From positions 1 through 63,967 of IMG/VR virus record IMGVR_UViG_3300031718_000009: a stretch of 63,967 nucleotides of DNA, one strand, 5' to 3'. Origin of the DNA: a virus. Made by a program: the position numbers and the translations under genes. Positions 1 through 63,967 of this stretch are shown piece by piece. The notes under the pieces were generated by a model. It worked only from the letters and a program-made list of their open reading frames with translations. It was not told the DNA's origin and did not search any database. Within the stretch, counting starts at the first letter, position 1. Each line of letters opens with the position of its first letter.

Positions 1-127
1 GCACTGCCACCATTTCATTTCCCGCCTCGCTCGCTTCTCAACCTTCATCATGCGTTCGCCGGAGCCCCACCGCCAAACAGTTGCGCGAGGAGGCCGCTCC
101 CTCCAGCATCAGCCGTTTTCCCAAGGT
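1..127. repeat. Terminal redundancy, left copy
   Basis: These 127 bases are repeated exactly at 63841-63967. The SleB hydrolase gene that ends at position 48 joins by an ATGA overlap to the gene starting at 63891 in the other copy, so the sequence closes into a circle of 63,840 bp. A single 127-bp overlap is typical of k-mer assembly of a circular or circularly permuted genome. It is more likely that than a biological terminal repeat. Confidence 0.95.
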
Positions 128-974
128 ATGGCACCGAGCTCGCGTCAAACCCGGGTTTGTGCGGATCAGTTTGGCCAGGAATTACGCCAGGCGCCGGAGA
201 AGCTGCGGCCGCTGGCTGTTGGACAGGCGCGGCAGCGGCGGGCGCCTGCGCCATTTGTTGAGGCGCCTGAGGCATTCCACCGCCTGGCGTTTGCCCCCCA
301 TTCAGCGCGCTTCCTAGACCACCTAGCGCCGAACCGATGATCCCCTTTTGCTGGATTGGCTGCGGGAGCAAGCCCATGATGCCTTGGCGCCCAAACAGAA
401 GGTTGCCGAGGAGACCGCCACCGCCTTGCGCGAGCTGCGTTTGCCCGACAGGAGGCACGAGCGGCGGCAGCGTTTGAGGCGTTGGCGTGCTTCCGGGGCC
501 GGAATAGGGTGTCGTAGTCTCAGGACCGCCCGGCGCGTTGCCTGGCGTAGCGCCGCCGCCTGGCGCGAAGAAGACATGACCGCCGATCTCGGCTAGCGGC
601 GTGCCTTGCGCCCACTTCGGTGTCGATCGCCCTAGCTGCGCTTGTGCGGCCGGCGCATAAAAATGGGTTGCACCATTGGTTTGATCGGCAACCACGCCGG
701 TGAACACCCCTTGCGCGAGCGCTTGCGCCTGCTTGTACGAGGCGTCGCTTGGGCTCGCGGTCAGCGCCGGGCCGGTTCCTCCAGGCGGATGCCACGCCTC
801 GAACTGGTAGGGAGCGTGGACGATCTCCGATGGCGTTTTGCCGTAGCCGCCAGCTTGGAGGCGATTGCGGATGACGCTCGCGACTGCGGCCATCGAGGCA
901 TGTGTCGCGTTCGGCCCGGCTTCGCCGAGGATCGTGCGAGTTACCGCGTCGAGGTCCGCGCCGGACAGGTCCAT
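48..974 (-). CDS. SleB-type cell wall hydrolase
   Basis: This is a protein of 308 residues. Residues 1-135 read as a SleB/Hydrolase_2 domain, which cleaves peptidoglycan. The likely catalytic glutamate lies in the TILGEAG segment near residue 18, followed by AAVASVIRNRL and the NGATHFYAP segment typical of the family. Residues 140-308 are a Pro/Gly/Ala/Gln-rich tail without recognisable domains. The ATG at 974 is preferred over the TTG at 977 because it overlaps the stop of the upstream micro-gene (TGATG). Downstream, across the circle junction, its stop overlaps the next start. Its place near the head of the late operon fits either lysis or a virion-borne entry hydrolase. Confidence 0.8.
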   Translation of the reverse strand: MDLSGADLDAVTRTILGEAGPNATHASMAAVASVIRNRLQAGGYGKTPSEIVHAPYQFEAWHPPGGTGPALTASPSDASYKQAQALAQGVFTGVVADQTNGATHFYAPAAQAQLGRSTPKWAQGTPLAEIGGHVFFAPGGGATPGNAPGGPETTTPYSGPGSTPTPQTLPPLVPPVGQTQLAQGGGGLLGNLLFGRQGIMGLLPQPIQQKGIIGSALGGLGSALNGGQTPGGGMPQAPQQMAQAPAAAAPVQQPAAAASPAPGVIPGQTDPHKPGFDASSVPYLGKTADAGGSGLLAQLFGGGAPANA

Positions 975-1111
975 CAATCACCCAAAAAGCAAAGCGCTAA
1001 TCCGACGACGCCGCCAACAAAAATACAAGCCTCCACGATCACGCATACGAGGATACAAACATCACCTACGACGAGCATTACGGCGTCGAGGTCAGTGCCC
1101 GGAAGGTCCAT
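974..1111 (-). CDS. Small membrane protein ahead of the SleB hydrolase
   Basis: This 45-residue protein starts MDLPGTDLDAV and is then almost entirely hydrophobic, with one or two membrane segments and several cysteines. A GAGGG Shine-Dalgarno sits about 8 bases before the ATG, and its stop overlaps the hydrolase start (TGATG). The first 11 residues nearly repeat the start of the hydrolase (MDLSGADLDAV), so part of one gene was probably copied. It may act as a holin or release factor for the hydrolase, but that is inferred only from size and position. Confidence 0.65.
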   Translation of the reverse strand: MDLPGTDLDAVMLVVGDVCILVCVIVEACIFVGGVVGLALCFLGD

Positions 1112-1226
1112 TATACCCTCTGTAACAATTCGTGATCGCACCTTCTGGGTGCATTCATTGACAATGCGCCGCTTAGGAGTATATTCAGGTTATGCACTAA
1201 TCCAGTGCTTATATGGAGTACGGAAA
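1112..1226. promoter_or_regulatory. Divergent regulatory gap
   Basis: This gap lies between the leftward late operon and the rightward operon that begins at 1227. It holds two small dyads, GCACC-TTCTG-GGTGC at 1138-1152 and GCACT-AATCC-AGTGC at 1194-1208, placed on either side of the rightward promoter. They could be operators. No convincing leftward -35/-10 pair is visible, so the late promoter may use the phage's own sigma-like protein or a non-consensus site. Confidence 0.4.
1158..1185 (+). promoter_or_regulatory. Sigma70-like rightward promoter
   Basis: A perfect TTGACA at 1158-1163 is followed by a 16-bp spacer and TATATT at 1180-1185. Transcription would begin near 1192, about 35 bases before the ATG at 1227. 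The -35 lies in the palindrome CATTGACAATG. Confidence 0.7.
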
Positions 1227-1445
1227 ATGACCAAATTCCCCAAGCACATCTCTAACGGCATGAGCGCCAATGCCGGGGGCCCGGTACTGGCCCTCACTGC
1301 CAATAACCAAATCGTATCATACGGATACGATGACCCAATCAATCCTGATGCGGCGTTGAGGCGCGCCGCCAGAGACGGAATGACCGCGATTGCCACGTAT
1401 GCCAACACAGGCACGTTGCACCGCGTAGTGGAGATAAACCAATGA
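1227..1445 (+). CDS. Hypothetical protein
   Basis: This 72-residue protein is the first gene after the promoter at 1158. The ATG at 1227 is preceded by GGAG at the right distance. An in-frame extension upstream runs into the hydrolase gene on the other strand and is not credible. The N-terminal half is Gly/Asn-rich and the C-terminal half (ALRRAARDGMTAIATYANTG) looks helical. I do not recognise the family. Its stop overlaps the next start. Confidence 0.65.
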   Translation: MTKFPKHISNGMSANAGGPVLALTANNQIVSYGYDDPINPDAALRRAARDGMTAIATYANTGTLHRVVEINQ

Positions 1446-1765
1446 AAGCAATCATCAACGGACTACGCTACGACACCGAGAAGGCGGTCCTGATCGGCGA
1501 GGCGAGCACGCCGTTCACTCGCTTGAGTGGAGACTTTACCCATTGGGAAGCTGGCCTTTACCGCACGCCTCGATCCGGTCGCTATTTCCTGGCCGGTCGC
1601 GGAGGCCCAATGACGCGATTTGCCCATAGCGCAGGACAAAATGAAACGCGCGGCGGCTCTCGCATCTTTCCTATGGACGACGCCGAGGCGCTTGCATGGG
1701 CCGAGGAATATCTGACAACCGACGAAATTGAACGCGGCTTTGCCGCAAAACTAGAGGACGCATGA
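1442..1765 (+). CDS. Hypothetical protein
   Basis: This 107-residue soluble protein starts in an ATGA overlap with the previous gene. It has an N-terminal beta-rich half (KAIINGLRYDTEKAVLIGEA, then WEAGLYRTPRSGRYFLAGRGG) and a helical, acidic C-terminus. The pattern resembles small modification or antirestriction-type phage proteins, but no function can be assigned. Confidence 0.7.
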   Translation: MKAIINGLRYDTEKAVLIGEASTPFTRLSGDFTHWEAGLYRTPRSGRYFLAGRGGPMTRFAHSAGQNETRGGSRIFPMDDAEALAWAEEYLTTDEIERGFAAKLEDA

Positions 1766-2010
1766 AAATGCTCACACGCACACTTTTAATCGCGGCCGCG
1801 CTTGTAGCCTCGGCTACATTCGCCACGGCCCAAACCTACCAGAGCCTCGGCAACGGCGTGGTCATCGGCAGCGACGGATCGATGGCCCAGCCGCTCGGCA
1901 ACGGTGTAATCATCACGCAAACACCGCCGTTCCCGCAGTATGGTCAACCGCTACAGCCACAGCGCCAGGTCTACTGCCAGCCGCTGGGGTACACGGTCGT
2001 CTGCAACTGA
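1762..2010 (+). CDS. Small secreted protein
   Basis: This 82-residue protein has a clear Sec signal peptide: positive MKMLTR, a hydrophobic core LLIAAALVASATF, and a probable cut after ATAQ. The mature part holds two similar GNGVVI/GNGVII segments and two cysteines near the end that could form a disulphide. It starts in an ATGA overlap. It probably acts in the periplasm or at the surface of the infected cell. The function is unknown. Confidence 0.7.
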   Translation: MKMLTRTLLIAAALVASATFATAQTYQSLGNGVVIGSDGSMAQPLGNGVIITQTPPFPQYGQPLQPQRQVYCQPLGYTVVCN

Positions 2011-2022
2011 AGGACGAATGAA

Positions 2023-2238
2023 ATGTTCACGCGTGAAATGACAACGTACCAAACTCGAATCCAAGAGATCGAACCTGCGGTTAACCCGCGCCACATCGAA
2101 GGATTGATGCGCGTCCATTACGGGACACTCGATCATCTTAACCACGATGATTTCAAACACGAGGTTCACGTTTGCGCGGTAATTGCGTTGCAAGACTATG
2201 ATACCGCAGAAGAAATAGCAACGAGCTATGGGCTCTGA
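2023..2238 (+). CDS. Hypothetical protein
   Basis: This 71-residue soluble protein is the last gene of the first rightward operon. It could start at 2023 or at the second Met at 2038 (MTTYQTRIQ). The sequence is mixed helix with His/Asp-rich turns (HYGTLDHLNHDDFKHE). The next gene runs the opposite way and ends 2 bp later, so the convergent junction leaves no room for a terminator. Confidence 0.6.
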   Translation: MFTREMTTYQTRIQEIEPAVNPRHIEGLMRVHYGTLDHLNHDDFKHEVHVCAVIALQDYDTAEEIATSYGL

Positions 2239-2240
2239 CC

Positions 2241-2588
2241 CTAATTGGGCGCGGACGGTTCACGCCGCTCGCGCTCAAATTCCCTCGAATATTCGATCTG
2301 CGGCGGACCCAGCCGCGATCTCAACAGCTCCAACGTCTCCGCAATCTTCGAGGCCGGCGATTGCAAACCTCCATCTTTTGCAGCTTGCAGTTGCAGCGGC
2401 AAAATGCGGGCGAGGAGAGCGCAGAACACTTGCGGATTTTGGCGCGCCACCTTCACGAGATAATCCTCGCCGCCAACCTTTTCGAAGGCGTTCATGATCG
2501 CCTCGCGCAGGCTCACGGTGATTTTATTTGGTTTCCCACTTGGGCGCCCCTTGGCCAGCTTATGACCAGGTTGGAACCTTCCCATCAT
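2241..2588 (-). CDS. DUF5681-like, possible small terminase
   Basis: This 115-residue protein begins with the basic GRPSGKPNKITVSLREAI segment. KVGGEDYL and NPQVFCALLARILPLQL follow at 38-70. That order, a basic hook, two helices and then a short PLQ strand, matches DUF5681 proteins of alphaproteobacterial phages, which often sit near packaging genes. A role as small terminase subunit is plausible but not shown, because the large subunit gene is about 3 kb away around the circle. ATG at 2588 or 2585 could start it. Confidence 0.55.
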   Translation of the reverse strand: MMGRFQPGHKLAKGRPSGKPNKITVSLREAIMNAFEKVGGEDYLVKVARQNPQVFCALLARILPLQLQAAKDGGLQSPASKIAETLELLRSRLGPPQIEYSREFERERREPSAPN

Positions 2589-2811
2589 ATCCCATTTATT
2601 TTATGTGAAATAACGTGTCCGCCTCGGCTCATGGCTCAGTTCGGGTACAACGGATGCGCATGATTGAGCCGGCTGGCGCGTATGAACCGAGGCGAAACTT
2701 GACGAGAGTGTGCCCTAGCGGGCGCGAGGATGCGGGGACCATTTTCCACCTCTTGTCAAGCGGTTGGCACAACTATTTTGTGGGCAACTCAAAATAACCG
2801 CCATATTCGCG
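2589..2811. promoter_or_regulatory. 223-bp gap with inverted repeat
   Basis: No convincing gene lies here. Two 12-bp arms, GCCTCGGCTCAT at 2621-2632 and ATGAACCGAGGC at 2682-2693, are complementary at 11 of 12 positions with a 49-base loop. An AT-rich stretch (2590-2612) precedes the start at 2588 and could hold a leftward -10. Candidates are a packaging-initiation site, a late promoter region or an origin element. Position between DUF6362 and DUF5681 is the only support. Confidence 0.4.
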
Positions 2812-3327
2812 CTAATAGAGGCCGATCTGTGTGGCACGGAGGGGCTGTGGATGGCACACTTCCCAGACAAGAACCCCGCGCGCATTGAGGGACGCCGCCA
2901 CGATGCAGAGCGCCTTTTCGCGTTTGCGGAAAAACGTCCGCGGAGCCCAAAGCTTATCCGCACAAAGCCGCTTAATCGATCGACCTTGCGAGACACGTAG
3001 CGCCCAAAGACCTGTGACAAGCGCCATACCAGGGTCCTCTCGCCGAAGTTCGCTTAACCACTCGAACGCAGCTTCCATGTGCTTAATCTCCTCTCCGCTC
3101 GGCTGCGGCCGGCGCCCACGGTTTGCCGCCTCCTCGCGCATCTTGCGTTCGATCGGATCAATCCCAAGTTGATCACCCCACTCCGTCATCGTCGTTGGCC
3201 AATTTCCGCCAGGCGCGCGAGGACCGGCAGCCACAGGCATCATGGCCAGCGTGACGAACGCTTGAACGATTGCCTGCCCTACGCGCTCCGCATCCCACAT
3301 TTGCACAGCCTCAATGGTTGTCGCCAT
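2812..3327 (-). CDS. DUF6362-like DNA-binding regulator
   Basis: This 171-residue protein starts at MATTIEAVQMWD. The pattern matches the DUF6362 family of alphaproteobacterial phages: an N-terminal helix pair, the conserved GNWPTTMTEWGDQLG segment, HMEAAFEWLSEL near the middle, and a C-terminal helix-turn-helix around RSIKRLCADKLWAPRTFFRKREKAL. Such proteins sit at the end of early operons and probably regulate late genes. The start is chosen because it lies just inside the end of the upstream membrane gene, a coupling overlap of 17 bp. A longer in-frame form to 3399 is possible but less likely. Confidence 0.65.
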   Translation of the reverse strand: MATTIEAVQMWDAERVGQAIVQAFVTLAMMPVAAGPRAPGGNWPTTMTEWGDQLGIDPIERKMREEAANRGRRPQPSGEEIKHMEAAFEWLSELRREDPGMALVTGLWALRVSQGRSIKRLCADKLWAPRTFFRKREKALCIVAASLNARGVLVWEVCHPQPLRATQIGLY

Positions 3328-3460
3328 CGTCCGATAAACCCAATTTTCTAAAAACCTCCCTAAGCGCATACCTCCATCCGCATTGAAGACCGGTCTCAAA
3401 CCCTGTCCAAAAACAAATGCAGCAAAAAATATACAGATCGATCCAGAACATCATCAGCAT
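3311..3460 (-). CDS. Small membrane protein
   Basis: This 49-residue protein has one strongly hydrophobic, cysteine- and aromatic-rich segment (MFWIDLYIFCCICFWTG) and a short basic/acidic tail. Its start forms TGATG with the stop of the preceding gene, which decides this start over longer in-frame options. The function is unknown. Confidence 0.6.
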   Translation of the reverse strand: MLMMFWIDLYIFCCICFWTGFETGLQCGWRYALREVFRKLGLSDDGDNH

Positions 3461-3783
3461 CACCCATTGAGCCTGATGTCTCCAGGGTTTGCCACAAGCA
3501 GACCGGCCCGCTGTGCCTGGTACGCCGACTCTGCCTCTCGGCTCGGTGCGTTGGTCCATTGGATCAATCGCGTGTTGAGCATGATCGAGGTGCCGCTAAG
3601 GCACGGCGAGTCGCGCAAAAAGTTTCTAAACAGAATTGTTTTTGGCGGCGCGATTTGCAGAAAACACGGGTATTCGAATTTGATAAAAAACCCAAGTGGC
3701 GTGTCGGTGGTATCCCACGTCGTCTCGCCGATCAGGTCGATACCGCCAACCATCGTGAGGATGACCAGTTGTTTGGGTTTCAT
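3460..3783 (-). CDS. Hypothetical protein
   Basis: This 107-residue protein is beta-rich at the N-terminus, where KPKQLVILTMVGGIDLIGE looks like a small Sm-like or SH3-like barrel. A region with a LFRNFLRDS helix follows. The start overlaps the upstream stop (ATGA) and its stop overlaps the next start (TGATG). Family not recognised. Confidence 0.65.
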   Translation of the reverse strand: MKPKQLVILTMVGGIDLIGETTWDTTDTPLGFFIKFEYPCFLQIAPPKTILFRNFLRDSPCLSGTSIMLNTRLIQWTNAPSREAESAYQAQRAGLLVANPGDIRLNG

Positions 3784-4019
3784 TCCGCAATCTCCGGTAT
3801 GCCTGCACCGAGCTTCGCGCGCAGTTCTGGGGATAACGGCGGGAGGGGTTTGTCCCGGTACTTGGCGGCGAGAGCGGCTTCAATGTCGCGATCCGCTTCG
3901 GCATAAAGTTCGTCTCGATTTTTGTGCAACACCTTCTCGAAATCTCTACCGAGAGGTTGCATGCTGTTTGCCAATTCGCGGATTAGCGTGCTTACTGGTG
4001 CTCGATCGTTGGTTGTCAT
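3780..4019 (-). CDS. Hypothetical protein
   Basis: This 79-residue protein is highly charged and helical, with a Pro-rich segment (DKPLPPLSPELRAK) near the C-terminus. It is tied to both neighbours by 4-bp ATGA overlaps. No domain recognised. Confidence 0.65.
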   Translation of the reverse strand: MTTNDRAPVSTLIRELANSMQPLGRDFEKVLHKNRDELYAEADRDIEAALAAKYRDKPLPPLSPELRAKLGAGIPEIAE

Positions 4020-4594
4020 GTGCAGTCTTTCGCTTCAAGTTTTTTCCAGCAACTTGGCGGTTGCCCCTCGTATGCTGGCGCAAACTCGCCAGCCTTGAAC
4101 AACCGTCCTCCTATCCGCTTTGTCGGTACCCAACGGCTCTCTTGCCTTAATTCACCATTAAAAGACTCTTTTTTAATATTGTAATTGTAATTGTAGAGCA
4201 GAGGGTGTAGCACATCGGTAGCATTGCTATGTATCCTCCCCTTATTTTTCAATGCTTTAGCAGTCCCGCCAAGGTGCCCCGCGAGCTTCTTTTTTTGATG
4301 CCTCGCGAGCGCATTTAAAATCTCGTCGCGAAGCCTCTTTTGCGTTATCTCTTGGCCGTCCGATCCTTCGACTATCGTCATGAAATCCATGATCTTTTTC
4401 TCAATTTTCATCCATTGAGGCATAGGTGCGCCGGCTATCAATGCTAACTTTTTGCTATTTTTTGCTAGCTTTCCGCCATTTCGCCACATCGCCATCAAAA
4501 TGAGGAGGTATGCGCCATGCTCGAACGTCGTCAGGTGGCGTGTGTCGCCCAAATAATCGTCCGTCCAAAGGATCATTCCAGGGATGTCGGTCAT
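4016..4594 (-). CDS. DUF1376 (YdaU-like) protein
   Basis: This 192-residue protein opens with the DUF1376 signature (LWTDDYLGDTRHLTTFEHGAYL), a winged-helix-like domain of replication-initiation proteins in many prophages. After residue 105 the sequence becomes linker-like and Lys/Asn-rich, with a YNYNYN run. The DNA here is clearly AT-richer than its neighbours (4140-4330), as is common in DUF1376 linkers. A GGAGG element lies before the ATG. It probably works with the phage DnaA in replication. That is an inference from its family and position. Confidence 0.75.
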   Translation of the reverse strand: MTDIPGMILWTDDYLGDTRHLTTFEHGAYLLILMAMWRNGGKLAKNSKKLALIAGAPMPQWMKIEKKIMDFMTIVEGSDGQEITQKRLRDEILNALARHQKKKLAGHLGGTAKALKNKGRIHSNATDVLHPLLYNYNYNIKKESFNGELRQESRWVPTKRIGGRLFKAGEFAPAYEGQPPSCWKKLEAKDCT

Positions 4595-4598
4595 TCAA

Positions 4599-4751
4599 CT
4601 AGGCATCCTCCAGCACGCGCTTCCGCGCCGGGCGCCGCCAGAATTGCACCGCGACGTGCTTGATCTCTCTGGTGCCAAATTGGCCAAGCTGATCGGAAAC
4701 TGCCAACCACTCGTCGTCCCAAACAAACGCCGTAGATAGCCGTTGTTCCAT
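4599..4751 (-). CDS. Small ORF, possibly the 3' part of a frameshifted gene
   Basis: This is 50 residues (MEQRLSTAFVWDDEWL onward) with good coding character, ending 4 bases before the DUF1376 start. The frame stays open upstream of its ATG (LTVDRLC-MEQRL), and the gap before it is filled by an 18-codon ORF in a neighbouring frame. A single base gained or lost near 4765 would join the two into a protein of about 74 residues. It is either a separate small gene with a weak ribosome site or half of a shifted one. Confidence 0.5.
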   Translation of the reverse strand: MEQRLSTAFVWDDEWLAVSDQLGQFGTREIKHVAVQFWRRPARKRVLEDA

Positions 4752-4761
4752 GCACAGCCGA

Positions 4762-4818
4762 TCAACCGTGAGGCTGGCCGTACATCAGCGTATCTGTGAT
4801 TTTTGGATCAGCGCTCAT
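4762..4818 (-). CDS. 18-codon ORF after the methyltransferase
   Basis: The ATG overlaps the methyltransferase stop (ATGA), as for real genes in this operon, but the frame closes after 18 codons (MSADPKITDTLMYGQPHG). The natural continuation appears in another frame at 4599-4751. It may be the true start of that gene, with a programmed or accidental frameshift. Confidence 0.35.
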   Translation of the reverse strand: MSADPKITDTLMYGQPHG

Positions 4819-5819
4819 TCGGCAGCCTCGGCGACTTCGTTGCCCCACGCATCCCACCCCGGCCGCGGCGAACCACGACGGAAAAGCTCGATCTTTGGAA
4901 GCGTTGGAAAATACTCGTCGATCATGTCTAGGAAGCACTCAGGCTTCGCGGAGTGCTTACCAACCGGCGCTTCGATTAACGAAGGCCATTGCGTACCCAT
5001 CGCAGGCGCCGGAATATTTCCATGGACGCCAATTAGCAAAAGCTCATGCTTGTTGCGGTTCCAATATCCGGTCCCAATTTTGTCCTTTGCCCAGACAAAA
5101 TGAGAGCGGTAATCGAACCCCCAATCCGCCATTAATTGAAGCGCTTGAGGAAGCATCGGAACGGTTGACCAAAGGAACAAGACACAATCTTCCGCCGCGA
5201 TCGGAATAAGCCCACTATCAGGAAAAAGGAGCGCTGGAAGCGCGATCGTCGGATAGTGATTGTCAGCCGCGCGGTCCATACCTGTTTCGCGTGACCGTGG
5301 CTCAAAACGCCACGGTGGATCACCGTAAATCAAACCATATTTTTTATCAGGAAGAGCCGTTTGCTTGGCGCCTAGCTCGGCTTCTCGCGCAACCCTCGCG
5401 GCCTTCTTTTCCTCGGTGCGCTCGACAGCGGTTGCCTCCACAGATTTCACGGCATGATGCTTGGCGTGAGCGCACCGCGCCTCAAAACTAACATCGTCCA
5501 AGGCCGCCAATTTTTGCCATCGCGATGACTGCATAGCGGAAACGCCGAGGTCAGAAAGAGTAACCTTATGTGACCCTTTTTCTGGCCTGTTAATTGGGCG
5601 CTCGCCTTTCTCACGCATCTCGGTAAGAAGTTGCCCAGCCTTACGCTCGGCGCGTAAGCGTATTTCAGTCGCCCATTCGATGAGCTGGCCATCCTTGGCC
5701 TGCCGAGCATATTCCTGCATTGCCATGGCTTTGTCGCGGATCGATTTAACCTCATCGACGCGATTAGCTTCGGCCAAGGCATTGCGCGCAGCATCGTATC
5801 GAGTAAGTTGCATGCTCAT
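4815..5819 (-). CDS. MT-A70 family N6-adenine methyltransferase
   Basis: This 334-residue protein transfers methyl groups from S-adenosylmethionine to adenine N6 in DNA. The catalytic DPPW lies at residues 167-170 within GLIYGDPPW. Residues 1-155 form a long charged helical region with a ParB-like flavour (ATEIRLRAERKAGQLL), common in phage MT-A70 proteins. The C-terminus carries FLWSTVPMLPQAL and the KHELLLIGVHG strand of the Rossmann fold. It probably protects phage DNA from host restriction or marks it for regulation. ATGA overlaps join it to both neighbours. Confidence 0.9.
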   Translation of the reverse strand: MSMQLTRYDAARNALAEANRVDEVKSIRDKAMAMQEYARQAKDGQLIEWATEIRLRAERKAGQLLTEMREKGERPINRPEKGSHKVTLSDLGVSAMQSSRWQKLAALDDVSFEARCAHAKHHAVKSVEATAVERTEEKKAARVAREAELGAKQTALPDKKYGLIYGDPPWRFEPRSRETGMDRAADNHYPTIALPALLFPDSGLIPIAAEDCVLFLWSTVPMLPQALQLMADWGFDYRSHFVWAKDKIGTGYWNRNKHELLLIGVHGNIPAPAMGTQWPSLIEAPVGKHSAKPECFLDMIDEYFPTLPKIELFRRGSPRPGWDAWGNEVAEAAE

Positions 5820-6208
5820 CTCAAAATGTCCTTGAGCCTGATCAGCGCGACGGTGAACCTGCCGCCGTCGCCAGCCCTATCTCGCCATTGTCCGGCGCGG
5901 ATCGCTTCGCGCGTAAGTTCCTTTAATCGCCAGACAGGAAACATCAAATAGACGAGCGTGCTGTCATCGCGTCGCAGCTCGTGAACCCATACGTCCGCTT
6001 CAGTCGTTGCGATCCCGGACGGCTCGCCGTTCTGCCGGTATTCGATGCAAATATTACCCGTCTGTTCCCATTGCCATGTCTCGCTTTTGAGCTCGATGCG
6101 CCCATTGCAAAGGATGCCCGCAAGCTCATGTTCGCGCAAACGCGCTTGGCTCAATTGAAGATCAAACTTGTTGTCACGATTGAATTCGATTGGTCCGCAC
6201 CCGCTCAT
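5816..6208 (-). CDS. PD-(D/E)XK nuclease, Holliday junction resolvase-like
   Basis: This 130-residue protein follows the small PD-(D/E)XK layout. It has an early glutamate in REHELAGIL, then GRIELKSET carrying the E-x-K pair, then [15 protein letters not shown], a short helix and [10 protein letters not shown]. Proteins of this shape are found in many alphaproteobacterial phages as endonucleases or resolvases. It is encoded directly after dnaA, so a role in replication or recombination intermediates is likely. Confidence 0.7.
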
Positions 6209-7422
6209 GACAAAAGCATCCTGCTTAAAACATCGATTTCCTCGGCAAGCGCCTTGTCCTCGGCGACAAGCTTTTCGATCTTTCGCACGCCATGCAATAC
6301 CGTTGTGTGATCTCTACCGGCGAACCGCCGCGCAATGTCCGGCAGTGATCTCAGCGTCAACTGCTTTGAGAGATACATAGCGATCTGGCGCGGGCGCACC
6401 ACGCACGCGGTTCGCCGCGCGGATAAGATGTCGTCGCGGGTTACGTTGAAATGGCTCGCGACCATTTTCTGTATGGCCTCGATCCTGACCTTTTTCCGCT
6501 CTGGCTCGCACACAAGATCACAAATGGCGGACTCGGCGAGCTCCATTGTCACATGGCCTGGAGATTGGTAGTGATGATGCTCAGAATTTTTCACCGACGA
6601 ACACGCTACTAGACGGTTTACCGCTCCCACGAGATCGCGCCCGTTTGTCTGAATAACGCTCGCGATGTAGGCGATAACCTCGGCTGGAACCTCAAAAGTT
6701 TGATGCACCAGTTTGACGGCGGCTATGCGCGCTTCGAGAATTTTGACCCGTAAATCCGCATCTAGCGGACCGATTTCGATGCAGAGGCCGCCGGCAAAGC
6801 GCGAGCGGGTTCTTTCTTCGAGACTTTCGAGATCGCGCGGCGGGCAATCGGCCGCGACTATGATCTGCTTTTGAATGTCGTCGAAAAAGGCATTAAGCGC
6901 ATAACAAAACTCCTGTTGAATCGACTTGCCCTGAAGAAATTGAATGTCGTCGATCACGAGGACATCAACAGCACGTAGTCTTTCCTTGAACGCGCATGCC
7001 GTCTGTGCCTTGAGGGCTGACACGAACCCGTACATGAACCGATCCGCGGTCAAATAGAGGACTTGCCGGTTTGCGGCTGCGGCCTGCGCTACAGCTTGGA
7101 GAAGATGCGTTTTCCCCAACCCAACCGAGGCATGTAGATACAACGGATTGTAAATAGGCTTGATCGCACACGCCGCTCTGTTCGCCTCGACGTATGCCAC
7201 GCGGTTCGAGTCGCCGACATGGAAGCTCGTAAACGTCATGCGGGGATCGAGCGAAGAGCCGGTAATAGGCTCGACTGTCTTCTGTGGCGGTTTGACTGTC
7301 TTCTGTGGCGGCTGGATGGATTTCTTGGGCGGCGGCGGAAACCATGCCTCATGAATGCGATCATGCTCCGCGGCGATATGATCGAGCAGCGATGAACCCG
7401 TGTTGTGGCGAAGATCGGTCAT
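6205..7422 (-). CDS. dnaA: Phage-encoded DnaA replication initiator
   Basis: This 405-residue protein has the core of bacterial DnaA. Walker A (SVGLGKT) lies near residue 99-105, Walker B (VLVIDD) at 154-159, the box VII arginine region (EERTRSRF) near 202-209, and a sensor II-like [10 protein letters not shown] at 261-270. The domain IV signature [17 protein letters not shown] at 367-383 binds DnaA boxes. Domain I, which loads helicase DnaB in cellular DnaA, is missing. Instead residues 1-60 are short and Pro/Lys-rich with a repeated PPQKTV unit. It probably opens the phage origin and recruits host or DUF1376-linked factors in another way. The 4-bp overlaps place it in the replication operon. 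Confidence 0.92.
7272..7311. repeat. Tandem 21-bp repeat inside dnaA
   Basis: Two copies of a 19-base core (GACTGTCTTCTGTGGCGG plus one base) occur 21 bp apart, in frame, coding for the repeated PPQKTV linker. Initiator genes of lambdoid phages carry origin iterons inside the coding region, so this is a weak origin candidate. Two copies are few. Confidence 0.6.
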
Positions 7423-7751
7423 GCCCGCTCTCCACTATTCTGTCGTTGTTGATCACCGAGAGCGTCAAGATAAGTTCTAGGAGAGTAATATGGTTTTGGG
7501 TCGCGCCATTCTTTATCCTTCGCAGCGCGCTTCATATCGTCAGTAATATTTATGCACCTGTCGCCGCCTTCTTCGCGACACACAGACGAACAAAATTTTG
7601 GAATTGGAACCTCATCATCAAGCTCCCTGACGCTGCAAAATGTTGACCAATTGCGGCCCCAAACTTCAAGCTTCAGGCAAACGCAACAGCAATGGAGAAG
7701 CCTTCCTTCAATCGTTTTCCTTCTTTGCGGTCCAAGTTCTCGATCGGTCAT
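7419..7751 (-). CDS. Cysteine-cluster protein
   Basis: This 110-residue protein starts at [11 protein letters not shown], chosen because its ATG overlaps the RuvC-like gene's stop (ATGA). It carries CCCVC, a lone CSVRE cysteine and then [11 protein letters not shown], which together could bind zinc. The C-terminus is basic and Tyr-rich. Zinc-binding phage proteins between replication genes often bind DNA, but no family is recognised. Confidence 0.65.
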
Positions 7752-8347
7752 GCCGGCTCTCCATACATGGTCAATTCCGAAGGAATTGAGCGCGCGAATT
7801 TGGCGCAGCCGTAATCCCACAAAGCACAACTGTTAGCTTCATCCCATCCAGTAGAGCCTTCCGGCAGATAGCCGAGCAGGATGGCGCGGCGAAGAACCGC
7901 CTCGTTGATGAACTTGCGTGCCTCGATCGCTTCTTTCGAGGTCCGCTTGTGGCCACACACCGCAGGTGCGTGCGCCATGCCACAGAAATGCTTGCGAACC
8001 GCCATCACTGGCGCTAACGCGACGTCTACATCGAAGATCGCAGAAACGCCTTGCAAGGTGCCATGTAAATGAAGCTGGTAGATGGTCGCGTCGGCACTCT
8101 TAGACGCCGCCGGATTCATCGGCGCCTCGGTGATGATTAGCTGTTCGCTTGGCCCCTCGCTTTTCCAGTGACAGAGTTTTTCATGCAGCCACTCGCCGAG
8201 AAATCGCGCACGCTTTTCCGCGCTCGTTCCGCGCAAAGTCACGGCCTCGATGTGCGGGCATTCACCAAAGTGGCTCTTGCCAAACAGCGACGAATCGCCG
8301 TCCGCGACGCCCATACGTGTGCCGAGGTCGAGAGCGAGAATGCGCAT
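7748..8347 (-). CDS. RuvC-like Holliday junction resolvase
   Basis: This 199-residue protein has an RNase H-like fold. The first acidic residue lies in LALDLGTRMG at position 6, the second in QLIITEAPMNP near 74, and the C-terminal acidic pair in GWDEANSCALWDYG near 180. The layout matches phage RuvC-like resolvases. It would trim branched DNA before packaging or after recombination. Confidence 0.8.
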   Translation of the reverse strand: MRILALDLGTRMGVADGDSSLFGKSHFGECPHIEAVTLRGTSAEKRARFLGEWLHEKLCHWKSEGPSEQLIITEAPMNPAASKSADATIYQLHLHGTLQGVSAIFDVDVALAPVMAVRKHFCGMAHAPAVCGHKRTSKEAIEARKFINEAVLRRAILLGYLPEGSTGWDEANSCALWDYGCAKFARSIPSELTMYGEPA

Positions 8348-8354
8348 GGCTCAC

Positions 8355-8621
8355 TCACCGGAGCTTGTATTCGAATAGCCCTTTTTCAGGCGAAAGCCGG
8401 CTGCGCCGCTGAATGTCATGGCCGCCAAATCTCGCTTTTCTAAAATCTCTTAGCCGAGCGGAAATAGATTGCAGCGGATATCCAGTTTCATTCTGGATTT
8501 CTTGAAGCGTGAGCCATTCCTTGCGATGGAGATAAATGACCTTCCACACTCGATAGAGCTGTCGTTGCAACCGCTCACGGTCACGACCATCGTTATAAGT
8601 TTCACCATCAAACCATATCAT
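8355..8621 (-). CDS. Winged-helix DNA-binding protein
   Basis: This 88-residue protein has an HTH reading WLTLQEIQNETGYPLQSISAR, followed by a recognition helix (LRDFRKARFGG) and a wing that ends with GLFEYKL. Small winged-helix proteins of this type are common in alphaproteobacterial prophages near replication genes. It is likely a local regulator or a replication accessory. Confidence 0.7.
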   Translation of the reverse strand: MIWFDGETYNDGRDRERLQRQLYRVWKVIYLHRKEWLTLQEIQNETGYPLQSISARLRDFRKARFGGHDIQRRSRLSPEKGLFEYKLR

Positions 8622-8657
8622 CGCCCGTATCCTAGCGAAGTCGTTCAGCGGTTATCA

Positions 8658-9050
8658 TCACTCGTTGCCCCAAAGAGCATCGCGAGCCTTAGCCAACGCA
8701 GCCGCAGCCTCACATAAAGCGCGATCATCAACGCCCATCCGGCGCGCGCGAGCCGTTGCAATTTCATGTTCGGCTGCCCTAATTTGTTCAGCGGCTTTGC
8801 GCTCTGTAGCAACACAAAGTCTATCAAATACATCGGCCGCAATCGTCTTTGGTGGCCGATAGCGAAGGGTATGAAGAAACGATATTCGAATGCCCGTGAA
8901 GCGTGCCACGCGATCCCGCGCAAGGCGGCGAGAGCCTGTGGCATCGACCTCTTTGTCTTCGAGCGCTGCCGCCATTTTGCGTGCGTCATCGACAAAACCT
9001 GAAGCATCCATTTTCGTTTGCTCCAAACGTGAACGCGGTTTGCGGACCAT
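8658..9050 (-). CDS. Hypothetical helical protein
   Basis: This 130-residue protein is mostly helical and Ala/Arg/Glu-rich. It is probably the first gene of the leftward early operon. A GGAG element lies before the ATG at 9050. The N-terminal half contains DARKMAAALEDKEVDATG and the middle RVARFTGIRISFLHTLRYR, which could be an HTH. A longer frame on the same strand (8645-9130) is Trp/Arg-rich and judged a shadow. Confidence 0.6.
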   Translation of the reverse strand: MVRKPRSRLEQTKMDASGFVDDARKMAAALEDKEVDATGSRRLARDRVARFTGIRISFLHTLRYRPPKTIAADVFDRLCVATERKAAEQIRAAEHEIATARARRMGVDDRALCEAAAALAKARDALWGNE

Positions 9051-9065
9051 GATAATTTCTCCGTG

Positions 9066-9082
9066 CGATGGTCAAACCATCG
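9066..9082. promoter_or_regulatory. Perfect 17-bp palindrome, candidate operator
   Basis: CGATGGT-CAA-ACCATCG forms a perfect dyad with 7-bp arms. It lies between two divergent starts (9050 leftwards, 9099 rightwards) and directly before the AAGGAG ribosome site of the rightward gene. It could bind the Cro-like or XRE protein, or fold as a hairpin that masks the ribosome site. Confidence 0.55.
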
Positions 9083-9098
9083 AAGGAGAGCCTTCAAA

Positions 9099-9266
9099 AT
9101 GTTCCGCGAACGCAACACAGCTACAAACACACTTCAGACGCTCGGCATTGCAGTGCCAAGCGTCACGTCATCGAAGCTCGAAAAGGAAAAAGGCCGCGCG
9201 AAAAAGCTTCACGCGGCCAAGCGACTCGCAAGGTGCGAGACGACAAGCAGCGGTGACATGAGCTGA
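9099..9266 (+). CDS. Small basic protein
   Basis: This is 55 residues with a strong AAGGAG Shine-Dalgarno at 9083-9088. The sequence is basic and Ser/Thr-rich (SKLEKEKGRAKKLHAAKRLAR). It runs opposite to its leftward neighbour and overlaps a terminator-like stem on the other strand. It could be a switch-region regulator. No family recognised. Confidence 0.5.
   Translation: MFRERNTATNTLQTLGIAVPSVTSSKLEKEKGRAKKLHAAKRLARCETTSSGDMS
9181..9218 (-). terminator. Leftward intrinsic terminator
   Basis: On the minus strand GGCCGCG, a 13-base loop and CGCGGCC are followed by TTTTTCCTTTT. This has the shape of a Rho-independent terminator. It would stop transcription coming from the Cro-like gene at 9734 before the replication block. 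It also lies inside the small rightward gene at 9099-9266. Confidence 0.6.
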
Positions 9267-9305
9267 AGCCGCCGCTTGAAAGGGGATAGGATTGATCAGT
9301 TTTTA

Positions 9306-9317
9306 GGCTGCGCAGCC
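9306..9317. repeat. 12-bp perfect palindrome
   Basis: GGCTGCGCAGCC sits 7 bases before the ATG at 9325. It could be an operator. It has no T-run on the plus strand. Confidence 0.4.
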
Positions 9318-9324
9318 GCTTTGC

Positions 9325-9468
9325 ATGAGCACCATGGAATCGAACACCACGCGCGCGATATCCGAAATTCTCGCCAGTCTGATCGCCATGCTCGCCGCGC
9401 GCGGGATCATCACACCCACCGAAGTGCTGACACTCGCCGTGATCGCCGAGCGATATGCGGAAAAGTAA
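9325..9468 (+). CDS. Small hydrophobic-helix protein
   Basis: This is 47 residues (MSTMESNTTRAISE onward) with a moderately hydrophobic helix (ILASLIAMLAARGI) and a charged end. No clear Shine-Dalgarno is seen. It ends just before the convergent Cro-like gene. Coding character is good, but without overlaps the call remains tentative. Confidence 0.45.
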   Translation: MSTMESNTTRAISEILASLIAMLAARGIITPTEVLTLAVIAERYAEK

Positions 9469-9476
9469 GCGCGCGC

Positions 9477-9734
9477 TCATTCCGCCGCCTCGATCTCTCG
9501 AATCTGCGTTGGGGGCGGCAGGAAATCATTCGGCGAGATGCAATCATCGTCGTAATCCGCAATGATGCCGCGACGTTTGCACTCTCTCATAAGTACGACC
9601 GCCGCTATGGGCGGAATGCGGCGCTCGCGCTTCCACTTGCCAACAAGGTCCGCCGAAGGGCGCTTGCCGCGTGCTGCGGCTATGACCTCAAGAGAGGAAT
9701 TCTCGCCGCCAAGCTTATCAAAAATCCTGAACAT
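9477..9734 (-). CDS. Cro/YdaS-like HTH regulator
   Basis: This 85-residue protein has the compact HTH pattern of Cro-like antirepressors. FDKLGGENSSLEVIAAARG forms the first helices, SADLVGKWKRERRIP the turn and recognition helix, and AVVLMRECKRRGI the closing helix. An acidic tail follows. It is divergent from the XRE repressor at 9861 across 126 bp, the usual lysis/lysogeny switch arrangement. Confidence 0.7.
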   Translation of the reverse strand: MFRIFDKLGGENSSLEVIAAARGKRPSADLVGKWKRERRIPPIAAVVLMRECKRRGIIADYDDDCISPNDFLPPPTQIREIEAAE

Positions 9735-9860
9735 AGGAGCGGTGTAGGATTATTTGTCTAGCTAGTCAAGAAATTTTATCGCTAGCCGGAAAAATACGAA
9801 TTTGGGGACGAGTCTTTTTACCTTCTTGCAACGTTGAGAAAAAAAATCGTATGCCTATGA
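9735..9860. promoter_or_regulatory. Switch region between divergent regulators
   Basis: This gap is AT-rich. Leftwards, a TTGACT (minus strand, near 9768) precedes the Cro-like gene, with a weak -10. CTAGCTAG and GCTAGC elements near 9757-9787 may be operators. Rightwards, TTGCAA or TTGAGA lies before TATGCC/TATGAA, only a few bases before the ATG at 9861. The repressor transcript may therefore be leaderless, or the start may lie elsewhere. No clean palindromic operator set is evident. Confidence 0.5.
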
Positions 9861-10295
9861 ATGGCCAAGCTTGACATAGAGCGCTTGGAAAAAGAGATCG
9901 GCGAACGAATTGACGCGGCGGTCAGGGCCGATCCGCGCCCGCAGGCCGAGATCGCCACCGCATTGGGGTTAAGCGCTAGTGCGCTGCAAAAAATTCAGGA
10001 AGGCAAAAGCACGACGCAATACGCCAAGCTCGCGCAAATGGCCGAAGTCCTATGCCGGACCCCAAATGAATTGCTTGGCTTTGCCGCGGTGGACCGCGAG
10101 GTTCTCAGGGGGGCAATAGAGGGCGCTTGCGAGGGACTCGGATATCCCCAGCTTGCGGCTCAGGCGCTTGCTCTAACTGTTCTAAAAGTAATCGAAACAC
10201 CAGAAGTCGGCGATCAATCATCCAATCCTCTGGAGCGTGCCCGCTCGATCGCCAAGTTTCTAACTCAGCAATCTTCTGAGTTACGACGGCGATAG
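9861..10295 (+). CDS. XRE-family repressor-like protein
   Basis: This 144-residue protein has an N-terminal XRE HTH at about 20-70. RPQAEIATALGLSASALQKIQEGKST forms the turn, followed by KLAQMAEVLCRTPNELLG. The C-terminal half is helical with no peptidase motifs, so it is unlike LexA/CI repressors that cleave themselves. It is the probable maintenance repressor. No Shine-Dalgarno is visible. Confidence 0.75.
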   Translation: MAKLDIERLEKEIGERIDAAVRADPRPQAEIATALGLSASALQKIQEGKSTTQYAKLAQMAEVLCRTPNELLGFAAVDREVLRGAIEGACEGLGYPQLAAQALALTVLKVIETPEVGDQSSNPLERARSIAKFLTQQSSELRRR

Positions 10296-10437
10296 CCCCC
10301 GTTCTCACTCCAATTCGGTCAGTCATTTATGTCCTCGCCGCCCCTGGCGGCTGACATTTCATGACATTTAGTTAACGGCTTTTTCAAGTGGTAAAGGGCT
10401 CTGGACAAAATTTATTTCAATTTGCGATTTTTTTTCT

Positions 10438-10466
10438 TTGACAAACCGATTTTTTTTCCGTATGGT
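10438..10466 (+). promoter_or_regulatory. Strong sigma70-like rightward promoter
   Basis: TTGACA at 10438-10443, a 17-bp spacer and TATGGT at 10461-10466, within an AT-rich tract. It drives the operon that starts at 10561. It would be the counterpart of a lambda PR or PL promoter. Confidence 0.75.
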
Positions 10467-10467
10467 T

Positions 10468-10555
10468 CTCTCCATTCGCGGTGAAGCGGGAAGGCGGCAA
10501 GCGGCGCAGAAGCAGCGCCGGCGGTCAGGACCCTCGCGAAGCAGGAAATGGAGAG
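10468..10555 (+). promoter_or_regulatory. Structured leader of the rightward operon
   Basis: CTCTCCATT at 10468-10476 is complementary to AATGGAGAG at 10547-10555, which holds the ribosome site of the first gene. TTCGCG/CGCGAA (10475-10480 with 10535-10540) nests inside, with an inner CGGCGC/GCGCCG hairpin. The transcription start is expected near 10473, so only part of the first arm may be in the RNA. Confidence 0.45.
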
Positions 10556-10560
10556 CAAAA

Positions 10561-10707
10561 ATGAAATGGGCAACTTTCACTTCTGAGCAGCAGGAAGCTG
10601 TTGAGCAGTGCTTGCATTGGTGTCGATGGCACCACCACCACATCCTAGCGGAGAACTTCTCCCAATGGTTGAGGCAAGGTGGATACTGGTATCCGGTGTC
10701 GCCATGA
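10561..10707 (+). CDS. Small Trp/His-rich protein
   Basis: This is 48 residues and the first gene of the rightward operon, with GGAGAG before the ATG. It contains EQCLHWCRWHHHH, a cysteine/histidine cluster that could bind metal, and FSQWLRQGGYWYP. Family not recognised. Its stop overlaps the next start. Confidence 0.6.
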   Translation: MKWATFTSEQQEAVEQCLHWCRWHHHHILAENFSQWLRQGGYWYPVSP

Positions 10708-10880
10708 CCCTTGAACCGATCACAATCTCGCTCATCGAGTACCGTGTATTAATCGTCTTTCTGATCGTGGTGCCATCCATCTTGCTCGTGGCGACGATAC
10801 AACTGTCAATATGGCTGGCGAAGGCGTTCCTACAGGTGTGGCTGGCGAAAGCGGTCGTACGGCTGAGGGTGCGCAAATGA
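10704..10880 (+). CDS. Small membrane protein
   Basis: This is 58 residues with a long hydrophobic stretch (VLIVFLIVVPSILLVATIQL) and a basic C-terminus (RLRVRK). ATGA overlaps on both sides set the start at 10704. Possibly a superinfection-exclusion or host-modifying membrane protein; that is inference only. Confidence 0.6.
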   Translation: MTLEPITISLIEYRVLIVFLIVVPSILLVATIQLSIWLAKAFLQVWLAKAVVRLRVRK

Positions 10881-11248
10881 CCGCGCGCTTTACCGCCGAT
10901 CCCCCGCTCGCCTCCGCCGGCTCGTGGCCCGTGCGCCCCTCGCCTGCGCGACTCGCCCAGCTAGAAACGACCTGGCGTGCGAACATGGCGCGCCGAGACG
11001 CCGCCGCGAAGGAATACGGCGAGCCGGAAACCCCGCACGAGTTCTACCGCGGGCGACCAGGATCGCAGGCAGAAACGATTGTCCTCGACTGCTTGCGTGC
11101 GCTCCAAGCGATCCCAGAGTTCGACCGGCTGTTCGCCGACGAGCTCATGGACGTCATTGCGCGCGACTACATCGCTACGGCGACGGGCTCCCCGACAAGG
11201 ATACGTAGGCTCACGGCGCTGCTAGAGATCGCGGGGGGAAAGGAATGA
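10877..11248 (+). CDS. Hypothetical protein
   Basis: This 123-residue protein starts at MTARFTADPP in an ATGA overlap. It has a disordered Pro/Ala N-terminus, then a conserved-looking helical region (QAETIVLDCLRALQAIPEFDRLFADELMDVIARDYI). Family not recognised. Confidence 0.6.
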   Translation: MTARFTADPPLASAGSWPVRPSPARLAQLETTWRANMARRDAAAKEYGEPETPHEFYRGRPGSQAETIVLDCLRALQAIPEFDRLFADELMDVIARDYIATATGSPTRIRRLTALLEIAGGKE

Positions 11249-11331
11249 TCACCGCCGTCGCCATATTTATCTGCTTGCTGGTCGCGTCCGCGTGCGTGTT
11301 TCTCAGCTACTTTAACGGGGGCTCACCATGA
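11245..11331 (+). CDS. 28-residue membrane micro-protein
   Basis: The sequence is nearly all membrane segment (ITAVAIFICLLVASACVFLS). Both ends use ATGA overlaps with flanking genes, which supports real translation despite the size. Confidence 0.55.
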   Translation: MITAVAIFICLLVASACVFLSYFNGGSP

Positions 11332-11699
11332 GCGAGTTTCACGAAGGCCAAGAGGTCGAGGTGCGCGTAAGCGAAGATGGCCAGATTTATCGCGAATGGC
11401 ACAAGGCGAAGATCATTCCTCATGTCTATGATTCCGTAACCGCAAAAACGCCAGGCCTATATCGCGTCCAATTCCCCGATGGGACTAGCTGCGTCTTCGA
11501 CACGGCGCACATCCAGAAGCGCACGCGCAGCTACGATCCAATTTGCGACGCGGTTGCAGTCCACTTTATGGATAGACCCACCCCCGACTGGCTTGTCGAA
11601 GAGCTTGCGCAGCACATTCAAGACACGATTGAGGATTGGCTTACGTCTGAAAGCGAACGGATCGAGGCGGCGATCGCCAAGGCGAAGGAAACGGCATGA
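11328..11699 (+). CDS. SH3-like small domain protein
   Basis: This 123-residue protein has at residues 4-60 the pattern F-x-x-GQEVEV, then W-x-KAKI-x-P, then YRVQFPDGTSCVFDTAHI. The same pattern is in the gene at 12576, so the two are paralogues flanking the exonuclease. The strands suggest an SH3-like or Tudor-like barrel. Residues 70-123 add a helical extension. ATGA overlaps join both ends. Confidence 0.65.
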   Translation: MSEFHEGQEVEVRVSEDGQIYREWHKAKIIPHVYDSVTAKTPGLYRVQFPDGTSCVFDTAHIQKRTRSYDPICDAVAVHFMDRPTPDWLVEELAQHIQDTIEDWLTSESERIEAAIAKAKETA

Positions 11700-12592
11700 C
11701 CGGCCCTGGCCTCTATCCCGACATGCCGGCGGCAACCTACCATGCCGATCCTGCCGACGAGCCGAGCCTTTCAAGCTCGATCGCAAAAATTCTGATCAAT
11801 GAGACCCCAAAGCACGCGCGCGAAGCCCATCCGCGGCTCAATCCGAATTTCACGGAAAAAACAGCAACGAAAGCAATGGATCTCGGCTCTGTCGCGCACG
11901 AAATTCTACTCGGCAAGGGCACCGGGTTCGAAGTGTGCCCATACGATGATTACAAAACGAAGGTCGCCCGCGAGTGGCGCGACGAAATCACATTGAGCGG
12001 CAAAATCCCGATAAAAGAGGATGACCTTGATGCGGCCGAAGCAATGGCCTCTGCCGTTTGTGCAAGGCTTGCTGAAATCCAAGGGATCGAACGTGCGCTC
12101 ATAGAAGGCGCGGCCGAAACGTCAATCATCTGGCGCGACGCGCTAGGCCCAATGTGCCGCGCGCGGCCCGACTGGCTCGATTTAGGTGGCCCCGCCATCT
12201 ACGATCTCAAGACGACCGGAACTGGCCTCGACGACCGTTCCTTGAACGCAAAAATCGCCTCCCCGTATACCGCGTACGACATGCGCGCAGCATTTTATCT
12301 TCGCGGGATCGAACGGCTTGTGCCGGCAGCCGCCGGGCGGATCGTCTACCGCTGGATTTTCGTCGAAAGTGCGCCGCCTTTCGAAGCCCGTGTTGTCGAA
12401 ATGGACGAAATCACGCGCGGCTTCGGCGACAGGAAGGCCGCATACGCAATAGCTAAGTGGCAACGATGCCTCACCGAAAATCGTTGGCCAGGCTATCCGC
12501 GCAAGATCGAGAAGCCGAGTTATCCGCCTTGGGCCGAGACGGCGTGGCTCGATCGCGAATTCGAGGAGATGGTCAGTGACACAGTTTCGTGA
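11696..12592 (+). CDS. RecE-like PD-(D/E)XK exonuclease (DUF3799)
   Basis: This 298-residue protein probably degrades double-stranded DNA ends for recombination. It opens with the YHADPADEPSLSSSIAKIL segment typical of exonuclease VIII-like proteins, with MDLGSVAHEILLG near 60. The catalytic core is RARPDWLDLGGPAIYDLKTT, which holds the D and D-x-K residues, and the YDMRAAFYLRG helix follows. The neighbouring OB-like gene at 12818 may be its partner. No classic RecT or Erf is seen. Confidence 0.85.
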   Translation: MTGPGLYPDMPAATYHADPADEPSLSSSIAKILINETPKHAREAHPRLNPNFTEKTATKAMDLGSVAHEILLGKGTGFEVCPYDDYKTKVAREWRDEITLSGKIPIKEDDLDAAEAMASAVCARLAEIQGIERALIEGAAETSIIWRDALGPMCRARPDWLDLGGPAIYDLKTTGTGLDDRSLNAKIASPYTAYDMRAAFYLRGIERLVPAAAGRIVYRWIFVESAPPFEARVVEMDEITRGFGDRKAAYAIAKWQRCLTENRWPGYPRKIEKPSYPPWAETAWLDREFEEMVSDTVS

Positions 12593-12821
12593 TGGACAGG
12601 AAGTCGAGGTCGAAGGCATTTGGTTTAAGCGTGGCGAAACAAGCCGCGAGATCGCGTGGCGCAAGGCGAAGATCGTTCCCACGCGCCAAGGAAGCCCCGC
12701 GCAACCACCGGATTTTTACGGCGTCCAATTCCCCGACGGCACGCGCGCCGTGTTCGACGCAGAGCATATCAGGCCAATCGGCGACTTTGAACTTGGTATT
12801 GTTAGGAGTGATTTCCGGTGA
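12576..12821 (+). CDS. SH3-like small domain protein, paralogue of 11328-11699
   Basis: This 81-residue protein starts with GTG in good ribosome-site context (GAGGAG about 10 bases upstream). Residues 3-68 follow the same F-x-x-GQEVEV ... W-x-KAKI-x-P ... YGVQFPDGTRAVFDAEHI pattern as its paralogue. It overlaps the exonuclease end by 17 bp. Confidence 0.65.
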   Translation: MTQFRDGQEVEVEGIWFKRGETSREIAWRKAKIVPTRQGSPAQPPDFYGVQFPDGTRAVFDAEHIRPIGDFELGIVRSDFR

Positions 12822-13546
12822 ATGACGACATTCTACGAACCATCGAACCAAAATCAGATCAATTAAACGCTGACAGCTTACTCGGCCGCACGCTCACGAT
12901 CAAAGTCACGAAAGTGATGGTCAGTGATGGGGGCAAGGGCGATCAGCCGGTAACAGTCTCATTCGAGGCTGACGATGGCAAGCCGTATAAGCCGTGCAAG
13001 TCCATGCGCCGCGTCTTGGTCTTCGTTTGGGGGCCGGACGTAAGCGCATGGGCCGGACGATCGATGACGCTCTATCGTGACGAGCATGTGATGTTCGCAG
13101 GGGCGGAAATCGGCGGCATCCGCATTTCGCATATGTCCGGGATAAAGACGCCATGCACGCTGTCGCTAACCTCTTCGCGCAGCAATCGAAAACCATACAC
13201 CGTTCAGCCGCTTACGCAGCGGCGCAACCTGCTTGCGGCACCAGAGGAGCCAGTTGATAGCCTTTCTCTCGTCCTGGATGGCCATCGCATCGCCGAACAA
13301 GGAATGGCCGAGCTTGGCGCTTTCTGGCAGCGGTTGACGCCGGATCAAAAGCGACAGGCGGGCGGTGCCGCGCAGCTCGAAAGCTGGAAGCGCACGGCGG
13401 TTGAGGCTGACCACGCCGCGCTAGTCGATCCCCCCGCCGGTCGCGCCGCGGGGGTGAAGGATACGGGGGCGGTGGAGCCCCCCGATGCTGCCCCCGCATC
13501 CGAGATCAAAGCTGCGGCACAATGGGGAGGAGAGTGGCTGATATGA
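12818..13546 (+). CDS. Putative OB-fold ssDNA-binding protein
   Basis: This 242-residue protein has a beta-rich core at about 20-115. It includes LLGRTLTIKVTKVMV, VTVSFEADDGKPY, KSMRRVLVFVWGPD and SMTLYRDEHVMFAG. The core looks like an OB-type barrel. A helical middle and an acidic, Pro/Ala-rich C-terminus ending in aromatic residues follow, as in single-strand binding proteins. It lies directly downstream of the exonuclease, so a role in strand handling is plausible. The family is not certain. Confidence 0.5.
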   Translation: MNDDILRTIEPKSDQLNADSLLGRTLTIKVTKVMVSDGGKGDQPVTVSFEADDGKPYKPCKSMRRVLVFVWGPDVSAWAGRSMTLYRDEHVMFAGAEIGGIRISHMSGIKTPCTLSLTSSRSNRKPYTVQPLTQRRNLLAAPEEPVDSLSLVLDGHRIAEQGMAELGAFWQRLTPDQKRQAGGAAQLESWKRTAVEADHAALVDPPAGRAAGVKDTGAVEPPDAAPASEIKAAAQWGGEWLI

Positions 13547-13731
13547 TGACCTTTACCGCTGAGGAAAAATTCAAATGCGCCGCGCGCGAGGCGAAAATGC
13601 GCCTTCGCGTATATCCGCGATTGGTTGAAAAAGGCCAACTGACCGAAGAAACGTCCAAACGCGAGATCGCGTTAATGGCCGCGATCGTCGAAGACTACCG
13701 CGCGCTTGCCGCAGAAGAGAGGCTGATATGA
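13543..13731 (+). CDS. Hypothetical helical protein
   Basis: This is 62 residues. The ATG at 13543 overlaps the previous stop and is preceded by GGGAGGAG. The sequence is a charged helix pair (EEKFKCAAREAKMRLRVYPR). Similar small proteins occur in rhizobial prophages, with no known role. Confidence 0.6.
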   Translation: MMTFTAEEKFKCAAREAKMRLRVYPRLVEKGQLTEETSKREIALMAAIVEDYRALAAEERLI

Positions 13732-13982
13732 AACAGACCAAAGTGTTTGAAGCCGACGACGGAACGCAGTTTCCAACGGCGGCAGAATGCAAAGTGTATG
13801 AGGAATACGGATATCTTTATGATCTTCTCAGCGCGCTTGACTCCGCGCAAATCCGTGATGCTCTCGACCGTACCGATGTCAAGCTCGCCGACGCCTTTGA
13901 GCGCGCCGGCGGCATCATCGCGGCGAAGCGGCGCGAGAGCGGCGAATTGCGACGCAGGAAGAAATCGGGACAAAAGCCATGA
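13728..13982 (+). CDS. Hypothetical protein
   Basis: This is 84 residues with the pattern FEADDGTQFPTAAECKVYE near the N-terminus, as seen in small phage proteins of unknown function. The middle is helical and the C-terminus strongly basic (ELRRRKKSGQ). ATGA overlaps occur at both ends. Confidence 0.65.
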   Translation: MKQTKVFEADDGTQFPTAAECKVYEEYGYLYDLLSALDSAQIRDALDRTDVKLADAFERAGGIIAAKRRESGELRRRKKSGQKP

Positions 13983-14092
13983 GCTATGATGCCCTTGTTT
14001 TCTGGCTCGGGATATTCATGGGGTTCACAGTCGGCCGTGCCTTCACGCCAATATGCAAGGCTATAAGCGATTTCTGGAAAGGTGCAACATGA
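13979..14092 (+). CDS. 37-residue membrane micro-protein
   Basis: One hydrophobic segment (ALVFWLGIFMGFTVGRAF) is followed by a short amphipathic tail. ATGA overlaps on both sides support translation. Confidence 0.55.
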   Translation: MSYDALVFWLGIFMGFTVGRAFTPICKAISDFWKGAT

Positions 14093-14352
14093 CGCTCGCT
14101 CTTCCGCTGCGGCTTGATGGTAGTTTCCATATTCTTGATGCAAATGGCGCACCAATCGCAATGCTTTATTTCACGCCACATGTGCCTGTACGCCGCGAAC
14201 ACGGCGAGGAAATCGTCGCGGCCATCAACTCGCACGATCGGCTGCTCGCGGCGGCGAAGGCAGGCTTGGAAGCGTTGCAGGCGAGCGACTTAGACCCACA
14301 ATCATACCAATGGGTGAAAGATGCCATCGCAGCGGCCGAGGCCGCGCAATGA
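14089..14352 (+). CDS. Hypothetical protein
   Basis: This is 87 residues starting MTLALPLRLDGSF in an ATGA overlap. A beta hairpin half (HILDANGAPIAMLYF) is followed by EEIVAAINSHDRLLAAAKAGLEAL, a helical motif very common in phage proteins of unknown role. Confidence 0.65.
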   Translation: MTLALPLRLDGSFHILDANGAPIAMLYFTPHVPVRREHGEEIVAAINSHDRLLAAAKAGLEALQASDLDPQSYQWVKDAIAAAEAAQ

Positions 14353-14639
14353 CCCGCGACGAACAGCGCGCGAAGTTCGCCAAAACAATGGCCGATGCAC
14401 TCCACGACATGACAGACGACGATCCGTTTTCGCCAGAACAGGAATTAAGGATTGCATATTTTATCCTCGACTCCTTGCACGGCATCGCGTTCGTCAATCC
14501 GATCGAAACGACGGAGGAGATGTGGAAGGCTGCGGATGATGAATGGATAGCGGCCGAAGGCTATATCGATTTTTCTGAGTTTTGGCGTGCCATGGCCGCC
14601 GCTGGCGACCTCACCAACCCGCAGGAGACGAAGCCGTGA
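14349..14639 (+). CDS. Hypothetical protein
   Basis: This is a 96-residue acidic helical protein (ATGA start overlap). The C-terminus (MWKAADDEWIAAEGYIDFSEFWRAM) is typical of small prophage proteins before the integrase. No function known. Confidence 0.6.
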   Translation: MTRDEQRAKFAKTMADALHDMTDDDPFSPEQELRIAYFILDSLHGIAFVNPIETTEEMWKAADDEWIAAEGYIDFSEFWRAMAAAGDLTNPQETKP

Positions 14640-14968
14640 ACCGCGACGAACGCGACTGGACAACCCCAACCCTTACCGAAGTCCGCTCGCTTCGCCCGGC
14701 CGATCTCGCCAAGCGCTGGCAGTGCTCTGACCGCCACGTCCGCAACCTCGTGCGCGCAATGATCTTGCCAAGTTTCCGCGTCGGGGGCAAGCTGATACGA
14801 ATTCCTCTGGACGCCGTCGAGGCTTACGAGGGGCTAGCGCAAAGATGCAACCAAAGTTTCGGGCAGTCCTCTATCGCGGGCACTACTACGCCGCCTGGCG
14901 GGAAAACGGAACCATCCGCCGCAAAGCGCTTCGTACCCGCGATCGTGAGTGCGCCGAGCAAACGCTGA
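14636..14968 (+). CDS. xis: Excisionase-like HTH protein
   Basis: This 110-residue protein starts with GTG (GTGA overlap). Residues 17-63 form an AlpA/MerR-type HTH: SLRPADLAKRWQCSDRHVRNLV, then FRVGGKLIRIPLDAVEAY. This is the common DNA-binding fold of excisionases. The last 40 residues are read from DNA that also encodes the integrase N-terminus in another frame and are probably disordered. It likely directs the integrase in excision. Confidence 0.75.
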   Translation: MNRDERDWTTPTLTEVRSLRPADLAKRWQCSDRHVRNLVRAMILPSFRVGGKLIRIPLDAVEAYEGLAQRCNQSFGQSSIAGTTTPPGGKTEPSAAKRFVPAIVSAPSKR

Positions 14969-15882
14969 AATCTTTCGCCGAGCAGTACGAGATCGCCAAC
15001 CGGCCGCAGGTCATTACCGTGGAGTTTGTCTGGAATGGATACCGTGAAACGCTCGCTGGTCGTCCTGCCGGCAAAACAATGGAATTTGAGGCGCGAGCGC
15101 TGCTTCCATTCCTTGGCTCAATTCCTGCCGGCTCTATCACAGAGAGAGATTGCCGGGATTATCATGAGCGCAGAAAAGCTTCAGGACGCAAAGACGGAAC
15201 AATCTGGACAGAGCTCGGGCGACTGCGATCGGCGCTGAAATGGGCGGAAAGAAAAAACCTGATCGTCAAGGCCCCGGCGATTTATCGGCCGCCAGCGTCC
15301 CCGCCGCGGGATTTGCGCTTGACGCGGGAACAAGCTTCCAAGTTCATGTCCTCATGCGTGATGCCGCACGTCAGACTCTTCGTCATTCTCGCCATGACGA
15401 CCGGCGCGAGAGCTGGAGCCCTCCTCGGGTTGACGTGGGATCGCATCGACTTCGATGGGAAATTGATCGATTTAGCCGATCCGGCGCGCCCGAGGACTAA
15501 GAAAGGCCGGCCAATGGTGCCAATGAACCGCACGGCCGCCGCCGCCCTCCAGGAAGCCCGCGCGGGGGCGCTGACGCCCTTCGTGATCGAATGGGATGGG
15601 AAGCCGGTGCAGAGTGTGAAGAAGGCCCTAGCGGCCGCCGGGAAGCGCTGCGGGCTGCCTTGGGTGAGCGCGCATGTGTTCCGGCATTCCGCGGCGAGCT
15701 GGATGGCCGAGGCGGGGGTGAGCATGGACAGGATCGCGGCGTTTCTCGGCCATACCGACAGCCGGATTACCTCCCGCGTCTATGCTAAGTTTTCGCCCGA
15801 TTATCTGCGCGATGCGGCCGAGGCGCTGGAGATCGATCTATTGAAGGACGGCATTCGTGCTCCGCACAGAAACATTCGATGA
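14845..15882 (+). CDS. int: Tyrosine integrase
   Basis: This 345-residue site-specific recombinase has an arm-binding and core-binding N-terminal half (to about residue 155). The catalytic domain carries R189 in TTGARAGALLGL, a likely Lys near 220, HxxR at 277-280 (HVFRHSAAS), H303 in LGHTDSRITS and the nucleophile Y313 in RVYAKFSP. It overlaps the excisionase-like gene by 124 bp. It would integrate the phage at a host tRNA gene through the candidate attP at 16491. Confidence 0.92.
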   Translation: MQPKFRAVLYRGHYYAAWRENGTIRRKALRTRDRECAEQTLKSFAEQYEIANRPQVITVEFVWNGYRETLAGRPAGKTMEFEARALLPFLGSIPAGSITERDCRDYHERRKASGRKDGTIWTELGRLRSALKWAERKNLIVKAPAIYRPPASPPRDLRLTREQASKFMSSCVMPHVRLFVILAMTTGARAGALLGLTWDRIDFDGKLIDLADPARPRTKKGRPMVPMNRTAAAALQEARAGALTPFVIEWDGKPVQSVKKALAAAGKRCGLPWVSAHVFRHSAASWMAEAGVSMDRIAAFLGHTDSRITSRVYAKFSPDYLRDAAEALEIDLLKDGIRAPHRNIR

Positions 15883-16162
15883 CGAAGAGTGGCAACTCGT
15901 CCCAAAAAAACCGACGCCTGCTATGCTTGGGAAAGCACTATCCGTAACCGCGTCTTGGCTTAACCTATCAGGAAGCGGCGTAACTATGAATTACAAGAAA
16001 ATGAGCATGAGATACAGAGCTATGTTGTATGCTGCTCCGGTGCCTTATGATCAAGATAAGAATTGGGATAAAGACCTAGAACTGGCATTAGCTGAACGTC
16101 AAGTAATCGAGGCGCTGGAGATCGACACAGTGGCCGAAGTGAAAGGAAAGGTGACGGGATGA
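15857..16162 (+). CDS. Hypothetical protein
   Basis: This is 101 residues with a GTG start just inside the end of the integrase (26-bp overlap, GAAGGA upstream). It contains DEEWQLVPKKPTPAMLGKA, a motif seen in short phage proteins, and a C-terminal charged helix. The DNA is AT-richer than the integrase. Function unknown. Confidence 0.6.
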   Translation: MLRTETFDDEEWQLVPKKPTPAMLGKALSVTASWLNLSGSGVTMNYKKMSMRYRAMLYAAPVPYDQDKNWDKDLELALAERQVIEALEIDTVAEVKGKVTG

Positions 16163-16458
16163 GCGGCGAGTGGCAACCGATCGAGACGGCGCCGAGAGAT
16201 GGAACTTGGGTCATCGTCTATCGGCCGAATGCCAACGAATACATTAGACACATAGGTCAGGACCACTGGCGATTGGACCTCGAAGGCGGCTGTTGGGGAG
16301 GATCGCCTGCATTATGCCAGCCTACTCATTGGATGCCTTTCCCGGAGCCGCCTGCGGAGTCGCCCCGTGTTCATCGGGCACGCTCGAAAGAACCTTCCGT
16401 GCCCGAAACGGCTACAAATGCCGGCCCAAAAAAGGCAAAGGACGCCAAAAGCCCTTAG
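16159..16458 (+). CDS. DUF551-like protein
   Basis: This is 99 residues. The N-terminal WQPIETAPRDGTWVIVY and the closing THWMPFPEPP are the hallmark ends of DUF551, a small widespread phage domain of unknown role. Residues 70-99 are a basic, disordered tail. It starts in an ATGA overlap. Confidence 0.8.
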   Translation: MSGEWQPIETAPRDGTWVIVYRPNANEYIRHIGQDHWRLDLEGGCWGGSPALCQPTHWMPFPEPPAESPRVHRARSKEPSVPETATNAGPKKAKDAKSP

Positions 16459-16490
16459 ATTCCAGTGTGGCCGCTATTTTCACACGGGAG

Positions 16491-16523
16491 GGGTCGTTGG
16501 TTCGAAACCAACCGTGCCCACCA
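16491..16523 (+). other. Candidate attP core carrying a tRNA 3' end
   Basis: The sequence has the shape of a tRNA 3' end. GTTGG (16496-16500), loop TTCGAAA and CCAAC (16508-16512) form a T-arm. CGTGCCC (16513-16519), A and CCA follow as acceptor strand and tail. No matching 5' half (GGGCACG with D- and anticodon arms) lies within 100 bases upstream, so it is a fragment and not a tRNA gene. A tRNA tail about 600 bp after an integrase is the classic attP layout. Confidence 0.7.
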
Positions 16524-16555
16524 ATATTTACAGATATTTAGCCTTTGGGCTAAAT
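16524..16555. repeat. Direct repeats and hairpin beside attP
   Basis: ATATTTA occurs twice (16524-16530 and 16534-16540). ATTTAGCC (16536-16543) pairs with GGCTAAAT (16548-16555) around a TTTG loop. These could be integrase arm sites or a terminator. Confidence 0.45.
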
Positions 16556-16593
16556 TTACGAAGGGTGTTCAAGTGAACGTGAAGCGAGGCAAT

Positions 16594-16821
16594 ATGGCCA
16601 TGATACGGACTTTCCTTCTATGTTTCGTTTCGTTTTGGTGCGGCGTCCTTGCCACCGGGTATCGACAGCATTGGGTTTGGCCTACGGCGGCAGACAAGAT
16701 GAACCAGACCGCCGGGCCACTCGCCGGCTTTTGCTTGCGCGGCTATCCTATTCCGGACCCGGAAGCTCGCGCCGCGAACGAAGCGGCTTGCGCCAATCTG
16801 AAGGGCGCCCTGGCGAAATGA
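16594..16821 (+). CDS. Small membrane-anchored or secreted protein
   Basis: This is 75 residues with a GAGG element before the ATG. The N-terminal segment (IRTFLLCFVSFWCGVLATGY) is a signal anchor or signal peptide. The rest is soluble with two cysteines (GFCLRGYP, EAACANL). A GTG 21 bases upstream is an alternative start. Confidence 0.6.
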   Translation: MAMIRTFLLCFVSFWCGVLATGYRQHWVWPTAADKMNQTAGPLAGFCLRGYPIPDPEARAANEAACANLKGALAK

Positions 16822-17051
16822 ACCTCTTACAGACCGTCACCTGCCCTCAATGCGGACACAAGAGTTACCTCGACCATGATTATATCGTTGAGCTTGGAGA
16901 CGTTCTTGAATGCGGAAACCACAATTGTTCAATCATGTTCCAGCCGGACGACACAAACACGGAAACGTTTTCATGGGATGGCGTCAAGCTTGTTCACGTT
17001 TCAACCCCTGATAATCGCGGGCCAACAGACCGCGACCTGAGAAACGCATGA
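16818..17051 (+). CDS. Zinc-ribbon-like protein
   Basis: This is 77 residues. CPQCG at 9-13 and CGNHNC near 32-37 form a likely zinc ribbon. The C-terminal half has short strands. It starts and ends in ATGA overlaps. It may bind nucleic acid or RNA polymerase. Function unknown. Confidence 0.6.
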   Translation: MNLLQTVTCPQCGHKSYLDHDYIVELGDVLECGNHNCSIMFQPDDTNTETFSWDGVKLVHVSTPDNRGPTDRDLRNA

Positions 17052-17170
17052 CCCACATGAACGGCGCGCACGCGGATATCGTGTTCGCGATCCTATTTGC
17101 GGGCTTTTTCACTTTTTTAGGCCTGCTTGTGATCGCCTTGGCAATTTCCAAATCAGGGAAGGAGAAATGA
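17048..17170 (+). CDS. Membrane micro-protein, first of a tandem pair
   Basis: This is 40 residues with one membrane segment (IVFAILFAGFFTFLGLLVIAL) and the C-terminus AISKSGKEK. The end closely resembles the next micro-gene (AVSKLWKGK), and their DNA is also similar, so the pair arose by tandem duplication. Confidence 0.55.
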   Translation: MTHMNGAHADIVFAILFAGFFTFLGLLVIALAISKSGKEK

Positions 17171-17174
17171 CACT

Positions 17175-17264
17175 ATGTTGAACGTAATTGCATTCGCCTG
17201 GAGCTACATTGTTCCATTGCTTTTGATCGCCTGGGCGGTTTCCAAATTATGGAAGGGGAAGTGA
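17175..17264 (+). CDS. Membrane micro-protein, second of a tandem pair
   Basis: This is 29 residues, nearly all one membrane segment (SYIVPLLLIAWAVSKLW). Its stop overlaps the next start (TGATG). It is a probable copy of the C-terminal half of the upstream micro-protein. Confidence 0.5.
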   Translation: MLNVIAFAWSYIVPLLLIAWAVSKLWKGK

Positions 17265-17581
17265 TGGGACGTGACGCCATGAACGACGCCCTGGACAAGC
17301 GCACGCACCAGGCCGGAAGCTTACCGCCCAAAGACCATCGTGGCAATGACCCTGGGGGCGATAGCTTCCAGTTCCGCCCACACATCGACATAAGAGAGCT
17401 CAATAGCCGCGTCGAAGCTCTCTACGAGCGCATTGCCGCGCTCGAGGCGGCGCTCGCCAAGCAGCGCGCTGTGAATGAGGCGCTAGCCAAGGCCATTCCT
17501 GTTTTTGTCGGCATCGGAACGGTCACACTAATTAACGACATTGACAGTCTTGAAGCAGCCCTTCGCGAAGCGCTGAGATGA
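17264..17581 (+). CDS. Coiled-coil hypothetical protein
   Basis: This is 105 residues starting MGRDAMNDALDKR, with GGAAGGGG just upstream. Residues 50-75 form a short coiled coil (NSRVEALYERIAALEAALAKQR). It is the last gene of the rightward operon and faces the end of the late operon 8 bp away. Confidence 0.6.
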   Translation: MGRDAMNDALDKRTHQAGSLPPKDHRGNDPGGDSFQFRPHIDIRELNSRVEALYERIAALEAALAKQRAVNEALAKAIPVFVGIGTVTLINDIDSLEAALREALR

Positions 17582-17589
17582 ACACCTGA

Positions 17590-17982
17590 TTATCCGCGAG
17601 CCTTTTCCAATTTCTTGTCTAGGTCGTTTATCATTTTCTGCATCGCCTCGATCTTGTCTTCCATTGCCGTCCGCTGACTGTTGACGATCTTATGGGTTTC
17701 GTCCGTCACAGCCATATTTTCATCGGCCGACTTTTGGAGCCCAGATAGTCGCGCGTCGGTCGTCTTTGCTGCCTCGACTAATGCCCGCGCAGCATTGGCC
17801 GCGTCACGCGCCGCGTTCTCCGTAGCGATTTGCGCCTTTGCGGCGGCCTCGGATGCACGGTGCGCCGCTTCCTGCGCCTTCCTATTCGCACGCTGATTTA
17901 AAAAGGAGGAGCCGACCGTCGCTATGATGTTTCCGAATAGGCCGATGACGGCCGCGATGATGAGATAGCCGTTTTCAGTCAT
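17590..17982 (-). CDS. Membrane-anchored coiled-coil protein
   Basis: This is 130 residues with an N-terminal membrane segment (YLIIAAVIGLFGNIIATVGSS), then a long Ala/Glu/Lys-rich coiled coil to the end. It is the last late gene. Its position after a holin-like gene and endolysin suggests a lysis role such as a spanin-like helper, but it lacks a lipobox and the match is not specific. Confidence 0.6.
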   Translation of the reverse strand: MTENGYLIIAAVIGLFGNIIATVGSSFLNQRANRKAQEAAHRASEAAAKAQIATENAARDAANAARALVEAAKTTDARLSGLQKSADENMAVTDETHKIVNSQRTAMEDKIEAMQKMINDLDKKLEKARG

Positions 17983-18167
17983 TGCTTAAGTCTCCTTAAG
18001 CGCCCAGCATTGCGCATGATGTCGGTCGGTTTGCGCATTCTACGAAAGCCGAAAATGTGGCGGAACGCGATACGCCTCGCCCACCGCGATCGCCACATGC
18101 CGGCTCGCGCGCACCGCCATAAAAACCTTATGCCGGTGCAACGCGAACCTCTAAGCACGTCGCCCAT
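17979..18167 (-). CDS. Small Arg-rich protein
   Basis: This is 62 residues, very basic (RRIAFRHIFGFRRMRKPTDIM). Its stop overlaps the next start (ATGA) and AAGG lies before its ATG. It sits in the lysis cassette. Arg-richness can also mark a shadow frame, so confidence is moderate. Confidence 0.45.
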   Translation of the reverse strand: MGDVLRGSRCTGIRFLWRCARAGMWRSRWARRIAFRHIFGFRRMRKPTDIMRNAGRLRRLKQ

Positions 18168-18170
18168 TGC

Positions 18171-18404
18171 TTACCTTGAGTGCATACCGAGCGTTGGGAA
18201 CGATGCCCCGGATATTCCAGAGGCAACGACCAACTGCCATATGATCCACAGCACGATGCAGACCAGAACTAGGACCATCAGGACGTACACGATCGTCCTG
18301 AACGGCTCGGCCATCGGGATCAGCGGAAGGAGCGTTTGGATAGCCCACCACACAACTCCGATGATGATGACGATGAAAATTATGCCGATTAGCGTCCCGA
18401 TCAT
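18171..18404 (-). CDS. Thivi_2564-like membrane protein, putative holin
   Basis: This is 77 residues with two membrane segments (TLIGIIFIVIIIGVVWWAI and YVLMVLVLVCIVLWIIWQL) joined by a short loop, PLIPMAEPFRTI. The layout matches Thivi_2564-type proteins seen in alphaproteobacterial phages near lysis genes. A second holin candidate lies at the end of the endolysin at 21259-22284. Confidence 0.65.
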   Translation of the reverse strand: MIGTLIGIIFIVIIIGVVWWAIQTLLPLIPMAEPFRTIVYVLMVLVLVCIVLWIIWQLVVASGISGASFPTLGMHSR

Positions 18405-18405
18405 T

Positions 18406-20763
18406 TCAATGTACCTCGATGATGTATGGGTGATCAGTCAGGGGAAGAACTACGGAGCTGATGTTAGTACATGCAGTAGCGCACGGCGCGACCGCCGAGG
18501 TCCCCTGAGTTGGGTCGTACGTATTCACAGTCCCGTAGCTCGCGCCGAGGTTAACGGTCACGCTCTGCGTCGGCACCGGCTGCGTGCAGTTTGTTCCCGC
18601 AGTTGATCCTGATGGGCATTGTTCGTCCCATACAACGAGCTCGAAATTCCCATTGCTCTTTTGCAAGAGAAGATCGTGAACCGTCGCAGGCTCGCTTGTG
18701 ATCGAGTAGTTAAGTGTTCCGGTCGTAAATGCTACAGTGTCGGCGAGGATCGTAGTGAGATTATGGATGTATCCTGCCACCGGTCCAACAGCGACACCGG
18801 AGCTGTTGTACCATTGGAAGCCGTCGCCGGATGCAATGGCATAGATCGCGGTGTACTTATACCCACGCTTGAACTGTGAGAGGTAGGTGGAGAGATCGAT
18901 CTTCGCCCCAATAGCTTGAGCTGTCGCGTCTCCCAAGTACCATCCAGTCTCCGTGGTTACTTTTGGAACACCAGGAGCCTGAGTCGCCGAGTAGCCTTGA
19001 TAACTGTGATACCAAGTATTTTCGTAATCGCTGTAGAACGGATATCCAGTCCCCGGCAAATTACCGTTAACTGGATCGGCTGAGTTCCACGCGACGTTAT
19101 CTTGCGGCGTATATGTGCAATTGGTGCAGATAGTGTAGTTGTGCATGTTCGCCCAATCGGCGAACACGGTGCCAGCGGTCATCAACGTTACTAATGAGGC
19201 TCCAGCGCACGTACTGTCGAGGACCAAGCACTGAGCACCGGCATTATCGATTTCGTGGCCACCGTGCGTCAAGCCCCAGACTGGGACACCGTTTAGAGTG
19301 GCGTCTCCGCGAACTGCGGTGCGGAGATCACGCTGGATTTCCATGACGGGAACCCACGAGTAGGCTGTGCCACCAATAGCCCCCCCAGGGACACCATTGT
19401 AATAACCGCCCCAATTATCAGGTTCATTAGCACCCTCGACACCGATCAGAATGCCGGCGTTTTTTGTCGTATCCGCCGCAGAGATTACCGGCGCGATTTC
19501 AGAGTTAGATGCATGATACGTCGGGCAATTGAAGCCATTGATATCCTGACACATGGACCCCATTCCAACTGTCAGCTTCACGTTCGATCCTACAGCTTGC
19601 GCAAGAGAGACAAACTGCGCAGGGGTAACTGTTCCAGCCTCCGGTGCCCAACCACGTATCCATCGAACGCCTATGTATTGTAGGGCCGTTGGCAACCATG
19701 TAGTGAACCCTGTGCCCGTGCCGGTTAGAGTTCCGTTGATGTCAACGGCAATCGAGCTCAGGAAGTCATTAGCGGCAATGGCGTTCCCATTGGAACCACC
19801 CCCACCGCCTGCTGCCACAATTTGGCTTGTAGCGGCGCTTGTAGAGGGGAGGCTCGGGCCAGCCGCGTTCGTGGCGATTTCTTGGACCATCAAGGTGGTT
19901 CCTTGATCGGCCGTAACCAACGGATAAGATGTCCCCGTTGCGCCGGAGATCGCCGTTCCATTGCGCAACCACTTATAAGCGACAGAGGTCGGGCTGCCCG
20001 TGAAAACACCGGGGGTAACGGTAAGCGTCTGGTTTACCTGTGGAGACCCGCAGATTGCGGGGGGCACAAATACGACCGGGACATTGGCCGTCGCTTGAAC
20101 GAGCGTCACGCCGATGCCATCGAAATAGTTGGCGGGCGAAGACGTCGCTGTTTCAATCGGGGCGGTCCCGGTCAGAGCCAGATCGCCGATGGCCATAGAG
20201 CGTTGCGTATGATCCGTCGCGGCATTTCCAAAGCCAGTTGGCAGGGTGATCGTTTGCGCCGCACCGTCGTTATCCCAAAACCCGACATATTGCTCGGCGG
20301 CGATGCCGTGCATGGCAGGGATTGCGCACGAGGTTGCGTAAGTCCCGCACCCCGCTGACGCATCGATAGGTGTCGGGTTGACGTTCCGATAAGTACGGAT
20401 AACCCCTTCCGGGTACGATGTCCCGCTCCAAGTGTATGAAGCCGGTTCATTATTCGCAACGCGCCACCAAAGCTGAGCGCCTTGGATGGCATTGAAGGTA
20501 GGAACGCCGGTGCTCGTGACCTGCGTCCACCCGGTTGGTGTCGGGATTGATCCGGCCGCCGTTTCTTGGGTTGCGACATAGGCGAGCATAACGTCGCCGT
20601 TTTGCGTGCCTGTCGGGACGGCAATCGTCACTGTGGGACCTACACCAGACCCGAAGGTGGTTCCGATGTAAGTGATCGCCGCGCAGTTTCCTGCGGTAGG
20701 CGTTGCGAGGTATGCCAGAGCGCAGACAAGCGCGCTCACGGCAACGATTTTGGCGTTGACCAT
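18406..20763 (-). CDS. Secreted glycoside hydrolase with Ig-like domain
   Basis: This is 785 residues. It begins with a Sec signal peptide (IVAVSALVCALAYLATPTAG). Residues 30-230 are beta-rich. Residues 235-320 form an Ig-like domain (VAYKWLRNGTAISGATGTSY). The rest is a (beta/alpha)8-type glycoside hydrolase of clan A style, with a probable acid/base Glu in GANEPDNWGG near residue 446 and a nucleophile in VTTETGW near 605. It would cut capsule or exopolysaccharide. The signal peptide is odd for a phage fibre and suggests export from the infected cell or lysogen. AGGAA lies before the ATG. Confidence 0.7.
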   Translation of the reverse strand: MVNAKIVAVSALVCALAYLATPTAGNCAAITYIGTTFGSGVGPTVTIAVPTGTQNGDVMLAYVATQETAAGSIPTPTGWTQVTSTGVPTFNAIQGAQLWWRVANNEPASYTWSGTSYPEGVIRTYRNVNPTPIDASAGCGTYATSCAIPAMHGIAAEQYVGFWDNDGAAQTITLPTGFGNAATDHTQRSMAIGDLALTGTAPIETATSSPANYFDGIGVTLVQATANVPVVFVPPAICGSPQVNQTLTVTPGVFTGSPTSVAYKWLRNGTAISGATGTSYPLVTADQGTTLMVQEIATNAAGPSLPSTSAATSQIVAAGGGGGSNGNAIAANDFLSSIAVDINGTLTGTGTGFTTWLPTALQYIGVRWIRGWAPEAGTVTPAQFVSLAQAVGSNVKLTVGMGSMCQDINGFNCPTYHASNSEIAPVISAADTTKNAGILIGVEGANEPDNWGGYYNGVPGGAIGGTAYSWVPVMEIQRDLRTAVRGDATLNGVPVWGLTHGGHEIDNAGAQCLVLDSTCAGASLVTLMTAGTVFADWANMHNYTICTNCTYTPQDNVAWNSADPVNGNLPGTGYPFYSDYENTWYHSYQGYSATQAPGVPKVTTETGWYLGDATAQAIGAKIDLSTYLSQFKRGYKYTAIYAIASGDGFQWYNSSGVAVGPVAGYIHNLTTILADTVAFTTGTLNYSITSEPATVHDLLLQKSNGNFELVVWDEQCPSGSTAGTNCTQPVPTQSVTVNLGASYGTVNTYDPTQGTSAVAPCATACTNISSVVLPLTDHPYIIEVH

Positions 20764-20808
20764 GTTGTGAGTTCCTATTCGATTGTGAGGGTGAAAGTTT
20801 TTAGTGGG

Positions 20809-20931
20809 TCAGAAGAAGATGATGAGCGTGACGAGCCACAGCATCGCTGCCACGGCCGCTGCCCACCGGCCGTATATAATGGCGAGCCCGTCGATGATGA
20901 CCCGCCACATTTCCTTATCGACGCCGGTCAT
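20809..20931 (-). CDS. 40-residue membrane micro-protein
   Basis: A charged N-terminus is followed by one membrane segment near the end (AAVAAMLWLVTLIIFF). The start overlaps the upstream stop (ATGA). Probably part of the lysis cassette. Confidence 0.55.
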   Translation of the reverse strand: MTGVDKEMWRVIIDGLAIIYGRWAAAVAAMLWLVTLIIFF

Positions 20932-21257
20932 GCGACTGGCGGCGCGCCGGGAACCGGGAGAGCTTTGATCTTCGCCTCAAATTCGGCCCCGAGAGCGGTT
21001 ATCTTTGTCGCCAGCTCATCGAGCGGCGCGACGAATGTATCCAGCACGGCGGCGTGCCCAGCAGGGACCGTTGCAACCATGTCGGTCATCGCGGTATCGA
21101 ATTTCGTCTTCAGTGCGTCGATTGTCGTGCTAATCGCCGTGATCTTCGCGAGGATATCTGAGGATGTTGCCATGATGTCTCTGTGCCTTTTCTGCTCGAT
21201 GTCAAAGAAGAAGTCCAGACGGTCGAGCACCGTCTGTTTAAAGTCTTCGTCGGTCAT
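20928..21257 (-). CDS. Coiled-coil hypothetical protein
   Basis: This is 109 residues, helical, with heptad-like stretches (SSDILAKITAISTTIDALKTKF and later KITALGAEFEAKIKAL) and a Pro-rich end. It lies just after the endolysin. Function unknown. Confidence 0.6.
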   Translation of the reverse strand: MTDEDFKQTVLDRLDFFFDIEQKRHRDIMATSSDILAKITAISTTIDALKTKFDTAMTDMVATVPAGHAAVLDTFVAPLDELATKITALGAEFEAKIKALPVPGAPPVA

Positions 21258-21258
21258 T

Positions 21259-22284
21259 TTAGTTAGCTACGACTCTGTTATTCGCGGCAAACTTCGGGGA
21301 GTCCGCAATGGCCGGAGTCGTCACGACCTTTTGGACTTCAGGAAGAGAAGCAGCCGCGGCGATGGTGTTGGTCGTGTTGTGGGTCCATAACGACCACCCA
21401 AATGATGCTGCGGCGGTCACACCGCCAACCAAAGACGTCATCGTGGATTCATCGATTACGCCTTTGCTAACAGCGGCGCCCCCGAAGGCGAGAAGAACGG
21501 ACCTAATTGTTGCCAAAACTTGCGGGTTCATTATTGGGCTTCCTTGTGGTTGAGCCGCCTGGATGGCGGCGGGTTTTTGTAAAAGTGTAGGAAGCGGGCT
21601 TGTTGCCCCCTGCAATTTTCCAAAATCTGCGATTGTCGTTTCGAGGATGGCGATCTCGGCGTCGATCGATGCGCGCTCGGCGACGTAGCTTGCGTGTAGG
21701 GCCGTGAGATTGTCGAGAACCGCCGCAATCCTGCCCGCGGTGGGCGCCGACATCGGCGGAAGCACAGCGGGCGGCGCTGGGGCCGGTTGAATGGGAATTG
21801 GCATCGATGGGGCTGCCGGTTGCGGGATGGCCTGTGGGACGGCCTGGGGCGACGGCACGTCAGCCGTAAGATAAAACGCCGCCTCGGATATCCTGCGCTT
21901 GCGATTCACCCCGCCGTTAGCGTTTTGAAGAGCGCGGATTGCCGCCGCCGTTTTTTCAGGATCGCTTGGCGTGATGACGATCGGAAGGCGCCCGTAGTTG
22001 TAGACGAGCGAAGTGATTGCGGTTTTCTGATTTTCGGTCAGCTTGTCCCAGACGGGCCGCGTCATCCCGGTCTTGCCGTAGATCGCCTCTTGTTGGAACT
22101 GCGGAATGCGAAGCGCGAGATTTTGAAGCGCCCGCGCTTTTGTCGTCTCCATCCCTTCGGTGACATGAACCTGGTCAGGCCCCTCGGTATCGCTGCCATA
22201 ACCGAGGCGCCACGCATTCACGTCCCAATAAGCGCGTCCGGCATAGCCCTCGAACCCGGCTATGAACTCAGCGGTTGTCGTCAC
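21259..22284 (-). CDS. Endolysin fused to a Pam3_gp28-like holin
   Basis: This is 341 residues with a GTG start that overlaps the upstream micro-gene (GTGA). Residues 1-145 form a GH24-like lysozyme with E12 in GFEGYAG and D21 in YWDVNAWRLGYGSD. A Pro-rich linker (150-185) and a helical spacer follow. Residues 252-341 (MNPQVLATIRSVLLAFGGAA onward, with TSLVGGVTAAASFGWSLW) look like a complete holin of the Pam3_gp28 type. An AAGGAAG sits 8-9 bases before the internal ATG at 21531, so the holin may also be made alone. The linkage could reflect a lost stop codon or a real dual-product lysis gene. Confidence 0.75.
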   Translation of the reverse strand: MTTTAEFIAGFEGYAGRAYWDVNAWRLGYGSDTEGPDQVHVTEGMETTKARALQNLALRIPQFQQEAIYGKTGMTRPVWDKLTENQKTAITSLVYNYGRLPIVITPSDPEKTAAAIRALQNANGGVNRKRRISEAAFYLTADVPSPQAVPQAIPQPAAPSMPIPIQPAPAPPAVLPPMSAPTAGRIAAVLDNLTALHASYVAERASIDAEIAILETTIADFGKLQGATSPLPTLLQKPAAIQAAQPQGSPIMNPQVLATIRSVLLAFGGAAVSKGVIDESTMTSLVGGVTAAASFGWSLWTHNTTNTIAAAASLPEVQKVVTTPAIADSPKFAANNRVVAN

Positions 22285-22418
22285 GGCTCACCGTGCGTTT
22301 GGATGGCGGACGGGTAGTTCTTCAGCGCTACATGATGGCCGGAATTGGCGTAAACTGCCAAAGCGCAGCCGATCAGAATACCGAGTATCTGAAAGCACCA
22401 GTCAGGAGGTAACTTCAT
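22281..22418 (-). CDS. Small membrane protein at the head of the lysis cassette
   Basis: This is 45 residues with one membrane segment (CFQILGILIGCALAVYA) and a soluble tail. It starts 5 bases after the giant gene ends and overlaps the endolysin start. AGGAGG lies within the end of the upstream gene region, close to the ATG. Confidence 0.55.
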   Translation of the reverse strand: MKLPPDWCFQILGILIGCALAVYANSGHHVALKNYPSAIQTHGEP

Positions 22419-22422
22419 TCGC

Positions 22423-25400
22423 TTATCTCGCTTGCTGGAAATTCGCGCCTGCTTTGATCAGCGCCTCGAAGACAGCCGTAGCTCTGTCTGGTGGCGCGAG
22501 CGCACGCATTACGCTGCCGCGCTTGATGAATTCGTCGCGGTCGAGCGCTTCGAGGACACCAGGATCGAGGAAGTATTTTCCGCCGATCTGTCGCGCGCCA
22601 GCGATAGAAATAAGAAAGCCACCCGATGGGTGGCCTGTGATCGTGATCGCGCCGTCCGCGGATTCCGCGGTGCCCCCAGGTTTTTCCAGGTATTTGATGA
22701 TTTCTCTCGGCTCTCGAAGTTTTTTGACGGCCCCGGCGACAACTTCCTTGTGCGATGTCTGCGCGCGAGGAGCCATAAGCCCCTGTCGAACGGTGCCATC
22801 ATCCATCGTGAAGTGTGCGATTTGCCCGACCTTGTGAAGTAGATCGTATGCCGCGAGCAAATTCCCCGTGGCGATCACCCGCTTTTCGCGAAGCTCGGAC
22901 TTGAAGCTGTCGAACAGCTTGGCGATTTCTGTGGCACTCGTCTTCGATGGATTGACGTGCATCGCGTTCGCCTCGCCGGTCTCTCCAGTCGTCAACTGCG
23001 AGAAAGGAACAGTCCTTGTGCCATAGCCAGGCATCGCGAGCACCGCGGACCAACTCGACGCGGCGTAGGGATTGATCGTCTTGCCTTCATGTTTTACCCC
23101 AACGACAAGCGCATCCGGCAAGGGCGTCTCATGGTTATTGGTGTGCAGGATGGCGCCAGGAAAGACAACGGCCAACTTGTCTCTCATGGCCTCCCTGCCG
23201 TCCGCCAATCGATTAGCTTGCTCTGCCGCTACCTCCGGGTCTTTGGTAATCGCCGTCATCGCGCTCTTGTATTCGTTGAACGCCTGATCGGCGCGGGTCA
23301 TCATCGCGGTATTGGCCTTCCCGCCAGCCGTTTGGAGCGCTTCGAGCGGCGCGAATTTTGGCACGATTTCTCGTCCCAGCATCGCATAAGCGGATTTCAT
23401 CACGTCATCGAATTTCGGCGGCTTGCGGGCGCTCTTGACGTCATACGTACCGACATGCACGGCGGCTTGGAACGGGCTATCGCCAGTCTTTGGAGAGATG
23501 TCCGCGCCGCCCTCGTACTTGGCCTGGAGATCAAGATGTTTGGCCTCAAGCGCATTTTCCCCGCGCTCGTCGAGATCGTCGATCTTGGCTTTGTATTGGC
23601 TCTCGATCGCGTCGTATATCCGTTCTTGGTCTTGCGGGTCTAGCAATGCGATGCGTCCGGTCGTCTTACGCGCGGCGTCTTCGTCCGGGTCTTTCGGATC
23701 AAGCGACTCTAGCGGCTCGCCAAGGTCGATATGAGCGCGCATGTCATCGAGCATAACCTGCGTCACCACTTCATCGCCGTAGTGGTTCAGGAAATCGACC
23801 GCGCCCTTGCCGGAAAGGCCGCTTTTCGCGTCCGCCGTCGTATTGGCGTTTAGGGAGGAAAGTTTCTTGGCGAGCACCGCCATCGGCCGCTTTTCCGCCG
23901 GTACATCGGCACCAAGATGGGCATAGCGCGGCTTGGACACTTGACCTGTGCGCAGGACACGACCGAGCATTTGCATATGAACAGTGATGTTCGGATGCGC
24001 CTGAGCGATGATCATGGCCCGCTGGCCGCGGCCGCTTTCCGGGAATGCCTCGCTATCGTGAAGCGAGATGCCGGTCGCACCGCTTTCGTTTAGAATGAGC
24101 GCTTTCAGTTTCCCGGAATTGAAATCTTTGACCGTCTGGGTGCGGCCCGCAACGGATTTTTCTTTTGGCGATCTGACCCCGATCCGCGGGATATTGCCCT
24201 TCCCGTAATCGAGCGTGTTGTTGCGGCCGGTGATTTCTGAAACGGAATGACCTGCTTGCGAAATCACCTGCCGTATTTTGTCGATCGGCGAGATCGGAAG
24301 CTTGCCGAAATCAAGCCCGTTGATGATGGCTTGCGCCTGATGATACGCGGCCAACCCCTCCGGTCCTAGCTCTTCGTCGGTCATCGTGTGTTTGTCTTCG
24401 ACGGCGCCGAATGGTTTTTTGATCGTGACGACGCGCGATCGATCGAGATAGCGCGAGAGAAGATCGCCGAAGTTCGCTCTGATGAGGTCGCCGGTCTTTG
24501 CGCCGGTCTGCTTCATGTAGTCAGAGACGAAGCTTTCCAGCGTGTTTGCGACGGCGATTACCGGGCGCTCGCCCCTGTTGATCGCCTCGACCGCAAGCTG
24601 CCCTGCGCGTTCCGCCTTCGAGGCGAGGAGGAATTGCGCAACGACGTTGTGCATGAGGGAGGTAAAATTCGTGCTTTCGGCCCCGGCCGTCCCAACCGAG
24701 GCATCTTGCCCGGCAATCGCGGCCTCGGCCTTGACTTGTTTGTCAATGTCCTTGACGGATTTGCCAGCTTTCTTTGAGAATTCATTAATCGCCCGCAACG
24801 CCCGCGAAAAGCCGGCATAGAGCTCGCGATCGATCGGCGTCACTTCCATATCGTATTTGATGCCGTCGAAAGACCGCTCGCGGCGAAGATACTGGCCGCT
24901 CTCGGCAAGCGCGGACGCAACAACTTGCTGCATCGGCACGCCGCCCTTTTTGATCGCCTCGCCGAGGTCCTTCATATCTGAGACGGCGTAGCGCATGTCG
25001 GTCTTGGAATAGAGCCGCATACTGTCCGGCCGCTTGGCATAGGTCGCCGAGGAATACGCAACGGCCTTGGCCTTTTGGACAAGCTCGCGGGCGAACTCGG
25101 CGCGATCTGCAGGGGGCGGGAGCTTGCCCTTTGCAATGCGCTTCTCGACGGCCGCACCGCCGGCATTATGGCTCTCGTCGAAAAGAATGATCGAGTTCGG
25201 CGCCATGCTCCGCAGAAAGTCCCGCCGCGCCGTATTCTGACCTTTGACCGTTTGCATTTGCGAGTAAGTGGTCATGATCATGTCGTGATCAAGCAGCCTA
25301 GCGCCGACGCGGTTGCTGCCCTGTTGGTTCCCGGTCGCCGCGATGTCGCGGAGTTGTTTCTCCTGCTCTGGGCCGTCCGGCGTTTTCAGAATTGTTCCTT

Positions 25401-28400
25401 GATCGCCGACCGGCAGCTTCAAGTTGCTATTGGTGGGCAGAATGCGCGGCTCGCGACCAAGCATGTCCGTCATCCCAATGTCCGTCATATCGTCGAACAT
25501 GGCGGCGTACAGATTGGGTTTCTCCGTGACGAAAATAGGCGTCATCCCGTTACGGATGCCGTAACGAAGGAGACCGGCAAGAACGCGGCCCTTGCCGATG
25601 CCGGTTTGATCGCCGAGGATCAACGAGGCGCCACGCTCGATGTTGTCGATCGCGAGTCCGAGCGCATCGACCTGCTCGGCGGAATAGTGCTTGCCGAGAT
25701 CGGCGGCTTTGTAGCCAAGCTCGCTTGCAACATATTTGGCGATCGGACCGTGACGACTTTCGACGCGGGCGAGAGCGGCGTCCGAGGCGTCGCGCATGTT
25801 CCGCGGCGCGAGCGTGCCGAGTTTCATGCCGGACGTAGATTTCGGGCTATAGGCTACCTGATTTTCGGTTTCGGCTTCTTTCGGGGCCTCGGGTTGTGCT
25901 GGTGCGGCAGGAGCAGCCCGCGGCTGGCGTGGTTCCGGCTTGAGAACGAAATGAACCTCGTCGTCACCCCACGGGGCCGCGCTACGATTGCGCACGTCCG
26001 AAGGAAGCCCTTCCGGCATATCCAGACGGCCAAGGTTTATCTCGCGCGCTTTGCCAGCCTGTACGAGCCTTTCCTTGAAGCTCGCGAGCGTGCCGGCGTC
26101 TGGATATTTGCGCCCGTAGGCATCATAGACTTGGGAGATCGCGACGCGCGTAGGGAACGGCGGCGTTTCGAGCTTATAGGCCACGTCCTTGACGCGATCG
26201 GCGAAGCTTGGCTCCGGCGTGCTTACTCCAGGTGGCCGTCGTTCGGCAGCACGCGGAGCGCCATGTCCTCCGGGTCCTCCGCGCACAGGACGTTCGGCAG
26301 GTTCAGGTGCGGCAGGTGGTTCTCGATGCTCATGTTGTTGAGGAACATTTGTTGGCCGAAGTGCTCCGGGTTCGACTTCGGGTCGATGTTCGGTTCCAGC
26401 ATTCCCGCGTCCGACATCGATCGGTTTATCCGCCTGATCATGTCCGGGCGTTCCGACTGCGGGACTCGGTGCATTAACGTCTGCGCTCGCGCCGCTAACT
26501 GGCTGCGGATGGCTTGGTTGCTGGGCAACGGCTTTCTCCTTTACTTCGCCCCACGTCTTTAAAATGGGGGGCGCGGTCATCATCGGGTAGGGGAGCGCGG
26601 ATTTCCCGGCCCCGGAAATCGTGATTACATCGACCGGCCAGCCGGCGCCCTGCTTCTCGTAGAGGTCGCCCGCGACGGTGAAATGCCCATCGACATTGAA
26701 CTTGTCATAGAGTGTCTTAAAAAACTCGCGCTTGGTCTTCGATCCGTATGCCTTTGTTCTCGCTTCGTCGGACTTCGCCAACGGCGACGGCCCACCGAGG
26801 ATCAGGACGGCCCGCCCGTCCGGCTTCATCGCGGCAAGCGAGTTCAGCGCGATAGCATGATCGATCTCGCCAGTCTCATAGCCAGGCTGGAAACGCGATA
26901 GGTCAAAACGGTCCCCTGCACCACCTTCGCCGTGACGCACTCCAAAAGGAGGGTTAGCAAGTACAATATCGAACGGACCATCGTTTTGCTTGACCGCCGC
27001 TTCGGCTGTTGCAGGTTTCGAGGCATCTCCGGTCATAGCAAAGAAGCCCTGTGACTTCAATGCGTTTATCCGTCCTCGGTTCAATTCGTTGGCAACAGTA
27101 TCGACGGCGTGCGCCTCAATCAAGAGCGCGCCGTTGCCCGCGGACGGCTCGTAGACTGTCTTGTCCGGCGCGACGCCAGCGAGCCTCGAAGCGGCATAGG
27201 CGAGCGGGATCGGCGTCGAATAAGCCTGGTCGCGCATCGAGGACGAGGTTCGCGTTCCAAGCTTCGGCTGGTCGGCGTAGAGCTTGACGAGCCGGTCGAA
27301 AGTGTCCGCCGGATCGGCGCCGTGGATATTGACGATCTGGCGCGCGGCCTTGACGACGCCTAACTCGACATTTTCCTCGAACGCCTTGAGCTGGTTTGGG
27401 TCCTTGAGATCGTGGCCCGTGACCTTGGCGGCATTCTCGCGCGAGAGCGGGACACTCGCCAGAAGGTGCATTGCGATTTTATCGGCCGGCGTATGGACAG
27501 GTTCGCTCTGGCCGCTCGCGAGGACCAAGCGGCCGGTTTCGAGCGCGTTCTGGGTAGCGGCGGCAAGCGCAGCACTGTCCGCCATCCAGGGTTTTTTGAC
27601 CTGGGCTGATTGTGGCGGCTTTGTGGCTTCTCGTTCATTTAACGAGACTGGCGTGTGAGATAGAAATCCACCCTGATTTCTAACTTTTTCGGCATTCTCG
27701 CGCGCCTCTCGGTCCTTTAGCGCCTGCGGCGTCGCTTGATAGGCACCTACGCTTGGTGCCGCTTCCGGTGCGCCAGGAGCAGGGCTTTTGCCCAGCGCTG
27801 GTAGCGCAACTGGTCCGGTCCTCGCGACAGGCGGGCGAGGCTCTGGAGGCGCCTGAGCAAGGTTTTGTATTGGCTCGGGGGCAGCGGGGAGTTGTTCGCC
27901 ATCTTGGATGCCCTGAACTTTCGGATCGGCGAGCGCCGCCTCGATGACAGCGTGCTCGTACGCTTCGTCCGGCGCCATTCCTGAAGCTTGGTGCTGTTTG
28001 GCGGCGGCCGCGGCCGGCGGATCGATGTCGATCGGACGAAGGCCGAGGGGCGGCGCAATTCCCCGCACAATTTCTGGCGTTGATATTGCTGGCTTTTCGG
28101 CTAATTGCGCGGACGGCGCGGAATTCGGCGCATTTCCTGGCGCAATTGGCTCGAAGCCTTCCGGCAGCGTACCTGACGGTTTGGCAAACGGCTTCTTGGC
28201 CTGCCCGCTCGCCAGCCATGTTTTGAGCTGGTCGATCGGGACTTCGGTAATTCCACCGATACGCTGCGGTGCGGAGCCGTCCGGGAAGGCCGCATCGTAG
28301 ATGCGCGTAGCCTCAGTTACGTTATCGACGCCTGCGACGATCTTGTGCTCGTCAAATTTTCCCGTCGCCGGGTCGTTCTGGTCGATAACGAATGCTTTTC

Positions 28401-29538
28401 CGTTCGGCCCTTTGTCGCCGAGGAAAATATCGACCTGATCGCCATCCTTACCGACTGAGCCCTTCAGATACCCGTAGTCCGCCGGGAGCACGGAGCTCCA
28501 TGGGGCGCCGGTCGGATCGACGCCTGACCGGATCGAGCCCTTGGGATTTTCGATCGTGACGGGGAGCCCGTCATAATTCACATGGCCTTTCTGGTAATTC
28601 CCGGCTTCGGCTTGCGGCGGTGTTGGCGCGGTGTCTACGACGTTGCGCGCGGGCTCGATGTCTTCCGGCGCGGCGATCTTGGCCGGGGTTTGGCGAGTTC
28701 CGGTCTGAGCCTCCGCATTCGGCGGTTGAACTGCTTCTTGGACTTCTGGCGGTTGTGGCGGGGCATTCGCAGCGGCCTGTGGCGGCGCGATCTGCACCGG
28801 GGGACCGCCAGCTTCTTTGTTTTTTATGAACTGGTCAATCTCTGCGCGTGTCTTTGCCCCAGCCGCGCGCGCTGAGGCGATATCCGCCTCGTTCAAGAAA
28901 CGTTCTACATCGGTTCCTTGGATGTCCGTTGGTTGTCCAACCGCTGTGGACAATTTCCCAGCGGCATGTCCAGTCGCCAATTGAGCGGCGAGCTGTGCCG
29001 CGGTCTTAAATCCCTCCGGCGCCGCCTCTGCGGCTGCCCCGCCGGCGCCGCCCGCCGCAGCGCCGATCGCAGCCGTCGTTGCCGTTGGCGCGCCGGTGAT
29101 CGCCTGTGTCGTTTCTAGGGCCGGTCCAGCGAGCGTTCCGGCCTTGCCGAGCAGCCCAACGGCAGTTGCCGGTAGGGTAGCGGCCGCGGCGCCATAACCG
29201 GTCGCATGGGCGATCTTCTCGGCCGTCGTCGCGTCTGGTGCGAGATCAGGGTTGATGCCGACCTGACGCTCAATCTCTCGCAACCACGCCGAGCCCATGA
29301 TGGGCGCCGGGTTGGTTTGCAGACCAACTCCGCGCAATGCCGTGTTGGCGATATCGACCGGAAGCCCGGCTATTCCCGCAATGGCGGCGTTAGGACCGGC
29401 TGCCGCGGCACCGAGCAGCCCGCGCGCCGTGGTTTGGCGGGGCGGCGGCGGGTAGAGTTTGTCATCGACGTATTCAAAGTCGGGAGGGAGAGGATGTTGA
29501 GGCGGCGGCGCAAATTCGGCGAAGAAATTGGCGCTCAT
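22423..29538 (-). CDS. Giant DarB-like virion protein with methyltransferase and helicase domains
   Basis: This is about 2371 residues, starting MSANFFAEFAPPP. The start is fixed by an ATGA overlap with the upstream gene; an earlier in-frame Met at 29583 is less likely. Numbering here is from 29583. After an Ala/Pro-rich N-terminus, residues 328-463 resemble the inorganic-pyrophosphatase-like (InPase) domain of phage polyvalent proteins. Near 815-880 lies an adenine methyltransferase core (VYEPSAGNGALL, ANPPFG). From about 1250 comes a strawberry-notch/SNF2-type helicase with GDQTGIGKGRVL near 1325, DESHNAG near 1466 and QMLGRVLRTGQ near 1872. P1 DarB has the same methyltransferase-plus-helicase core, rides in the capsid and protects incoming DNA from restriction. 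A like role is probable here. Confidence 0.85.
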   Translation of the reverse strand: MSANFFAEFAPPPQHPLPPDFEYVDDKLYPPPPRQTTARGLLGAAAAGPNAAIAGIAGLPVDIANTALRGVGLQTNPAPIMGSAWLREIERQVGINPDLAPDATTAEKIAHATGYGAAAATLPATAVGLLGKAGTLAGPALETTQAITGAPTATTAAIGAAAGGAGGAAAEAAPEGFKTAAQLAAQLATGHAAGKLSTAVGQPTDIQGTDVERFLNEADIASARAAGAKTRAEIDQFIKNKEAGGPPVQIAPPQAAANAPPQPPEVQEAVQPPNAEAQTGTRQTPAKIAAPEDIEPARNVVDTAPTPPQAEAGNYQKGHVNYDGLPVTIENPKGSIRSGVDPTGAPWSSVLPADYGYLKGSVGKDGDQVDIFLGDKGPNGKAFVIDQNDPATGKFDEHKIVAGVDNVTEATRIYDAAFPDGSAPQRIGGITEVPIDQLKTWLASGQAKKPFAKPSGTLPEGFEPIAPGNAPNSAPSAQLAEKPAISTPEIVRGIAPPLGLRPIDIDPPAAAAAKQHQASGMAPDEAYEHAVIEAALADPKVQGIQDGEQLPAAPEPIQNLAQAPPEPRPPVARTGPVALPALGKSPAPGAPEAAPSVGAYQATPQALKDREARENAEKVRNQGGFLSHTPVSLNEREATKPPQSAQVKKPWMADSAALAAATQNALETGRLVLASGQSEPVHTPADKIAMHLLASVPLSRENAAKVTGHDLKDPNQLKAFEENVELGVVKAARQIVNIHGADPADTFDRLVKLYADQPKLGTRTSSSMRDQAYSTPIPLAYAASRLAGVAPDKTVYEPSAGNGALLIEAHAVDTVANELNRGRINALKSQGFFAMTGDASKPATAEAAVKQNDGPFDIVLANPPFGVRHGEGGAGDRFDLSRFQPGYETGEIDHAIALNSLAAMKPDGRAVLILGGPSPLAKSDEARTKAYGSKTKREFFKTLYDKFNVDGHFTVAGDLYEKQGAGWPVDVITISGAGKSALPYPMMTAPPILKTWGEVKEKAVAQQPSHPQPVSGASADVNAPSPAVGTPGHDQADKPIDVGRGNAGTEHRPEVEPGALRPTNVPQQHEHREPPAAPEPAERPVRGGPGGHGAPRAAERRPPGVSTPEPSFADRVKDVAYKLETPPFPTRVAISQVYDAYGRKYPDAGTLASFKERLVQAGKAREINLGRLDMPEGLPSDVRNRSAAPWGDDEVHFVLKPEPRQPRAAPAAPAQPEAPKEAETENQVAYSPKSTSGMKLGTLAPRNMRDASDAALARVESRHGPIAKYVASELGYKAADLGKHYSAEQVDALGLAIDNIERGASLILGDQTGIGKGRVLAGLLRYGIRNGMTPIFVTEKPNLYAAMFDDMTDIGMTDMLGREPRILPTNSNLKLPVGDQGTILKTPDGPEQEKQLRDIAATGNQQGSNRVGARLLDHDMIMTTYSQMQTVKGQNTARRDFLRSMAPNSIILFDESHNAGGAAVEKRIAKGKLPPPADRAEFARELVQKAKAVAYSSATYAKRPDSMRLYSKTDMRYAVSDMKDLGEAIKKGGVPMQQVVASALAESGQYLRRERSFDGIKYDMEVTPIDRELYAGFSRALRAINEFSKKAGKSVKDIDKQVKAEAAIAGQDASVGTAGAESTNFTSLMHNVVAQFLLASKAERAGQLAVEAINRGERPVIAVANTLESFVSDYMKQTGAKTGDLIRANFGDLLSRYLDRSRVVTIKKPFGAVEDKHTMTDEELGPEGLAAYHQAQAIINGLDFGKLPISPIDKIRQVISQAGHSVSEITGRNNTLDYGKGNIPRIGVRSPKEKSVAGRTQTVKDFNSGKLKALILNESGATGISLHDSEAFPESGRGQRAMIIAQAHPNITVHMQMLGRVLRTGQVSKPRYAHLGADVPAEKRPMAVLAKKLSSLNANTTADAKSGLSGKGAVDFLNHYGDEVVTQVMLDDMRAHIDLGEPLESLDPKDPDEDAARKTTGRIALLDPQDQERIYDAIESQYKAKIDDLDERGENALEAKHLDLQAKYEGGADISPKTGDSPFQAAVHVGTYDVKSARKPPKFDDVMKSAYAMLGREIVPKFAPLEALQTAGGKANTAMMTRADQAFNEYKSAMTAITKDPEVAAEQANRLADGREAMRDKLAVVFPGAILHTNNHETPLPDALVVGVKHEGKTINPYAASSWSAVLAMPGYGTRTVPFSQLTTGETGEANAMHVNPSKTSATEIAKLFDSFKSELREKRVIATGNLLAAYDLLHKVGQIAHFTMDDGTVRQGLMAPRAQTSHKEVVAGAVKKLREPREIIKYLEKPGGTAESADGAITITGHPSGGFLISIAGARQIGGKYFLDPGVLEALDRDEFIKRGSVMRALAPPDRATAVFEALIKAGANFQQAR

Positions 29539-29732
29539 CGCTGGCGCACCATCCAACACCACCAAGTCGGCGGGGGCTTCCAATCCGGGATTGAATAATC
29601 TATCATGCCAGGATCAACCCAGACCTCTGTCATCCCTAGAGCCGCCTTTATCCAATGGATTATTAACGCGACAAATAGAACACAATTGATGAAAACCAGA
29701 CAACGAAACAACAGACCATATTTATTCATCAT
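29535..29732 (-). CDS. Small membrane protein before the giant gene
   Basis: This is 65 residues starting MMNKYGLLFRCLV, behind AAGGTGG. It has one membrane segment (CLVFINCVLFVALIIHWI) and a Trp/Pro-rich C-terminus (WKPPPTWWCW). Its stop overlaps the giant gene's start. Its leader contains one arm of the 17-bp inverted repeat. Confidence 0.6.
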   Translation of the reverse strand: MMNKYGLLFRCLVFINCVLFVALIIHWIKAALGMTEVWVDPGMIDYSIPDWKPPPTWWCWMVRQR

Positions 29733-29745
29733 TCCACCTTGACAT

Positions 29746-29816
29746 TTCTCCATTTATACTGAATATAGTGAGTTGTTCATGCCTGACACGCGGAACAAAT
29801 CAGTATAAATGGAGAA
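29746..29816. promoter_or_regulatory. Perfect 17-bp inverted repeat at a divergent start
   Basis: Arms lie at 29746-29762 and 29800-29816 with a 37-base centre. Each arm reads outward as TCAGTATAAATGGAGAA, which holds a -10-like TATAAA followed by GGAGAA. The centre offers -35-like CTGACA and TGAACA hexamers at 15-bp spacing for the two directions. It is thus a mirrored promoter unit between the leftward 29732 gene and the rightward 29822 gene. Confidence 0.7.
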
Positions 29817-29821
29817 GTAGA

Positions 29822-30040
29822 ATGTCAAAACATAAGCAAGTTCCGGCTGTTACCGAGGCCGCTAGGCAAGCGGGCGCTCAGCTCGCAACATGGAAGGCGG
29901 TCGAGGCTATGGGCCAAAGGGTCATGGCCGAATCCGAAAGGCTTACGCAGCGTGACGACTTCGCCGAATTCCTTCTTTCCGGCAGCGGATCGAAGGCTAT
30001 CGTCAGGATCGGCGGTTCGATCTTCAGGATCGAGGACTAA
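29822..30040 (+). CDS. Small protein on the opposite strand, probable moron
   Basis: This is 72 residues, strong GGAGAAG ribosome site, driven by the mirrored promoter at 29746-29816. It has a helical N-terminus (VTEAARQAGAQLATWKAVEAM) and a beta-like C-terminus (SKAIVRIGGSIFRIED). It lies alone against the late operon and overlaps the next leftward gene end by 17 bp. It resembles an independently expressed cargo gene. Function unknown. Confidence 0.65.
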   Translation: MSKHKQVPAVTEAARQAGAQLATWKAVEAMGQRVMAESERLTQRDDFAEFLLSGSGSKAIVRIGGSIFRIED

Positions 30041-30218
30041 ACGAAGAACCGGGGCCGGCCTGTTGCCGGTCCCGGCTCGCCGCAAGCTGTCCGCACGGCG
30101 TGCCTTCGCAGCAATATGTGATGCCAGAGCCGCCGCACGCCGGACATGGGCCGTATCCATTCAATGTTGGGTATGGCCCGAAGACCAACCCTCGCCCGTG
30201 GCATTTTTCGCAAATCAT
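30024..30218 (-). CDS. DnaJ-like zinc-finger small protein
   Basis: This is 64 residues with CEKCHGRG and CPACGGSG, the CxxCxGxG repeats of the DnaJ cysteine-rich domain, and a third cysteine group (CCEGTPC). It follows the preceding gene with a 2-base gap. Such proteins in phages may help folding of tail proteins, but here there is no J-domain. Confidence 0.6.
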   Translation of the reverse strand: MICEKCHGRGLVFGPYPTLNGYGPCPACGGSGITYCCEGTPCGQLAASRDRQQAGPGSSFSPRS

Positions 30219-30220
30219 GG

Positions 30221-30622
30221 TTAATTCACGGTCTTTGAAGCATCAGGTTGCGGGTCAAGTATCTCATGTAGTCTCGCAACCATCACCGGGTCAGAGACTT
30301 TGTCGGCCCGCTTGAGAATGAGAAGCTGATCTTCATGCTTGATCACTGGATGGTCTTTCCCAAAAAGTGATATCGCAAGCGCCCCAGCCCGAGCGCTGTC
30401 AGGGTCATTGGGGATTGGCATGGCAAGAATCGATTGAATCGTGTTCCCGACCGTCATTTCCTCTAGTCTCGCGCAGCTTTTCCCGTCCTCTGAATTTTCG
30501 AGGCAGAGTTTTTTGACGGTCACTCCATCCGGCATGAAGATTTTGGCAGTTTGATCGACGGTCAAATCGACGGCGAAGGCCGGGGAAGAAAACAGAAATG
30601 CAGCGACGAAAAACTTTCTCAT
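30221..30622 (-). CDS. Secreted hypothetical protein
   Basis: This is 133 residues starting MRKFFVAAFLFSSPAFAVD, a typical Sec signal peptide with cleavage after AFA. AAGGA sits the right distance before this ATG, while the Met three codons upstream has no usable site. The mature part has two cysteines (KLCLEN, KSCARL) that may form a disulphide. Function unknown. Confidence 0.65.
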   Translation of the reverse strand: MRKFFVAAFLFSSPAFAVDLTVDQTAKIFMPDGVTVKKLCLENSEDGKSCARLEEMTVGNTIQSILAMPIPNDPDSARAGALAISLFGKDHPVIKHEDQLLILKRADKVSDPVMVARLHEILDPQPDASKTVN

Positions 30623-30634
30623 CTCAACCATCCT

Positions 30635-32299
30635 TTAGCAGTGTGTGACCAAGCCGCCCTTCGAGGAGAAGCTAGCTGTCGGCGATCCTGTTGCGCATGT
30701 GACCCCGGCCGTTCCAGCGGACGAGAAAATCCCGGTATTCGAAATGCTGGCCTCTGTGGTGCCGCCCGTCGTGCGGAAGGTCCATGAACCACCGGCGAGG
30801 TCATCGAAGAACATATTGGTTGAGGTTTGATCGAGCAGGATTTGGCCGCCGTTAGTCCCTGAATTTGTCCCCCAAAATACTTGCCCTGCTGTTGCTGGAA
30901 GCCCAAGTGTATTCAACTTCCCGTTGCCACTGCCGTCAATAGACGCGCCTGGGCTTTTCCACGCGAAATTCGTGATGGTTGTATTGCCGCCTCCGGTCAG
31001 ATCGAAGCCAGAGCCAATAGTCGCAACCTCGTTCGCCGTGGCAAGCAAAGTTCCCGTGGGCCCAACGCCAAGGCCGCCGAATCCATCCGTGCGTCCAAAC
31101 AGAATTCCTTGATTGGCTCCGACGCTCCCATTCGCGTTGAACATCCAAATGTTCGCGTCAACCACTGACCCGTGGGCCGTATCGCCGCCCAAGTGCGCGA
31201 GAAGAAGCATCGACTTGGACGAAACGCTTGACCCGTTCGCCGCGTTGATATCGAGCTCCAAGGATTGCAAGGAACCAACGAACGCCGCGAGCGGTCCCAG
31301 GGAGGCCGTCCCCCAAAGACCATAGTAATTCCCCTTGGGAGTGCCAACTGTTCCCCCATCTCCTGAGAGGGAATTGATCGAGCCCTGCGCGCCTACATAG
31401 TCGGGGAACGCATTATAAGATGCCGACGCAGCGGTTTGAGTGAGCGCCGCATAGAGCATGATGCGGCCGCCGGTCGCAGTTGATCCTCCAAAATTAGTGT
31501 CTTGAATTGTCTGCAAGTTCAGGAATGCGTTACCCGGTGCTCCAGATACCGCTAGCGTGTCAGTCGTTACATTCAAGGCGCTGATGGTCGCCGAAGTCGC
31601 CGTGCCGGCCGATCCAGTGGCAGAATACGTTGTGTTGATCCCTGGCACCGCGCCGGAGGCATAAGGCGTCGTTGGGGTCTGAGCGAGCGAGCCGGTTGAA
31701 GAGACAGTAAGTTGCGCGGCAGACCCGGCTGAAAGTGAGTTGAGAGTAGCGAGTCCAGTCGATAAGAATGTCGTCGCGTCAACAACCCCCGCAGCCGTGC
31801 AGCCGATGCACGGGGGAGACGCAAAAAGCGCCGTTACCCCTGCACCAGACAGCGCGCCCGTGACGGTTAGGTTCGTGAAGCTCGGCGACAAGGCAGCAAT
31901 GTCAGCCGCTACGAGCGCCCGGAACGCTGGCGCGACGGGCGAGCCAGTCGTTGGGCCAGCAAGGAGGGTATTCGCCGTAGCCGTGGCCGCGCCGGTCCCG
32001 CCATTGCCTGCCGCGATGACCAGCGGAACCCATGCGGTTCCACTCCATTTGTTGAGCAGGCCGTTTTGGACATTGCTCGCGTCAAACCATAGGTTTGTGA
32101 ACGGATCGAACTGATTCAGGATGGTGTTCAGGGAATTCGCGGTAATGCCGCCTGGAAGGCTAGGCGCGATGGCGGTATTGGTAGCGCCCTGTATTTGCGT
32201 CGGCGAGAGCGGAACAGAGTTCGGCGCTTGCGCATTGGCGATGCCGCTCAAGAGGATAATGAGCGGAAAGAACGCCTTGAGAACGGTCATTTTTCGCAT
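30635..32299 (-). CDS. Beta-rich fibre-like protein with signal peptide
   Basis: This is 554 residues starting MRKMTVLKAFFPLIILLSG, with a signal-peptide-like N-terminus cut after ANAQA. The body is Gly/Ala/Ser/Thr-rich with repeating beta motifs (GNGGTGAATATANTLLAGPTTGSP, shortened here as GNGGTGAATATANTLL) typical of tail-fibre stalks, and no chaperone domain at the end. It lies with virion genes. The export signal is unusual for a structural protein. Confidence 0.6.
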   Translation of the reverse strand: MRKMTVLKAFFPLIILLSGIANAQAPNSVPLSPTQIQGATNTAIAPSLPGGITANSLNTILNQFDPFTNLWFDASNVQNGLLNKWSGTAWVPLVIAAGNGGTGAATATANTLLAGPTTGSPVAPAFRALVAADIAALSPSFTNLTVTGALSGAGVTALFASPPCIGCTAAGVVDATTFLSTGLATLNSLSAGSAAQLTVSSTGSLAQTPTTPYASGAVPGINTTYSATGSAGTATSATISALNVTTDTLAVSGAPGNAFLNLQTIQDTNFGGSTATGGRIMLYAALTQTAASASYNAFPDYVGAQGSINSLSGDGGTVGTPKGNYYGLWGTASLGPLAAFVGSLQSLELDINAANGSSVSSKSMLLLAHLGGDTAHGSVVDANIWMFNANGSVGANQGILFGRTDGFGGLGVGPTGTLLATANEVATIGSGFDLTGGGNTTITNFAWKSPGASIDGSGNGKLNTLGLPATAGQVFWGTNSGTNGGQILLDQTSTNMFFDDLAGGSWTFRTTGGTTEASISNTGIFSSAGTAGVTCATGSPTASFSSKGGLVTHC

Positions 32300-32303
32300 T
32301 GTT

Positions 32304-34481
32304 TTACTGCCCTGCCGCATAAGGTTGCATTTGGCCGGTATTCGGATTGTGGAGAACCAGCGGGCCACCATTTTTGTGGCGGGCGAGTCTCCAAGTGGCC
32401 GGAACCGCGGGTTCCGCTTGCTTTTGGTCCGGTTCGCCCTGTTGCATTTCGGCCGGCGTCATGGCGCGGATCGAGCCGCTAGCACCAGGCGCACCCTGTA
32501 GGGATTGCGGCGCGCGCGAGACGAGACCCAATATTTTCGATGTCGTCTCAGGCGGCGCACCAATATCGTGCATCTTGGCGGCGAATTGCTGTACCGCGAC
32601 GGGATCGGGGTTCAGGATGATCTTGCGCGCCTCGTTCAGGACGGCCCCACGCATGGCCGGGTCAACGTTCTTCACATAGCCAACCGCTTCCCGAATCAGC
32701 CAATGCGGATGTCCAAGAACAGCGGCCGCGCCGAGCTTAATCGATTGCCCTACGTCGCTGGCTGAACCCTGATCCTCGGCGATCCGCCGGGCCGTGTCCG
32801 GCCCTCCCAACGCTTGGCGCGTTGTTCGTGCCATGTCCGACTCTGCCTGCATCCTCTGCGCAAAGAGAGCATGACTGTCCTCGTCCGGGGCGATGATCTT
32901 AAGTTTCTGGCCAAGCGCCGTTCCTTTGACAACGGCATCGGGCAAGCCGTTCGTTCCTGGCGCGCGCGCGATCGTTTCGCGGAGCGAATTCCCGGCGCCA
33001 AGACGGAACATATTTTGCTCGCCTGGAGAAAGATCGTTGAAGTCGGAAGCGAGCTGTTCTCGCGTATAAGATGGATCGGCAAATTTGCTCCCGAGCGCGA
33101 GCGCATCCTTCATATCCGCGTCAGATTTCCAGACGGCGTTGGCCTGCTTGTAATTGTCGCTCTGATTATAGAGCTCGGAACGGAGGTCGTCGCTAATGGT
33201 CCTCATTCGTCCGGCAAGTTTCGGTTGACCAGAATCGTAAAGTTTCCCGATCTTATCGTCGAGGGCTTCCTTCATTGCCTGCCACGGCTCCAACGTCGAA
33301 AGATCAACTTGGCCACCGCCCAATTTTACGTAATGGGACGCCTTATCGTAGGCACCTGATTCCTGGAGACGAGGGATGAGCTGTGCCAAGGTATCATTCA
33401 TAGTGATCGGATCATTGGCGGCAGCGGCGTAAAGGGGCTTGCTTGCGGTCTTTTGCCTTTCCGTAATCGCTTTTTCCGCCGCTAGGCTGCCAGTATCGCC
33501 GTTACTTCCACCAAGGTAGTCCGCAACCGCCTGATCGTTTCGGACGCGCGCTCCCGTATCGAGCCCGTTACCGTACTGCCGCTCATTTAGAAATTCGCTT
33601 GTCGGCGCTCGGCCTTCCCCTGGCTGGCGTGAGATCGATCCAGGAAGGCCGCCGAGTTTGTCTTGCGCGGCGTCCGCGAGCGTGTAATCCGTCTGCCCGG
33701 CCGCGTGCATGGCAGCAACCTGGTCGGCTAGCGCCTGCGGATCGGCGCCGCCTTGCTGCAACCTGTCCTGGACCAGCTTTTCGCCGGCCGCCTCCGGCCT
33801 GAACGTTGCGCCGATGTGGCCTACGACGCGCCCGAATAGTTTACCGAGCAGCCCCAGCGTGCCACCGATCCCCGCAGTCGTCGCCCCGCCGGTTAACGCG
33901 CCCTCGGCTGCCGCGCGCGGCATATCGGCGCTCGTTGGGGCCGCGCCCGTGGAATTGAGGGCGCCATAGACCGCGCCGGTCGTGCCAAGATTGCCGAGCG
34001 TGCGCGCGGCGTTCGCGATCGTGCTGCCGCCCTTGGCGAGCGCAAGGGGTTCGGCCACCGGGAGCGCGAGACCAGCTCCAACGCCGCCAGTAATCTCACC
34101 GAGCCCATAAGCGCCAGGATGCGCTTTGTTGAAAAGCTCGCTTTCCGCGCGCTGTTCGTCGAATGCCTTATCGTAGGCTTGCGTGCCTCCGGTTCCAAAA
34201 AGTTTGGGCAAGAGATTTTCGCCGAGAAGCCGTCCGGCTCCAATCGCCGAATTGCCTGGACCGTAGGCTTGCCCCTCTTCTTGGAACGGCGACGCGGCGG
34301 ACATGGCCGCTATCCGGTCGTACCAATTCTGACCGCCACCTTGAAGCGCACCCTGCAAAAATGAGCCGGAAGTAGGGATATTCGAAGCCTTGAGAGCTGC
34401 TAGCCGTGCCTCCAACGGCGTCTGTGTCTGAAAATCTGGCGGTGGTGATGGCGCGAATTCGGCGAAGAAATTATCGTTCAT
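32304..34481 (-). CDS. Internal virion / ejection-type protein
   Basis: This is 725 residues starting MNDNFFAEFAPSPP, a tag shared with the giant protein. Residues 125-235 are hydrophobic and Gly/Ala-rich (GEITGGVGAGLALPVAEPLA), suitable for membrane insertion. The rest is helical and charged, with EALDDKIGKLYDSGQPKLAG in the middle. The layout fits proteins that podoviruses eject with their DNA. No enzymatic motif is seen. ATGA overlap with the upstream gene. Confidence 0.55.
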   Translation of the reverse strand: MNDNFFAEFAPSPPPDFQTQTPLEARLAALKASNIPTSGSFLQGALQGGGQNWYDRIAAMSAASPFQEEGQAYGPGNSAIGAGRLLGENLLPKLFGTGGTQAYDKAFDEQRAESELFNKAHPGAYGLGEITGGVGAGLALPVAEPLALAKGGSTIANAARTLGNLGTTGAVYGALNSTGAAPTSADMPRAAAEGALTGGATTAGIGGTLGLLGKLFGRVVGHIGATFRPEAAGEKLVQDRLQQGGADPQALADQVAAMHAAGQTDYTLADAAQDKLGGLPGSISRQPGEGRAPTSEFLNERQYGNGLDTGARVRNDQAVADYLGGSNGDTGSLAAEKAITERQKTASKPLYAAAANDPITMNDTLAQLIPRLQESGAYDKASHYVKLGGGQVDLSTLEPWQAMKEALDDKIGKLYDSGQPKLAGRMRTISDDLRSELYNQSDNYKQANAVWKSDADMKDALALGSKFADPSYTREQLASDFNDLSPGEQNMFRLGAGNSLRETIARAPGTNGLPDAVVKGTALGQKLKIIAPDEDSHALFAQRMQAESDMARTTRQALGGPDTARRIAEDQGSASDVGQSIKLGAAAVLGHPHWLIREAVGYVKNVDPAMRGAVLNEARKIILNPDPVAVQQFAAKMHDIGAPPETTSKILGLVSRAPQSLQGAPGASGSIRAMTPAEMQQGEPDQKQAEPAVPATWRLARHKNGGPLVLHNPNTGQMQPYAAGQ

Positions 34482-35905
34482 TTTTGCGGCCCGAGCACCG
34501 CATCCGAGGCGCCAGGACCAAACATCGCATCGAAGTCCGCGCGCTTATCAGGGTTCGCCTGCAATTTCTTGATGGCCCCCGGTGGGACAGCCGCCAACGG
34601 CGACGGCGCGGCGTTGGCTGACGAACCAAGCGCATCTATCCCGGCAGCACTTGGGGGGGCCGCCGTGACCTTGCTTGGCGCCGGACCGGCGGCGCGAGTG
34701 GTTCCTGGCGTGGCCTTCAGAGGCGCGAGGTCCTTATCAGGGTCCCAATCCGAATACGGGTCCGGCGCTTTGTATCCAGCCTGAAACATCCTGCGAGATT
34801 TGATATCGTCTAGGGTCGTATATTCGCCCTTAAGCGCTGCTTCCCGCCTACGGATGATATTGTCGAGAACCATGCGCATCGCCTGTGGCGAATTCCCGGA
34901 ACCGGGAGTGAGGTTTTGCATGACCCGCTCTTCGTAATTCGTCACCCGTCCGAAATAATCCTTGCCGAGTGGGAGCACCGCGCTCTTGACGGCGTTGTCG
35001 TAGGATGTCGTTCTCGCGGCCTTGTCGAGATCGACCGCCATGCCGGCCATACTGCCAGGCAGTTTATTTGCGGCCGCAGTTGCCGCGCTTGCTTCAAGGC
35101 CGGTGTAAATGTCTCCGGTGTCTAGGATGTTTTTCGCCTGCAACAGCATACCGCGCGAGGCTTGAAGCGCCTCAATTTTATTGCTTGAGGCGAGGACCCC
35201 TCTTTCTTCCGTGGGGTTTAGTGGGGCATCCGCGCCCTGTGGCTTGTTTGGCCATTTCGCCGTCGCGTAGAATTCTGTGCCTTCGGGAGTCTTCGCGGTG
35301 GTTCCTTCCGGCAAGCCATGCGCGGTGTCGATCGCCTTTAATATTTCGCCGCGTTTTTCAGCGTCTGCGACAACATCAGTATCCTTAGCTTTTGCCGTGG
35401 CAAGCGCGCCTTGAATCGTTGGATCTGTCTGCGCCTTGTAATAAGCGTCTAGGCTCGCGTCTCTCTTCGCCTGTTCCGCCTGCGAGGCCTCGGTGTTTTT
35501 CTGTTGGAATAGCGTCTTATAGAGTTCGAGATTGTTTTGAAAATTCTGGCTTTGCACTTGCTGGGCAAGAAGTCCTTGCTTCGAGGCGTCCCCAAGGCCG
35601 CTGGAAAGACCGCTGGCAAATGCCGCTCCTCGCGACATGCCGCGCACGTCCGGCGCCCCAGAGAATATGTGCGGCACCGTTACGGCGGGAGGCTTGGGCG
35701 CCCCGCCGGTTTGCAGTCGCGCGAGGACATTGCCAGGCGCCGCGGCTGGGAGAGCAGTTTCTCCGGTTGGGTCGATCGGGGCGGCTTGGGGGACGGCGGT
35801 CTGTGGAGGCGGCGGCGCGGGCTGTTGTTGTCCTAATCCGGCTAGGAAGGCCAGCGGATTGGGGCCGCCATTGCCGGCCTGGCTGAGAAGGTCCGAGAGA
35901 GCCAT
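34478..35905 (-). CDS. Internal virion-like protein
   Basis: This is 475 residues. A Pro/Gln-rich start precedes a helical section (LAQQVQSQNFQNNLELYKTL), a Lys/Asp-rich region and a central ALPLGKDYFGRVTNYEERV-like segment (as SAVLPLGKDYFGRVTNYEE). The C-terminus IKKLQANPDKRADFDAMFG is a common closing motif in podovirus internal proteins. Probably an ejection protein partner of its neighbour. Confidence 0.55.
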   Translation of the reverse strand: MALSDLLSQAGNGGPNPLAFLAGLGQQQPAPPPPQTAVPQAAPIDPTGETALPAAAPGNVLARLQTGGAPKPPAVTVPHIFSGAPDVRGMSRGAAFASGLSSGLGDASKQGLLAQQVQSQNFQNNLELYKTLFQQKNTEASQAEQAKRDASLDAYYKAQTDPTIQGALATAKAKDTDVVADAEKRGEILKAIDTAHGLPEGTTAKTPEGTEFYATAKWPNKPQGADAPLNPTEERGVLASSNKIEALQASRGMLLQAKNILDTGDIYTGLEASAATAAANKLPGSMAGMAVDLDKAARTTSYDNAVKSAVLPLGKDYFGRVTNYEERVMQNLTPGSGNSPQAMRMVLDNIIRRREAALKGEYTTLDDIKSRRMFQAGYKAPDPYSDWDPDKDLAPLKATPGTTRAAGPAPSKVTAAPPSAAGIDALGSSANAAPSPLAAVPPGAIKKLQANPDKRADFDAMFGPGASDAVLGPQK

Positions 35906-36084
35906 CAGCGGTGTAATTCGTCCAGAGGCGACATGAAATTGCGATATGATCTATCGCACCATTTTAGTTCCGCAGACGTGCCGGTGATCCGTACTATTTC
36001 ATATTTGAACTTGTACCTGTCTGGAATTCGCTTGAATTCATCCTCAACCAGCTTTGAATGATAGACCACATCGCCGACCTTCAT
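35905..36084 (-). CDS. Small beta-barrel-like protein
   Basis: This is 59 residues starting MKVGDVVYHSK with GGAGGA upstream, which favours this start over the earlier Met codons. Strands KYEIVRITGTSAELKW suggest an SH3-like barrel. Its stop overlaps the next start (TGATG). Confidence 0.6.
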   Translation of the reverse strand: MKVGDVVYHSKLVEDEFKRIPDRYKFKYEIVRITGTSAELKWCDRSYRNFMSPLDELHR

Positions 36085-36095
36085 TGCTTCCTCCA

Positions 36096-36272
36096 TCACG
36101 CCCTCACTTCTAACAGTTCTGGGCGGTTATCACGAATCCATTGGATCAAATCAATAACATCGATCTCCGGTTCAAATCCTTCGACGCTCACGACATAGCG
36201 CCCATCCTTAAGTTCGATAGCGGCACCAGAAGGGTTTGATTTCACCCCCCTCATGAGAATTTTCAAAGTCAT
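36096..36272 (-). CDS. Hypothetical protein
   Basis: This is 58 residues starting in an ATGA overlap with the chaperone-tipped gene. Beta-rich middle (AAIELKDGRYVVSVEGFEPEI) and a helical end. Function unknown. Confidence 0.6.
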   Translation of the reverse strand: MTLKILMRGVKSNPSGAAIELKDGRYVVSVEGFEPEIDVIDLIQWIRDNRPELLEVRA

Positions 36273-37327
36273 GCTGCAATCCTATTGATGATGTCGATCA
36301 AGCGAGCGCCTTCCGTGGCCTTCCCGTAATCGACGGCCTTCATGCCGCTCGGCATTGTCACCACGGCATCCGGTCGCGTCTTTTGGACTTCCTGCGCCAT
36401 AAGCCCGATCCGCGGTGTCCGATCGCCCTTATAGCGGAAGGCATAGACATTTTGACCGTCGTAAAGCTTCCCGACAGGCGCGATATCGGTCTTCAGGCGC
36501 ACATCGGAGCTCAACAAGCCAGTGCTTCCCCCGGCGAGGCCGGAATTGCCCAACAGCGAACCAAGCAGCCCATAAAGCACATTGTTCGGCTGGGAGGTCT
36601 GGCCGAATGTCTGGCTGTTCCCCCAAGTGTCTTTCGGGATGCCGGAAAGAATGCTGGCGAGCGTCGCGCCTTGCGCCAACGGCATCATCTGATTTTGTTG
36701 GTTCAAATTGATCGCGTTTTGAATGCCGGTCTGAGCGACATTTTGCTCTTGCGCACCGAGGCCAGCGAGCAAATTGCCAGCGCTTGTTTGCTGGCCGGCC
36801 GCGCCCAGAAGGTCGGCGAGGCTGTTTTGCTGCTGCTGGATGGCGGAATTGTAGGCGTTGGAGTAGGCTTGCCCCGAAGCATTGGCAACATTCTGATTGG
36901 TGAAATAGTTGGTGAGCGCGTCTTGCACGCCCTGGCCTGTCCCGCCGTATGCGCCAGCTAGCGTCGCGGCGGCGCCAGTAGCCTGATGTTGTTGTTGGTT
37001 CGCGGTTTCCAGATTTTGCAGCGTCGGGTTGAGCGTCGCCTGAACATAGGGGTTCATGTACTGGCCGGGGCCAAGCGACGGATTTATCGAGTTGATGACC
37101 GACGCGAGCGGCCCGGATTGTCCTGTGGCTGTCCCGGTTGCGGTTTGCTGCGCGGTATTCTGGGCGCTCGTCGGTGCCGCGGAAGTGGGGCCGCTGTATG
37201 GTGTCCAACTCGGATATTGGTTCGCGAGGCCTTGATAAAGATTTTGGCCCGCGTTTTGCGTCCATTGCGGATAATTCTGCGACGATGATGTGTTTTGCTG
37301 TTGGGTGCTTGTCGATTGCCCGCTCAT
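36269..37327 (-). CDS. Virion protein with S74-like intramolecular chaperone end
   Basis: This is 352 residues starting MSGQSTSTQQQ in an ATGA overlap. The first 270 residues are Gln/Asn/Ala/Gly-rich, like internal or fibre stalk proteins. The last 80 carry SSDVRLKTDIAPVGKL, YAFRYKGD and RIGLMAQEVQ, the pattern of the peptidase S74/intramolecular chaperone domain that trims and trimerises tail fibres. It is likely a trimeric fibre component or a related internal protein. Confidence 0.7.
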   Translation of the reverse strand: MSGQSTSTQQQNTSSSQNYPQWTQNAGQNLYQGLANQYPSWTPYSGPTSAAPTSAQNTAQQTATGTATGQSGPLASVINSINPSLGPGQYMNPYVQATLNPTLQNLETANQQQHQATGAAATLAGAYGGTGQGVQDALTNYFTNQNVANASGQAYSNAYNSAIQQQQNSLADLLGAAGQQTSAGNLLAGLGAQEQNVAQTGIQNAINLNQQNQMMPLAQGATLASILSGIPKDTWGNSQTFGQTSQPNNVLYGLLGSLLGNSGLAGGSTGLLSSDVRLKTDIAPVGKLYDGQNVYAFRYKGDRTPRIGLMAQEVQKTRPDAVVTMPSGMKAVDYGKATEGARLIDIINRIAA

Positions 37328-37818
37328 TGCATCAGCACCTTTGGTTCCTCTGGATGGATTTCCATAGTCACGCCTGCCGGAAAGCAGCAAAACACGTGGC
37401 CTATGCGGTCGATGTCGTCTCGCACGCGCACGCGCTTATCGTTGAATATCCGCAGAAAACAGGGGATTTGCGCGCGGTCGCAGAGATTTTTCACTTCGTT
37501 CAACAACAGGCTGAACGCGCCTGCATCCAGGCTCTCGGGACGATATGAGGGCATTACGTAAAACCATTTATCTATTAACCACGGCGAATCGCTGTAAAAT
37601 AGGCCACCGTACAAAGGAGCGATGCCAACGCTTGCGACAATCAACCCGTTGTGCTCGACGATGAAACAGGCGTGATTTCTCACCGTCTCGACGATCTCCG
37701 TACATGCCTTTTGAGGATTGAGCGGGCAACGGCCAACCTCCTGGTACATGCACAAGAGCAGTTTCGCGATTGCCTCTTCGTCTTCCTGCGTGGCCGGGCG
37801 AGAGGTCAATTCGCTCAC
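37324..37818 (-). CDS. GNAT-like acetyltransferase
   Basis: This is 164 residues. It follows the GNAT order: SRPATQEDEEAIAKLL, then the FIVEHNGLIVASVGIAP strands, DKWFYVMPSYR (the acetyl-CoA binding turn would follow) and a helix, LLNEVKNLC. Similar acyltransferases occur between structural genes of podophages, where they may modify virion proteins. The substrate is unknown. Confidence 0.65.
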   Translation of the reverse strand: MSELTSRPATQEDEEAIAKLLLCMYQEVGRCPLNPQKACTEIVETVRNHACFIVEHNGLIVASVGIAPLYGGLFYSDSPWLIDKWFYVMPSYRPESLDAGAFSLLLNEVKNLCDRAQIPCFLRIFNDKRVRVRDDIDRIGHVFCCFPAGVTMEIHPEEPKVLMQ

Positions 37819-38189
37819 TATACCTTCCCGACTTCGGCTTCCCCCTCAAAGGTCAGCGCCGACGCTGTGCCCGCGCCGCCAACAAGGAAGTCGGCAGCAT
37901 CAAGCCGCAGCAAACCGAACCAATCAACAAAGGAGTTCGCTGCAACTGACACCCCTTGACCTATAACCTCGGTGCCGGCCACGTTGCCGCCCGTGGCGCC
38001 GAGCCAGAATGAAAAGGTAGCGGCCGATGCCGTCTTGTTCGTGATTCTGATGTGCCGGATTAGCAGGAAATCGGCTGTCGCCGTGTAACCAACGGCGCCC
38101 GTCCCGGCGATTGCCGGGTTGACGACGTTGGTCGTGAGTGTGGCCGATAGGATGACCGGGCCGAGCCGGATGATTTTGTTCGATGCCAT
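37818..38189 (-). CDS. Small virion structural protein
   Basis: This is 123 residues, beta-rich and Ala/Gly/Val-rich (FLLIRHIRITNKTASAATFS, VDWFGLLRLDAADFLV). It looks like a jelly-roll decoration or fibre-head protein. It overlaps the GNAT-like gene by one base. Confidence 0.55.
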   Translation of the reverse strand: MASNKIIRLGPVILSATLTTNVVNPAIAGTGAVGYTATADFLLIRHIRITNKTASAATFSFWLGATGGNVAGTEVIGQGVSVAANSFVDWFGLLRLDAADFLVGGAGTASALTFEGEAEVGKV

Positions 38190-40124
38190 TTATGCAAGCC
38201 TTTCGATTGTTGCCTGTTGAATGGTCCAGAGATCACCAGCTACAACAACAGACATAGAGAACTGTAGGAAGATGTTAGTAGTGGCGCCAGTTGGATTAGC
38301 TGAAACAGGGGCTATAGTCTGAAGTGTATATACTCCAGTAGTAGAATTTAAAGCGGTGAATATCGATCCAGTTAAATATGCTGCTATCGCTGAAGTACCA
38401 ACAACAAAGAATTCAATACGAAAATTAGTAGTCTGGGCAGTAGATGCCGCAACAGCTAACGAAATACTACCAAGATTAGCCCCCCATTTAACACCAACCA
38501 CCGCATTCCTAGCCGTAGCACTCGACACGGCTGCGAATGTACCGATTGCCGTTAGTCTATATACCTGAGAGGCATTAGGCGGCGGTGTTGAATAACTAAC
38601 CCCTGAGCTTGTTGGCGTAACCGTGGCTGGGACTGTGTTGGCGCTTGACAGAGGCGCCCCTACCATCCCCAACGTTGGGACGGCGGGTCCACTTGGCTGG
38701 ACTATCGGCTCGTCTGCTTCCGGCGCCTCAAGGTAGACGGCTGGCCCGAGTGGACCTTGAGAGCCCGTGATCCCCTGAATTCCCTGCGGACCAACAACCG
38801 GGCCAAGCGCCACGGCCTCGTCTGCTTCTGGAGCTTCAAGATAAACCGGCGGCCCAAGAGGACCCTGCGCGCCGGTTATGCCCTGAATGCCTTGCGGGCC
38901 AACAACAGGAACGACAACCGGTTCATCGGCTTCGGGGGCTTCGAGATAGACGGGAGGTCCGACAGCGCCAGGCACCCCTTGAATGCCCTGGATGCCCTGG
39001 ATGCCTTGAGGTCCTGGCTGCGTTATCGGCTCGTCTGCTTCCGGCGCCTCGAGATAGACCGGTGGGCCAAGAGGACCCTGCGCGCCAGTCGAGCCAGTCG
39101 AGCCAGGCACGCCTGGAGGCCCGGCAACACCGGGAAACATAACCGGTTCGTCGGCTTCGGGGGCCTCAAGATAGACTGCCGGCCCTGTGGGGCCTTGTCC
39201 TCCCGTCGTGCCAGGCGCGCCGGCTAATCCTTGCGGTCCAGGGATGACGATAGGTTCGTCAGCCTCGGGGGCTTCTAGGTAGACGGCAGGGCCGATCGGT
39301 CCAGGCGCGCCGGTCGTACCAGGAGCTCCCGTGGTTCCCTGTGGGCCAGAAGGTCCCGGAATGGCGATCGGCTCATCGGCTTCCGGCGCTTCGAGGTAGA
39401 CGGGAGGCCCAAGGGGTCCTTGACTGCCAGTCGGGCCTTGAATGCCCTGAATGCCTTGCGGACCAACGACCGGAATAACAACCGGCTCGTCTGCCTCCGG
39501 CGCTTCGAGATAAACTGCGGGACCCGCGGGCCCCTGAGCACCGGTACTGCCGGGCGGGCCAGCGGCACCGGGAACCCCTGGGATGATGATCGGCTCGTCG
39601 GCTTCCGGGCCTTCGAGGAACACTGTGGCACCTTGAGGACCAGGAACCCCTGGCGCGCCTGGAAGCCCCGCGGCGCCCGGCACCATGACAGGTTCATCCG
39701 GGTCCGCCGGATCGAGAAACAATGTTTGGCCTGGTAGCCCGCTTGCACCAGGCGCGCCGGGCGCTCCAGGAGAGCCGGCGGGGCCTGCCGGACCCGTAGG
39801 ACCAGGTGGACCTGGCGGCCCTGGCCCACCACCGCCGCCTCCTTCGTCCTCGGCAGCAACTCCATCGCCGCCCTGCACGCCCCGCTTCTGCATGTCGCGG
39901 AGAAAGGTCGCAAGAACCTCCGCGGTTTTCGTCGGCGTGTTGTTGGTAATGTCGAGGGTTCTAAGCGGCGGGGTAGGTGCCTTTATGGTGTAAGCGTCGG
40001 CTAGTGTGCCCCCCTCTTGCCGCGAGAAGGCGGCAATCGTCGTAAGCGCCTGCATACACCAGGCAAGTTTTGCATCGGTCGAAGCGTTTGGCGGCGGCAT
40101 TCCGGTTAAGGAAAGCGCACGCAT
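38190..40124 (-). CDS. Collagen-like fibre with YLEAPEADEP repeats
   Basis: This is 644 residues. An N-terminal helical anchor (1-95) is followed by Gly-X-Y runs from about 97 to 485. The runs are broken ten times by the unit VYLEAPEADEP (two N-terminal copies are divergent: LFLDPADPDEP and VFLEGPEADEP). The last 150 residues form a beta-rich head that ends LWTIQQATIERLA, likely for binding. The DNA of the head (38200-38560) is much AT-richer than the stalk, as if acquired separately. Such trimeric fibres bind host surfaces. Confidence 0.8.
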   Translation of the reverse strand: MRALSLTGMPPPNASTDAKLAWCMQALTTIAAFSRQEGGTLADAYTIKAPTPPLRTLDITNNTPTKTAEVLATFLRDMQKRGVQGGDGVAAEDEGGGGGGPGPPGPPGPTGPAGPAGSPGAPGAPGASGLPGQTLFLDPADPDEPVMVPGAAGLPGAPGVPGPQGATVFLEGPEADEPIIIPGVPGAAGPPGSTGAQGPAGPAVYLEAPEADEPVVIPVVGPQGIQGIQGPTGSQGPLGPPVYLEAPEADEPIAIPGPSGPQGTTGAPGTTGAPGPIGPAVYLEAPEADEPIVIPGPQGLAGAPGTTGGQGPTGPAVYLEAPEADEPVMFPGVAGPPGVPGSTGSTGAQGPLGPPVYLEAPEADEPITQPGPQGIQGIQGIQGVPGAVGPPVYLEAPEADEPVVVPVVGPQGIQGITGAQGPLGPPVYLEAPEADEAVALGPVVGPQGIQGITGSQGPLGPAVYLEAPEADEPIVQPSGPAVPTLGMVGAPLSSANTVPATVTPTSSGVSYSTPPPNASQVYRLTAIGTFAAVSSATARNAVVGVKWGANLGSISLAVAASTAQTTNFRIEFFVVGTSAIAAYLTGSIFTALNSTTGVYTLQTIAPVSANPTGATTNIFLQFSMSVVVAGDLWTIQQATIERLA

Positions 40125-40346
40125 TTACGCGCTGACTTTCTCTACACAAGCAGGCGCGAATTCAGCATCCTCGATGACAAGCGCGAAATCATCTTTGCCT
40201 TTAAAAATGCCCGTGTAGCACCGATCATAAAACTCGTTTAGATCATTGTTTTCGGTGTTGGTGTACCATCCACCGCTCAATCGCTTTCCAAGAGATATTT
40301 TCTCGCCGGTTGGCCTATGAACAAGCCACAATCGATTATTCGCCAC
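40125..40346 (-). CDS. Hypothetical protein
   Basis: This is 73 residues, beta start (NRLWLVHRPTGEKISLGKR), a GGWYTNTENND turn and an acidic C-terminus. Lies between the nozzle-like and collagen-like genes with no gap. Function unknown. Confidence 0.6.
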   Translation of the reverse strand: MANNRLWLVHRPTGEKISLGKRLSGGWYTNTENNDLNEFYDRCYTGIFKGKDDFALVIEDAEFAPACVEKVSA

Positions 40347-40348
40347 CC

Positions 40349-41965
40349 TTACCTCCTAGTCCCAGAGATGCCCATTTCGAGGCGTGGAACACCTAGCCTG
40401 AAATCGCATCCGAGCCCGTCGCCGGATAGCGTCAAGGCGAGCTCTCTTCCGGCCACTCGCATGTCGATCGCTGATGTTGTGGGGTCCGCCGTACCGGTTG
40501 ACGTATCGACGATTGGCGAGCCCGGCTGCGTTCTGTCGGTTGCCACGATGGTTGCAGTCACGTTTCCGACTTGCCGCTGCATATCGATGAAAACGCCGAG
40601 CGCTTCGATCCACGCCTGGCCTCCGACCACAGCCACTTGGGCGCTTCCAAAAGAGCCGGCTTCAACCGGGGCGTAACTGATTGACCACGGCTTATGAACG
40701 CCATTTGCGTCGAGCCCTACATTATCCTCGTACAACAATCCGTCGATGCCGAAAAACAACGGGTTGGTTATCGGGCTCGATAGGCTCGCCGCCGATGATC
40801 TTGAGACGATCATAGTGTCGGTGTACCAGAATTGCCCAGATATGTTGTAGATAACGATGATCGAATTTTCCAAACTGCCGTTTATCGGGATCGCCCAAGA
40901 TACCTCGTTGAAGAATTGATCATACCAGCATACAACATTGGCAACGGCGGTCGGGGTGAGATTGCCAAATACGAATTCACGAATGTTGTCTTGGTTCGGG
41001 ATCGCCGACACGCCGCCGGAATAAACGAAAAATCCTTGCGTGCTCATCCAATATGCTGTCGAATTCACAACAGCAAAAGCCATTGGTCCGATGAGGCCAC
41101 ATTGAAGTCCAAGAGGGTATCCGTCAAAGACGAACTGTGACCCTGTGTACTGGAGAGCATAAAGCGAGAAATCTGTCCAGAATAGTGTGATGTGCGTGCC
41201 GAGATCGGCAGCCGCGATGATCGCGTTGCCCTCGTTTATCCTTCTGACTTGCGACGGCGCGCCGTTTGGACCCGCAATCGCGAGCGTGTTCCAATTCGTA
41301 TAGTCGCCTTGCGCGGAGTTCCATATTTGCAACGGATCGGATCGGCCGCCGGCAAGTTGCGTGGCGGGGTTGAAATTCGTACCATAGGCGATGAGAATGT
41401 TATCGGATGTCGATACAATTCCGGCCGCTGTCGGCGCGGTCGGCACAATGGCCGCTTGGCCAACAAGTGCTGACGGGTCCCAAAAATAAATGCCGCCAGG
41501 ACCGCCAGGACAAAACAACCCTATCCTGCCGAAATTCCCCATCGACCAAATGCGGGGCTGTCCAATGATGAATTGTCCTGGCTGCGATCTACCCCAGGCA
41601 CCGCGCCCGTAATATCCAGTGCCCCAGCCGGAGAGTTGCGTTTGATAGATGTTCCCAGCCACTAATCCAGCCGGGGTGATGTCCATCGGGACATAATTCG
41701 TGTCGGGGATTGCATAGAGTTTCGAGGCTGTACCAACCCCGATCAACTCTCGCCCTGTAAGGTCGTTCCATGCGAATGACCCGCGCGGAATACCCGCGAG
41801 CGGCGTAGCCGTGAGCGCTAAGAACCCTGCTCTTTTTTCCGGGAAGTTATTTCTGAACCGAACCCCGAAACCACCGGTAAACTGGCCCTTTGAGGCGAGC
41901 GGCGATTGGGTGAGCAAAAAGCCAGGCTGCGCAACGAGCGGGATTGGATCGTATTTCGTTCCCAC
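40349..41965 (-). CDS. Short-tail nozzle-like protein
   Basis: This is 538 residues. It is beta-rich throughout with repeating blades (LIGVGTASKLYAI, IPRGSFAWNDLTG, YWMSTQGFFVYSGG). This suggests a beta-propeller of the kind found in podovirus tail nozzles (P22 gp10-like/T7 gp12-like). The context, between the adaptor and fibres, agrees. I judge it the main tail tube protein. Confidence 0.6.
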   Translation of the reverse strand: MGTKYDPIPLVAQPGFLLTQSPLASKGQFTGGFGVRFRNNFPEKRAGFLALTATPLAGIPRGSFAWNDLTGRELIGVGTASKLYAIPDTNYVPMDITPAGLVAGNIYQTQLSGWGTGYYGRGAWGRSQPGQFIIGQPRIWSMGNFGRIGLFCPGGPGGIYFWDPSALVGQAAIVPTAPTAAGIVSTSDNILIAYGTNFNPATQLAGGRSDPLQIWNSAQGDYTNWNTLAIAGPNGAPSQVRRINEGNAIIAAADLGTHITLFWTDFSLYALQYTGSQFVFDGYPLGLQCGLIGPMAFAVVNSTAYWMSTQGFFVYSGGVSAIPNQDNIREFVFGNLTPTAVANVVCWYDQFFNEVSWAIPINGSLENSIIVIYNISGQFWYTDTMIVSRSSAASLSSPITNPLFFGIDGLLYEDNVGLDANGVHKPWSISYAPVEAGSFGSAQVAVVGGQAWIEALGVFIDMQRQVGNVTATIVATDRTQPGSPIVDTSTGTADPTTSAIDMRVAGRELALTLSGDGLGCDFRLGVPRLEMGISGTRR

Positions 41966-41971
41966 AGCCAG

Positions 41972-42937
41972 CTACGTCCTTATGATGAAAGGCGCGGCTA
42001 TATTTTTCCCTACGGTTTCCGCCGATCCCGTGCTCTGATTGACGGCGGTAGCATTATTGATCGTGAGCCCTGTCGCCGCGGCGCCGGTGCTGCCTGGAGT
42101 GCTTGAATTAACTGCGGTAGCCCCACCTGCCGCAAAGCTGTTAGACGTAACGATTGAGCCGTAGGAATGCGTATGGCCGGATTCCGTCGTTCCGTGCGCG
42201 TGTGCATTTTGAATATGGGTATGCGACGCAAACATATCCGCCTGGTAGGATGCAAAAGCACGTCCAACATCAAGACCTTTCCCACTGTCCAGCCCGCGAA
42301 GCCCAACGCCACGCAAATCCGGTACATGGAAAGAGCCGGTTGGCGGGGCCGCTGTTTGGTTCCACGACGCGCCATCAGTCCCGCTTGTTCCAAGTGCCGC
42401 AGCGAGCGCCGGATAGGTCGAGATAAGGTATGCCGTGCCATTGCAGAGTAGCCACCCGGACGGAGCCACCACCCCGCAAAATGGCATAATGACACCAGGC
42501 GGCAAATACGCCGCGAGCGCGGCGGTAATAGCGGCACCGCTCGCCGACGCATCGAAAATAAACTGGCCGTCAGTCCAATAAACATGGGTCTGGCTCGTCG
42601 ATGGCGGAATTATGAGCGGCACACCTGCGCCAGCCTGCAAACTCAGCGAGAACGGCCCCGTCGTCTGATTGGAAACGATGAACTGTCTCGATACCGGCGG
42701 GAGCGTTACAAGCGAATTCGAGAGCAGCGTTCCAGTGAAAGCAAGAACCGCCGCGCTAGCTTGGGCAATCGTTAGAGTTTGGGCAGCGCCTGAGATGGGG
42801 ATGATGCTAACCCCGGCAATCGCGGCCTCGATAGTATTTAAATTCGCATTGGTGGTGTCTCCCCACGTATTATAATCGAGGCCGTCTCCCATCAATGTAA
42901 GGCCGAGGAGCGGCGAGACTGAATCAATGACTGCCAT
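41972..42937 (-). CDS. Tail-collar domain fibre protein
   Basis: This is 321 residues. Residues 145-220 form a phage tail collar domain: PPGVIMPFCGVVAPSGWLLC, STYPALAAALG and GSFHVPDLRG. The C-terminus is His/Ser/Thr-rich (HTHIQNAHAHGTTESGHTH), like fibre tips that bind metal ions. Probably a tail fibre. Confidence 0.8.
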   Translation of the reverse strand: MAVIDSVSPLLGLTLMGDGLDYNTWGDTTNANLNTIEAAIAGVSIIPISGAAQTLTIAQASAAVLAFTGTLLSNSLVTLPPVSRQFIVSNQTTGPFSLSLQAGAGVPLIIPPSTSQTHVYWTDGQFIFDASASGAAITAALAAYLPPGVIMPFCGVVAPSGWLLCNGTAYLISTYPALAAALGTSGTDGASWNQTAAPPTGSFHVPDLRGVGLRGLDSGKGLDVGRAFASYQADMFASHTHIQNAHAHGTTESGHTHSYGSIVTSNSFAAGGATAVNSSTPGSTGAAATGLTINNATAVNQSTGSAETVGKNIAAPFIIRT

Positions 42938-43052
42938 AGACCAACCACACTGCTACTAAGCAAAGATAAATGCTGCGCTCAACGAGCCCCATAGATCGTA
43001 TGCCGTATACCAGCAATATCATCGCTAGTATTCCACATACCCAAGAAACCAT
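42924..43052 (-). CDS. Membrane micro-protein
   Basis: This is 42 residues with two hydrophobic segments (VCGILAMILLVYGI and IYLCLVAVWLVYG). Its end overlaps the collar-fibre gene by 14 bp. No clear ribosome site, so tentative. Confidence 0.4.
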   Translation of the reverse strand: MVSWVCGILAMILLVYGIRSMGLVERSIYLCLVAVWLVYGSH

Positions 43053-43097
43053 TAGAAGGATGCCCCGTTATAATGGCCACCGCTATGCACGTGCGAG

Positions 43098-43769
43098 TTA
43101 ATCGGCATCAACCTCGATCCCGCGGTTCACGAGGTCATCCTGCGTCTTCGCATCCTGAACGAGACCGGTAAGGCGCTGTATACACCTTTGATAGTCGGCA
43201 TCATCCTTGCGGAAATCAGCGGCAGCGGCGAGAACGCCCGCGCGCAAAATGTGTGGGTACCGATTGGTGAGAAAATTGGTATTTGTGGCTGGGCCGAGCG
43301 AGGGCTGCGTGCCGTAATAAATCATCCAGTAAATCATCGACACATTGGCGGCGACGTCGAATTGAAGCTGCTCGCCGAAGATCGACGCGAAGTGCGGGAC
43401 ACCTTGCTGCCAGGCCGCAGCGGTCAAAAAGTCTTGAGGGTTGAAGTCGGGAAATGCAAAATCGCCTGTCTGCGCAGTCACGAACCGGCGCTTTAACAGC
43501 GATTCCGGGTCTTTCATAAAGACAGGAGCGAAAGACGCATCGTGGACCGAGATCGGATCGAGGAAGCCTGCCGGCAACGCTACGCTGATGGCACCGACAG
43601 CAAGAGGGATCGGCAACGGCCCGATGCGCATTTCACGGACGCGAAGCCTTTGATAGATGAGAGCTTGAGCATCTATCAAGACTTCTGTCGCCGGCGCCAG
43701 CCCGTAATTGGCATAGTTGGCGATCGAGCCGGGAGTGGTCTTCGGCCCGATCAGGTCGTTGTAGTTCAT
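43098..43769 (-). CDS. Head-tail adaptor-like protein
   Basis: This is 223 residues starting MNYNDLIGPKTTPGS. The pattern of N-terminal helices (ATEVLIDAQALIYQRLRV), a central beta part and a C-terminal helical block with many Asp/Arg resembles the short-tail adaptor (gp4/gp11-like) family. The gene order capsid, small genes, adaptor, nozzle is typical. Confidence 0.6.
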   Translation of the reverse strand: MNYNDLIGPKTTPGSIANYANYGLAPATEVLIDAQALIYQRLRVREMRIGPLPIPLAVGAISVALPAGFLDPISVHDASFAPVFMKDPESLLKRRFVTAQTGDFAFPDFNPQDFLTAAAWQQGVPHFASIFGEQLQFDVAANVSMIYWMIYYGTQPSLGPATNTNFLTNRYPHILRAGVLAAAADFRKDDADYQRCIQRLTGLVQDAKTQDDLVNRGIEVDAD

Positions 43770-43773
43770 GGTG

Positions 43774-43878
43774 TCAGAACAACATGAACGCCGAATGCAA
43801 CAAGATCGCCAAGGTGCCAAACATGGCAATAATCAGCACTTCACGCAGACTCAAGCCGGTTGTCTCGATGGCGCGCAT
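43774..43878 (-). CDS. Membrane micro-protein
   Basis: This is 34 residues with a strong membrane segment (EVLIIAMFGTLAILLHSAF). GGAG lies about 10 bases before the ATG. It ends 4 bases before the adaptor start. Confidence 0.5.
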   Translation of the reverse strand: MRAIETTGLSLREVLIIAMFGTLAILLHSAFMLF

Positions 43879-43880
43879 TT

Positions 43881-43976
43881 TTAGGACTCCATTTCCTGGT
43901 GGTATAAGGCCAACATCCAGATGATGCCCGCTAAACCACAATTGAGCATATTTATATCCACCCAATCTAAGGTCAT
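43881..43976 (-). CDS. Membrane micro-protein
   Basis: This is 31 residues with one membrane segment (MLNCGLAGIIWMLALY). Its start overlaps the upstream stop (ATGA), and its end supplies the ribosome site of the next micro-gene. Confidence 0.5.
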   Translation of the reverse strand: MTLDWVDINMLNCGLAGIIWMLALYHQEMES

Positions 43977-44440
43977 CGGTTCACATCGCTTTCCGCGATC
44001 TTTTTGTTGTCCACCATCCAGGTCAGGATGGCGTCTCGTGTGTCGCCGGCATAAGCGTATTGCTCTTTCACGGCTTTCCTGACGGCGAAGAAGGGGTATT
44101 GCTTCTGACCCCTCGCCCAGGCCACGAGGTCGATGCCGCCAGCATCTACGGTCGCGGCTTGCATGACGTTCGTGAGCGCATCCTCGCCCTCAAGATCGGC
44201 TGGCGTCAGGCCGGATTGTTCGAGGAATTTTTTGCGCGCCTCGGCCGCTGCGGCATCGGCCTTCTTGCGATTTTCGAGCTTGCGCAAACGCTCCTTGGCC
44301 TCGTCGTCGAGCATGAGTTGCGCGAGGACGCCATGGTGGTCAAAATAGAACCCATCTTGATGAAAATGGGCTCCATTTTCGGGTGGAACGACCACGGCGA
44401 ACGGTTTGCTTTTGTCCAATTTGACGAGTGGCGAATCCAT
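43973..44440 (-). CDS. Hypothetical helical protein
   Basis: This is 155 residues. N-terminal PFAVVVPPENGAHFHQDGFYFD is followed by a Lys/Ala/Glu-rich helix (RKKADAAAAEARKKFLEQ) and an Asp-rich end. It may be a head-tail joining or scaffold accessory. No family recognised. Confidence 0.6.
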   Translation of the reverse strand: MDSPLVKLDKSKPFAVVVPPENGAHFHQDGFYFDHHGVLAQLMLDDEAKERLRKLENRKKADAAAAEARKKFLEQSGLTPADLEGEDALTNVMQAATVDAGGIDLVAWARGQKQYPFFAVRKAVKEQYAYAGDTRDAILTWMVDNKKIAESDVNR

Positions 44441-44450
44441 GAGCTGTTCC

Positions 44451-44513
44451 TTATTGAATGTCCTCGCCCGCCGCGCTGACGCCGGGGCTTCTATCCGGCT
44501 TTAATGGCGCCAT
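44451..44513 (-). CDS. Possible 20-residue ORF
   Basis: MAPLKPDRSPGVSAAGEDIQ fills the 95-bp gap between two genes and ends just before the AAGGAA site of the next. It has no ribosome site of its own. It may be chance. Confidence 0.2.
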   Translation of the reverse strand: MAPLKPDRSPGVSAAGEDIQ

Positions 44514-44535
44514 GCCAGTTGAGCGGCGGACGAGG

Positions 44536-44844
44536 TTAGCGCGTCGCCGATTTGATCGTGGTGTCTTTCCTACCGCCAATATCCGGGCCGGTCACAACCG
44601 CCTTTGAGACTTTGCAGCCGTCGAGCGAATGCCCGATATAATCATCGGCGTGTGCGAGATCGCGTCCGCATTCCTCCTCTTCCTTGCCGTGCATGGTCGA
44701 GCGGTCGAGCGGGTGTGGAACGATCAGCGTTTGCCCAAAGTCTGCCTTGATGCGGTACATGCCGCCGTTGGTTTTCCCGGAATGCCCGGTTTCCATCATG
44801 TCAGGCACCTTGTCGTCGATGCCGTTGCTTCGAGTTCTTTTCAT
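44536..44844 (-). CDS. Hypothetical protein
   Basis: This is 102 residues starting MKRTRSNGIDDKVPDMM at a TGATG overlap. Charged, with many His/Asp and two cysteines (GCKVSK, ECGRD). Between capsid decoration and adaptor genes. Function unknown. Confidence 0.6.
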   Translation of the reverse strand: MKRTRSNGIDDKVPDMMETGHSGKTNGGMYRIKADFGQTLIVPHPLDRSTMHGKEEEECGRDLAHADDYIGHSLDGCKVSKAVVTGPDIGGRKDTTIKSATR

Positions 44845-45122
44845 CAGAGTTCTCCGACTTTTATGGTGACGTGATCCCAATGCGGATCAGCGCCTTCGCT
44901 CGCCGGAACAGCCGGCGCCTTGCTGGGATTTACTGGAACACCGAACGGAAAGAATGGCTCGGTGCGGTCTGTGCGATCGAGCACCTCATAACCGGCCTTC
45001 GCCACTTCCATCGGGGTTTGAGCGAGCCGGGCATTGCCGGTTCGCTCCGTGTCATGGTGCGGCGCCGAGTCTCGACCAAGCGGTTGGAGCTTGTAGAACG
45101 GCGCGCGTGGATTGAAGGGCAT
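44844..45122 (-). CDS. Hypothetical protein
   Basis: This is 92 residues, Pro- and His-rich, no hydrophobic segment (RDSAPHHDTERTGNARL; EPFFPFGVPVNPSKAP). Its stop overlaps the next start. Probably a minor structural protein. Confidence 0.55.
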   Translation of the reverse strand: MPFNPRAPFYKLQPLGRDSAPHHDTERTGNARLAQTPMEVAKAGYEVLDRTDRTEPFFPFGVPVNPSKAPAVPASEGADPHWDHVTIKVGEL

Positions 45123-45137
45123 TTCCGCCTCCTCTGT

Positions 45138-45653
45138 TTAGCCTACGTCTGATAGCTCGTAGACGATAACAACGTCGGCCACGCCAGCATTACCGGCGCC
45201 GGACGGGACAACGAACGACACAACAAGTCCGGTCGCCGAGCTTGCGAACAGGAATGCCCCGGAGACGCCCGCCGATGGCGCATTGGCCGGGTTGCGGCCT
45301 GTCATGCCGCTTTGATCCGACGTGCCAAGGCCAGCCGCCGTAAGCCCGGCGAGCGGCGGTGGCTTGTCCAAGATCATCTTCGTCTGCCCAGCCGTAAACG
45401 GAGCGGCCGTCAGGTTCGTTTGCAACTGCCCGAACTTATTGACGGTCGTACCATCGCCAACTTGGATCACGCCCCAATTGGTCGTGGCGCCTGCGAAGGT
45501 CGTCGTGCAGATCGCCATGATCCCGCGCACTGACGCAACCCATCCGGCCGGAACCGGGATATTCAGCGCCGTGATGGCGCCGCCGAAAGCCAATGCTGGA
45601 TACCGCATGGTAATCAGCAAAGGACTATTTACGTTGTAAGCTGCACCGGGCAT
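45138..45653 (-). CDS. Head decoration-like protein
   Basis: This is 171 residues, beta-rich and Gly/Ala/Thr-rich (ALAFGGAITALNIPVPAGW, GVSGAFLFASSATGLVVSF). It lies directly downstream of the capsid gene, where decoration or stabilisation proteins are usual. GGAGGG precedes the ATG. Confidence 0.6.
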   Translation of the reverse strand: MPGAAYNVNSPLLITMRYPALAFGGAITALNIPVPAGWVASVRGIMAICTTTFAGATTNWGVIQVGDGTTVNKFGQLQTNLTAAPFTAGQTKMILDKPPPLAGLTAAGLGTSDQSGMTGRNPANAPSAGVSGAFLFASSATGLVVSFVVPSGAGNAGVADVVIVYELSDVG

Positions 45654-45760
45654 TGCGCCCTCCTTGTGATTTGAGTTGCGAACAGACCCGCAACGCAGGT
45701 CTGCTCTGCCAGTCTTGACCGGTCAGCTCTGTCAGTCCTGACCGGGAACGAAAATGACGC
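45654..45760 (-). repeat. Tandem 23-bp repeat and hairpin after the capsid gene
   Basis: On the minus strand, GGTCAGGACTGACAGAGC with TGACC is followed at once by GGTCAAGACTGGCAGAGC with AGACC: two 23-bp units with 4 differences. Each unit has a GGTC/GACC dyad, and AGACC pairs with GGTCT around TGCGTTGC just after. The structure could set capsid mRNA decay, partial termination or the capsid-to-decoration ratio. Confidence 0.6.
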
Positions 45761-46195
45761 CTACGTCGCGCTGTCCCACATCACGATCTTCGCGTTCGCC
45801 GCGTCGGGGTGCGCAATGCCGAATCCGCCCAAGTAATACCAAGCGACGCCGCGACTTCTTCCGTAGTCGTCCGGGATTTTGGCGCGTATCTCCTCGGGGA
45901 GCGCAATAGCTTCGGTCACTGTGTCGGCGCCGAATAGGAATGCCCAACTAGACTGTCCGTTCGCCCATGGGTCGGATACTTGCGCGTACGGATCGAATAG
46001 CACGGAAGCATCGGAACCGCCAGCCGGGATGAACGTCTGTTCAATAAAGCGGGTGTTTTCGTAACGGCCGATCTCGCCGGAGAAGATTTCGGCGATACCA
46101 AGGACCGTATACTGCTTGATGCCTTCGAGGGTGTTCTTGAACGGCCGGTAGGTCGTCGGCCGCGAGATCATCATATAGTCGTCGTCTTTGAAAGG
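45761..46195 (-). CDS. Major capsid protein, exon 2
   Basis: This exon gives 144 residues beginning PFKDDDYMMISRPTTYRPF, read in frame with exon 1 after removal of the intron. It contains the GIAEIFSGEIGRYENTRFIEQ motif typical of N4-gp56-like capsids, and a C-terminal YLGGFGIAHPDAANAKIVMW strand. The in-frame Met run at 46174 is not a real gene start: upstream codons stay open back to the splice site, and homologous capsids read straight through. Confidence 0.85.
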   Translation of the reverse strand, partial: PFKDDDYMMISRPTTYRPFKNTLEGIKQYTVLGIAEIFSGEIGRYENTRFIEQTFIPAGGSDASVLFDPYAQVSDPWANGQSSWAFLFGADTVTEAIALPEEIRAKIPDDYGRSRGVAWYYLGGFGIAHPDAANAKIVMWDSAT

Positions 46196-46989
46196 CTTAG
46201 TGTTCGCTCTGGTTCGCTACACCAGAACCGCCATTTGGCCGCTGCAACTTTCATTGCAGAACAGACTATATCTTGCTCCGTTATCCACAGAGACTGAGCG
46301 CTTCGGGCCGCTTGGCCCTACTCCCTTACGGGATAGTCGTTGAACGTTATCGAAGGATATGAAAGAGTGTAACCGTATCCCCCTTTCATGCGGTGAAACA
46401 TGAGACGACAACATCACTTCGCCACCCCAATGACGCCCTTTAGCGACATCGAAGCGGCTTACATCGCTGGAGTAATTGATAGCGATGGATGCATCCATTT
46501 CGAAAGAGCACGCCGTAAGAACGGCGGCTTCCGCTACAGGATCATCGTTGCCGTCGATATGTGCGATCTGCCTACTATGGAGCACATTTCCAAAACCACT
46601 GGAGGGCGTCTCGTCACAAAACGCTCTCTGCGCGGGTCGCTAACCAAACGACCATTCATTTATCGTCTCACTTGGCGGAACGGCCCTGCCGAAGATTTTC
46701 TTCGGAGGATTCTTCCGTTCCTGCACAACAAGAAACGGCAGGCAGAGCTTGGTATTGAATTCCAAAACCAAGTTGCAAAGCCCCTTGGAGTGAAATTCAC
46801 TGCTGATGATTTCACCATTTGCGAGCGCTTCTATTTAGAAATGAAAGCGCTCAACAATCCTTCCGATCTTCGCTGCTGATTGCCCAATCCTGCCAGTTTT
46901 CAAACCGTCGCGTTTATCCTCGCGGATTCCGCTGTGGTTGGCAGGCTCTAAGGGGTTTCCAGACAATTCACTCAGTGTACCCAAACTTT
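46196..46989 (-). ncRNA. Group IA intron in the major capsid gene
   Basis: This is 794 nt, self-splicing type. On the minus strand P1 is UACCU (46994-46990, exon) with GGGUA (46982-46978), giving the usual U.G at the 5' splice site after CCT. The core is recognised from AATTGTCTGG (46968-46959), AATCAGCAGC (46881-46872), GTTCAACGACTA (46345-46334) and the classic AAGATATAGTC (46274-46264); GACTA/TAGTC form P7. The intron ends in G before CCTTTC. The AAAG in the P1 loop can pair with CUUU of exon 2 as P10. The endonuclease gene sits on the opposite strand in the P6 region. Confidence 0.88.
46400..46879 (+). CDS. LAGLIDADG homing endonuclease, antisense in the intron
   Basis: This is 159 residues with a single LAGLIDADG motif (AYIAGVIDSDGCIHF, residues 20-34), so it should act as a homodimer, like I-CreI. 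It would cut intronless capsid genes at the exon junction and drive intron homing. It may start at 46400 or at the second Met, 46430. No Shine-Dalgarno is clear. It is transcribed against the capsid gene. Its stop TGA (46877-46879) lies inside the intron core element AATCAGCAGC on the other strand, so the gene end and the ribozyme constrain each other. Confidence 0.88.
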   Translation: MRRQHHFATPMTPFSDIEAAYIAGVIDSDGCIHFERARRKNGGFRYRIIVAVDMCDLPTMEHISKTTGGRLVTKRSLRGSLTKRPFIYRLTWRNGPAEDFLRRILPFLHNKKRQAELGIEFQNQVAKPLGVKFTADDFTICERFYLEMKALNNPSDLRC

Positions 46990-47547
46990 AGGTATGTTTT
47001 GCTCCTTCATATAGTCCGAAAGAGCTTTGATATGCCCTGTATTCAAGCCAACGTTGTTGGTGATCGCTGTTGAGCCGGTCGTTGAGACCGTTACTGACGT
47101 GAGGGACGTTCCGCCGGTCGGTGCAGCTCGAAGCGGGGTCTGCTTGAACTGCAAGAAGGCGACGATGTCGAAGAATTTCCTGGCGTCGTTCTTCAGCGTC
47201 TGATTGATGATCGCCATGATGTCGTGTTTGGCGAGGTCCATCAGCTTGCCGGTGAAGGGAACGGAGATACCGGCTTCGGTGATCGTCAGCGTCCGCTGAA
47301 GGATCGTAAAGCCGCCTTCCGGCATGGCTTGGCGCTCGTCGAGCTGGCGCCCTTGAGTGCCAATATTCGTATAAACGTTCCAGTGAAAGAGATCACCGCG
47401 GTTTAGACCTTTCTGTTCTCCGTCTGGAGCGTCGCAAAACTGTCTAAACTTGGTTAGCGGTTGAGTAACGGTCCGCATATAGTCGGAAAGTTCGTCCGAA
47501 TACGCGAAGCCGCCCTCGCTTGAGACCGTCCAGATTTGTCCGGCCAT
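46990..47547 (-). CDS. Major capsid protein, exon 1
   Basis: This exon gives 186 residues of an N4-gp56-like capsid, starting MAGQIWTVSSEGGFAYSDEL. It includes FTILQRTLTITEAGISVPFT and ends SDYMKEQNIP. Without splicing the frame stops five codons into the intron. Spliced to exon 2 it gives 330 residues with NIP-PFKDDDY at the joint, matching the spacing of this family. The ribosome site AGAGG lies in the 3' arm of the hairpin at 47556-47579. Confidence 0.88.
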
Positions 47548-47555
47548 GATAATTA

Positions 47556-47579
47556 CCTCTACGTGTTGGCACGTAGGGG
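47556..47579 (-). promoter_or_regulatory. Hairpin covering the capsid ribosome site
   Basis: On the minus strand, CCCCTACGTG-CCAA-CACGTAGAGG forms a 10-bp stem with one G.U pair, 8 bases before the capsid ATG. The 3' arm holds the AGAGG ribosome site. It could limit capsid translation until unfolded, or stabilise the mRNA. Confidence 0.6.
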
Positions 47580-47589
47580 AATTGTTCTT

Positions 47590-48927
47590 TTACGATGTTG
47601 GTTGGAAGCGTGCCTTTCGCATCTTTTGAATTGCTGCCGATGCGACGGCAATCCGATCTTCTGGCGCGGGCGCCGGTTCGGCGCTTCCCATCTGAGAAGT
47701 TCCGCTACGTGCGAGTGGGGGCATGAGCGCGCGTTTCTCCGCGATGCGGGAATCGGCGACTCTGGGTTGGGGCGGGACCGGCGTGAAATTTGGCCTTGTC
47801 TTGGCTATGTTTTCTTGCGGTGTCCCAAAAGTTTCAGTGAGCTTGTCACTCGCTGCCTGGAAAATTTTATCCGGTGAGCGAACCGGTCTCCCCTCCACTA
47901 GCGCGGCGGTCAAAACATCCGCTGCAAGTCTGGGGTTGGTCGCGATGGCCGCATACTGGTTGTCATCCACGAGGCCGAGCGCCTTGATGTCATCGGCGAT
48001 TTCTCCAGCGACGAACGAGATGTGCGCCCTGGACAGATACGGACTCGCTATGATGTTGTTGTTGTTGGCTGCAAAGCTCTCTACGGCTCTGGCGTACTCT
48101 TGCTGCACGGAGCCCAACGCGCGCGTGTGGTCATTGGTACGGAGGGCATGGCTAACGCCAGCGTCGAAGACCTCTTGAAGGGCGCGCGCGGCCTCCTCAG
48201 GGTCGCCTAACTGAATTTTCTCGATTGCGCTGATGAGCGCCGGATCGGGTCGCGCAGGCGCGATCGCTGGTGCCTGAGTCGGCGCTGGCGGCGTCTGTCT
48301 GCGCGCTTGATCCTTGAGAGCATTGGCTTCCGCAAGGCGATTTGAGAACGCGATTTGCTTTTGCGCGAGCCGCTGGAGCGACACTTCGCTGAATTGCTCG
48401 GCATCGGCCGGATCGACCTCCGCGTAGCGAAGCAGCTCCTCGCGGGAGACACTGAATTGATTGCCGTCAACCTTGAGCAAATATGTCTTGGTGGTGGCCT
48501 TCCGTTCCTCGGCGGCGCGGGCGGCAAGCTCCTCACCCTCGATGCGCTCTTTCTCTCTGGCCGCAGCATCGGGATCGACCGGCTCGGCAGGCTCTGGTTC
48601 GGCTCCCTCGACCGGAATTGCGCCGGGGATATCCGGGTTATCGCCATCGATGAACGGGACATGGCTCGCCGGGATGAGGTTTTTACGCTCGGCGGCTCGA
48701 TCAGCCTTGAACCGTTCGGCGATTATCTCGCGCTGGCGATCTCTAAATGCGGGCGTGCGGTCCCCGGTGACAAGAGGAGCTGCGGCAGGCGGTGCAAGCG
48801 CGGTCTTGCGCGCGGCATCCTCGCCTTCGTGCGGCGCGGCCGGAGGCGCGCCTGTCCCGTCTTCGACGGGCTGCGGAACGTTCGACTTCGGATCGTCCCT
48901 GTAACCGGCAAGTTTGTCTGTTGCCAT
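47590..48927 (-). CDS. Scaffolding-like protein
   Basis: This is 445 residues starting MATDKLAGYRDDPKS. It is acidic and Ala/Pro/Glu-rich, with long charged helices (AAREKERIEGEELAARAAEERK) and a central helical domain. A basic C-terminus (AIQKMRKARFQP) is typical for capsid binding. It lies directly upstream of the capsid gene in transcription order, the usual scaffold position. Confidence 0.7.
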   Translation of the reverse strand: MATDKLAGYRDDPKSNVPQPVEDGTGAPPAAPHEGEDAARKTALAPPAAAPLVTGDRTPAFRDRQREIIAERFKADRAAERKNLIPASHVPFIDGDNPDIPGAIPVEGAEPEPAEPVDPDAAAREKERIEGEELAARAAEERKATTKTYLLKVDGNQFSVSREELLRYAEVDPADAEQFSEVSLQRLAQKQIAFSNRLAEANALKDQARRQTPPAPTQAPAIAPARPDPALISAIEKIQLGDPEEAARALQEVFDAGVSHALRTNDHTRALGSVQQEYARAVESFAANNNNIIASPYLSRAHISFVAGEIADDIKALGLVDDNQYAAIATNPRLAADVLTAALVEGRPVRSPDKIFQAASDKLTETFGTPQENIAKTRPNFTPVPPQPRVADSRIAEKRALMPPLARSGTSQMGSAEPAPAPEDRIAVASAAIQKMRKARFQPTS

Positions 48928-48929
48928 AC

Positions 48930-49292
48930 TCAATCGTCCACCATTGTTGCGTCACCGCCTCTTGTCAGTACCGCCATGTGCATGTTTTCGCGCTCCTCGA
49001 TTTTCATGGCGGCGTAGATTGCGGAGATTTGCTCACCCTCGTTGATGGTCTTGCCCACCCACCGGATAAGGTCGAGATGCATCGTGATCTTGTTCTGGAG
49101 GCTACGGATGACGCTTGGCGCGTCAGCATCGGCATCGATCAAAGCCAGAAGTGACTCTGCCGCCTCGGCCCTGGAGCAAGCGAGAAGGTGCAGGATCGGG
49201 CCACCTTTTGGCAGCACAAGCTCTGCGAAGTAGTTGTCAGAGAAAGCCTGAATGGCGCGCGCGGCCATGTCGGTCGAGTAGTCACGACTCAC
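48930..49292 (-). CDS. Hypothetical helical protein
   Basis: This is 120 residues, GTG start, between the 56-residue gene and scaffold. Helical, with ILHLLACSRAEAAESLLALI and TMHLDLIRWVGKTINEGE. Probably head-related by position. Function unknown. Confidence 0.55.
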   Translation of the reverse strand: MSRDYSTDMAARAIQAFSDNYFAELVLPKGGPILHLLACSRAEAAESLLALIDADADAPSVIRSLQNKITMHLDLIRWVGKTINEGEQISAIYAAMKIEERENMHMAVLTRGGDATMVDD

Positions 49293-49452
49293 GTTCTGGT
49301 AATTCCGCTACAAGCGCTTCTATTTCTTCCTGAGCGCGCGTGAGTTGCCTTGCGAGCACGACAATATCGGCGTCTGGATCGAGGTCCGGGTTATCCAAAA
49401 GACTTGCTGCCAATATCAGCGCGCGCCGTCTTTCCGAGATGTAGGTGCTCAT
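49282..49452 (-). CDS. Small helical protein
   Basis: This is 56 residues, charged helical (YISERRRALILAASLLD; RAQEEIEALVAEL). It overlaps the next gene start by 11 bp. Good coding character, function unknown. Confidence 0.5.
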   Translation of the reverse strand: MSTYISERRRALILAASLLDNPDLDPDADIVVLARQLTRAQEEIEALVAELPERES

Positions 49453-49509
49453 TTTTCATAGAGCTTTCGCAATCCAGTTATGCTATACAAGGTTAAAGGA
49501 GATACAGAG

Positions 49510-49701
49510 ATGCCCGCCATGGTTGCAATTCTATTGGCAACGAGCATGATCACGCCCCCTATGACCAAGCCTCATCTCGAAGCCCAGCCCGCTTGCGCTC
49601 CAGGTATGAGCGATCAAATATGCCAGGATGCGATCGATCGGAACAAACAGGCCTTAAGGCAGCTTCTATTTAAGCCTAGGGCCACGGACCAAAATAACTA
49701 G
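49510..49701 (+). CDS. Small secreted protein on the opposite strand
   Basis: This is 63 residues with AAAGGAG ten bases before the ATG. The N-terminus (MPAMVAILLATSMITPP) is a short signal-like segment, with two cysteines in the mature part (QPACAPGMSDQICQDA). It lies alone against the late genes and its end overlaps the next leftward gene end by 26 bp. A -10-like TATACA lies near 49481. It may be a moron expressed in the lysogen. Confidence 0.6.
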   Translation: MPAMVAILLATSMITPPMTKPHLEAQPACAPGMSDQICQDAIDRNKQALRQLLFKPRATDQNN

Positions 49702-50599
49702 GTGGCCCCACACTGTTCGAAAGCAGCCAGGGCATACCGTTGGGGTCTCCCGCAACAAACCATGATGGAACATTTTGAGGGGTCACATCGCTGGTCACAT
49801 TTCCTTGTGTCGCGTCGAATGAAAGAATAGGAGTCATGTTGCCAGGCCCCGGCCCAGAATAGGACAGAGCTGGGAAAAGGGCTCGTCCATTGTGGTCAAT
49901 GGTATGGCCTACTTGAGCGCTCGACAGCCATGTGGCAGGATTCCCCGCGTCCTCTATTTCTTGCTCTGTTGGGAAATCGCTCACGCTGCCGCTGATAGGA
50001 TGATGCGGAGCCGGCGCATTCCAATCCGGCAGATCGACAGGCCAATCATCAACTCCATTCCCCATGAACCATGCCGGATGATCGGCGGGGGAAAGCCACA
50101 TTTCAAGAGGATGACTTACACTGGCGCCCATAAGCGCCTTAGTTATATCTTGGCGAGTAGCGCGCCTCCCCGTATTACTTAGCCCTCGTATGCTGATCAC
50201 GCCGGGGGTCTCGATTTCTGTCCTCATGCGAGCGGTTTGCTCTTGACCAAAGACGAAGATCGCGAAACCAGTTGGGCCAAAGTACGGAGCGTCTGCCCAT
50301 AAATCGCCTGGTACACTCTGCACGCCCAATTGGCCTAGCGCCCGCTGTACGGCTGCTCCGGGGCCACCTGGATAAGCAGAAGACCGCGACGCAATAGAGG
50401 CGGTAGCAGGATCGAGATTAGTTGGAACACCAGGAATGACGAAATCGTACGAGGATGGCGTGTTGCCGTGAGGGTTCCACGTGTCTGCCGTGCCGCCATG
50501 CCCACTTGACGACCACCACGGGATTGTCGTGCCAGGCTGCCCATTTGGTCTATCTGGGGTAACTAAAACTTCCGGCAGCTCACCACCATCGTAAGGCAT
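49676..50599 (-). CDS. Hypothetical virion protein
   Basis: This is 307 residues, Pro/Gly/Ser/Trp-rich with many turns (GTTIPWWSSSGHGGTADTW). It lacks recognised domains; FVFGQEQTARMRTEIETPGVI is the most ordered part. It lies between the portal region and scaffold genes, so it is probably structural. Confidence 0.5.
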   Translation of the reverse strand: MPYDGGELPEVLVTPDRPNGQPGTTIPWWSSSGHGGTADTWNPHGNTPSSYDFVIPGVPTNLDPATASIASRSSAYPGGPGAAVQRALGQLGVQSVPGDLWADAPYFGPTGFAIFVFGQEQTARMRTEIETPGVISIRGLSNTGRRATRQDITKALMGASVSHPLEMWLSPADHPAWFMGNGVDDWPVDLPDWNAPAPHHPISGSVSDFPTEQEIEDAGNPATWLSSAQVGHTIDHNGRALFPALSYSGPGPGNMTPILSFDATQGNVTSDVTPQNVPSWFVAGDPNGMPWLLSNSVGPPSYFGPWP

Positions 50600-50610
50600 T
50601 TACAATCTCC

Positions 50611-51360
50611 TCATCGCATCGGCCCGAAGTTGAGAGGGCCGCCGAGTGTCCTGTATGGTGTTTGCGTGAACGTTGGAAGGATTGTAGCCGGGGCCAAACT
50701 ACCTGTTGGGGGGTGAGGAGTCCCGGAGCAAGTGATCACGTACATTATATTATTAGCTGCGAGGATATTCGCAGCGCTTGACGAACCGAACCCAAGTGAA
50801 CCGGCACCAAAGTAGACACCAGAGAATTGCCATGCGCCTGAGACACTATCGATATACAGGTAGTAGCGTCTCACAACGACGCCGCTTATAATTTGAGACC
50901 CCAATGCCGCGCCGATCGCCTCATCTGCCGCTGTAAAATCGGACGCCGCGGACGGAGAGTTGCCTGGAATGTTCCAGACATAATAGTTGTTATTTCCCGC
51001 GGGCGGCGAACCACCGCCCATGCCTGATGTCATTATGCTGGGGAACGCGCCGACCGTTGTCCATGTATAGGCCGTTCCAGGGCCAGGGTCAGCGACTGGC
51101 ACGGTATTCGAACCGGAATTGGGATGAGCCACGCCGGAGCACGAAACTGTTGCAACCGTGAAAATCCCACTGGCATTATAAACGTATGTGACCCAAAGAT
51201 ATCCCCACATACCAAGCGGCGAGCTGTCTACGTAACGCCAGGAGTCTGCCGGGGGATTGCCGAGCGCAAGTGCGATCTTGGAAATAGTCTCGTCACGATC
51301 CGACACCGCGGCTGTTGGAGGGATTACGACATTCAGTCTGTTTATTGATGATCCAATCAC
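50611..51360 (-). CDS. Hypothetical beta-rich virion protein
   Basis: This is 249 residues with many Gly/Ser/Thr/Tyr strands (MWGYLWVTYVYNASGIFTVA; VRRYYLYIDSVSGAWQFSGV). Directly downstream of the portal gene. Probably a surface or fibre component; family not recognised. Confidence 0.5.
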   Translation of the reverse strand: MIGSSINRLNVVIPPTAAVSDRDETISKIALALGNPPADSWRYVDSSPLGMWGYLWVTYVYNASGIFTVATVSCSGVAHPNSGSNTVPVADPGPGTAYTWTTVGAFPSIMTSGMGGGSPPAGNNNYYVWNIPGNSPSAASDFTAADEAIGAALGSQIISGVVVRRYYLYIDSVSGAWQFSGVYFGAGSLGFGSSSAANILAANNIMYVITCSGTPHPPTGSLAPATILPTFTQTPYRTLGGPLNFGPMR

Positions 51361-51375
51361 AACATTCTCCTTTGT

Positions 51376-54039
51376 TTATGCCGCTGGTGCCATCTCAGGC
51401 GCAGGGTTCTGTGTGGGCATCATGCCCGGATTCTGCGTTGGCTGATTTGCGCCGCCGGCCGTTCCGCTGCTCGCGTTGCCCATGGTATTGCCAAAGAGCT
51501 TCGCAAGGTCTGAATTTTGCGCTGTACGCGCCTGGTGCGCATGGTCCTGCGCCTGCGAATGCAGCTTGTGGACATGATCGGCGGCTTGCTTGCCGCGGTC
51601 ATGCCCCATCGAGACAACGTTCTTGGCGAGCTCCGCGCGCGCGCGCATTTTCTCAAGCTCGATTTTCGCAGCGTCCTGGCGGTCCTTTTGGGCGATTGCG
51701 GCCATTTTCGTCTGGTTATCTTGCTGATTCTTCTGCGCGGCGATCATGTTGGCCTGGCGCTTTACGTCCTGCTCGGCCATCATCGCCTGCGCCTTCGGGT
51801 CCGGCGCCTGCCCTTGTGCCCCGCCGAGATCGACAAAGAAGCGGTCGCCGCCGTCGCGGAAGCCAGCCGCGCCGAATACCGTGTTGATGATTTCCTCGAC
51901 GTTTGGAGTTGGCGGCTTGATCACGCCGGCCGCGACGAATGGCTCAAGCACCCCCCCAATCGTTTGCGCGGCCATTTGGAATTTCTGCAGCCGCTGCATC
52001 GGCAAATTCGCAGCACCAACCCCAACTTTGATCGTGAGGCTCGTTTCCGCCGTAAGCAGGTTGTCGGTTATCTCAGACATTCCAAATCTCTGAAATAACC
52101 GCGCCTTCTCGCCAGCAATCGCCAAAACAGTCTCGTCGCTCTCGTAATACTCTTCCAGGTGCATGACCTGGTTGAGGACCGGCGCGACCCATGTCTCGGT
52201 TTCGACCGATAGATCGAACTCGGACGTTGACGACGCATCGCCGGCGAGCAGGTTCATCCCGCCGACCGTCTCATTGAGCTGCCGGTTTGTCTGGACGGTT
52301 CCCATGTTCATGACGCCGGCCAGGCTGTCGAAGTCGCTATTGAGCTGGGCATCCTGTTGCGCCGCGGATTGCGGGATATCCGGGATTTGCGCCCATTCGA
52401 CATCACCCGGATTGGTGATCATGATGATGCGATCGGCGCCGCGCTTCTGGATCGCCTTGAGATCGACATCCGCACCACGTTTGACCACGGCGGGCGGAGA
52501 GACACACTGCTTCAAGTGATCAAGCCGAAGGTTGACTTGATCGTTCAATTCGAGCTGGAGCGGCTGCCAGGACTCGACCGGCGACATGGGGTAGGGGCGG
52601 AACGCCTCGATTGCCCCAAGGCCAATAACGATCGGCCGCGCGCCGCCCTGTTCCGGGTAGGCGTCAGCGGTTAAGACAGGATCGGACAGCATCCGCGTGA
52701 TGCCGAGGGTCCAAAACGTGTAATCCGCCCCGCCGATTCGCATGTACCATTCGTAAAGCCAGACCCTTCCGAACGTACCGCTGACCATCATCATCGGGTC
52801 TGTGCCCTCGTTACGGGCTACCCGGCTTGCGATGCTGTCCGAGGGGCCGGACGTCGGCGAGACGGCTGATCTGAACACCTCGATCGGCGTATCGACGAAC
52901 GGAATTTTTTTACTCTGGCCTTGCGAGCGCGAGACGAGCAGCCATGCGTCGTCAGCGCTCATCGGATGCGCGATGCGAAGGTACTGCGCGGATTGGGCCG
53001 GGTCCGTCCAGTCGCAATTCGGATCGAAGATTACGTTCTCCGGCGGGAAAAGCTGAATGTCCGGCCGGTCCTCGATGACCCGTGTCTTTTGCGGCTCCTC
53101 CGGCTCGAACGGAGGCGATTGGATCGACGCCTGCAATTGTCCTGGCGGATTGGGCGGTGGCGCGGGCTGCGCAGGAGGAGCACCGCCGAGCGGCGCTCCT
53201 CCTGGCCCAGGAGGGCCGCCTGGCGCTGGTTGCGCCCCCCCTGGAACTTGAGACCCTGGAGCCGGCGGGGGAGCGCCTGCACCAGCCCCGGACGGTGATA
53301 TGGTTGCCGGCGGCGGCGGCGGCGCTCCCCCTGGCATCCCGCCTCCTCCTAGCCCCATGGATGACGGCCCTGGCGGCGGAATGCTTTGGGACAAAGCGAA
53401 ACTTTGTTCGTTTTTGCGCTCATTCTCACCGCGGGCGTCGGTTTTCTCCTCCTTGAAAATCCACGACTGCTTTGAGACGCAGAGCCCGGTGATCTGCATC
53501 GTCTGGACGGCGCCGGATGCGGTCAGGAACCATTTGATCCCGTTGCGTTTGGTCTCGCGGGCCAGGCGATAATTTAGCAGCTCTTGCTTGAGTGCCGCGC
53601 TTGCGGCCTGTACCTGATCAGCCTCGTTCTCGGGAGTGATCGAAACCACATCACCAGTCGAAAACAGCGCCGTCGCGGCTGCCTGCATCTTCTTACGAAC
53701 CGCGTCGCGCGTCTTCGGGCGAAATGTCTTCGACCGCCCGGAAAAACGCGAATGAAGATATTTCGAGCCCTCAAAATGCTGCGAGCGATAGGCCCGATAA
53801 TTTCTGGCCCAAAACGAACGAACTGCCGTCTGGAAGAACGTGGCACCTTGGCTCTCCGCTTCTTGGGCAAGTCTCAATATCTGGCCGGGGCGAAACGCTT
53901 CCTCTTCCAAGAGCACGCGCGGATCGTCACTCTCGGAAGCTGTCGGGCCTCCCGAAGTTCCACCTTGCGCGCCACGAAAGCCAGGGGTTGATTGGTCACT
54001 GCCATCAACCGGAAAGTTCCCGGCTAGCGTTGGGATCAT
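51376..54039 (-). CDS. Portal protein
   Basis: This is 887 residues. The N-terminus reads as a podovirus portal (FFQTAVRSFWARNYRAYRSQ; DAVRKKMQAAATALFSTGDV) and the second half contains the stem region and TNRQLNETVGGMNLLAGDAS. A long Pro/Gly-rich insert (residues about 220-305) splits the portal fold and is unusual. The C-terminal 150 residues are a Gln/Lys-rich coiled coil (barrel-like) and a Pro/Ala tail. The portal forms the ring through which DNA is packaged. Confidence 0.8.
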   Translation of the reverse strand: MIPTLAGNFPVDGSDQSTPGFRGAQGGTSGGPTASESDDPRVLLEEEAFRPGQILRLAQEAESQGATFFQTAVRSFWARNYRAYRSQHFEGSKYLHSRFSGRSKTFRPKTRDAVRKKMQAAATALFSTGDVVSITPENEADQVQAASAALKQELLNYRLARETKRNGIKWFLTASGAVQTMQITGLCVSKQSWIFKEEKTDARGENERKNEQSFALSQSIPPPGPSSMGLGGGGMPGGAPPPPPATISPSGAGAGAPPPAPGSQVPGGAQPAPGGPPGPGGAPLGGAPPAQPAPPPNPPGQLQASIQSPPFEPEEPQKTRVIEDRPDIQLFPPENVIFDPNCDWTDPAQSAQYLRIAHPMSADDAWLLVSRSQGQSKKIPFVDTPIEVFRSAVSPTSGPSDSIASRVARNEGTDPMMMVSGTFGRVWLYEWYMRIGGADYTFWTLGITRMLSDPVLTADAYPEQGGARPIVIGLGAIEAFRPYPMSPVESWQPLQLELNDQVNLRLDHLKQCVSPPAVVKRGADVDLKAIQKRGADRIIMITNPGDVEWAQIPDIPQSAAQQDAQLNSDFDSLAGVMNMGTVQTNRQLNETVGGMNLLAGDASSTSEFDLSVETETWVAPVLNQVMHLEEYYESDETVLAIAGEKARLFQRFGMSEITDNLLTAETSLTIKVGVGAANLPMQRLQKFQMAAQTIGGVLEPFVAAGVIKPPTPNVEEIINTVFGAAGFRDGGDRFFVDLGGAQGQAPDPKAQAMMAEQDVKRQANMIAAQKNQQDNQTKMAAIAQKDRQDAAKIELEKMRARAELAKNVVSMGHDRGKQAADHVHKLHSQAQDHAHQARTAQNSDLAKLFGNTMGNASSGTAGGANQPTQNPGMMPTQNPAPEMAPAA

Positions 54040-54407
54040 TGTGGGACCGCGCTCTTACGCCCGACCTTTGCGCGGGCCTCGAGGAACGCAACCTCAGCCA
54101 TTTTCATCGGCGAGCGTGGGATTTTGTAGCGCACGAGGAGATCGCTCGCCGCTTCGAGCGAATATCGTCTCATGTCGTTCTCTGTGCAAAGAAAGCAGCC
54201 CGGCACGATTTGATAGGTATGTGGTGGAAGCAGAACAGGCAGCGAGATCGCCGCGCCGCGGTATTGGCCGGTTAAATTCACCTTCACCGTCCAGATAAAT
54301 CCAGGATACTTACGCTCGATGAATTCTAGAATGCGGCGCGCCATTTCGATTTCGCGACGAGCGATCGAGGCGCTTTCCGCGCCTTCCGAGGTTTGGTTGG
54401 CAATCAT
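54036..54407 (-). CDS. Hypothetical protein upstream of the portal
   Basis: This is 123 residues, helical start (SIARREIEMARRILEFIERK), beta middle with GAAISLPVLLPPHTYQIVPG and basic end. ATGA overlap with the portal gene. Similar small genes precede portals in other podophages; function unknown. Confidence 0.55.
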   Translation of the reverse strand: MIANQTSEGAESASIARREIEMARRILEFIERKYPGFIWTVKVNLTGQYRGAAISLPVLLPPHTYQIVPGCFLCTENDMRRYSLEAASDLLVRYKIPRSPMKMAEVAFLEARAKVGRKSAVPQ

Positions 54408-54410
54408 GTC

Positions 54411-54917
54411 TCACAGACCGCCGCTCGTCGTGTGAACGGGGCCAACCGCAGCACTGACCGCCTCGGCGCCGGCCCCTATACTGTTGACCCCCTCAACGCC
54501 TGCCGACAGCATGGCACCGGCATCGCCAACAGTCGGAACGTAGAATTTCGACGCGGCGCCGATGATCGGAACGCCGTTGCGAAACCAGCGATAGACAAAC
54601 TCCGTTGGCGATCCTGTCCACACTCCGGTCGGGACTTTGAGCGTTATCCCAACGACTGGCGGCAACCCTTGGGAAATGACCGGGATTGCAGTGTTGGCGG
54701 GTGCCCCGCTAACCGGCGGCGCGTAAGGTCCTAAGACGTAGGGATCGCCGTAGAAGTTGCGGGCGCGGTGCCCGGCCTCCCCGAACGGGTACATTAGCTC
54801 GTCGTGCTTATCGCGTTCGAATGTCGGCTCGAGGTCGAGGACGACGCGCAGGAACGGGATCGCGATCGAAGTGACAGTCCGGCTCGACGCCTGTGTCGGG
54901 GGCGCTGGGTTGGTCAT
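54411..54917 (-). CDS. Protein with an Ig-like domain
   Basis: This is 168 residues starting MTNPAPPTQASS at a TAATG overlap. Residues 80-160 have the pattern GVWTGSPTEFVYRWFRNGVP, closely matching the Ig-like domain of the secreted hydrolase (GVFTGSPTSVAYKWLRNGTA). Ig-like domains on phage particles help bind cell surfaces. Confidence 0.6.
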   Translation of the reverse strand: MTNPAPPTQASSRTVTSIAIPFLRVVLDLEPTFERDKHDELMYPFGEAGHRARNFYGDPYVLGPYAPPVSGAPANTAIPVISQGLPPVVGITLKVPTGVWTGSPTEFVYRWFRNGVPIIGAASKFYVPTVGDAGAMLSAGVEGVNSIGAGAEAVSAAVGPVHTTSGGL

Positions 54918-55111
54918 TAGGCGCCATCCGCACAAGAAAGAACGAAGTATGAATGACCTGTGTTTGGAATTTCGGTAAGACCATTCGCAAAACCAAACGT
55001 AAGGTTAGTCAGCGCCGTCTCGCAAAGCTCCCGTGAGGTATATTCAATGTGTCTGGTCTCGTGGCACGCGGAAGCTCTACACGTCATCCACACGAGGAAA
55101 ACAGCCATCAT
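54917..55111 (-). CDS. Small membrane or secreted protein
   Basis: This is 64 residues starting MMAVFLVWMTCRASACHE. The first 15 residues may be a signal. Four cysteines in the remainder (SACHE, LCETA, LSCADG) may form disulphides. Confidence 0.5.
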   Translation of the reverse strand: MMAVFLVWMTCRASACHETRHIEYTSRELCETALTNLTFGFANGLTEIPNTGHSYFVLSCADGA

Positions 55112-55116
55112 TTTCT

Positions 55117-55203
55117 CTATAACCCCGTCATCGCGATAAGATCGATGACAGCGGCGATACCGAAGCAAAGACCGCCAACGTCGAGCAGGAGCCGGATGAT
55201 CAT
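55117..55203 (-). CDS. Membrane micro-protein
   Basis: This is 28 residues with one membrane segment (LLLDVGGLCFGIAAVIDLIA). ATGA overlap at its start. Ends six bases before the next start. Confidence 0.5.
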   Translation of the reverse strand: MIIRLLLDVGGLCFGIAAVIDLIAMTGL

Positions 55204-55379
55204 TTGCGCTTCGACTTCGCGTTTGATTTGTTCACCGCCGCGTTACCGGCACGAACGGCGCGCCCCTCATCGCCAGTGGATTTGAGAACCGAATTTGATG
55301 CCTCGGCGAACGCGCGTTTTGATTTCGCCGTCTTCGCCTTTTTCGTGTGCCTCGTCGCATCGGCTGGAGTCCACGGCAT
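55200..55379 (-). CDS. Small basic MPWTPADATRH-type protein
   Basis: This is 59 residues with a strong GGAGG ribosome site. The sequence (MPWTPADATRHTKKAKTAK; GRAVRAGNAAVNKSN) matches the style of short basic proteins widespread in phages of soil bacteria, near packaging and portal genes. It overlaps the 55267-55500 frame by 113 bp. Confidence 0.65.
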   Translation of the reverse strand: MPWTPADATRHTKKAKTAKSKRAFAEASNSVLKSTGDEGRAVRAGNAAVNKSNAKSKRK

Positions 55380-55500
55380 GTCGATTTTCCTCCAAAAGCG
55401 CGCGCAGGAACCGCATATTTTGTTCTTCGCTTATCCGAACCGGCGGATCAGCTTTCATGATGTCCATGTCGTACTCTGGTCTTCTTCTCGGCTTCCGCAT
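55267..55500 (-). CDS. Small charged ORF, overlapping
   Basis: This is 77 residues (MRKPRRRPEYDMDIMKADPP onward). The start is coupled to the upstream micro-gene by TGATG, which argues for translation, yet half of it lies over the stronger small basic gene in another frame. Both may be made. The N-terminal half looks more protein-like than the C-terminal half. Confidence 0.4.
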   Translation of the reverse strand: MRKPRRRPEYDMDIMKADPPVRISEEQNMRFLRALLEENRHAVDSSRCDEAHEKGEDGEIKTRVRRGIKFGSQIHWR

Positions 55501-55595
55501 CAGTCTCTTCTGGCGATGAGCGCGACAAAATAAAAAATTGTTACCACACTCCCGACGACAAGCCCGATGATGAGCCCGGCTAGGAACATTGGCAT
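55500..55595 (-). CDS. Membrane micro-protein
   Basis: This is 31 residues, a single Gly/Val-rich membrane helix (FLAGLIIGLVVGSVVTIFYF) with a basic end (ARRD). TGATG overlap with the next start. Confidence 0.5.
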   Translation of the reverse strand: MPMFLAGLIIGLVVGSVVTIFYFVALIARRD

Positions 55596-55600
55596 GACAC

Positions 55601-55792
55601 CTATTTGCCCTTGCCGAGTTTAGCGTCCGCCCTGCGGTCGATCTTGGCTTTTAGAGCTGGGCTTGCGTGCTGGGCCGCGCGAGCCTTCGCGTCCCTGGCG
55701 TGAGATTTATCTTCGACCGGATAAGTACGATTAGGACCAGCGAATGCTGAGTCCGGTAGAGCGTTTCGCGCTTTCGCGGTGAGCTTGGCCAT
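55601..55792 (-). CDS. Small basic protein
   Basis: This is 63 residues starting MAKLTAKARNALPDSAFAGP, then YPVEDKSHARDAKARAAQH. Short proteins of this pattern are very common in phages of soil bacteria and are often called head-related without proof. TGATG overlap at its start. Confidence 0.7.
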   Translation of the reverse strand: MAKLTAKARNALPDSAFAGPNRTYPVEDKSHARDAKARAAQHASPALKAKIDRRADAKLGKGK

Positions 55793-56046
55793 CACTCGAC
55801 CTCGCAAAGTTCCTTAGCGGCGATGGGATTCTTTTCTATGATGTCTTGCGCCATCGAGCTGCGCGGAGCTGGCTTGCGCACCTTATCGCGGCCCTTGGAC
55901 GGCGGAACGAATTGCACAGAAACGACCCGTTGATCTGTGTTGACTCGTTCATGAGCTATCACGCGCCAATCGGACGATGACCACCACATTGCGTAGCGGG
56001 TAAACGTCCCGTCGCCGTTGGGATAGTAGGTTCGGTCAGCGTCCAC
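55792..56046 (-). CDS. Hypothetical protein
   Basis: This is 84 residues, GTG start, beta-rich N-terminus (TYYPNGDGTFTRYAMWWSSS, VVSVQFVPP) and helical end (SMAQDIIEKNPIAAKELCE). Function unknown. Confidence 0.6.
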   Translation of the reverse strand: MDADRTYYPNGDGTFTRYAMWWSSSDWRVIAHERVNTDQRVVSVQFVPPSKGRDKVRKPAPRSSMAQDIIEKNPIAAKELCEVE

Positions 56047-56200
56047 GGCCGCTCTTCTTCATGAACGGTGGCGCCATGCCTTTGCCGGACTTGCCGTCGC
56101 GCTTGTCCTGCGCTGCGTCGGTCTTGCTGCCTTCCGGCTTGCCGTGCTTTTTGTCGGCCTTCTTATCCTTGGCCGATTTCTCGAATGCTGCGGGTTTCAT
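56036..56200 (-). CDS. Small Lys/Gly-rich protein
   Basis: This is 54 residues with many Lys/Asp/Gly (KKADKKHGKPEGSKTDAAQD) and a C-terminal APPFMKKSG. Very similar styled small proteins accompany structural genes in many phages. Overlaps the next start by 11 bp. Confidence 0.6.
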   Translation of the reverse strand: MKPAAFEKSAKDKKADKKHGKPEGSKTDAAQDKRDGKSGKGMAPPFMKKSGRGR

Positions 56201-56210
56201 TGTTATCTCC

Positions 56211-56243
56211 TAAAGAGCCGGCGAGCCTCAGGAACCCGCCGGC
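56211..56243 (-). terminator. GC-rich hairpin, possible weak leftward terminator
   Basis: On the minus strand GCCGGCG (56243-56237) and CGCCGGC (56223-56217) form a 7-bp stem followed by TCTTTA. The T-run is short, so it would be a leaky terminator or a processing hairpin. The rest of the gap 56201-56322 holds a 14-bp palindrome (GCCGCGATCGCGGC, near 56308) but no gene. Confidence 0.45.
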
Positions 56244-56322
56244 CTAGTCATGGGATTTTGCCATGTCCCCGCGCCAGCTTTGGCGGCTGACGCGAAGCTG
56301 TTTTATGCCGCGATCGCGGCTG

Positions 56323-56982
56323 TTAGTTCATCGCATTTATCTCAAAAAAGAACAGAACGATGTCGGCAACGGCAGTCGTGGCATTGCCCGTAACCGCGAT
56401 GATGATCGCGGCGTTTTCAGGCGCTGTCGGTAACACCGGAATACCGAGCGCGCCAGCGGCGCCCAACCCAAGGTGCGTAGAACCGAAAATGGCGCCAGTG
56501 CATTGGGCGTACTGCGTGTTCGAGCCAGCGGCACCGGCCTTGAAGACGTTCGCGGAGAGCGTCCATCCAGCGTTTACCGTCGTTTGGGCGCCAGTGTCGG
56601 CGATGAGCGTGCCGCCGGACACCGTGCTACCAACAACCGCGGCGGTGCAGGCCCAATAGAGACGCACCGTCTTGTTGGTGGCGTTGGTCGGCCCGGATCG
56701 GCCGGCCGCGGTCAGAGCAATGCCGCGCCCGGCGATATCAAGTGTGCCGGCCGGAAGCGTGTAAACGGCGAGCACATTGTCCGCGCCGGTCGCACCCGGA
56801 TTGATACCAGTGGCAGAAACCTGCCGAAAGATATTGCCTTCCCTCGACATTGCGGCGAGCCCACCACCGAACGGCTCGACGAAGTTTGGATTTTGATAAA
56901 TGTCGTTAAAGACCGCATCGACGCCGTAGCCGTCCTCTTGCGGGTTGACGTATTTCTGAGTTGTGCCGGTCGGCGCTACCAT
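56323..56982 (-). CDS. Tail-associated protein with shared N-terminal motif
   Basis: This is 219 residues. The N-terminus carries NPQEDGYGVDAVFNDIY, which matches the large spike (APEDNFGVDAIFTDIY); it is probably a virion-anchoring segment. The body is beta-rich with Gly/Ala/Thr runs (AGTLDIAGRGIALTAAGR; TLIADTGAQTTVNAG) like a compact jelly-roll. Confidence 0.55.
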   Translation of the reverse strand: MVAPTGTTQKYVNPQEDGYGVDAVFNDIYQNPNFVEPFGGGLAAMSREGNIFRQVSATGINPGATGADNVLAVYTLPAGTLDIAGRGIALTAAGRSGPTNATNKTVRLYWACTAAVVGSTVSGGTLIADTGAQTTVNAGWTLSANVFKAGAAGSNTQYAQCTGAIFGSTHLGLGAAGALGIPVLPTAPENAAIIIAVTGNATTAVADIVLFFFEINAMN

Positions 56983-56992
56983 CGTTGTCTCC

Positions 56993-57538
56993 TTAGTGGG
57001 TGAAGCCCCAAAGAATCACAGTGATTCCGGTTCCCGTGGCGTCTGCGGTGGTTGCAAGCGAGATGGCGGTATTGACGGCGCTGGCCGCGAGGCACGGGTT
57101 ATAATTTCGGATGAATGTCGCGCCTGGCGCGACGAGGGCTTGGAAACCCTGATAGGTAATCGTGCCGCCGAGAACACCAGTCAGCGTCATTGGGCTAACG
57201 CTTCCGGTCGCGCTACCTACTGCGTCAACCTCGATACCGCAGATATAGTTGGTCTTGCCGGGGACTGCGGCCATCGTCGCGGTGACGATGCCGGTCGTGC
57301 CCGATGCGTTGTTGACCGTCGTCGCGCCCGGCGTCAGGCAGTTGTTCGGGTTGTAGGCATCGCAGACTGCGACGTTCCCCGAGAGGATGCCGACCGGTCC
57401 GGGATTTGGATTGCTGTTCTGGACGGTCTGAGCGGCCACCGTCTCGCCGAACAGGACGAAGACACCCGGCGGCAAAGCCCAATCGACAAACAGATATGCG
57501 AGGATCGATGCAAGAAAAAGCCGGCTCGTGTGTCTCAT
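56993..57538 (-). CDS. Exported or membrane-anchored beta-rich protein
   Basis: This is 181 residues with a long signal-like N-terminus (FLASILAYLFVDWALPPGVF) ahead of a beta-rich, Thr/Gly/Ala-rich body with several cysteines (AVCDAYNPNNC, YICGIE). It sits between two tail-spike genes. The third late protein with an export signal. Confidence 0.55.
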   Translation of the reverse strand: MRHTSRLFLASILAYLFVDWALPPGVFVLFGETVAAQTVQNSNPNPGPVGILSGNVAVCDAYNPNNCLTPGATTVNNASGTTGIVTATMAAVPGKTNYICGIEVDAVGSATGSVSPMTLTGVLGGTITYQGFQALVAPGATFIRNYNPCLAASAVNTAISLATTADATGTGITVILWGFTH

Positions 57539-57545
57539 TTGACCG

Positions 57546-57662
57546 TCATCTCCAAACGTTCTGTGTCACTATCAACACAAGCCACGCTATGCTGGCGACC
57601 GCGGCGATTGCGAGAAGCAGCTTGATCCATAATGTCTGTTCTTGATTGAAGTTGTAGTTCAT
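57546..57662 (-). CDS. Membrane micro-protein
   Basis: This is 38 residues with a membrane segment (LWIKLLLAIAAVASIAWLVL). Starts directly after the spike stop (TAAATG). Confidence 0.5.
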   Translation of the reverse strand: MNYNFNQEQTLWIKLLLAIAAVASIAWLVLIVTQNVWR

Positions 57663-59918
57663 TTATAGCCCGTCGATTGCTTGCAGGGTCGCGGTTGGCG
57701 AGCCTCCGAGCGCGGTCAGAGTGACGATGAAGTCGCGGTATGCCCCAACCCCCACATTCGCGCCGCCGAGGATGGTCCAGCCGCCGCCGCTTGCCACAAC
57801 CGAGCTCGTGAAGTTGCTGTCGAGATGATAAAGCTCGGCGAGACCTGCTTCCGTTCCCGACCACGCGGAAGCCGGCGGGGTGTAGCTGGCGGTGTGAAGA
57901 GCGGTATTCCAAATCGACACTTCGTCGATCTCGCCCTGCCATGGAGAGATTAAAGTCCTCGCCCTTGCCCCTATGGCAAAATTCGGTCCTTGGCTTGCGT
58001 CCGCCACATGGGCGGAAGATGTCATTCGCAGGTTGCCATCAACAAAAAGCTTGCCGCCTGGAGATTGCAGAACAACCTCTAATAAATGCCATGCTCCATC
58101 ACATATATTTAATGTATCTGAGAAGGTAAATTGAGTGCCGCCGCTCACGTACCCCCAATTAGCAACTCCGCTGGTTAGTATAATAAGTTGCACCGTGGTA
58201 GCTGTTCCGTTATCAAAACAAACAACAAATCCGTTCGATGAAGGCACGGCGGACTTTTTAACCCAAGCCTGAATAGTTCCTGTAGATCCAGGCCAACTAG
58301 GAAATGCTCCCGAAGATCCGTAACCGGTCAACAGAGCGCCGGTCCCGAATTGCATCGTGCTTGTGTCCCAAGTCGGTGTCCCACCGCCGGTTAGATTAAG
58401 GAATGACCCTCCGTAAGTTCCGTTGATCGTCCATATACCTGAGCCGGAACCGCCCTTGTTGATGAAGCGTAGCCTAAACGTCTGTCCAACCTGTGGGTTG
58501 GTCATCGCGCCGAGGAGAGATGTCACAGACGGGAGGGTTGCGGCCGACGCGGCGGTGATGGCGCCAGTCAGGCTTAGAACGTGCGTGTCCGATTCGCCGC
58601 CGTAGACATCGGCCGTGACCAGTTGCAGAGTCGCCAGCGTAGAGGAGTTCTGCGAGTATCCGTATGAATTAATAAACCCAGGGCTTGCAATTGGCGCCGT
58701 ATTGTCACCAATCTTGTAAGTGAGAAAGTTAGTCTGTTTCGCCGGCACGCCTGTAGTGAAATTGCTTGCTAGGCTCAGATTGAATGCAGTGCTTTTTATA
58801 TTGCCCTGAAAGAGGCCATAAACCTTGCCGTCTATGTTGGTAAGATTTAATATTGGGACTTGCGGATTAGCAAACGGAGTCTGGAAATCAAAGTTGTCAA
58901 GCGTGACTGTCCATTCCGTCGATGTCGTAACATCACCAATAATCGGCGTGTTGCCGCTTTGCAACATCTGGATGCTGCCATTTCTAATCCATAAAGATTG
59001 CTTAAAATTATTGTTATAATTCGCAAGCGTCCCAGCAAGGAACTTAAATAGACCGCCCCCAAGCTCGGAGTAAAGCGAATCGATGGAAAGAGCGCCGGTA
59101 TCCCTGAGGATCAGATTGAAGTCCGTTGATGTACAATAAAGATTTCTAATGAGCATATTAGAAATGGTATCAATGCAATTGGTAGACTGCTTAACAAGTA
59201 GAGTATCGAATGAAATAGCCGAGGCATTCGGGTTCTGGCTCCAAATGCCAATACCCGTAACCCCATTAATCATCACCATTCCAAATTTATTCGTGTCTCC
59301 GTTAACTGTGCCTGAGAAGATAATTCCATTGGTAAGCTGAGAGTTGGTGCCGTCAGTATCAATGCCAAACGTCTGACCTATCCATATTTGGTCAAACGTT
59401 CCTTCCGTGCAATTTCTATTTTCTGATGGATTACTAAAACTGTTAGTGACTATGCTGTATTTGCCGGTATCCATCAGGATTGCGCAAAGCGGCGGCGCCG
59501 AGGTAAGGCCTTTGAACATAACCCCGAATACGCCGCCACCAAAATCGCATTGGTGGACGTACATCGGCAATCCAGCCGGCCCAACCCATTGCAGGACCGA
59601 CCCGCCTAAATTTTGGTGTAGTGTGCTGCCCCAACCCCCAAACCCGAACAGTCGAGAGCCAAAAAGACCGAGGCCACCGCTGTTTAGCAGAGACCCATTA
59701 ATCGGCACGGTGCCTTGGATATAATAATCGCCGCCTTGCGCGAGCGCCGCATTTATCGCAGCGACGTTGGCCGAGGCATTCGCTGGTAACGGACTTGTCT
59801 GAATGGGCGCGGCGAGAGCAGCGATTCGGCTGTAGATATCGGTGAAGATCGCATCGACGCCAAAGTTATCCTCCGGCGCGTTGATCCATAATCTCGCGGC
59901 GGCAGACGGCGCTGTCAT
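57663..59918 (-). CDS. Tail spike with LamG-like domain
   Basis: This is 751 residues. The N-terminus has the anchoring motif APEDNFGVDAIFTDIY. A long beta-helix-like region follows (about 60-460), then a laminin-G/concanavalin-like domain (about 530-700) with DGAWHLLEVVLQSPGGKLFV and GEIDEVSIWNTAL. The DNA of the middle part (58640-59460) is AT-richer than its surroundings, suggesting exchange of receptor-binding parts. Likely binds or cuts host polysaccharide. Confidence 0.75.
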   Translation of the reverse strand: MTAPSAAARLWINAPEDNFGVDAIFTDIYSRIAALAAPIQTSPLPANASANVAAINAALAQGGDYYIQGTVPINGSLLNSGGLGLFGSRLFGFGGWGSTLHQNLGGSVLQWVGPAGLPMYVHQCDFGGGVFGVMFKGLTSAPPLCAILMDTGKYSIVTNSFSNPSENRNCTEGTFDQIWIGQTFGIDTDGTNSQLTNGIIFSGTVNGDTNKFGMVMINGVTGIGIWSQNPNASAISFDTLLVKQSTNCIDTISNMLIRNLYCTSTDFNLILRDTGALSIDSLYSELGGGLFKFLAGTLANYNNNFKQSLWIRNGSIQMLQSGNTPIIGDVTTSTEWTVTLDNFDFQTPFANPQVPILNLTNIDGKVYGLFQGNIKSTAFNLSLASNFTTGVPAKQTNFLTYKIGDNTAPIASPGFINSYGYSQNSSTLATLQLVTADVYGGESDTHVLSLTGAITAASAATLPSVTSLLGAMTNPQVGQTFRLRFINKGGSGSGIWTINGTYGGSFLNLTGGGTPTWDTSTMQFGTGALLTGYGSSGAFPSWPGSTGTIQAWVKKSAVPSSNGFVVCFDNGTATTVQLIILTSGVANWGYVSGGTQFTFSDTLNICDGAWHLLEVVLQSPGGKLFVDGNLRMTSSAHVADASQGPNFAIGARARTLISPWQGEIDEVSIWNTALHTASYTPPASAWSGTEAGLAELYHLDSNFTSSVVASGGGWTILGGANVGVGAYRDFIVTLTALGGSPTATLQAIDGL

Positions 59919-60130
59919 GCTTCCTCATCTTTCAGTAATGCGCCCTCCAACGCGATGAGACAATCTGCACTTACAACTTTGTCGCGCAGTGACACCAAGC
60001 CTGCCAAAGCGGTAAATAAATCCCGAGGATTGCCGCCGCGTTGCTCATATTGGAGCGCCAAACTTTCCGCGAAAGCAGCGGCAGAGAGTACGCTAATAGG
60101 AATTTCGCCAGTGACCCCGGCCGGGATCAC
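59915..60130 (-). CDS. Small helical protein
   Basis: This is 71 residues, helical (AFAESLALQYEQRGGNPRDL; VVSADCLIALEGALLKDEE). ATGA overlap with the spike and the upstream gene. Function unknown. Confidence 0.6.
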   Translation of the reverse strand: MIPAGVTGEIPISVLSAAAFAESLALQYEQRGGNPRDLFTALAGLVSLRDKVVSADCLIALEGALLKDEEA

Positions 60131-60357
60131 GACTTACCCCCAGTGTCCTCACCGCGGGAAAAACGGAACACATCGGAAACGCTTAACGGCCCCCTGCATC
60201 GGGTGCGCTCGGACGGGTTCTTTCTGAGCCTTTCCGCGATGGCGTCTACCTGACGCTTATGGGTCTGAACAAGGGGAAGATGCGCGATCGACTGGCTGTA
60301 GTCCCGCCCCCTGCGCATGATCTGCTCCGTACGGAGAAACGCCGCTATGTTCACCAT
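60127..60357 (-). CDS. Hypothetical protein
   Basis: This is 76 residues starting MVNIAAFLRTEQIMRRGRD, chosen for the TGATG overlap with the upstream micro-gene. Basic, helical, with a GGGATGG site in front. Function unknown. Confidence 0.55.
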   Translation of the reverse strand: MVNIAAFLRTEQIMRRGRDYSQSIAHLPLVQTHKRQVDAIAERLRKNPSERTRCRGPLSVSDVFRFSRGEDTGGKS

Positions 60358-60479
60358 CAAAACACCATCCCGGATGTTGGATCGTAAAACATAAGTCCGT
60401 TCCTCCACCAAATGACCCACATCGCGAATATCGCGACCAGCGCCAATGCCAAGAGAACGTCCTTAATTCTCTCCTTCAA
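60357..60479 (-). CDS. Membrane micro-protein with TTG start
   Basis: This is 40 residues read from TTG (TTGA overlap with the upstream stop), one membrane segment (VLLALALVAIFAMWVIWW). The start is inferred from the overlap and an AAGGAG-like run close by. Confidence 0.45.
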   Translation of the reverse strand: MKERIKDVLLALALVAIFAMWVIWWRNGLMFYDPTSGMVF

Positions 60480-60763
60480 AATTCTTTTCCGGTGTTCGAA
60501 CGCAGGTGATCCAACGGGGAGGGGACGTGGTAAGGGGGTCCCATATCAATGGCCGCACGCTGGACCGTCGCCGCTTTTTCGAGCGCGTCCGCGATGCGCT
60601 TGAGCGAGATCGCGATCGAGGCGAGATATTCTTCACTCCAGCCCTCATGATAAGAGCGGATGACGCCAGGCTCGATACGCCCAAGGATGTCAGCAACACC
60701 ACCGGCTTGCTGTGGTCTCAGCTCATCATATTCGCGCGCCGCCGCCTCTACCTCACTTGTCAT
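60476..60763 (-). CDS. Hypothetical protein
   Basis: This is 95 residues, helical N-terminus (VEAAAREYDELRPQQAGGV), then SEEYLASIAISLKRIADALEK, which is common in small phage proteins. TGATG overlap with the sigma-like gene. Confidence 0.6.
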   Translation of the reverse strand: MTSEVEAAAREYDELRPQQAGGVADILGRIEPGVIRSYHEGWSEEYLASIAISLKRIADALEKAATVQRAAIDMGPPYHVPSPLDHLRSNTGKEF

Positions 60764-61392
60764 CAAGTTGCACCTTCTCTAAGTCCGCCCATAACCGCGT
60801 CCAAAAGTCGTGTATCGCTCTGTGCGAAACGCTTGAGGCGGCGCAATGCTTTTTTTTCGATTTGGCGAATGCGCTCAACAGAGCGCGCACCTGAAGTGCT
60901 CTCATCTCCTATTTGTCCGAGAGTCTTCTCTTTCCCATCGATCAGCCCAAACCGTTCGTTGATGATATTGCGCTCGCGAGGTGGAAGCACCTCAAGAATC
61001 GCATCGAGGGCGTTCTTAGATTCACGCATCAATAGCTTCTCATCCGCGGGAAGCGCCATTGCGCGCAGCGAACTGGAAATCTGATGAATATCCGCCGCAT
61101 TGGCCGTGAATGTGGCTTCGTTCTTCTCCAGCGCCTTACGAATTTGCGCAGGCGGAAACATATCCTCGGGAAGGCAGCGTAGACACTCGGCAAGACGTAA
61201 GGCGGCAGGACTCCATTTCGAGGCGTTGTAAGGCAGCGGCGCCACCTTCATGCCGATATATGAACCAATCTGTCCTTGGCTTACGCCGCACGCGCGAGAG
61301 AGAGCAGCTACACTCTCATACCCGGCTTCACGTATTTTTTCGATGAGACGATTGTTTCGGACTTTGATCGTAACGGAATAGTCGCGCGGCAC
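60763..61392 (-). CDS. XRE-type HTH fused to sigma70 region 4
   Basis: This is 209 residues, GTG start directly after the terminase stop (TAAGTG). Residues 15-75 form an XRE-like HTH (YESVAALSRACGVSQGQIGS). Residues 128-190 match sigma70 region 4: ILEVLPPRERNIINERFGL, then KTLGQIGDESTSG, then ERIRQIEKKALRRLKR. The turn of the region 4 HTH is about three residues longer than in RpoD. Regions 1-3 are absent, so it cannot act as a whole sigma factor alone. It may switch host RNA polymerase to late promoters. Confidence 0.75.
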   Translation of the reverse strand: MPRDYSVTIKVRNNRLIEKIREAGYESVAALSRACGVSQGQIGSYIGMKVAPLPYNASKWSPAALRLAECLRCLPEDMFPPAQIRKALEKNEATFTANAADIHQISSSLRAMALPADEKLLMRESKNALDAILEVLPPRERNIINERFGLIDGKEKTLGQIGDESTSGARSVERIRQIEKKALRRLKRFAQSDTRLLDAVMGGLREGAT

Positions 61393-63129
61393 TTAGGCGT
61401 CCTCGAATATGAATTCGTTGATATCGTCGGCGATCTTCTGCTCGTCGAGATCGGGCGCAACCGGCTGCATGTCGTAGAACCGCGACGTCGCGTCCGCCAA
61501 ATCGTCATGCGGGGCGAACTTGAAATAGAGCAATTCGTCGATCAGCATCCGCGTCAAATCGTAAGGCTCGCCATCAGCGTCCTTGCGGCGCAATCCGCGA
61601 ACGAGGTAGCTGTCGCGGCCTGCGTCCTTCGCGTCACGCATCGCGCGTGACGGGCCTTTCATCGGGATCGTTACAACGTGGTTACGTGCGCCGTCACCTG
61701 ATCGCCCGTCTGCCGAGGCCATGTGCCAGTAACAATCACCGAGCCCCTTAACGGATATGAGAGCAGGAAAATAAAATCGTCCGTCGCGGATGTCCGGTTC
61801 CAGGCGCTCGATGCGCGACCACTTCGAATGCTCTCCCTCTCGCGGCCATGCAATCTCTTCGATGGCGAAGACCTCTCCGCTTCGCTGCATTTCGAGCTGG
61901 AAATATTCGAGATCGGCCTGCATTCCATATCGTTCGTATCCGACCTTTACGAGCTTGACGCCGGGCGCCGACTTCCACTTGCGCCGAAGTCTTTTCAGAC
62001 GATCCCAGCGCTCGGTCAGCGACATTCGATGGCAGTAGCCGTCGAGGAAATACCTCGAGCCGCCCTTATCAACGCCAACGACAGCAATCGCGGTATTGTC
62101 GCTCGATCTCGTCCGGCCGGCTGATGGGTCCGCCATGATGTAGACGTTAAGCACCGCCGGGCGAACTTCCCAGCGGCTCTCAAACCATTCCGGCTTGAAC
62201 ACCTGCTCGCTCCCGGCGAGCGGGTTTTGCAGCATTTGGGCCGAGAACGTCGAGCGCTGCGTTCGAAGCTTTTCCTTCCATCGCTCGCCGCTCATCATGA
62301 CCGGATTGCCGGTTGGCGTTCCGTCATCGCTGCCCGGATAAATCCGAGGCTTTAAAATGTTCCGTTCGAGGATTTGCCCGTATGTGTCACCAAAGGAATA
62401 CCGCGTGCCCACGTGCTGCTTGCGCACGTCGCCAGCGCCGAGGTTGTCCGAAAGCTCCCACGCCTCCATGGCCTTCTTGACCATCTCGGGGTTTCGCACC
62501 GTCTCGACAGTCACGACATCATCGTATTTGAGGATCGTATAGTGGCCGCCTGTCGGCATTCCGTCGATGAGGCCCCACGCCTCGATCGTCGCCTCTTTTG
62601 GGTTCGATTGACGCTTCAACACGAGCCCGTCGAGGCCCCATCGCGGAGCTTCGATCTTCGGATTTGCCCAGATTACGTCAGCGTAAGCCCACCGCAAAAG
62701 CGCGTTGGTTTCGAACTCCTGCTTGATCTGATGCAGAAATTTACGCGCGGCCTTTTGCGTGCAAGAGAAGATCGCGACCGTCTGCTCGGGATCGCTCACC
62801 ACGTCCTGGATCGTGCCGGCCCAGGTGATGAGCGTTGATTTGTAGTGCTCTCGTGCCCAGAGGTCGAGATAGCCGTCCGGCGCGGCCTCGACTTCGCGGC
62901 ACCGATCATAGACCCACGGATGGATCATATCGCGCCGGCCAAGGATGCAAACGCATAGAAAAAAGCGATCGAGACAACCTAGAAGCGCGTAATCGGTCGG
63001 GCGAAGCTTGCCAGAGCCTACCAGGTTCTCGTAGCTCGCCATCGCGGTTTGCATGTCTGCGTAGGCAAGTGTCGCGGCGAGATCGACGAGCTGGCGATTA
63101 GCCGCGTCGATGTAGCGCTCGCCCTTCAT
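61393..63129 (-). CDS. terL: Terminase large subunit
   Basis: This is 578 residues. ATPase: Walker A-like LWAREHYKST at 90-99 and Walker B ILKYDDV at 199-205. The nuclease domain begins with YIMADPSAG (D334) in the RNase H-like pattern, followed by IAVVGVDKGGSRYFLDGYCH. It cuts and pumps DNA into the head. It overlaps the upstream coiled-coil gene by 32 bp. Confidence 0.9.
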   Translation of the reverse strand: MKGERYIDAANRQLVDLAATLAYADMQTAMASYENLVGSGKLRPTDYALLGCLDRFFLCVCILGRRDMIHPWVYDRCREVEAAPDGYLDLWAREHYKSTLITWAGTIQDVVSDPEQTVAIFSCTQKAARKFLHQIKQEFETNALLRWAYADVIWANPKIEAPRWGLDGLVLKRQSNPKEATIEAWGLIDGMPTGGHYTILKYDDVVTVETVRNPEMVKKAMEAWELSDNLGAGDVRKQHVGTRYSFGDTYGQILERNILKPRIYPGSDDGTPTGNPVMMSGERWKEKLRTQRSTFSAQMLQNPLAGSEQVFKPEWFESRWEVRPAVLNVYIMADPSAGRTRSSDNTAIAVVGVDKGGSRYFLDGYCHRMSLTERWDRLKRLRRKWKSAPGVKLVKVGYERYGMQADLEYFQLEMQRSGEVFAIEEIAWPREGEHSKWSRIERLEPDIRDGRFYFPALISVKGLGDCYWHMASADGRSGDGARNHVVTIPMKGPSRAMRDAKDAGRDSYLVRGLRRKDADGEPYDLTRMLIDELLYFKFAPHDDLADATSRFYDMQPVAPDLDEQKIADDINEFIFEDA

Positions 63130-63454
63130 ACCGCGCGCTCAACCTCTGTGCGATGAAATCAGGCTCAGGTTGCCCGTTTATCATTTCCTTCAAACTGGCT
63201 AGCTCGCCGGGGAGAAGTCCTACCTTCTGCGCGAGTGACCCAATGAGGGCGCCGGTGTCTTCGACTTCGGTGATGCGCGAGGTAAGATCGTCCTCGAGGT
63301 CTCCCATTTCCGACCGATCAAGAGCCCGGAGACGGCGCATCTCGTCGAAGGTCTTAGCAAGCCGCCTCTCAAGCGCGGCAACGCGTTGCTCTAGCAACGT
63401 AATGCGCGTCTCTGATTTTGTTGCGCGTACCGTCAGCGTTAGGCGGCGTTTCAT
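63098..63454 (-). CDS. Coiled-coil protein next to the large terminase
   Basis: This is 118 residues starting MKRRLTLTVRATKSETRI. Residues 18-60 form a strong coiled coil (TLLEQRVAALERRLAKTFDE). Position immediately before terL would suit a small terminase subunit, but no HTH is visible, so it may be only an accessory. Confidence 0.5.
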   Translation of the reverse strand: MKRRLTLTVRATKSETRITLLEQRVAALERRLAKTFDEMRRLRALDRSEMGDLEDDLTSRITEVEDTGALIGSLAQKVGLLPGELASLKEMINGQPEPDFIAQRLSARYEGRALHRRG

Positions 63455-63458
63455 GAGG

Positions 63459-63695
63459 CTATTTTCCCGCCTCACGGCATTCCTTGCACGTAAGGACGTT
63501 TTCCTGGAACTTGGTTTGCAAGTGGGATAGCCCTTCAATCAATTTCCGCACGGTCTCGCTATTCATCGTCCACCCACATTTTGGCACACCTGCGCGGTTC
63601 GAAGCGCAGTACGCGAATGCGACAAATTCGCCGGCCTTTGCTTGATCCAATAGCCTCTCAATTTGAGCGACGATCAGATCATTTGTCTTACCCAT
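63459..63695 (-). CDS. Hypothetical protein
   Basis: This is 78 residues starting MGKTNDLIVAQIERLLDQ, overlapping the upstream gene by 8 bp. Contains single cysteines spaced AYCASNRAGVPKCGW and a late CKEC pair, which may bind metal. Function unknown. Confidence 0.55.
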   Translation of the reverse strand: MGKTNDLIVAQIERLLDQAKAGEFVAFAYCASNRAGVPKCGWTMNSETVRKLIEGLSHLQTKFQENVLTCKECREAGK

Positions 63696-63891
63696 CCGAC
63701 GCGCCCGCCATGATCGCATTCCAAGCTTCACGATAGACGGCGCGTATATCATCTGTTGGCACATCCCAAAAGAGCCAACCGCTTAGAATAAGATCGCCCT
63801 CCGGGTTAATGGCCGCCGTCGTTCGCCACGCGCGATAGTCGCACTGCCACCATTTCATTTCCCGCCTCGCTCGCTTCTCAACCTTCATCAT
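63688..63891 (-). CDS. Hypothetical protein at the circle junction
   Basis: This is 67 residues; the ATG at 63891 overlaps the SleB gene stop in the repeated end (ATGA). An alternative start is MKWWQCDYRAW, ten codons on, with GGCGGGAA before it. Contains AINPEGDLILSGWLFWDVP. Function unknown. Confidence 0.6.
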   Translation of the reverse strand: MMKVEKRARREMKWWQCDYRAWRTTAAINPEGDLILSGWLFWDVPTDDIRAVYREAWNAIMAGASDG

Positions 63892-63967
63892 GCGTTCGCC
63901 GGAGCCCCACCGCCAAACAGTTGCGCGAGGAGGCCGCTCCCTCCAGCATCAGCCGTTTTCCCAAGGT
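63841..63967. repeat. Terminal redundancy, right copy
   Basis: Identical to bases 1-127. It carries the start of the 63688-63891 gene and the 3' end of the SleB hydrolase gene. Confidence 0.95.

Follow-up and report, generated by a model that had tools for sequence, protein, structure and literature searches.

The interrupted capsid gene

The window is the whole of the IMG/VR virus record IMGVR_UViG_3300031718_000009 (63,967 bases), which encodes a large terminase, a portal protein, and an integrase and carries recognisable genes on its minus strand from approximately 17.6 kb to 63 kb. The nearest relative we found is a 62 kb IMG/VR contig (L001), which we refer to as the sister phage. One minus-strand ORF (38190-40124, 644 aa) has collagen-like G-P-x runs and a repeated VYLEAPEADEP motif, and another (6205-7422, minus strand) resembles a DnaA/DnaC-type replication protein (phrog_50, 3.6e-9). 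The major capsid gene lies in two exons on the minus strand, separated by a stretch that has the anatomy of a group I intron and encloses an ORF on the opposite strand:

46990..47547, minus strand: exon 1 of the major capsid gene, codons 1-186, ending ...AACATACCT, with homology to phrog_1357
46196..46989, minus strand: group IA2 intron of 794 nt, with U at -1 and a terminal G (RF00028, empty site in L001, fold)
46978..46996, minus strand: P1, formed by exon CAUACCU and internal guide GGGUA, with U.G at the splice site (sequence)
46969..46976, minus strand: 5' strand of P3, ACUGAGUG, forming 8 pairs with CGCUCAGU at 46300-46293 (fold, sequence)
46872..46966, minus strand: P4-P5 domain, from UUGUCUG through the R element AAUCAGCAGC (RF00028, fold)
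46349..46868, minus strand: P6 stem, GAUCGGAAGGAU / AUAUCCUUCGAU, with the antisense ORF in its loop (fold, sequence)
46400..46879, plus strand: antisense ORF of 159 aa, single-motif LAGLIDADG (phrog_5046, profile, model, and Foldseek)
46234..46345, minus strand: P7, P7.1, P7.2, P3', P8, P7', and P9, the IA2 signature (R1, fold)
46211..46240, minus strand: P9.1 and P9.2 hairpins (fold, sequence)
45761..46195, minus strand: exon 2 of the major capsid gene, starting CCTTTC, codons 187-330 and stop (phrog_1357)
Core motifs, minus strand, in the right order: AATTGTCTGG near 46967, AATCAGCAGC at 46881-46872, GTTCAACGACTA at 46345-46334, and AAGATATAGTC at 46274-46264

When 46990 is joined to 46195, the reading frame continues through 330 residues with neither frameshift nor stop. 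Against phrog_1357 (major head protein), the joined protein reaches 1.3e-12 with a match that spans the junction, and the halves alone reach 0.005 and 2.9e-6 (exon 2). It is 47-48% identical, over 99-100% of the length, to capsid proteins of Vibrio phages and of Escherichia phage PTXU04, whose record carries a capsid_maj_N4 domain annotation, and by these similarities the predicted spliced product is an N4-gp56-type major capsid protein.

The capsid protein of the sister phage is 98% identical to that of the window over 272 residues, and its gene lacks this intron: it reads ...MKEANIPPFKDDDYM... in one frame (...NIPPFKDD...), with NIP and PFK contiguous. In 79 further capsid homologues, drawn from viral contigs, the alignment runs through as a single segment; these are the best-scoring matches kept, a selection that capsid genes interrupted at the same site could escape. 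The insertion site is the conserved motif MKE.NIP of the capsid gene, and the MKE.N.P site is read through in 73 loci. The intronless allele of the sister phage, the 79 homologues, and the phrog_1357 match bear out the initial annotation, in which joining CCT to CCT restored an in-frame 330-residue capsid protein. The protein sequence alone leaves the junction uncertain by one base; the group I rules, which call for U at -1 and a terminal G, fix it at 46990/46195 (the intron 3' end is ...CACUAAG).

A group IA2 ribozyme on the minus strand

The minus strand of the intron holds the P, Q, R, and S elements and helices P3-P9 in order, and both P7.1 and P7.2 are present between P7 and P3'. P7.1 together with P7.2 is the mark of subgroup IA2. 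Comparison at the sequence level thus confirms a group IA2 intron at 46989-46196 that interrupts the major capsid gene, which narrows the group IA assignment made earlier for this strand from the four ordered core motifs. In a recent database, over half of the group I introns of viruses belong to IA2 (PMC11835236). The P1 helix (UACCU/GGGUA) has the U.G at the splice site that had been described, and the P10 suggested as possible is present in weak form, with 4 pairs (AAAG with CUUU).

Folding of the intron RNA without the ORF gave z = -3.5, and 0 of 100 shuffles were as stable. The minimum-energy structure, also with the ORF removed, holds P3 (8 pairs), P4, P5, P6, P7.1, P7.2, P8, P9, P9.1, and P9.2 together.

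The Rfam model RF00028, by which the intron was to be checked according to the initial annotation, gives a divided answer. At its curated gathering cut-off of 50 bits it has no match in the window, which taken alone might seem to be the refutation that the initial annotation had specified; with permissive filters it scores 33.2 bits (E 1.7e-6) and the whole 253-position model is covered. The score probably stays below 50 because approximately 500 nt are inserted inside the ribozyme at P6, and the cut-off is a database threshold and no defining trait of group I introns. The capsid intron of mycobacteriophage LittleE, whose splicing is proven, likewise falls under it (30.7 bits). An independent covariance model (R1) covers the P7-P9 half of 44 other viral introns, with the window left out. 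R1 scores the window at 99.6 bits (E 1e-20) at 46234-46345 on the minus strand, a value to be read with the gathering pattern in mind, which biases the model towards P7 sequences and leaves P7.2, P8, and P9 free to differ.

From this anatomy, the element is predicted to be self-splicing. The metagenomic origin of the contig and the RF00028 score under the curated cut-off would also be compatible with a locus that has no active intron, be it through chimeric assembly, decay of the intron, or an insertion that breaks the capsid gene. We consider this extremely unlikely given that all core helices are intact, that the junction is exact and in frame and yields an uninterrupted 330-residue gene, and that R1 matches at E 1e-20.

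The 29-base P7 to P7.2 pattern of the intron was found in 59 stretches of viral contigs, and the sequence and structure of its P7-P7.1-P7.2-P8-P9 region resemble those of the td-type IA2 introns of T4. The ribozyme is of the common phage IA2 type.

The antisense LAGLIDADG gene and its expression

The plus-strand ORF at 46400-46879 is the sole stop-free frame of that stretch, and the chance of such an ORF in a shuffled insert is 0.0008. Its earlier reading as a LAGLIDADG gene proved correct: the ORF matches phrog_5046 at 7.4e-21, a group that is labelled HNH, yet whose members here bear LAGLIDADG motifs. The single motif (YIAGVIDSDGCI) and the catalytic acidic residue lie at residues about 21-32. 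The Pfam LAGLIDADG_1 profile gives the ORF 18.7, under the cut-off of 23.1, and a profile of the seven-member family matches I-CvuI (7.7e-13), I-MsoI (2.4e-12), and also I-CreI. Three sequences went into an AlphaFold2 model, whose confidence is modest (pLDDT 65) and whose helices and strands come in the expected order. Its best solved matches by Foldseek are I-MsoI, I-CvuI, and I-CreI (E 9.3e-6 for I-CvuI), with poor superposition (TM about 0.42). Profile and model together suggest that the product is probably an I-CreI-like single-motif LAGLIDADG endonuclease, predicted to act as a homodimer.

No close relatives of the endonuclease were found in the viral or genome contig collections, nor in 50 phages with related capsid genes, the latter by a search without a positive control. 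An alignment of diverse endonucleases was too variable for a scan of the collections. The nearest annotated phage relatives are 27-34% identical, lie on the same strand as their surrounding genes, and are free-standing or inside methylase genes. The insert is low in G+C (0.50 versus 0.57), and its codon use is unlike that of the phage's own genes; both features are consistent with a recent arrival.

At its 3' end (last codons and TGA stop), the ORF is complementary to the 5' strand of P6 and to the R element, so the C-terminus of the endonuclease is dictated by the ribozyme sequence. Such an overlap might serve regulation, with plus-strand RNA pairing with the ribozyme and delaying splicing and capsid synthesis until late infection, and interference of this kind has been discussed for nuclear cases (PMC9548176). 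A regulatory role is very unlikely here, since it has neither a detectable promoter nor comparative conservation on its side and nothing requires such regulation.

For the separate, perhaps early, antisense promoter envisaged by the initial annotation we found no support. Among sigma-70-like sites on the plus strand of the window, the best one upstream of the ORF comes only 228th, and a consensus promoter scan returned none upstream of the ORF; phage promoters of unknown type would escape these scans. There is also no clear ribosome-binding site before the ATG. The main rival explanation does without plus-strand transcription of the ORF: the intron splices, the antisense gene is an untranscribed passenger, and the intron is immobile or reliant on a nuclease from elsewhere. 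This fits the lack of a plus-strand promoter above background, the minus-strand orientation of the surrounding recognisable genes from approximately 17.6 kb, the atypical codon use of the ORF, and the vanishingly low expression that the Edgell review assumes for the antisense gene segD of T4 (PMC2988022). It leaves unexplained why the 159-codon frame is intact, with motif and catalytic acid, when nothing else is known to keep it open, and it sits poorly with the compactness of the insert, in which the gene ends inside the ribozyme core. We judge it to be unlikely, but to deserve serious consideration.

Our preferred and, we think, probable reading is that of a mobile self-splicing IA2 intron in the capsid gene with an I-CreI-like LAGLIDADG gene reversed into its P6 loop. 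Late minus-strand mRNA would carry the ribozyme, which would excise itself and rejoin the codons for Pro186 and Pro187, restoring the capsid protein. The LAGLIDADG gene would have entered the P6 loop in reverse orientation. Its product, if made from a plus-strand transcript, would most likely make the intron mobile by cutting the capsid allele that lacks it, into which the intron would then be copied during repair. The arrangement raises the question of the route by which a homing gene is expressed when it lies antisense within a highly transcribed late gene.

The sister phage offers a natural comparison, as it has another insertion with a sense endonuclease in the same gene. This insertion (L001:3233-4000) follows codon 58 and is probably a group I intron. 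Its ribozyme signal is weak (17.4 bits, E 0.09; with R1 21 bits, E 0.007), and it holds a sense LAGLIDADG ORF (3350-3919) that also falls in PHROG 5046. One gene thus carries different endonuclease-bearing insertions in two related phages, with the endonuclease in sense orientation in one and antisense in the other. At the site of the window intron, the sister allele differs at 7 of 21 bases just upstream. A co-conversion test of the window against this allele counted 9 mismatches in 30 bases of the 5' exon and 2 on the 3' side (p about 0.014, nearest 7 codons), and since stretches as divergent are expected somewhere in the capsid gene, this is only a hint of co-conversion beside the intron. 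Separately, a stretch of 36 bases with no counterpart in the window (L001:3128-3165) interrupts the sister capsid gene in its N-terminal part; it begins with an in-frame TAA after ...TTC CGT and ends in ATG CAG. It may be an error, or it may point to recoding or to a restart at the internal ATG.

Comparison with other introns and homing genes

We surveyed at least 209 other viral group I cores (at least 126 plus 83), which were collected with three patterns favouring IA2 and represent a sample and no census. At least 110 antisense ORFs near these cores, each of at least 90 residues, were scanned against Pfam, and none of those listed was an in-intron antisense ORF with a homing-endonuclease domain. 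The only nuclease-like antisense matches among those listed were one Endonuclease VII and one SNase domain. We rejected both as equivalents of the window gene: the former (in L262) lies upstream of the intron and outside it, and SNase is no homing-endonuclease family. Sense ORFs of the same neighbourhoods included at least 22 with HNH_3 (16 plus 6) and at least 11 with GIY-YIG domains (8 plus 3).

In the sample, such introns often lie next to capsid genes, so the location of the window intron in a capsid gene is ordinary. The 29-base P7 to P7.2 pattern is shared by L034, L122, and L242-L298, where capsid genes of several families often adjoin the intron, and IA2 introns may thus reside preferentially in capsid genes. 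The Endonuclease VII-like gene of L262 (666-1511) lies on the opposite strand just upstream of an intron-interrupted capsid-like gene, an arrangement that recalls T4 segD. The intron there scores 76.3 bits with RF00028 at 1542-1752, and the Endonuclease VII-like gene is possibly its free-standing partner.

I-CreI, I-MsoI, and I-CvuI are encoded on the sense strand of chloroplast rRNA introns. The window ORF is like them in length, in having one LAGLIDADG motif, and in its predicted order of helices and strands, with about 20% identity in structure alignments. In the introns of T4, the endonucleases are of the GIY-YIG or HNH type and lie on the sense strand (PMC2988022), whereas the window intron has an antisense LAGLIDADG gene. 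The sole antisense homing gene of T4, segD, lies beside the major capsid gene 23 (PMC2988022). Like the window ORF, it is a homing-endonuclease-like gene opposite to its neighbours; unlike it, segD is free-standing, of the GIY-YIG family, and outside any intron. The nuclear rDNA introns Dir.S956-2 and Dsq.L2066 of Didymium carry antisense His-Cys endonuclease genes, for which mRNA from the antisense strand has been shown (PMC9548176). They share with the window an endonuclease gene opposite to the ribozyme, but they are eukaryotic nuclear rDNA introns of another subgroup, with another endonuclease family and a proposed polymerase II transcript.

The initial annotation had described antisense endonucleases as known mainly from nuclear rDNA introns. 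Such introns do exist, as in Didymium, but the statement is incomplete, as a phage capsid case that is spliced in vivo was published in 2013. In mycobacteriophage LittleE, an 819-bp intron, most likely of group I, splits the major capsid gene, and the bottom strand of the intron bears a LAGLIDADG-like reading frame (Pope et al. 2013, PMC3706429). Splicing of this intron was proven by RT-PCR and N-terminal protein sequencing (PMC3706429). The LittleE record (JF937101) has gp13 joined on the plus strand and gp14 within it on the minus strand. In LittleE and the window alike, a phage major capsid gene is interrupted by a group I intron of similar size that has an opposite-strand LAGLIDADG-type ORF. 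LittleE gp14 and the window endonuclease both belong to PHROG 5046, with only 26% identity over 50 residues. The LittleE ORF follows P9 (core 1359-1562, ORF 1565-2098 of L215), whereas that of the window is in the P6 loop; the LittleE core has no match to the IA2 model (R1, 14 bits), and its capsid family and insertion site also differ. With another loop, another capsid family, and an endonuclease so distant, the window shares the layout of LittleE and not its lineage, and judged by these differences the two arrangements look independent.

One could go further and suppose that transcription of the endonuclease gene from the plus strand and splicing of the minus-strand capsid message are mutually exclusive in time, that the homing gene would act as a switch of capsid expression, and that this layout was selected independently here and in LittleE; we regard this as speculative and very unlikely. 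An antisense endonuclease in a phage intron was already known, and the window is a second phage case of a backwards homing gene in a capsid-gene intron. The position in P6 as opposed to P9 and the different capsid family suggest that the two have independent origins, and the antisense-endonuclease layout is no speciality of nuclear rDNA.
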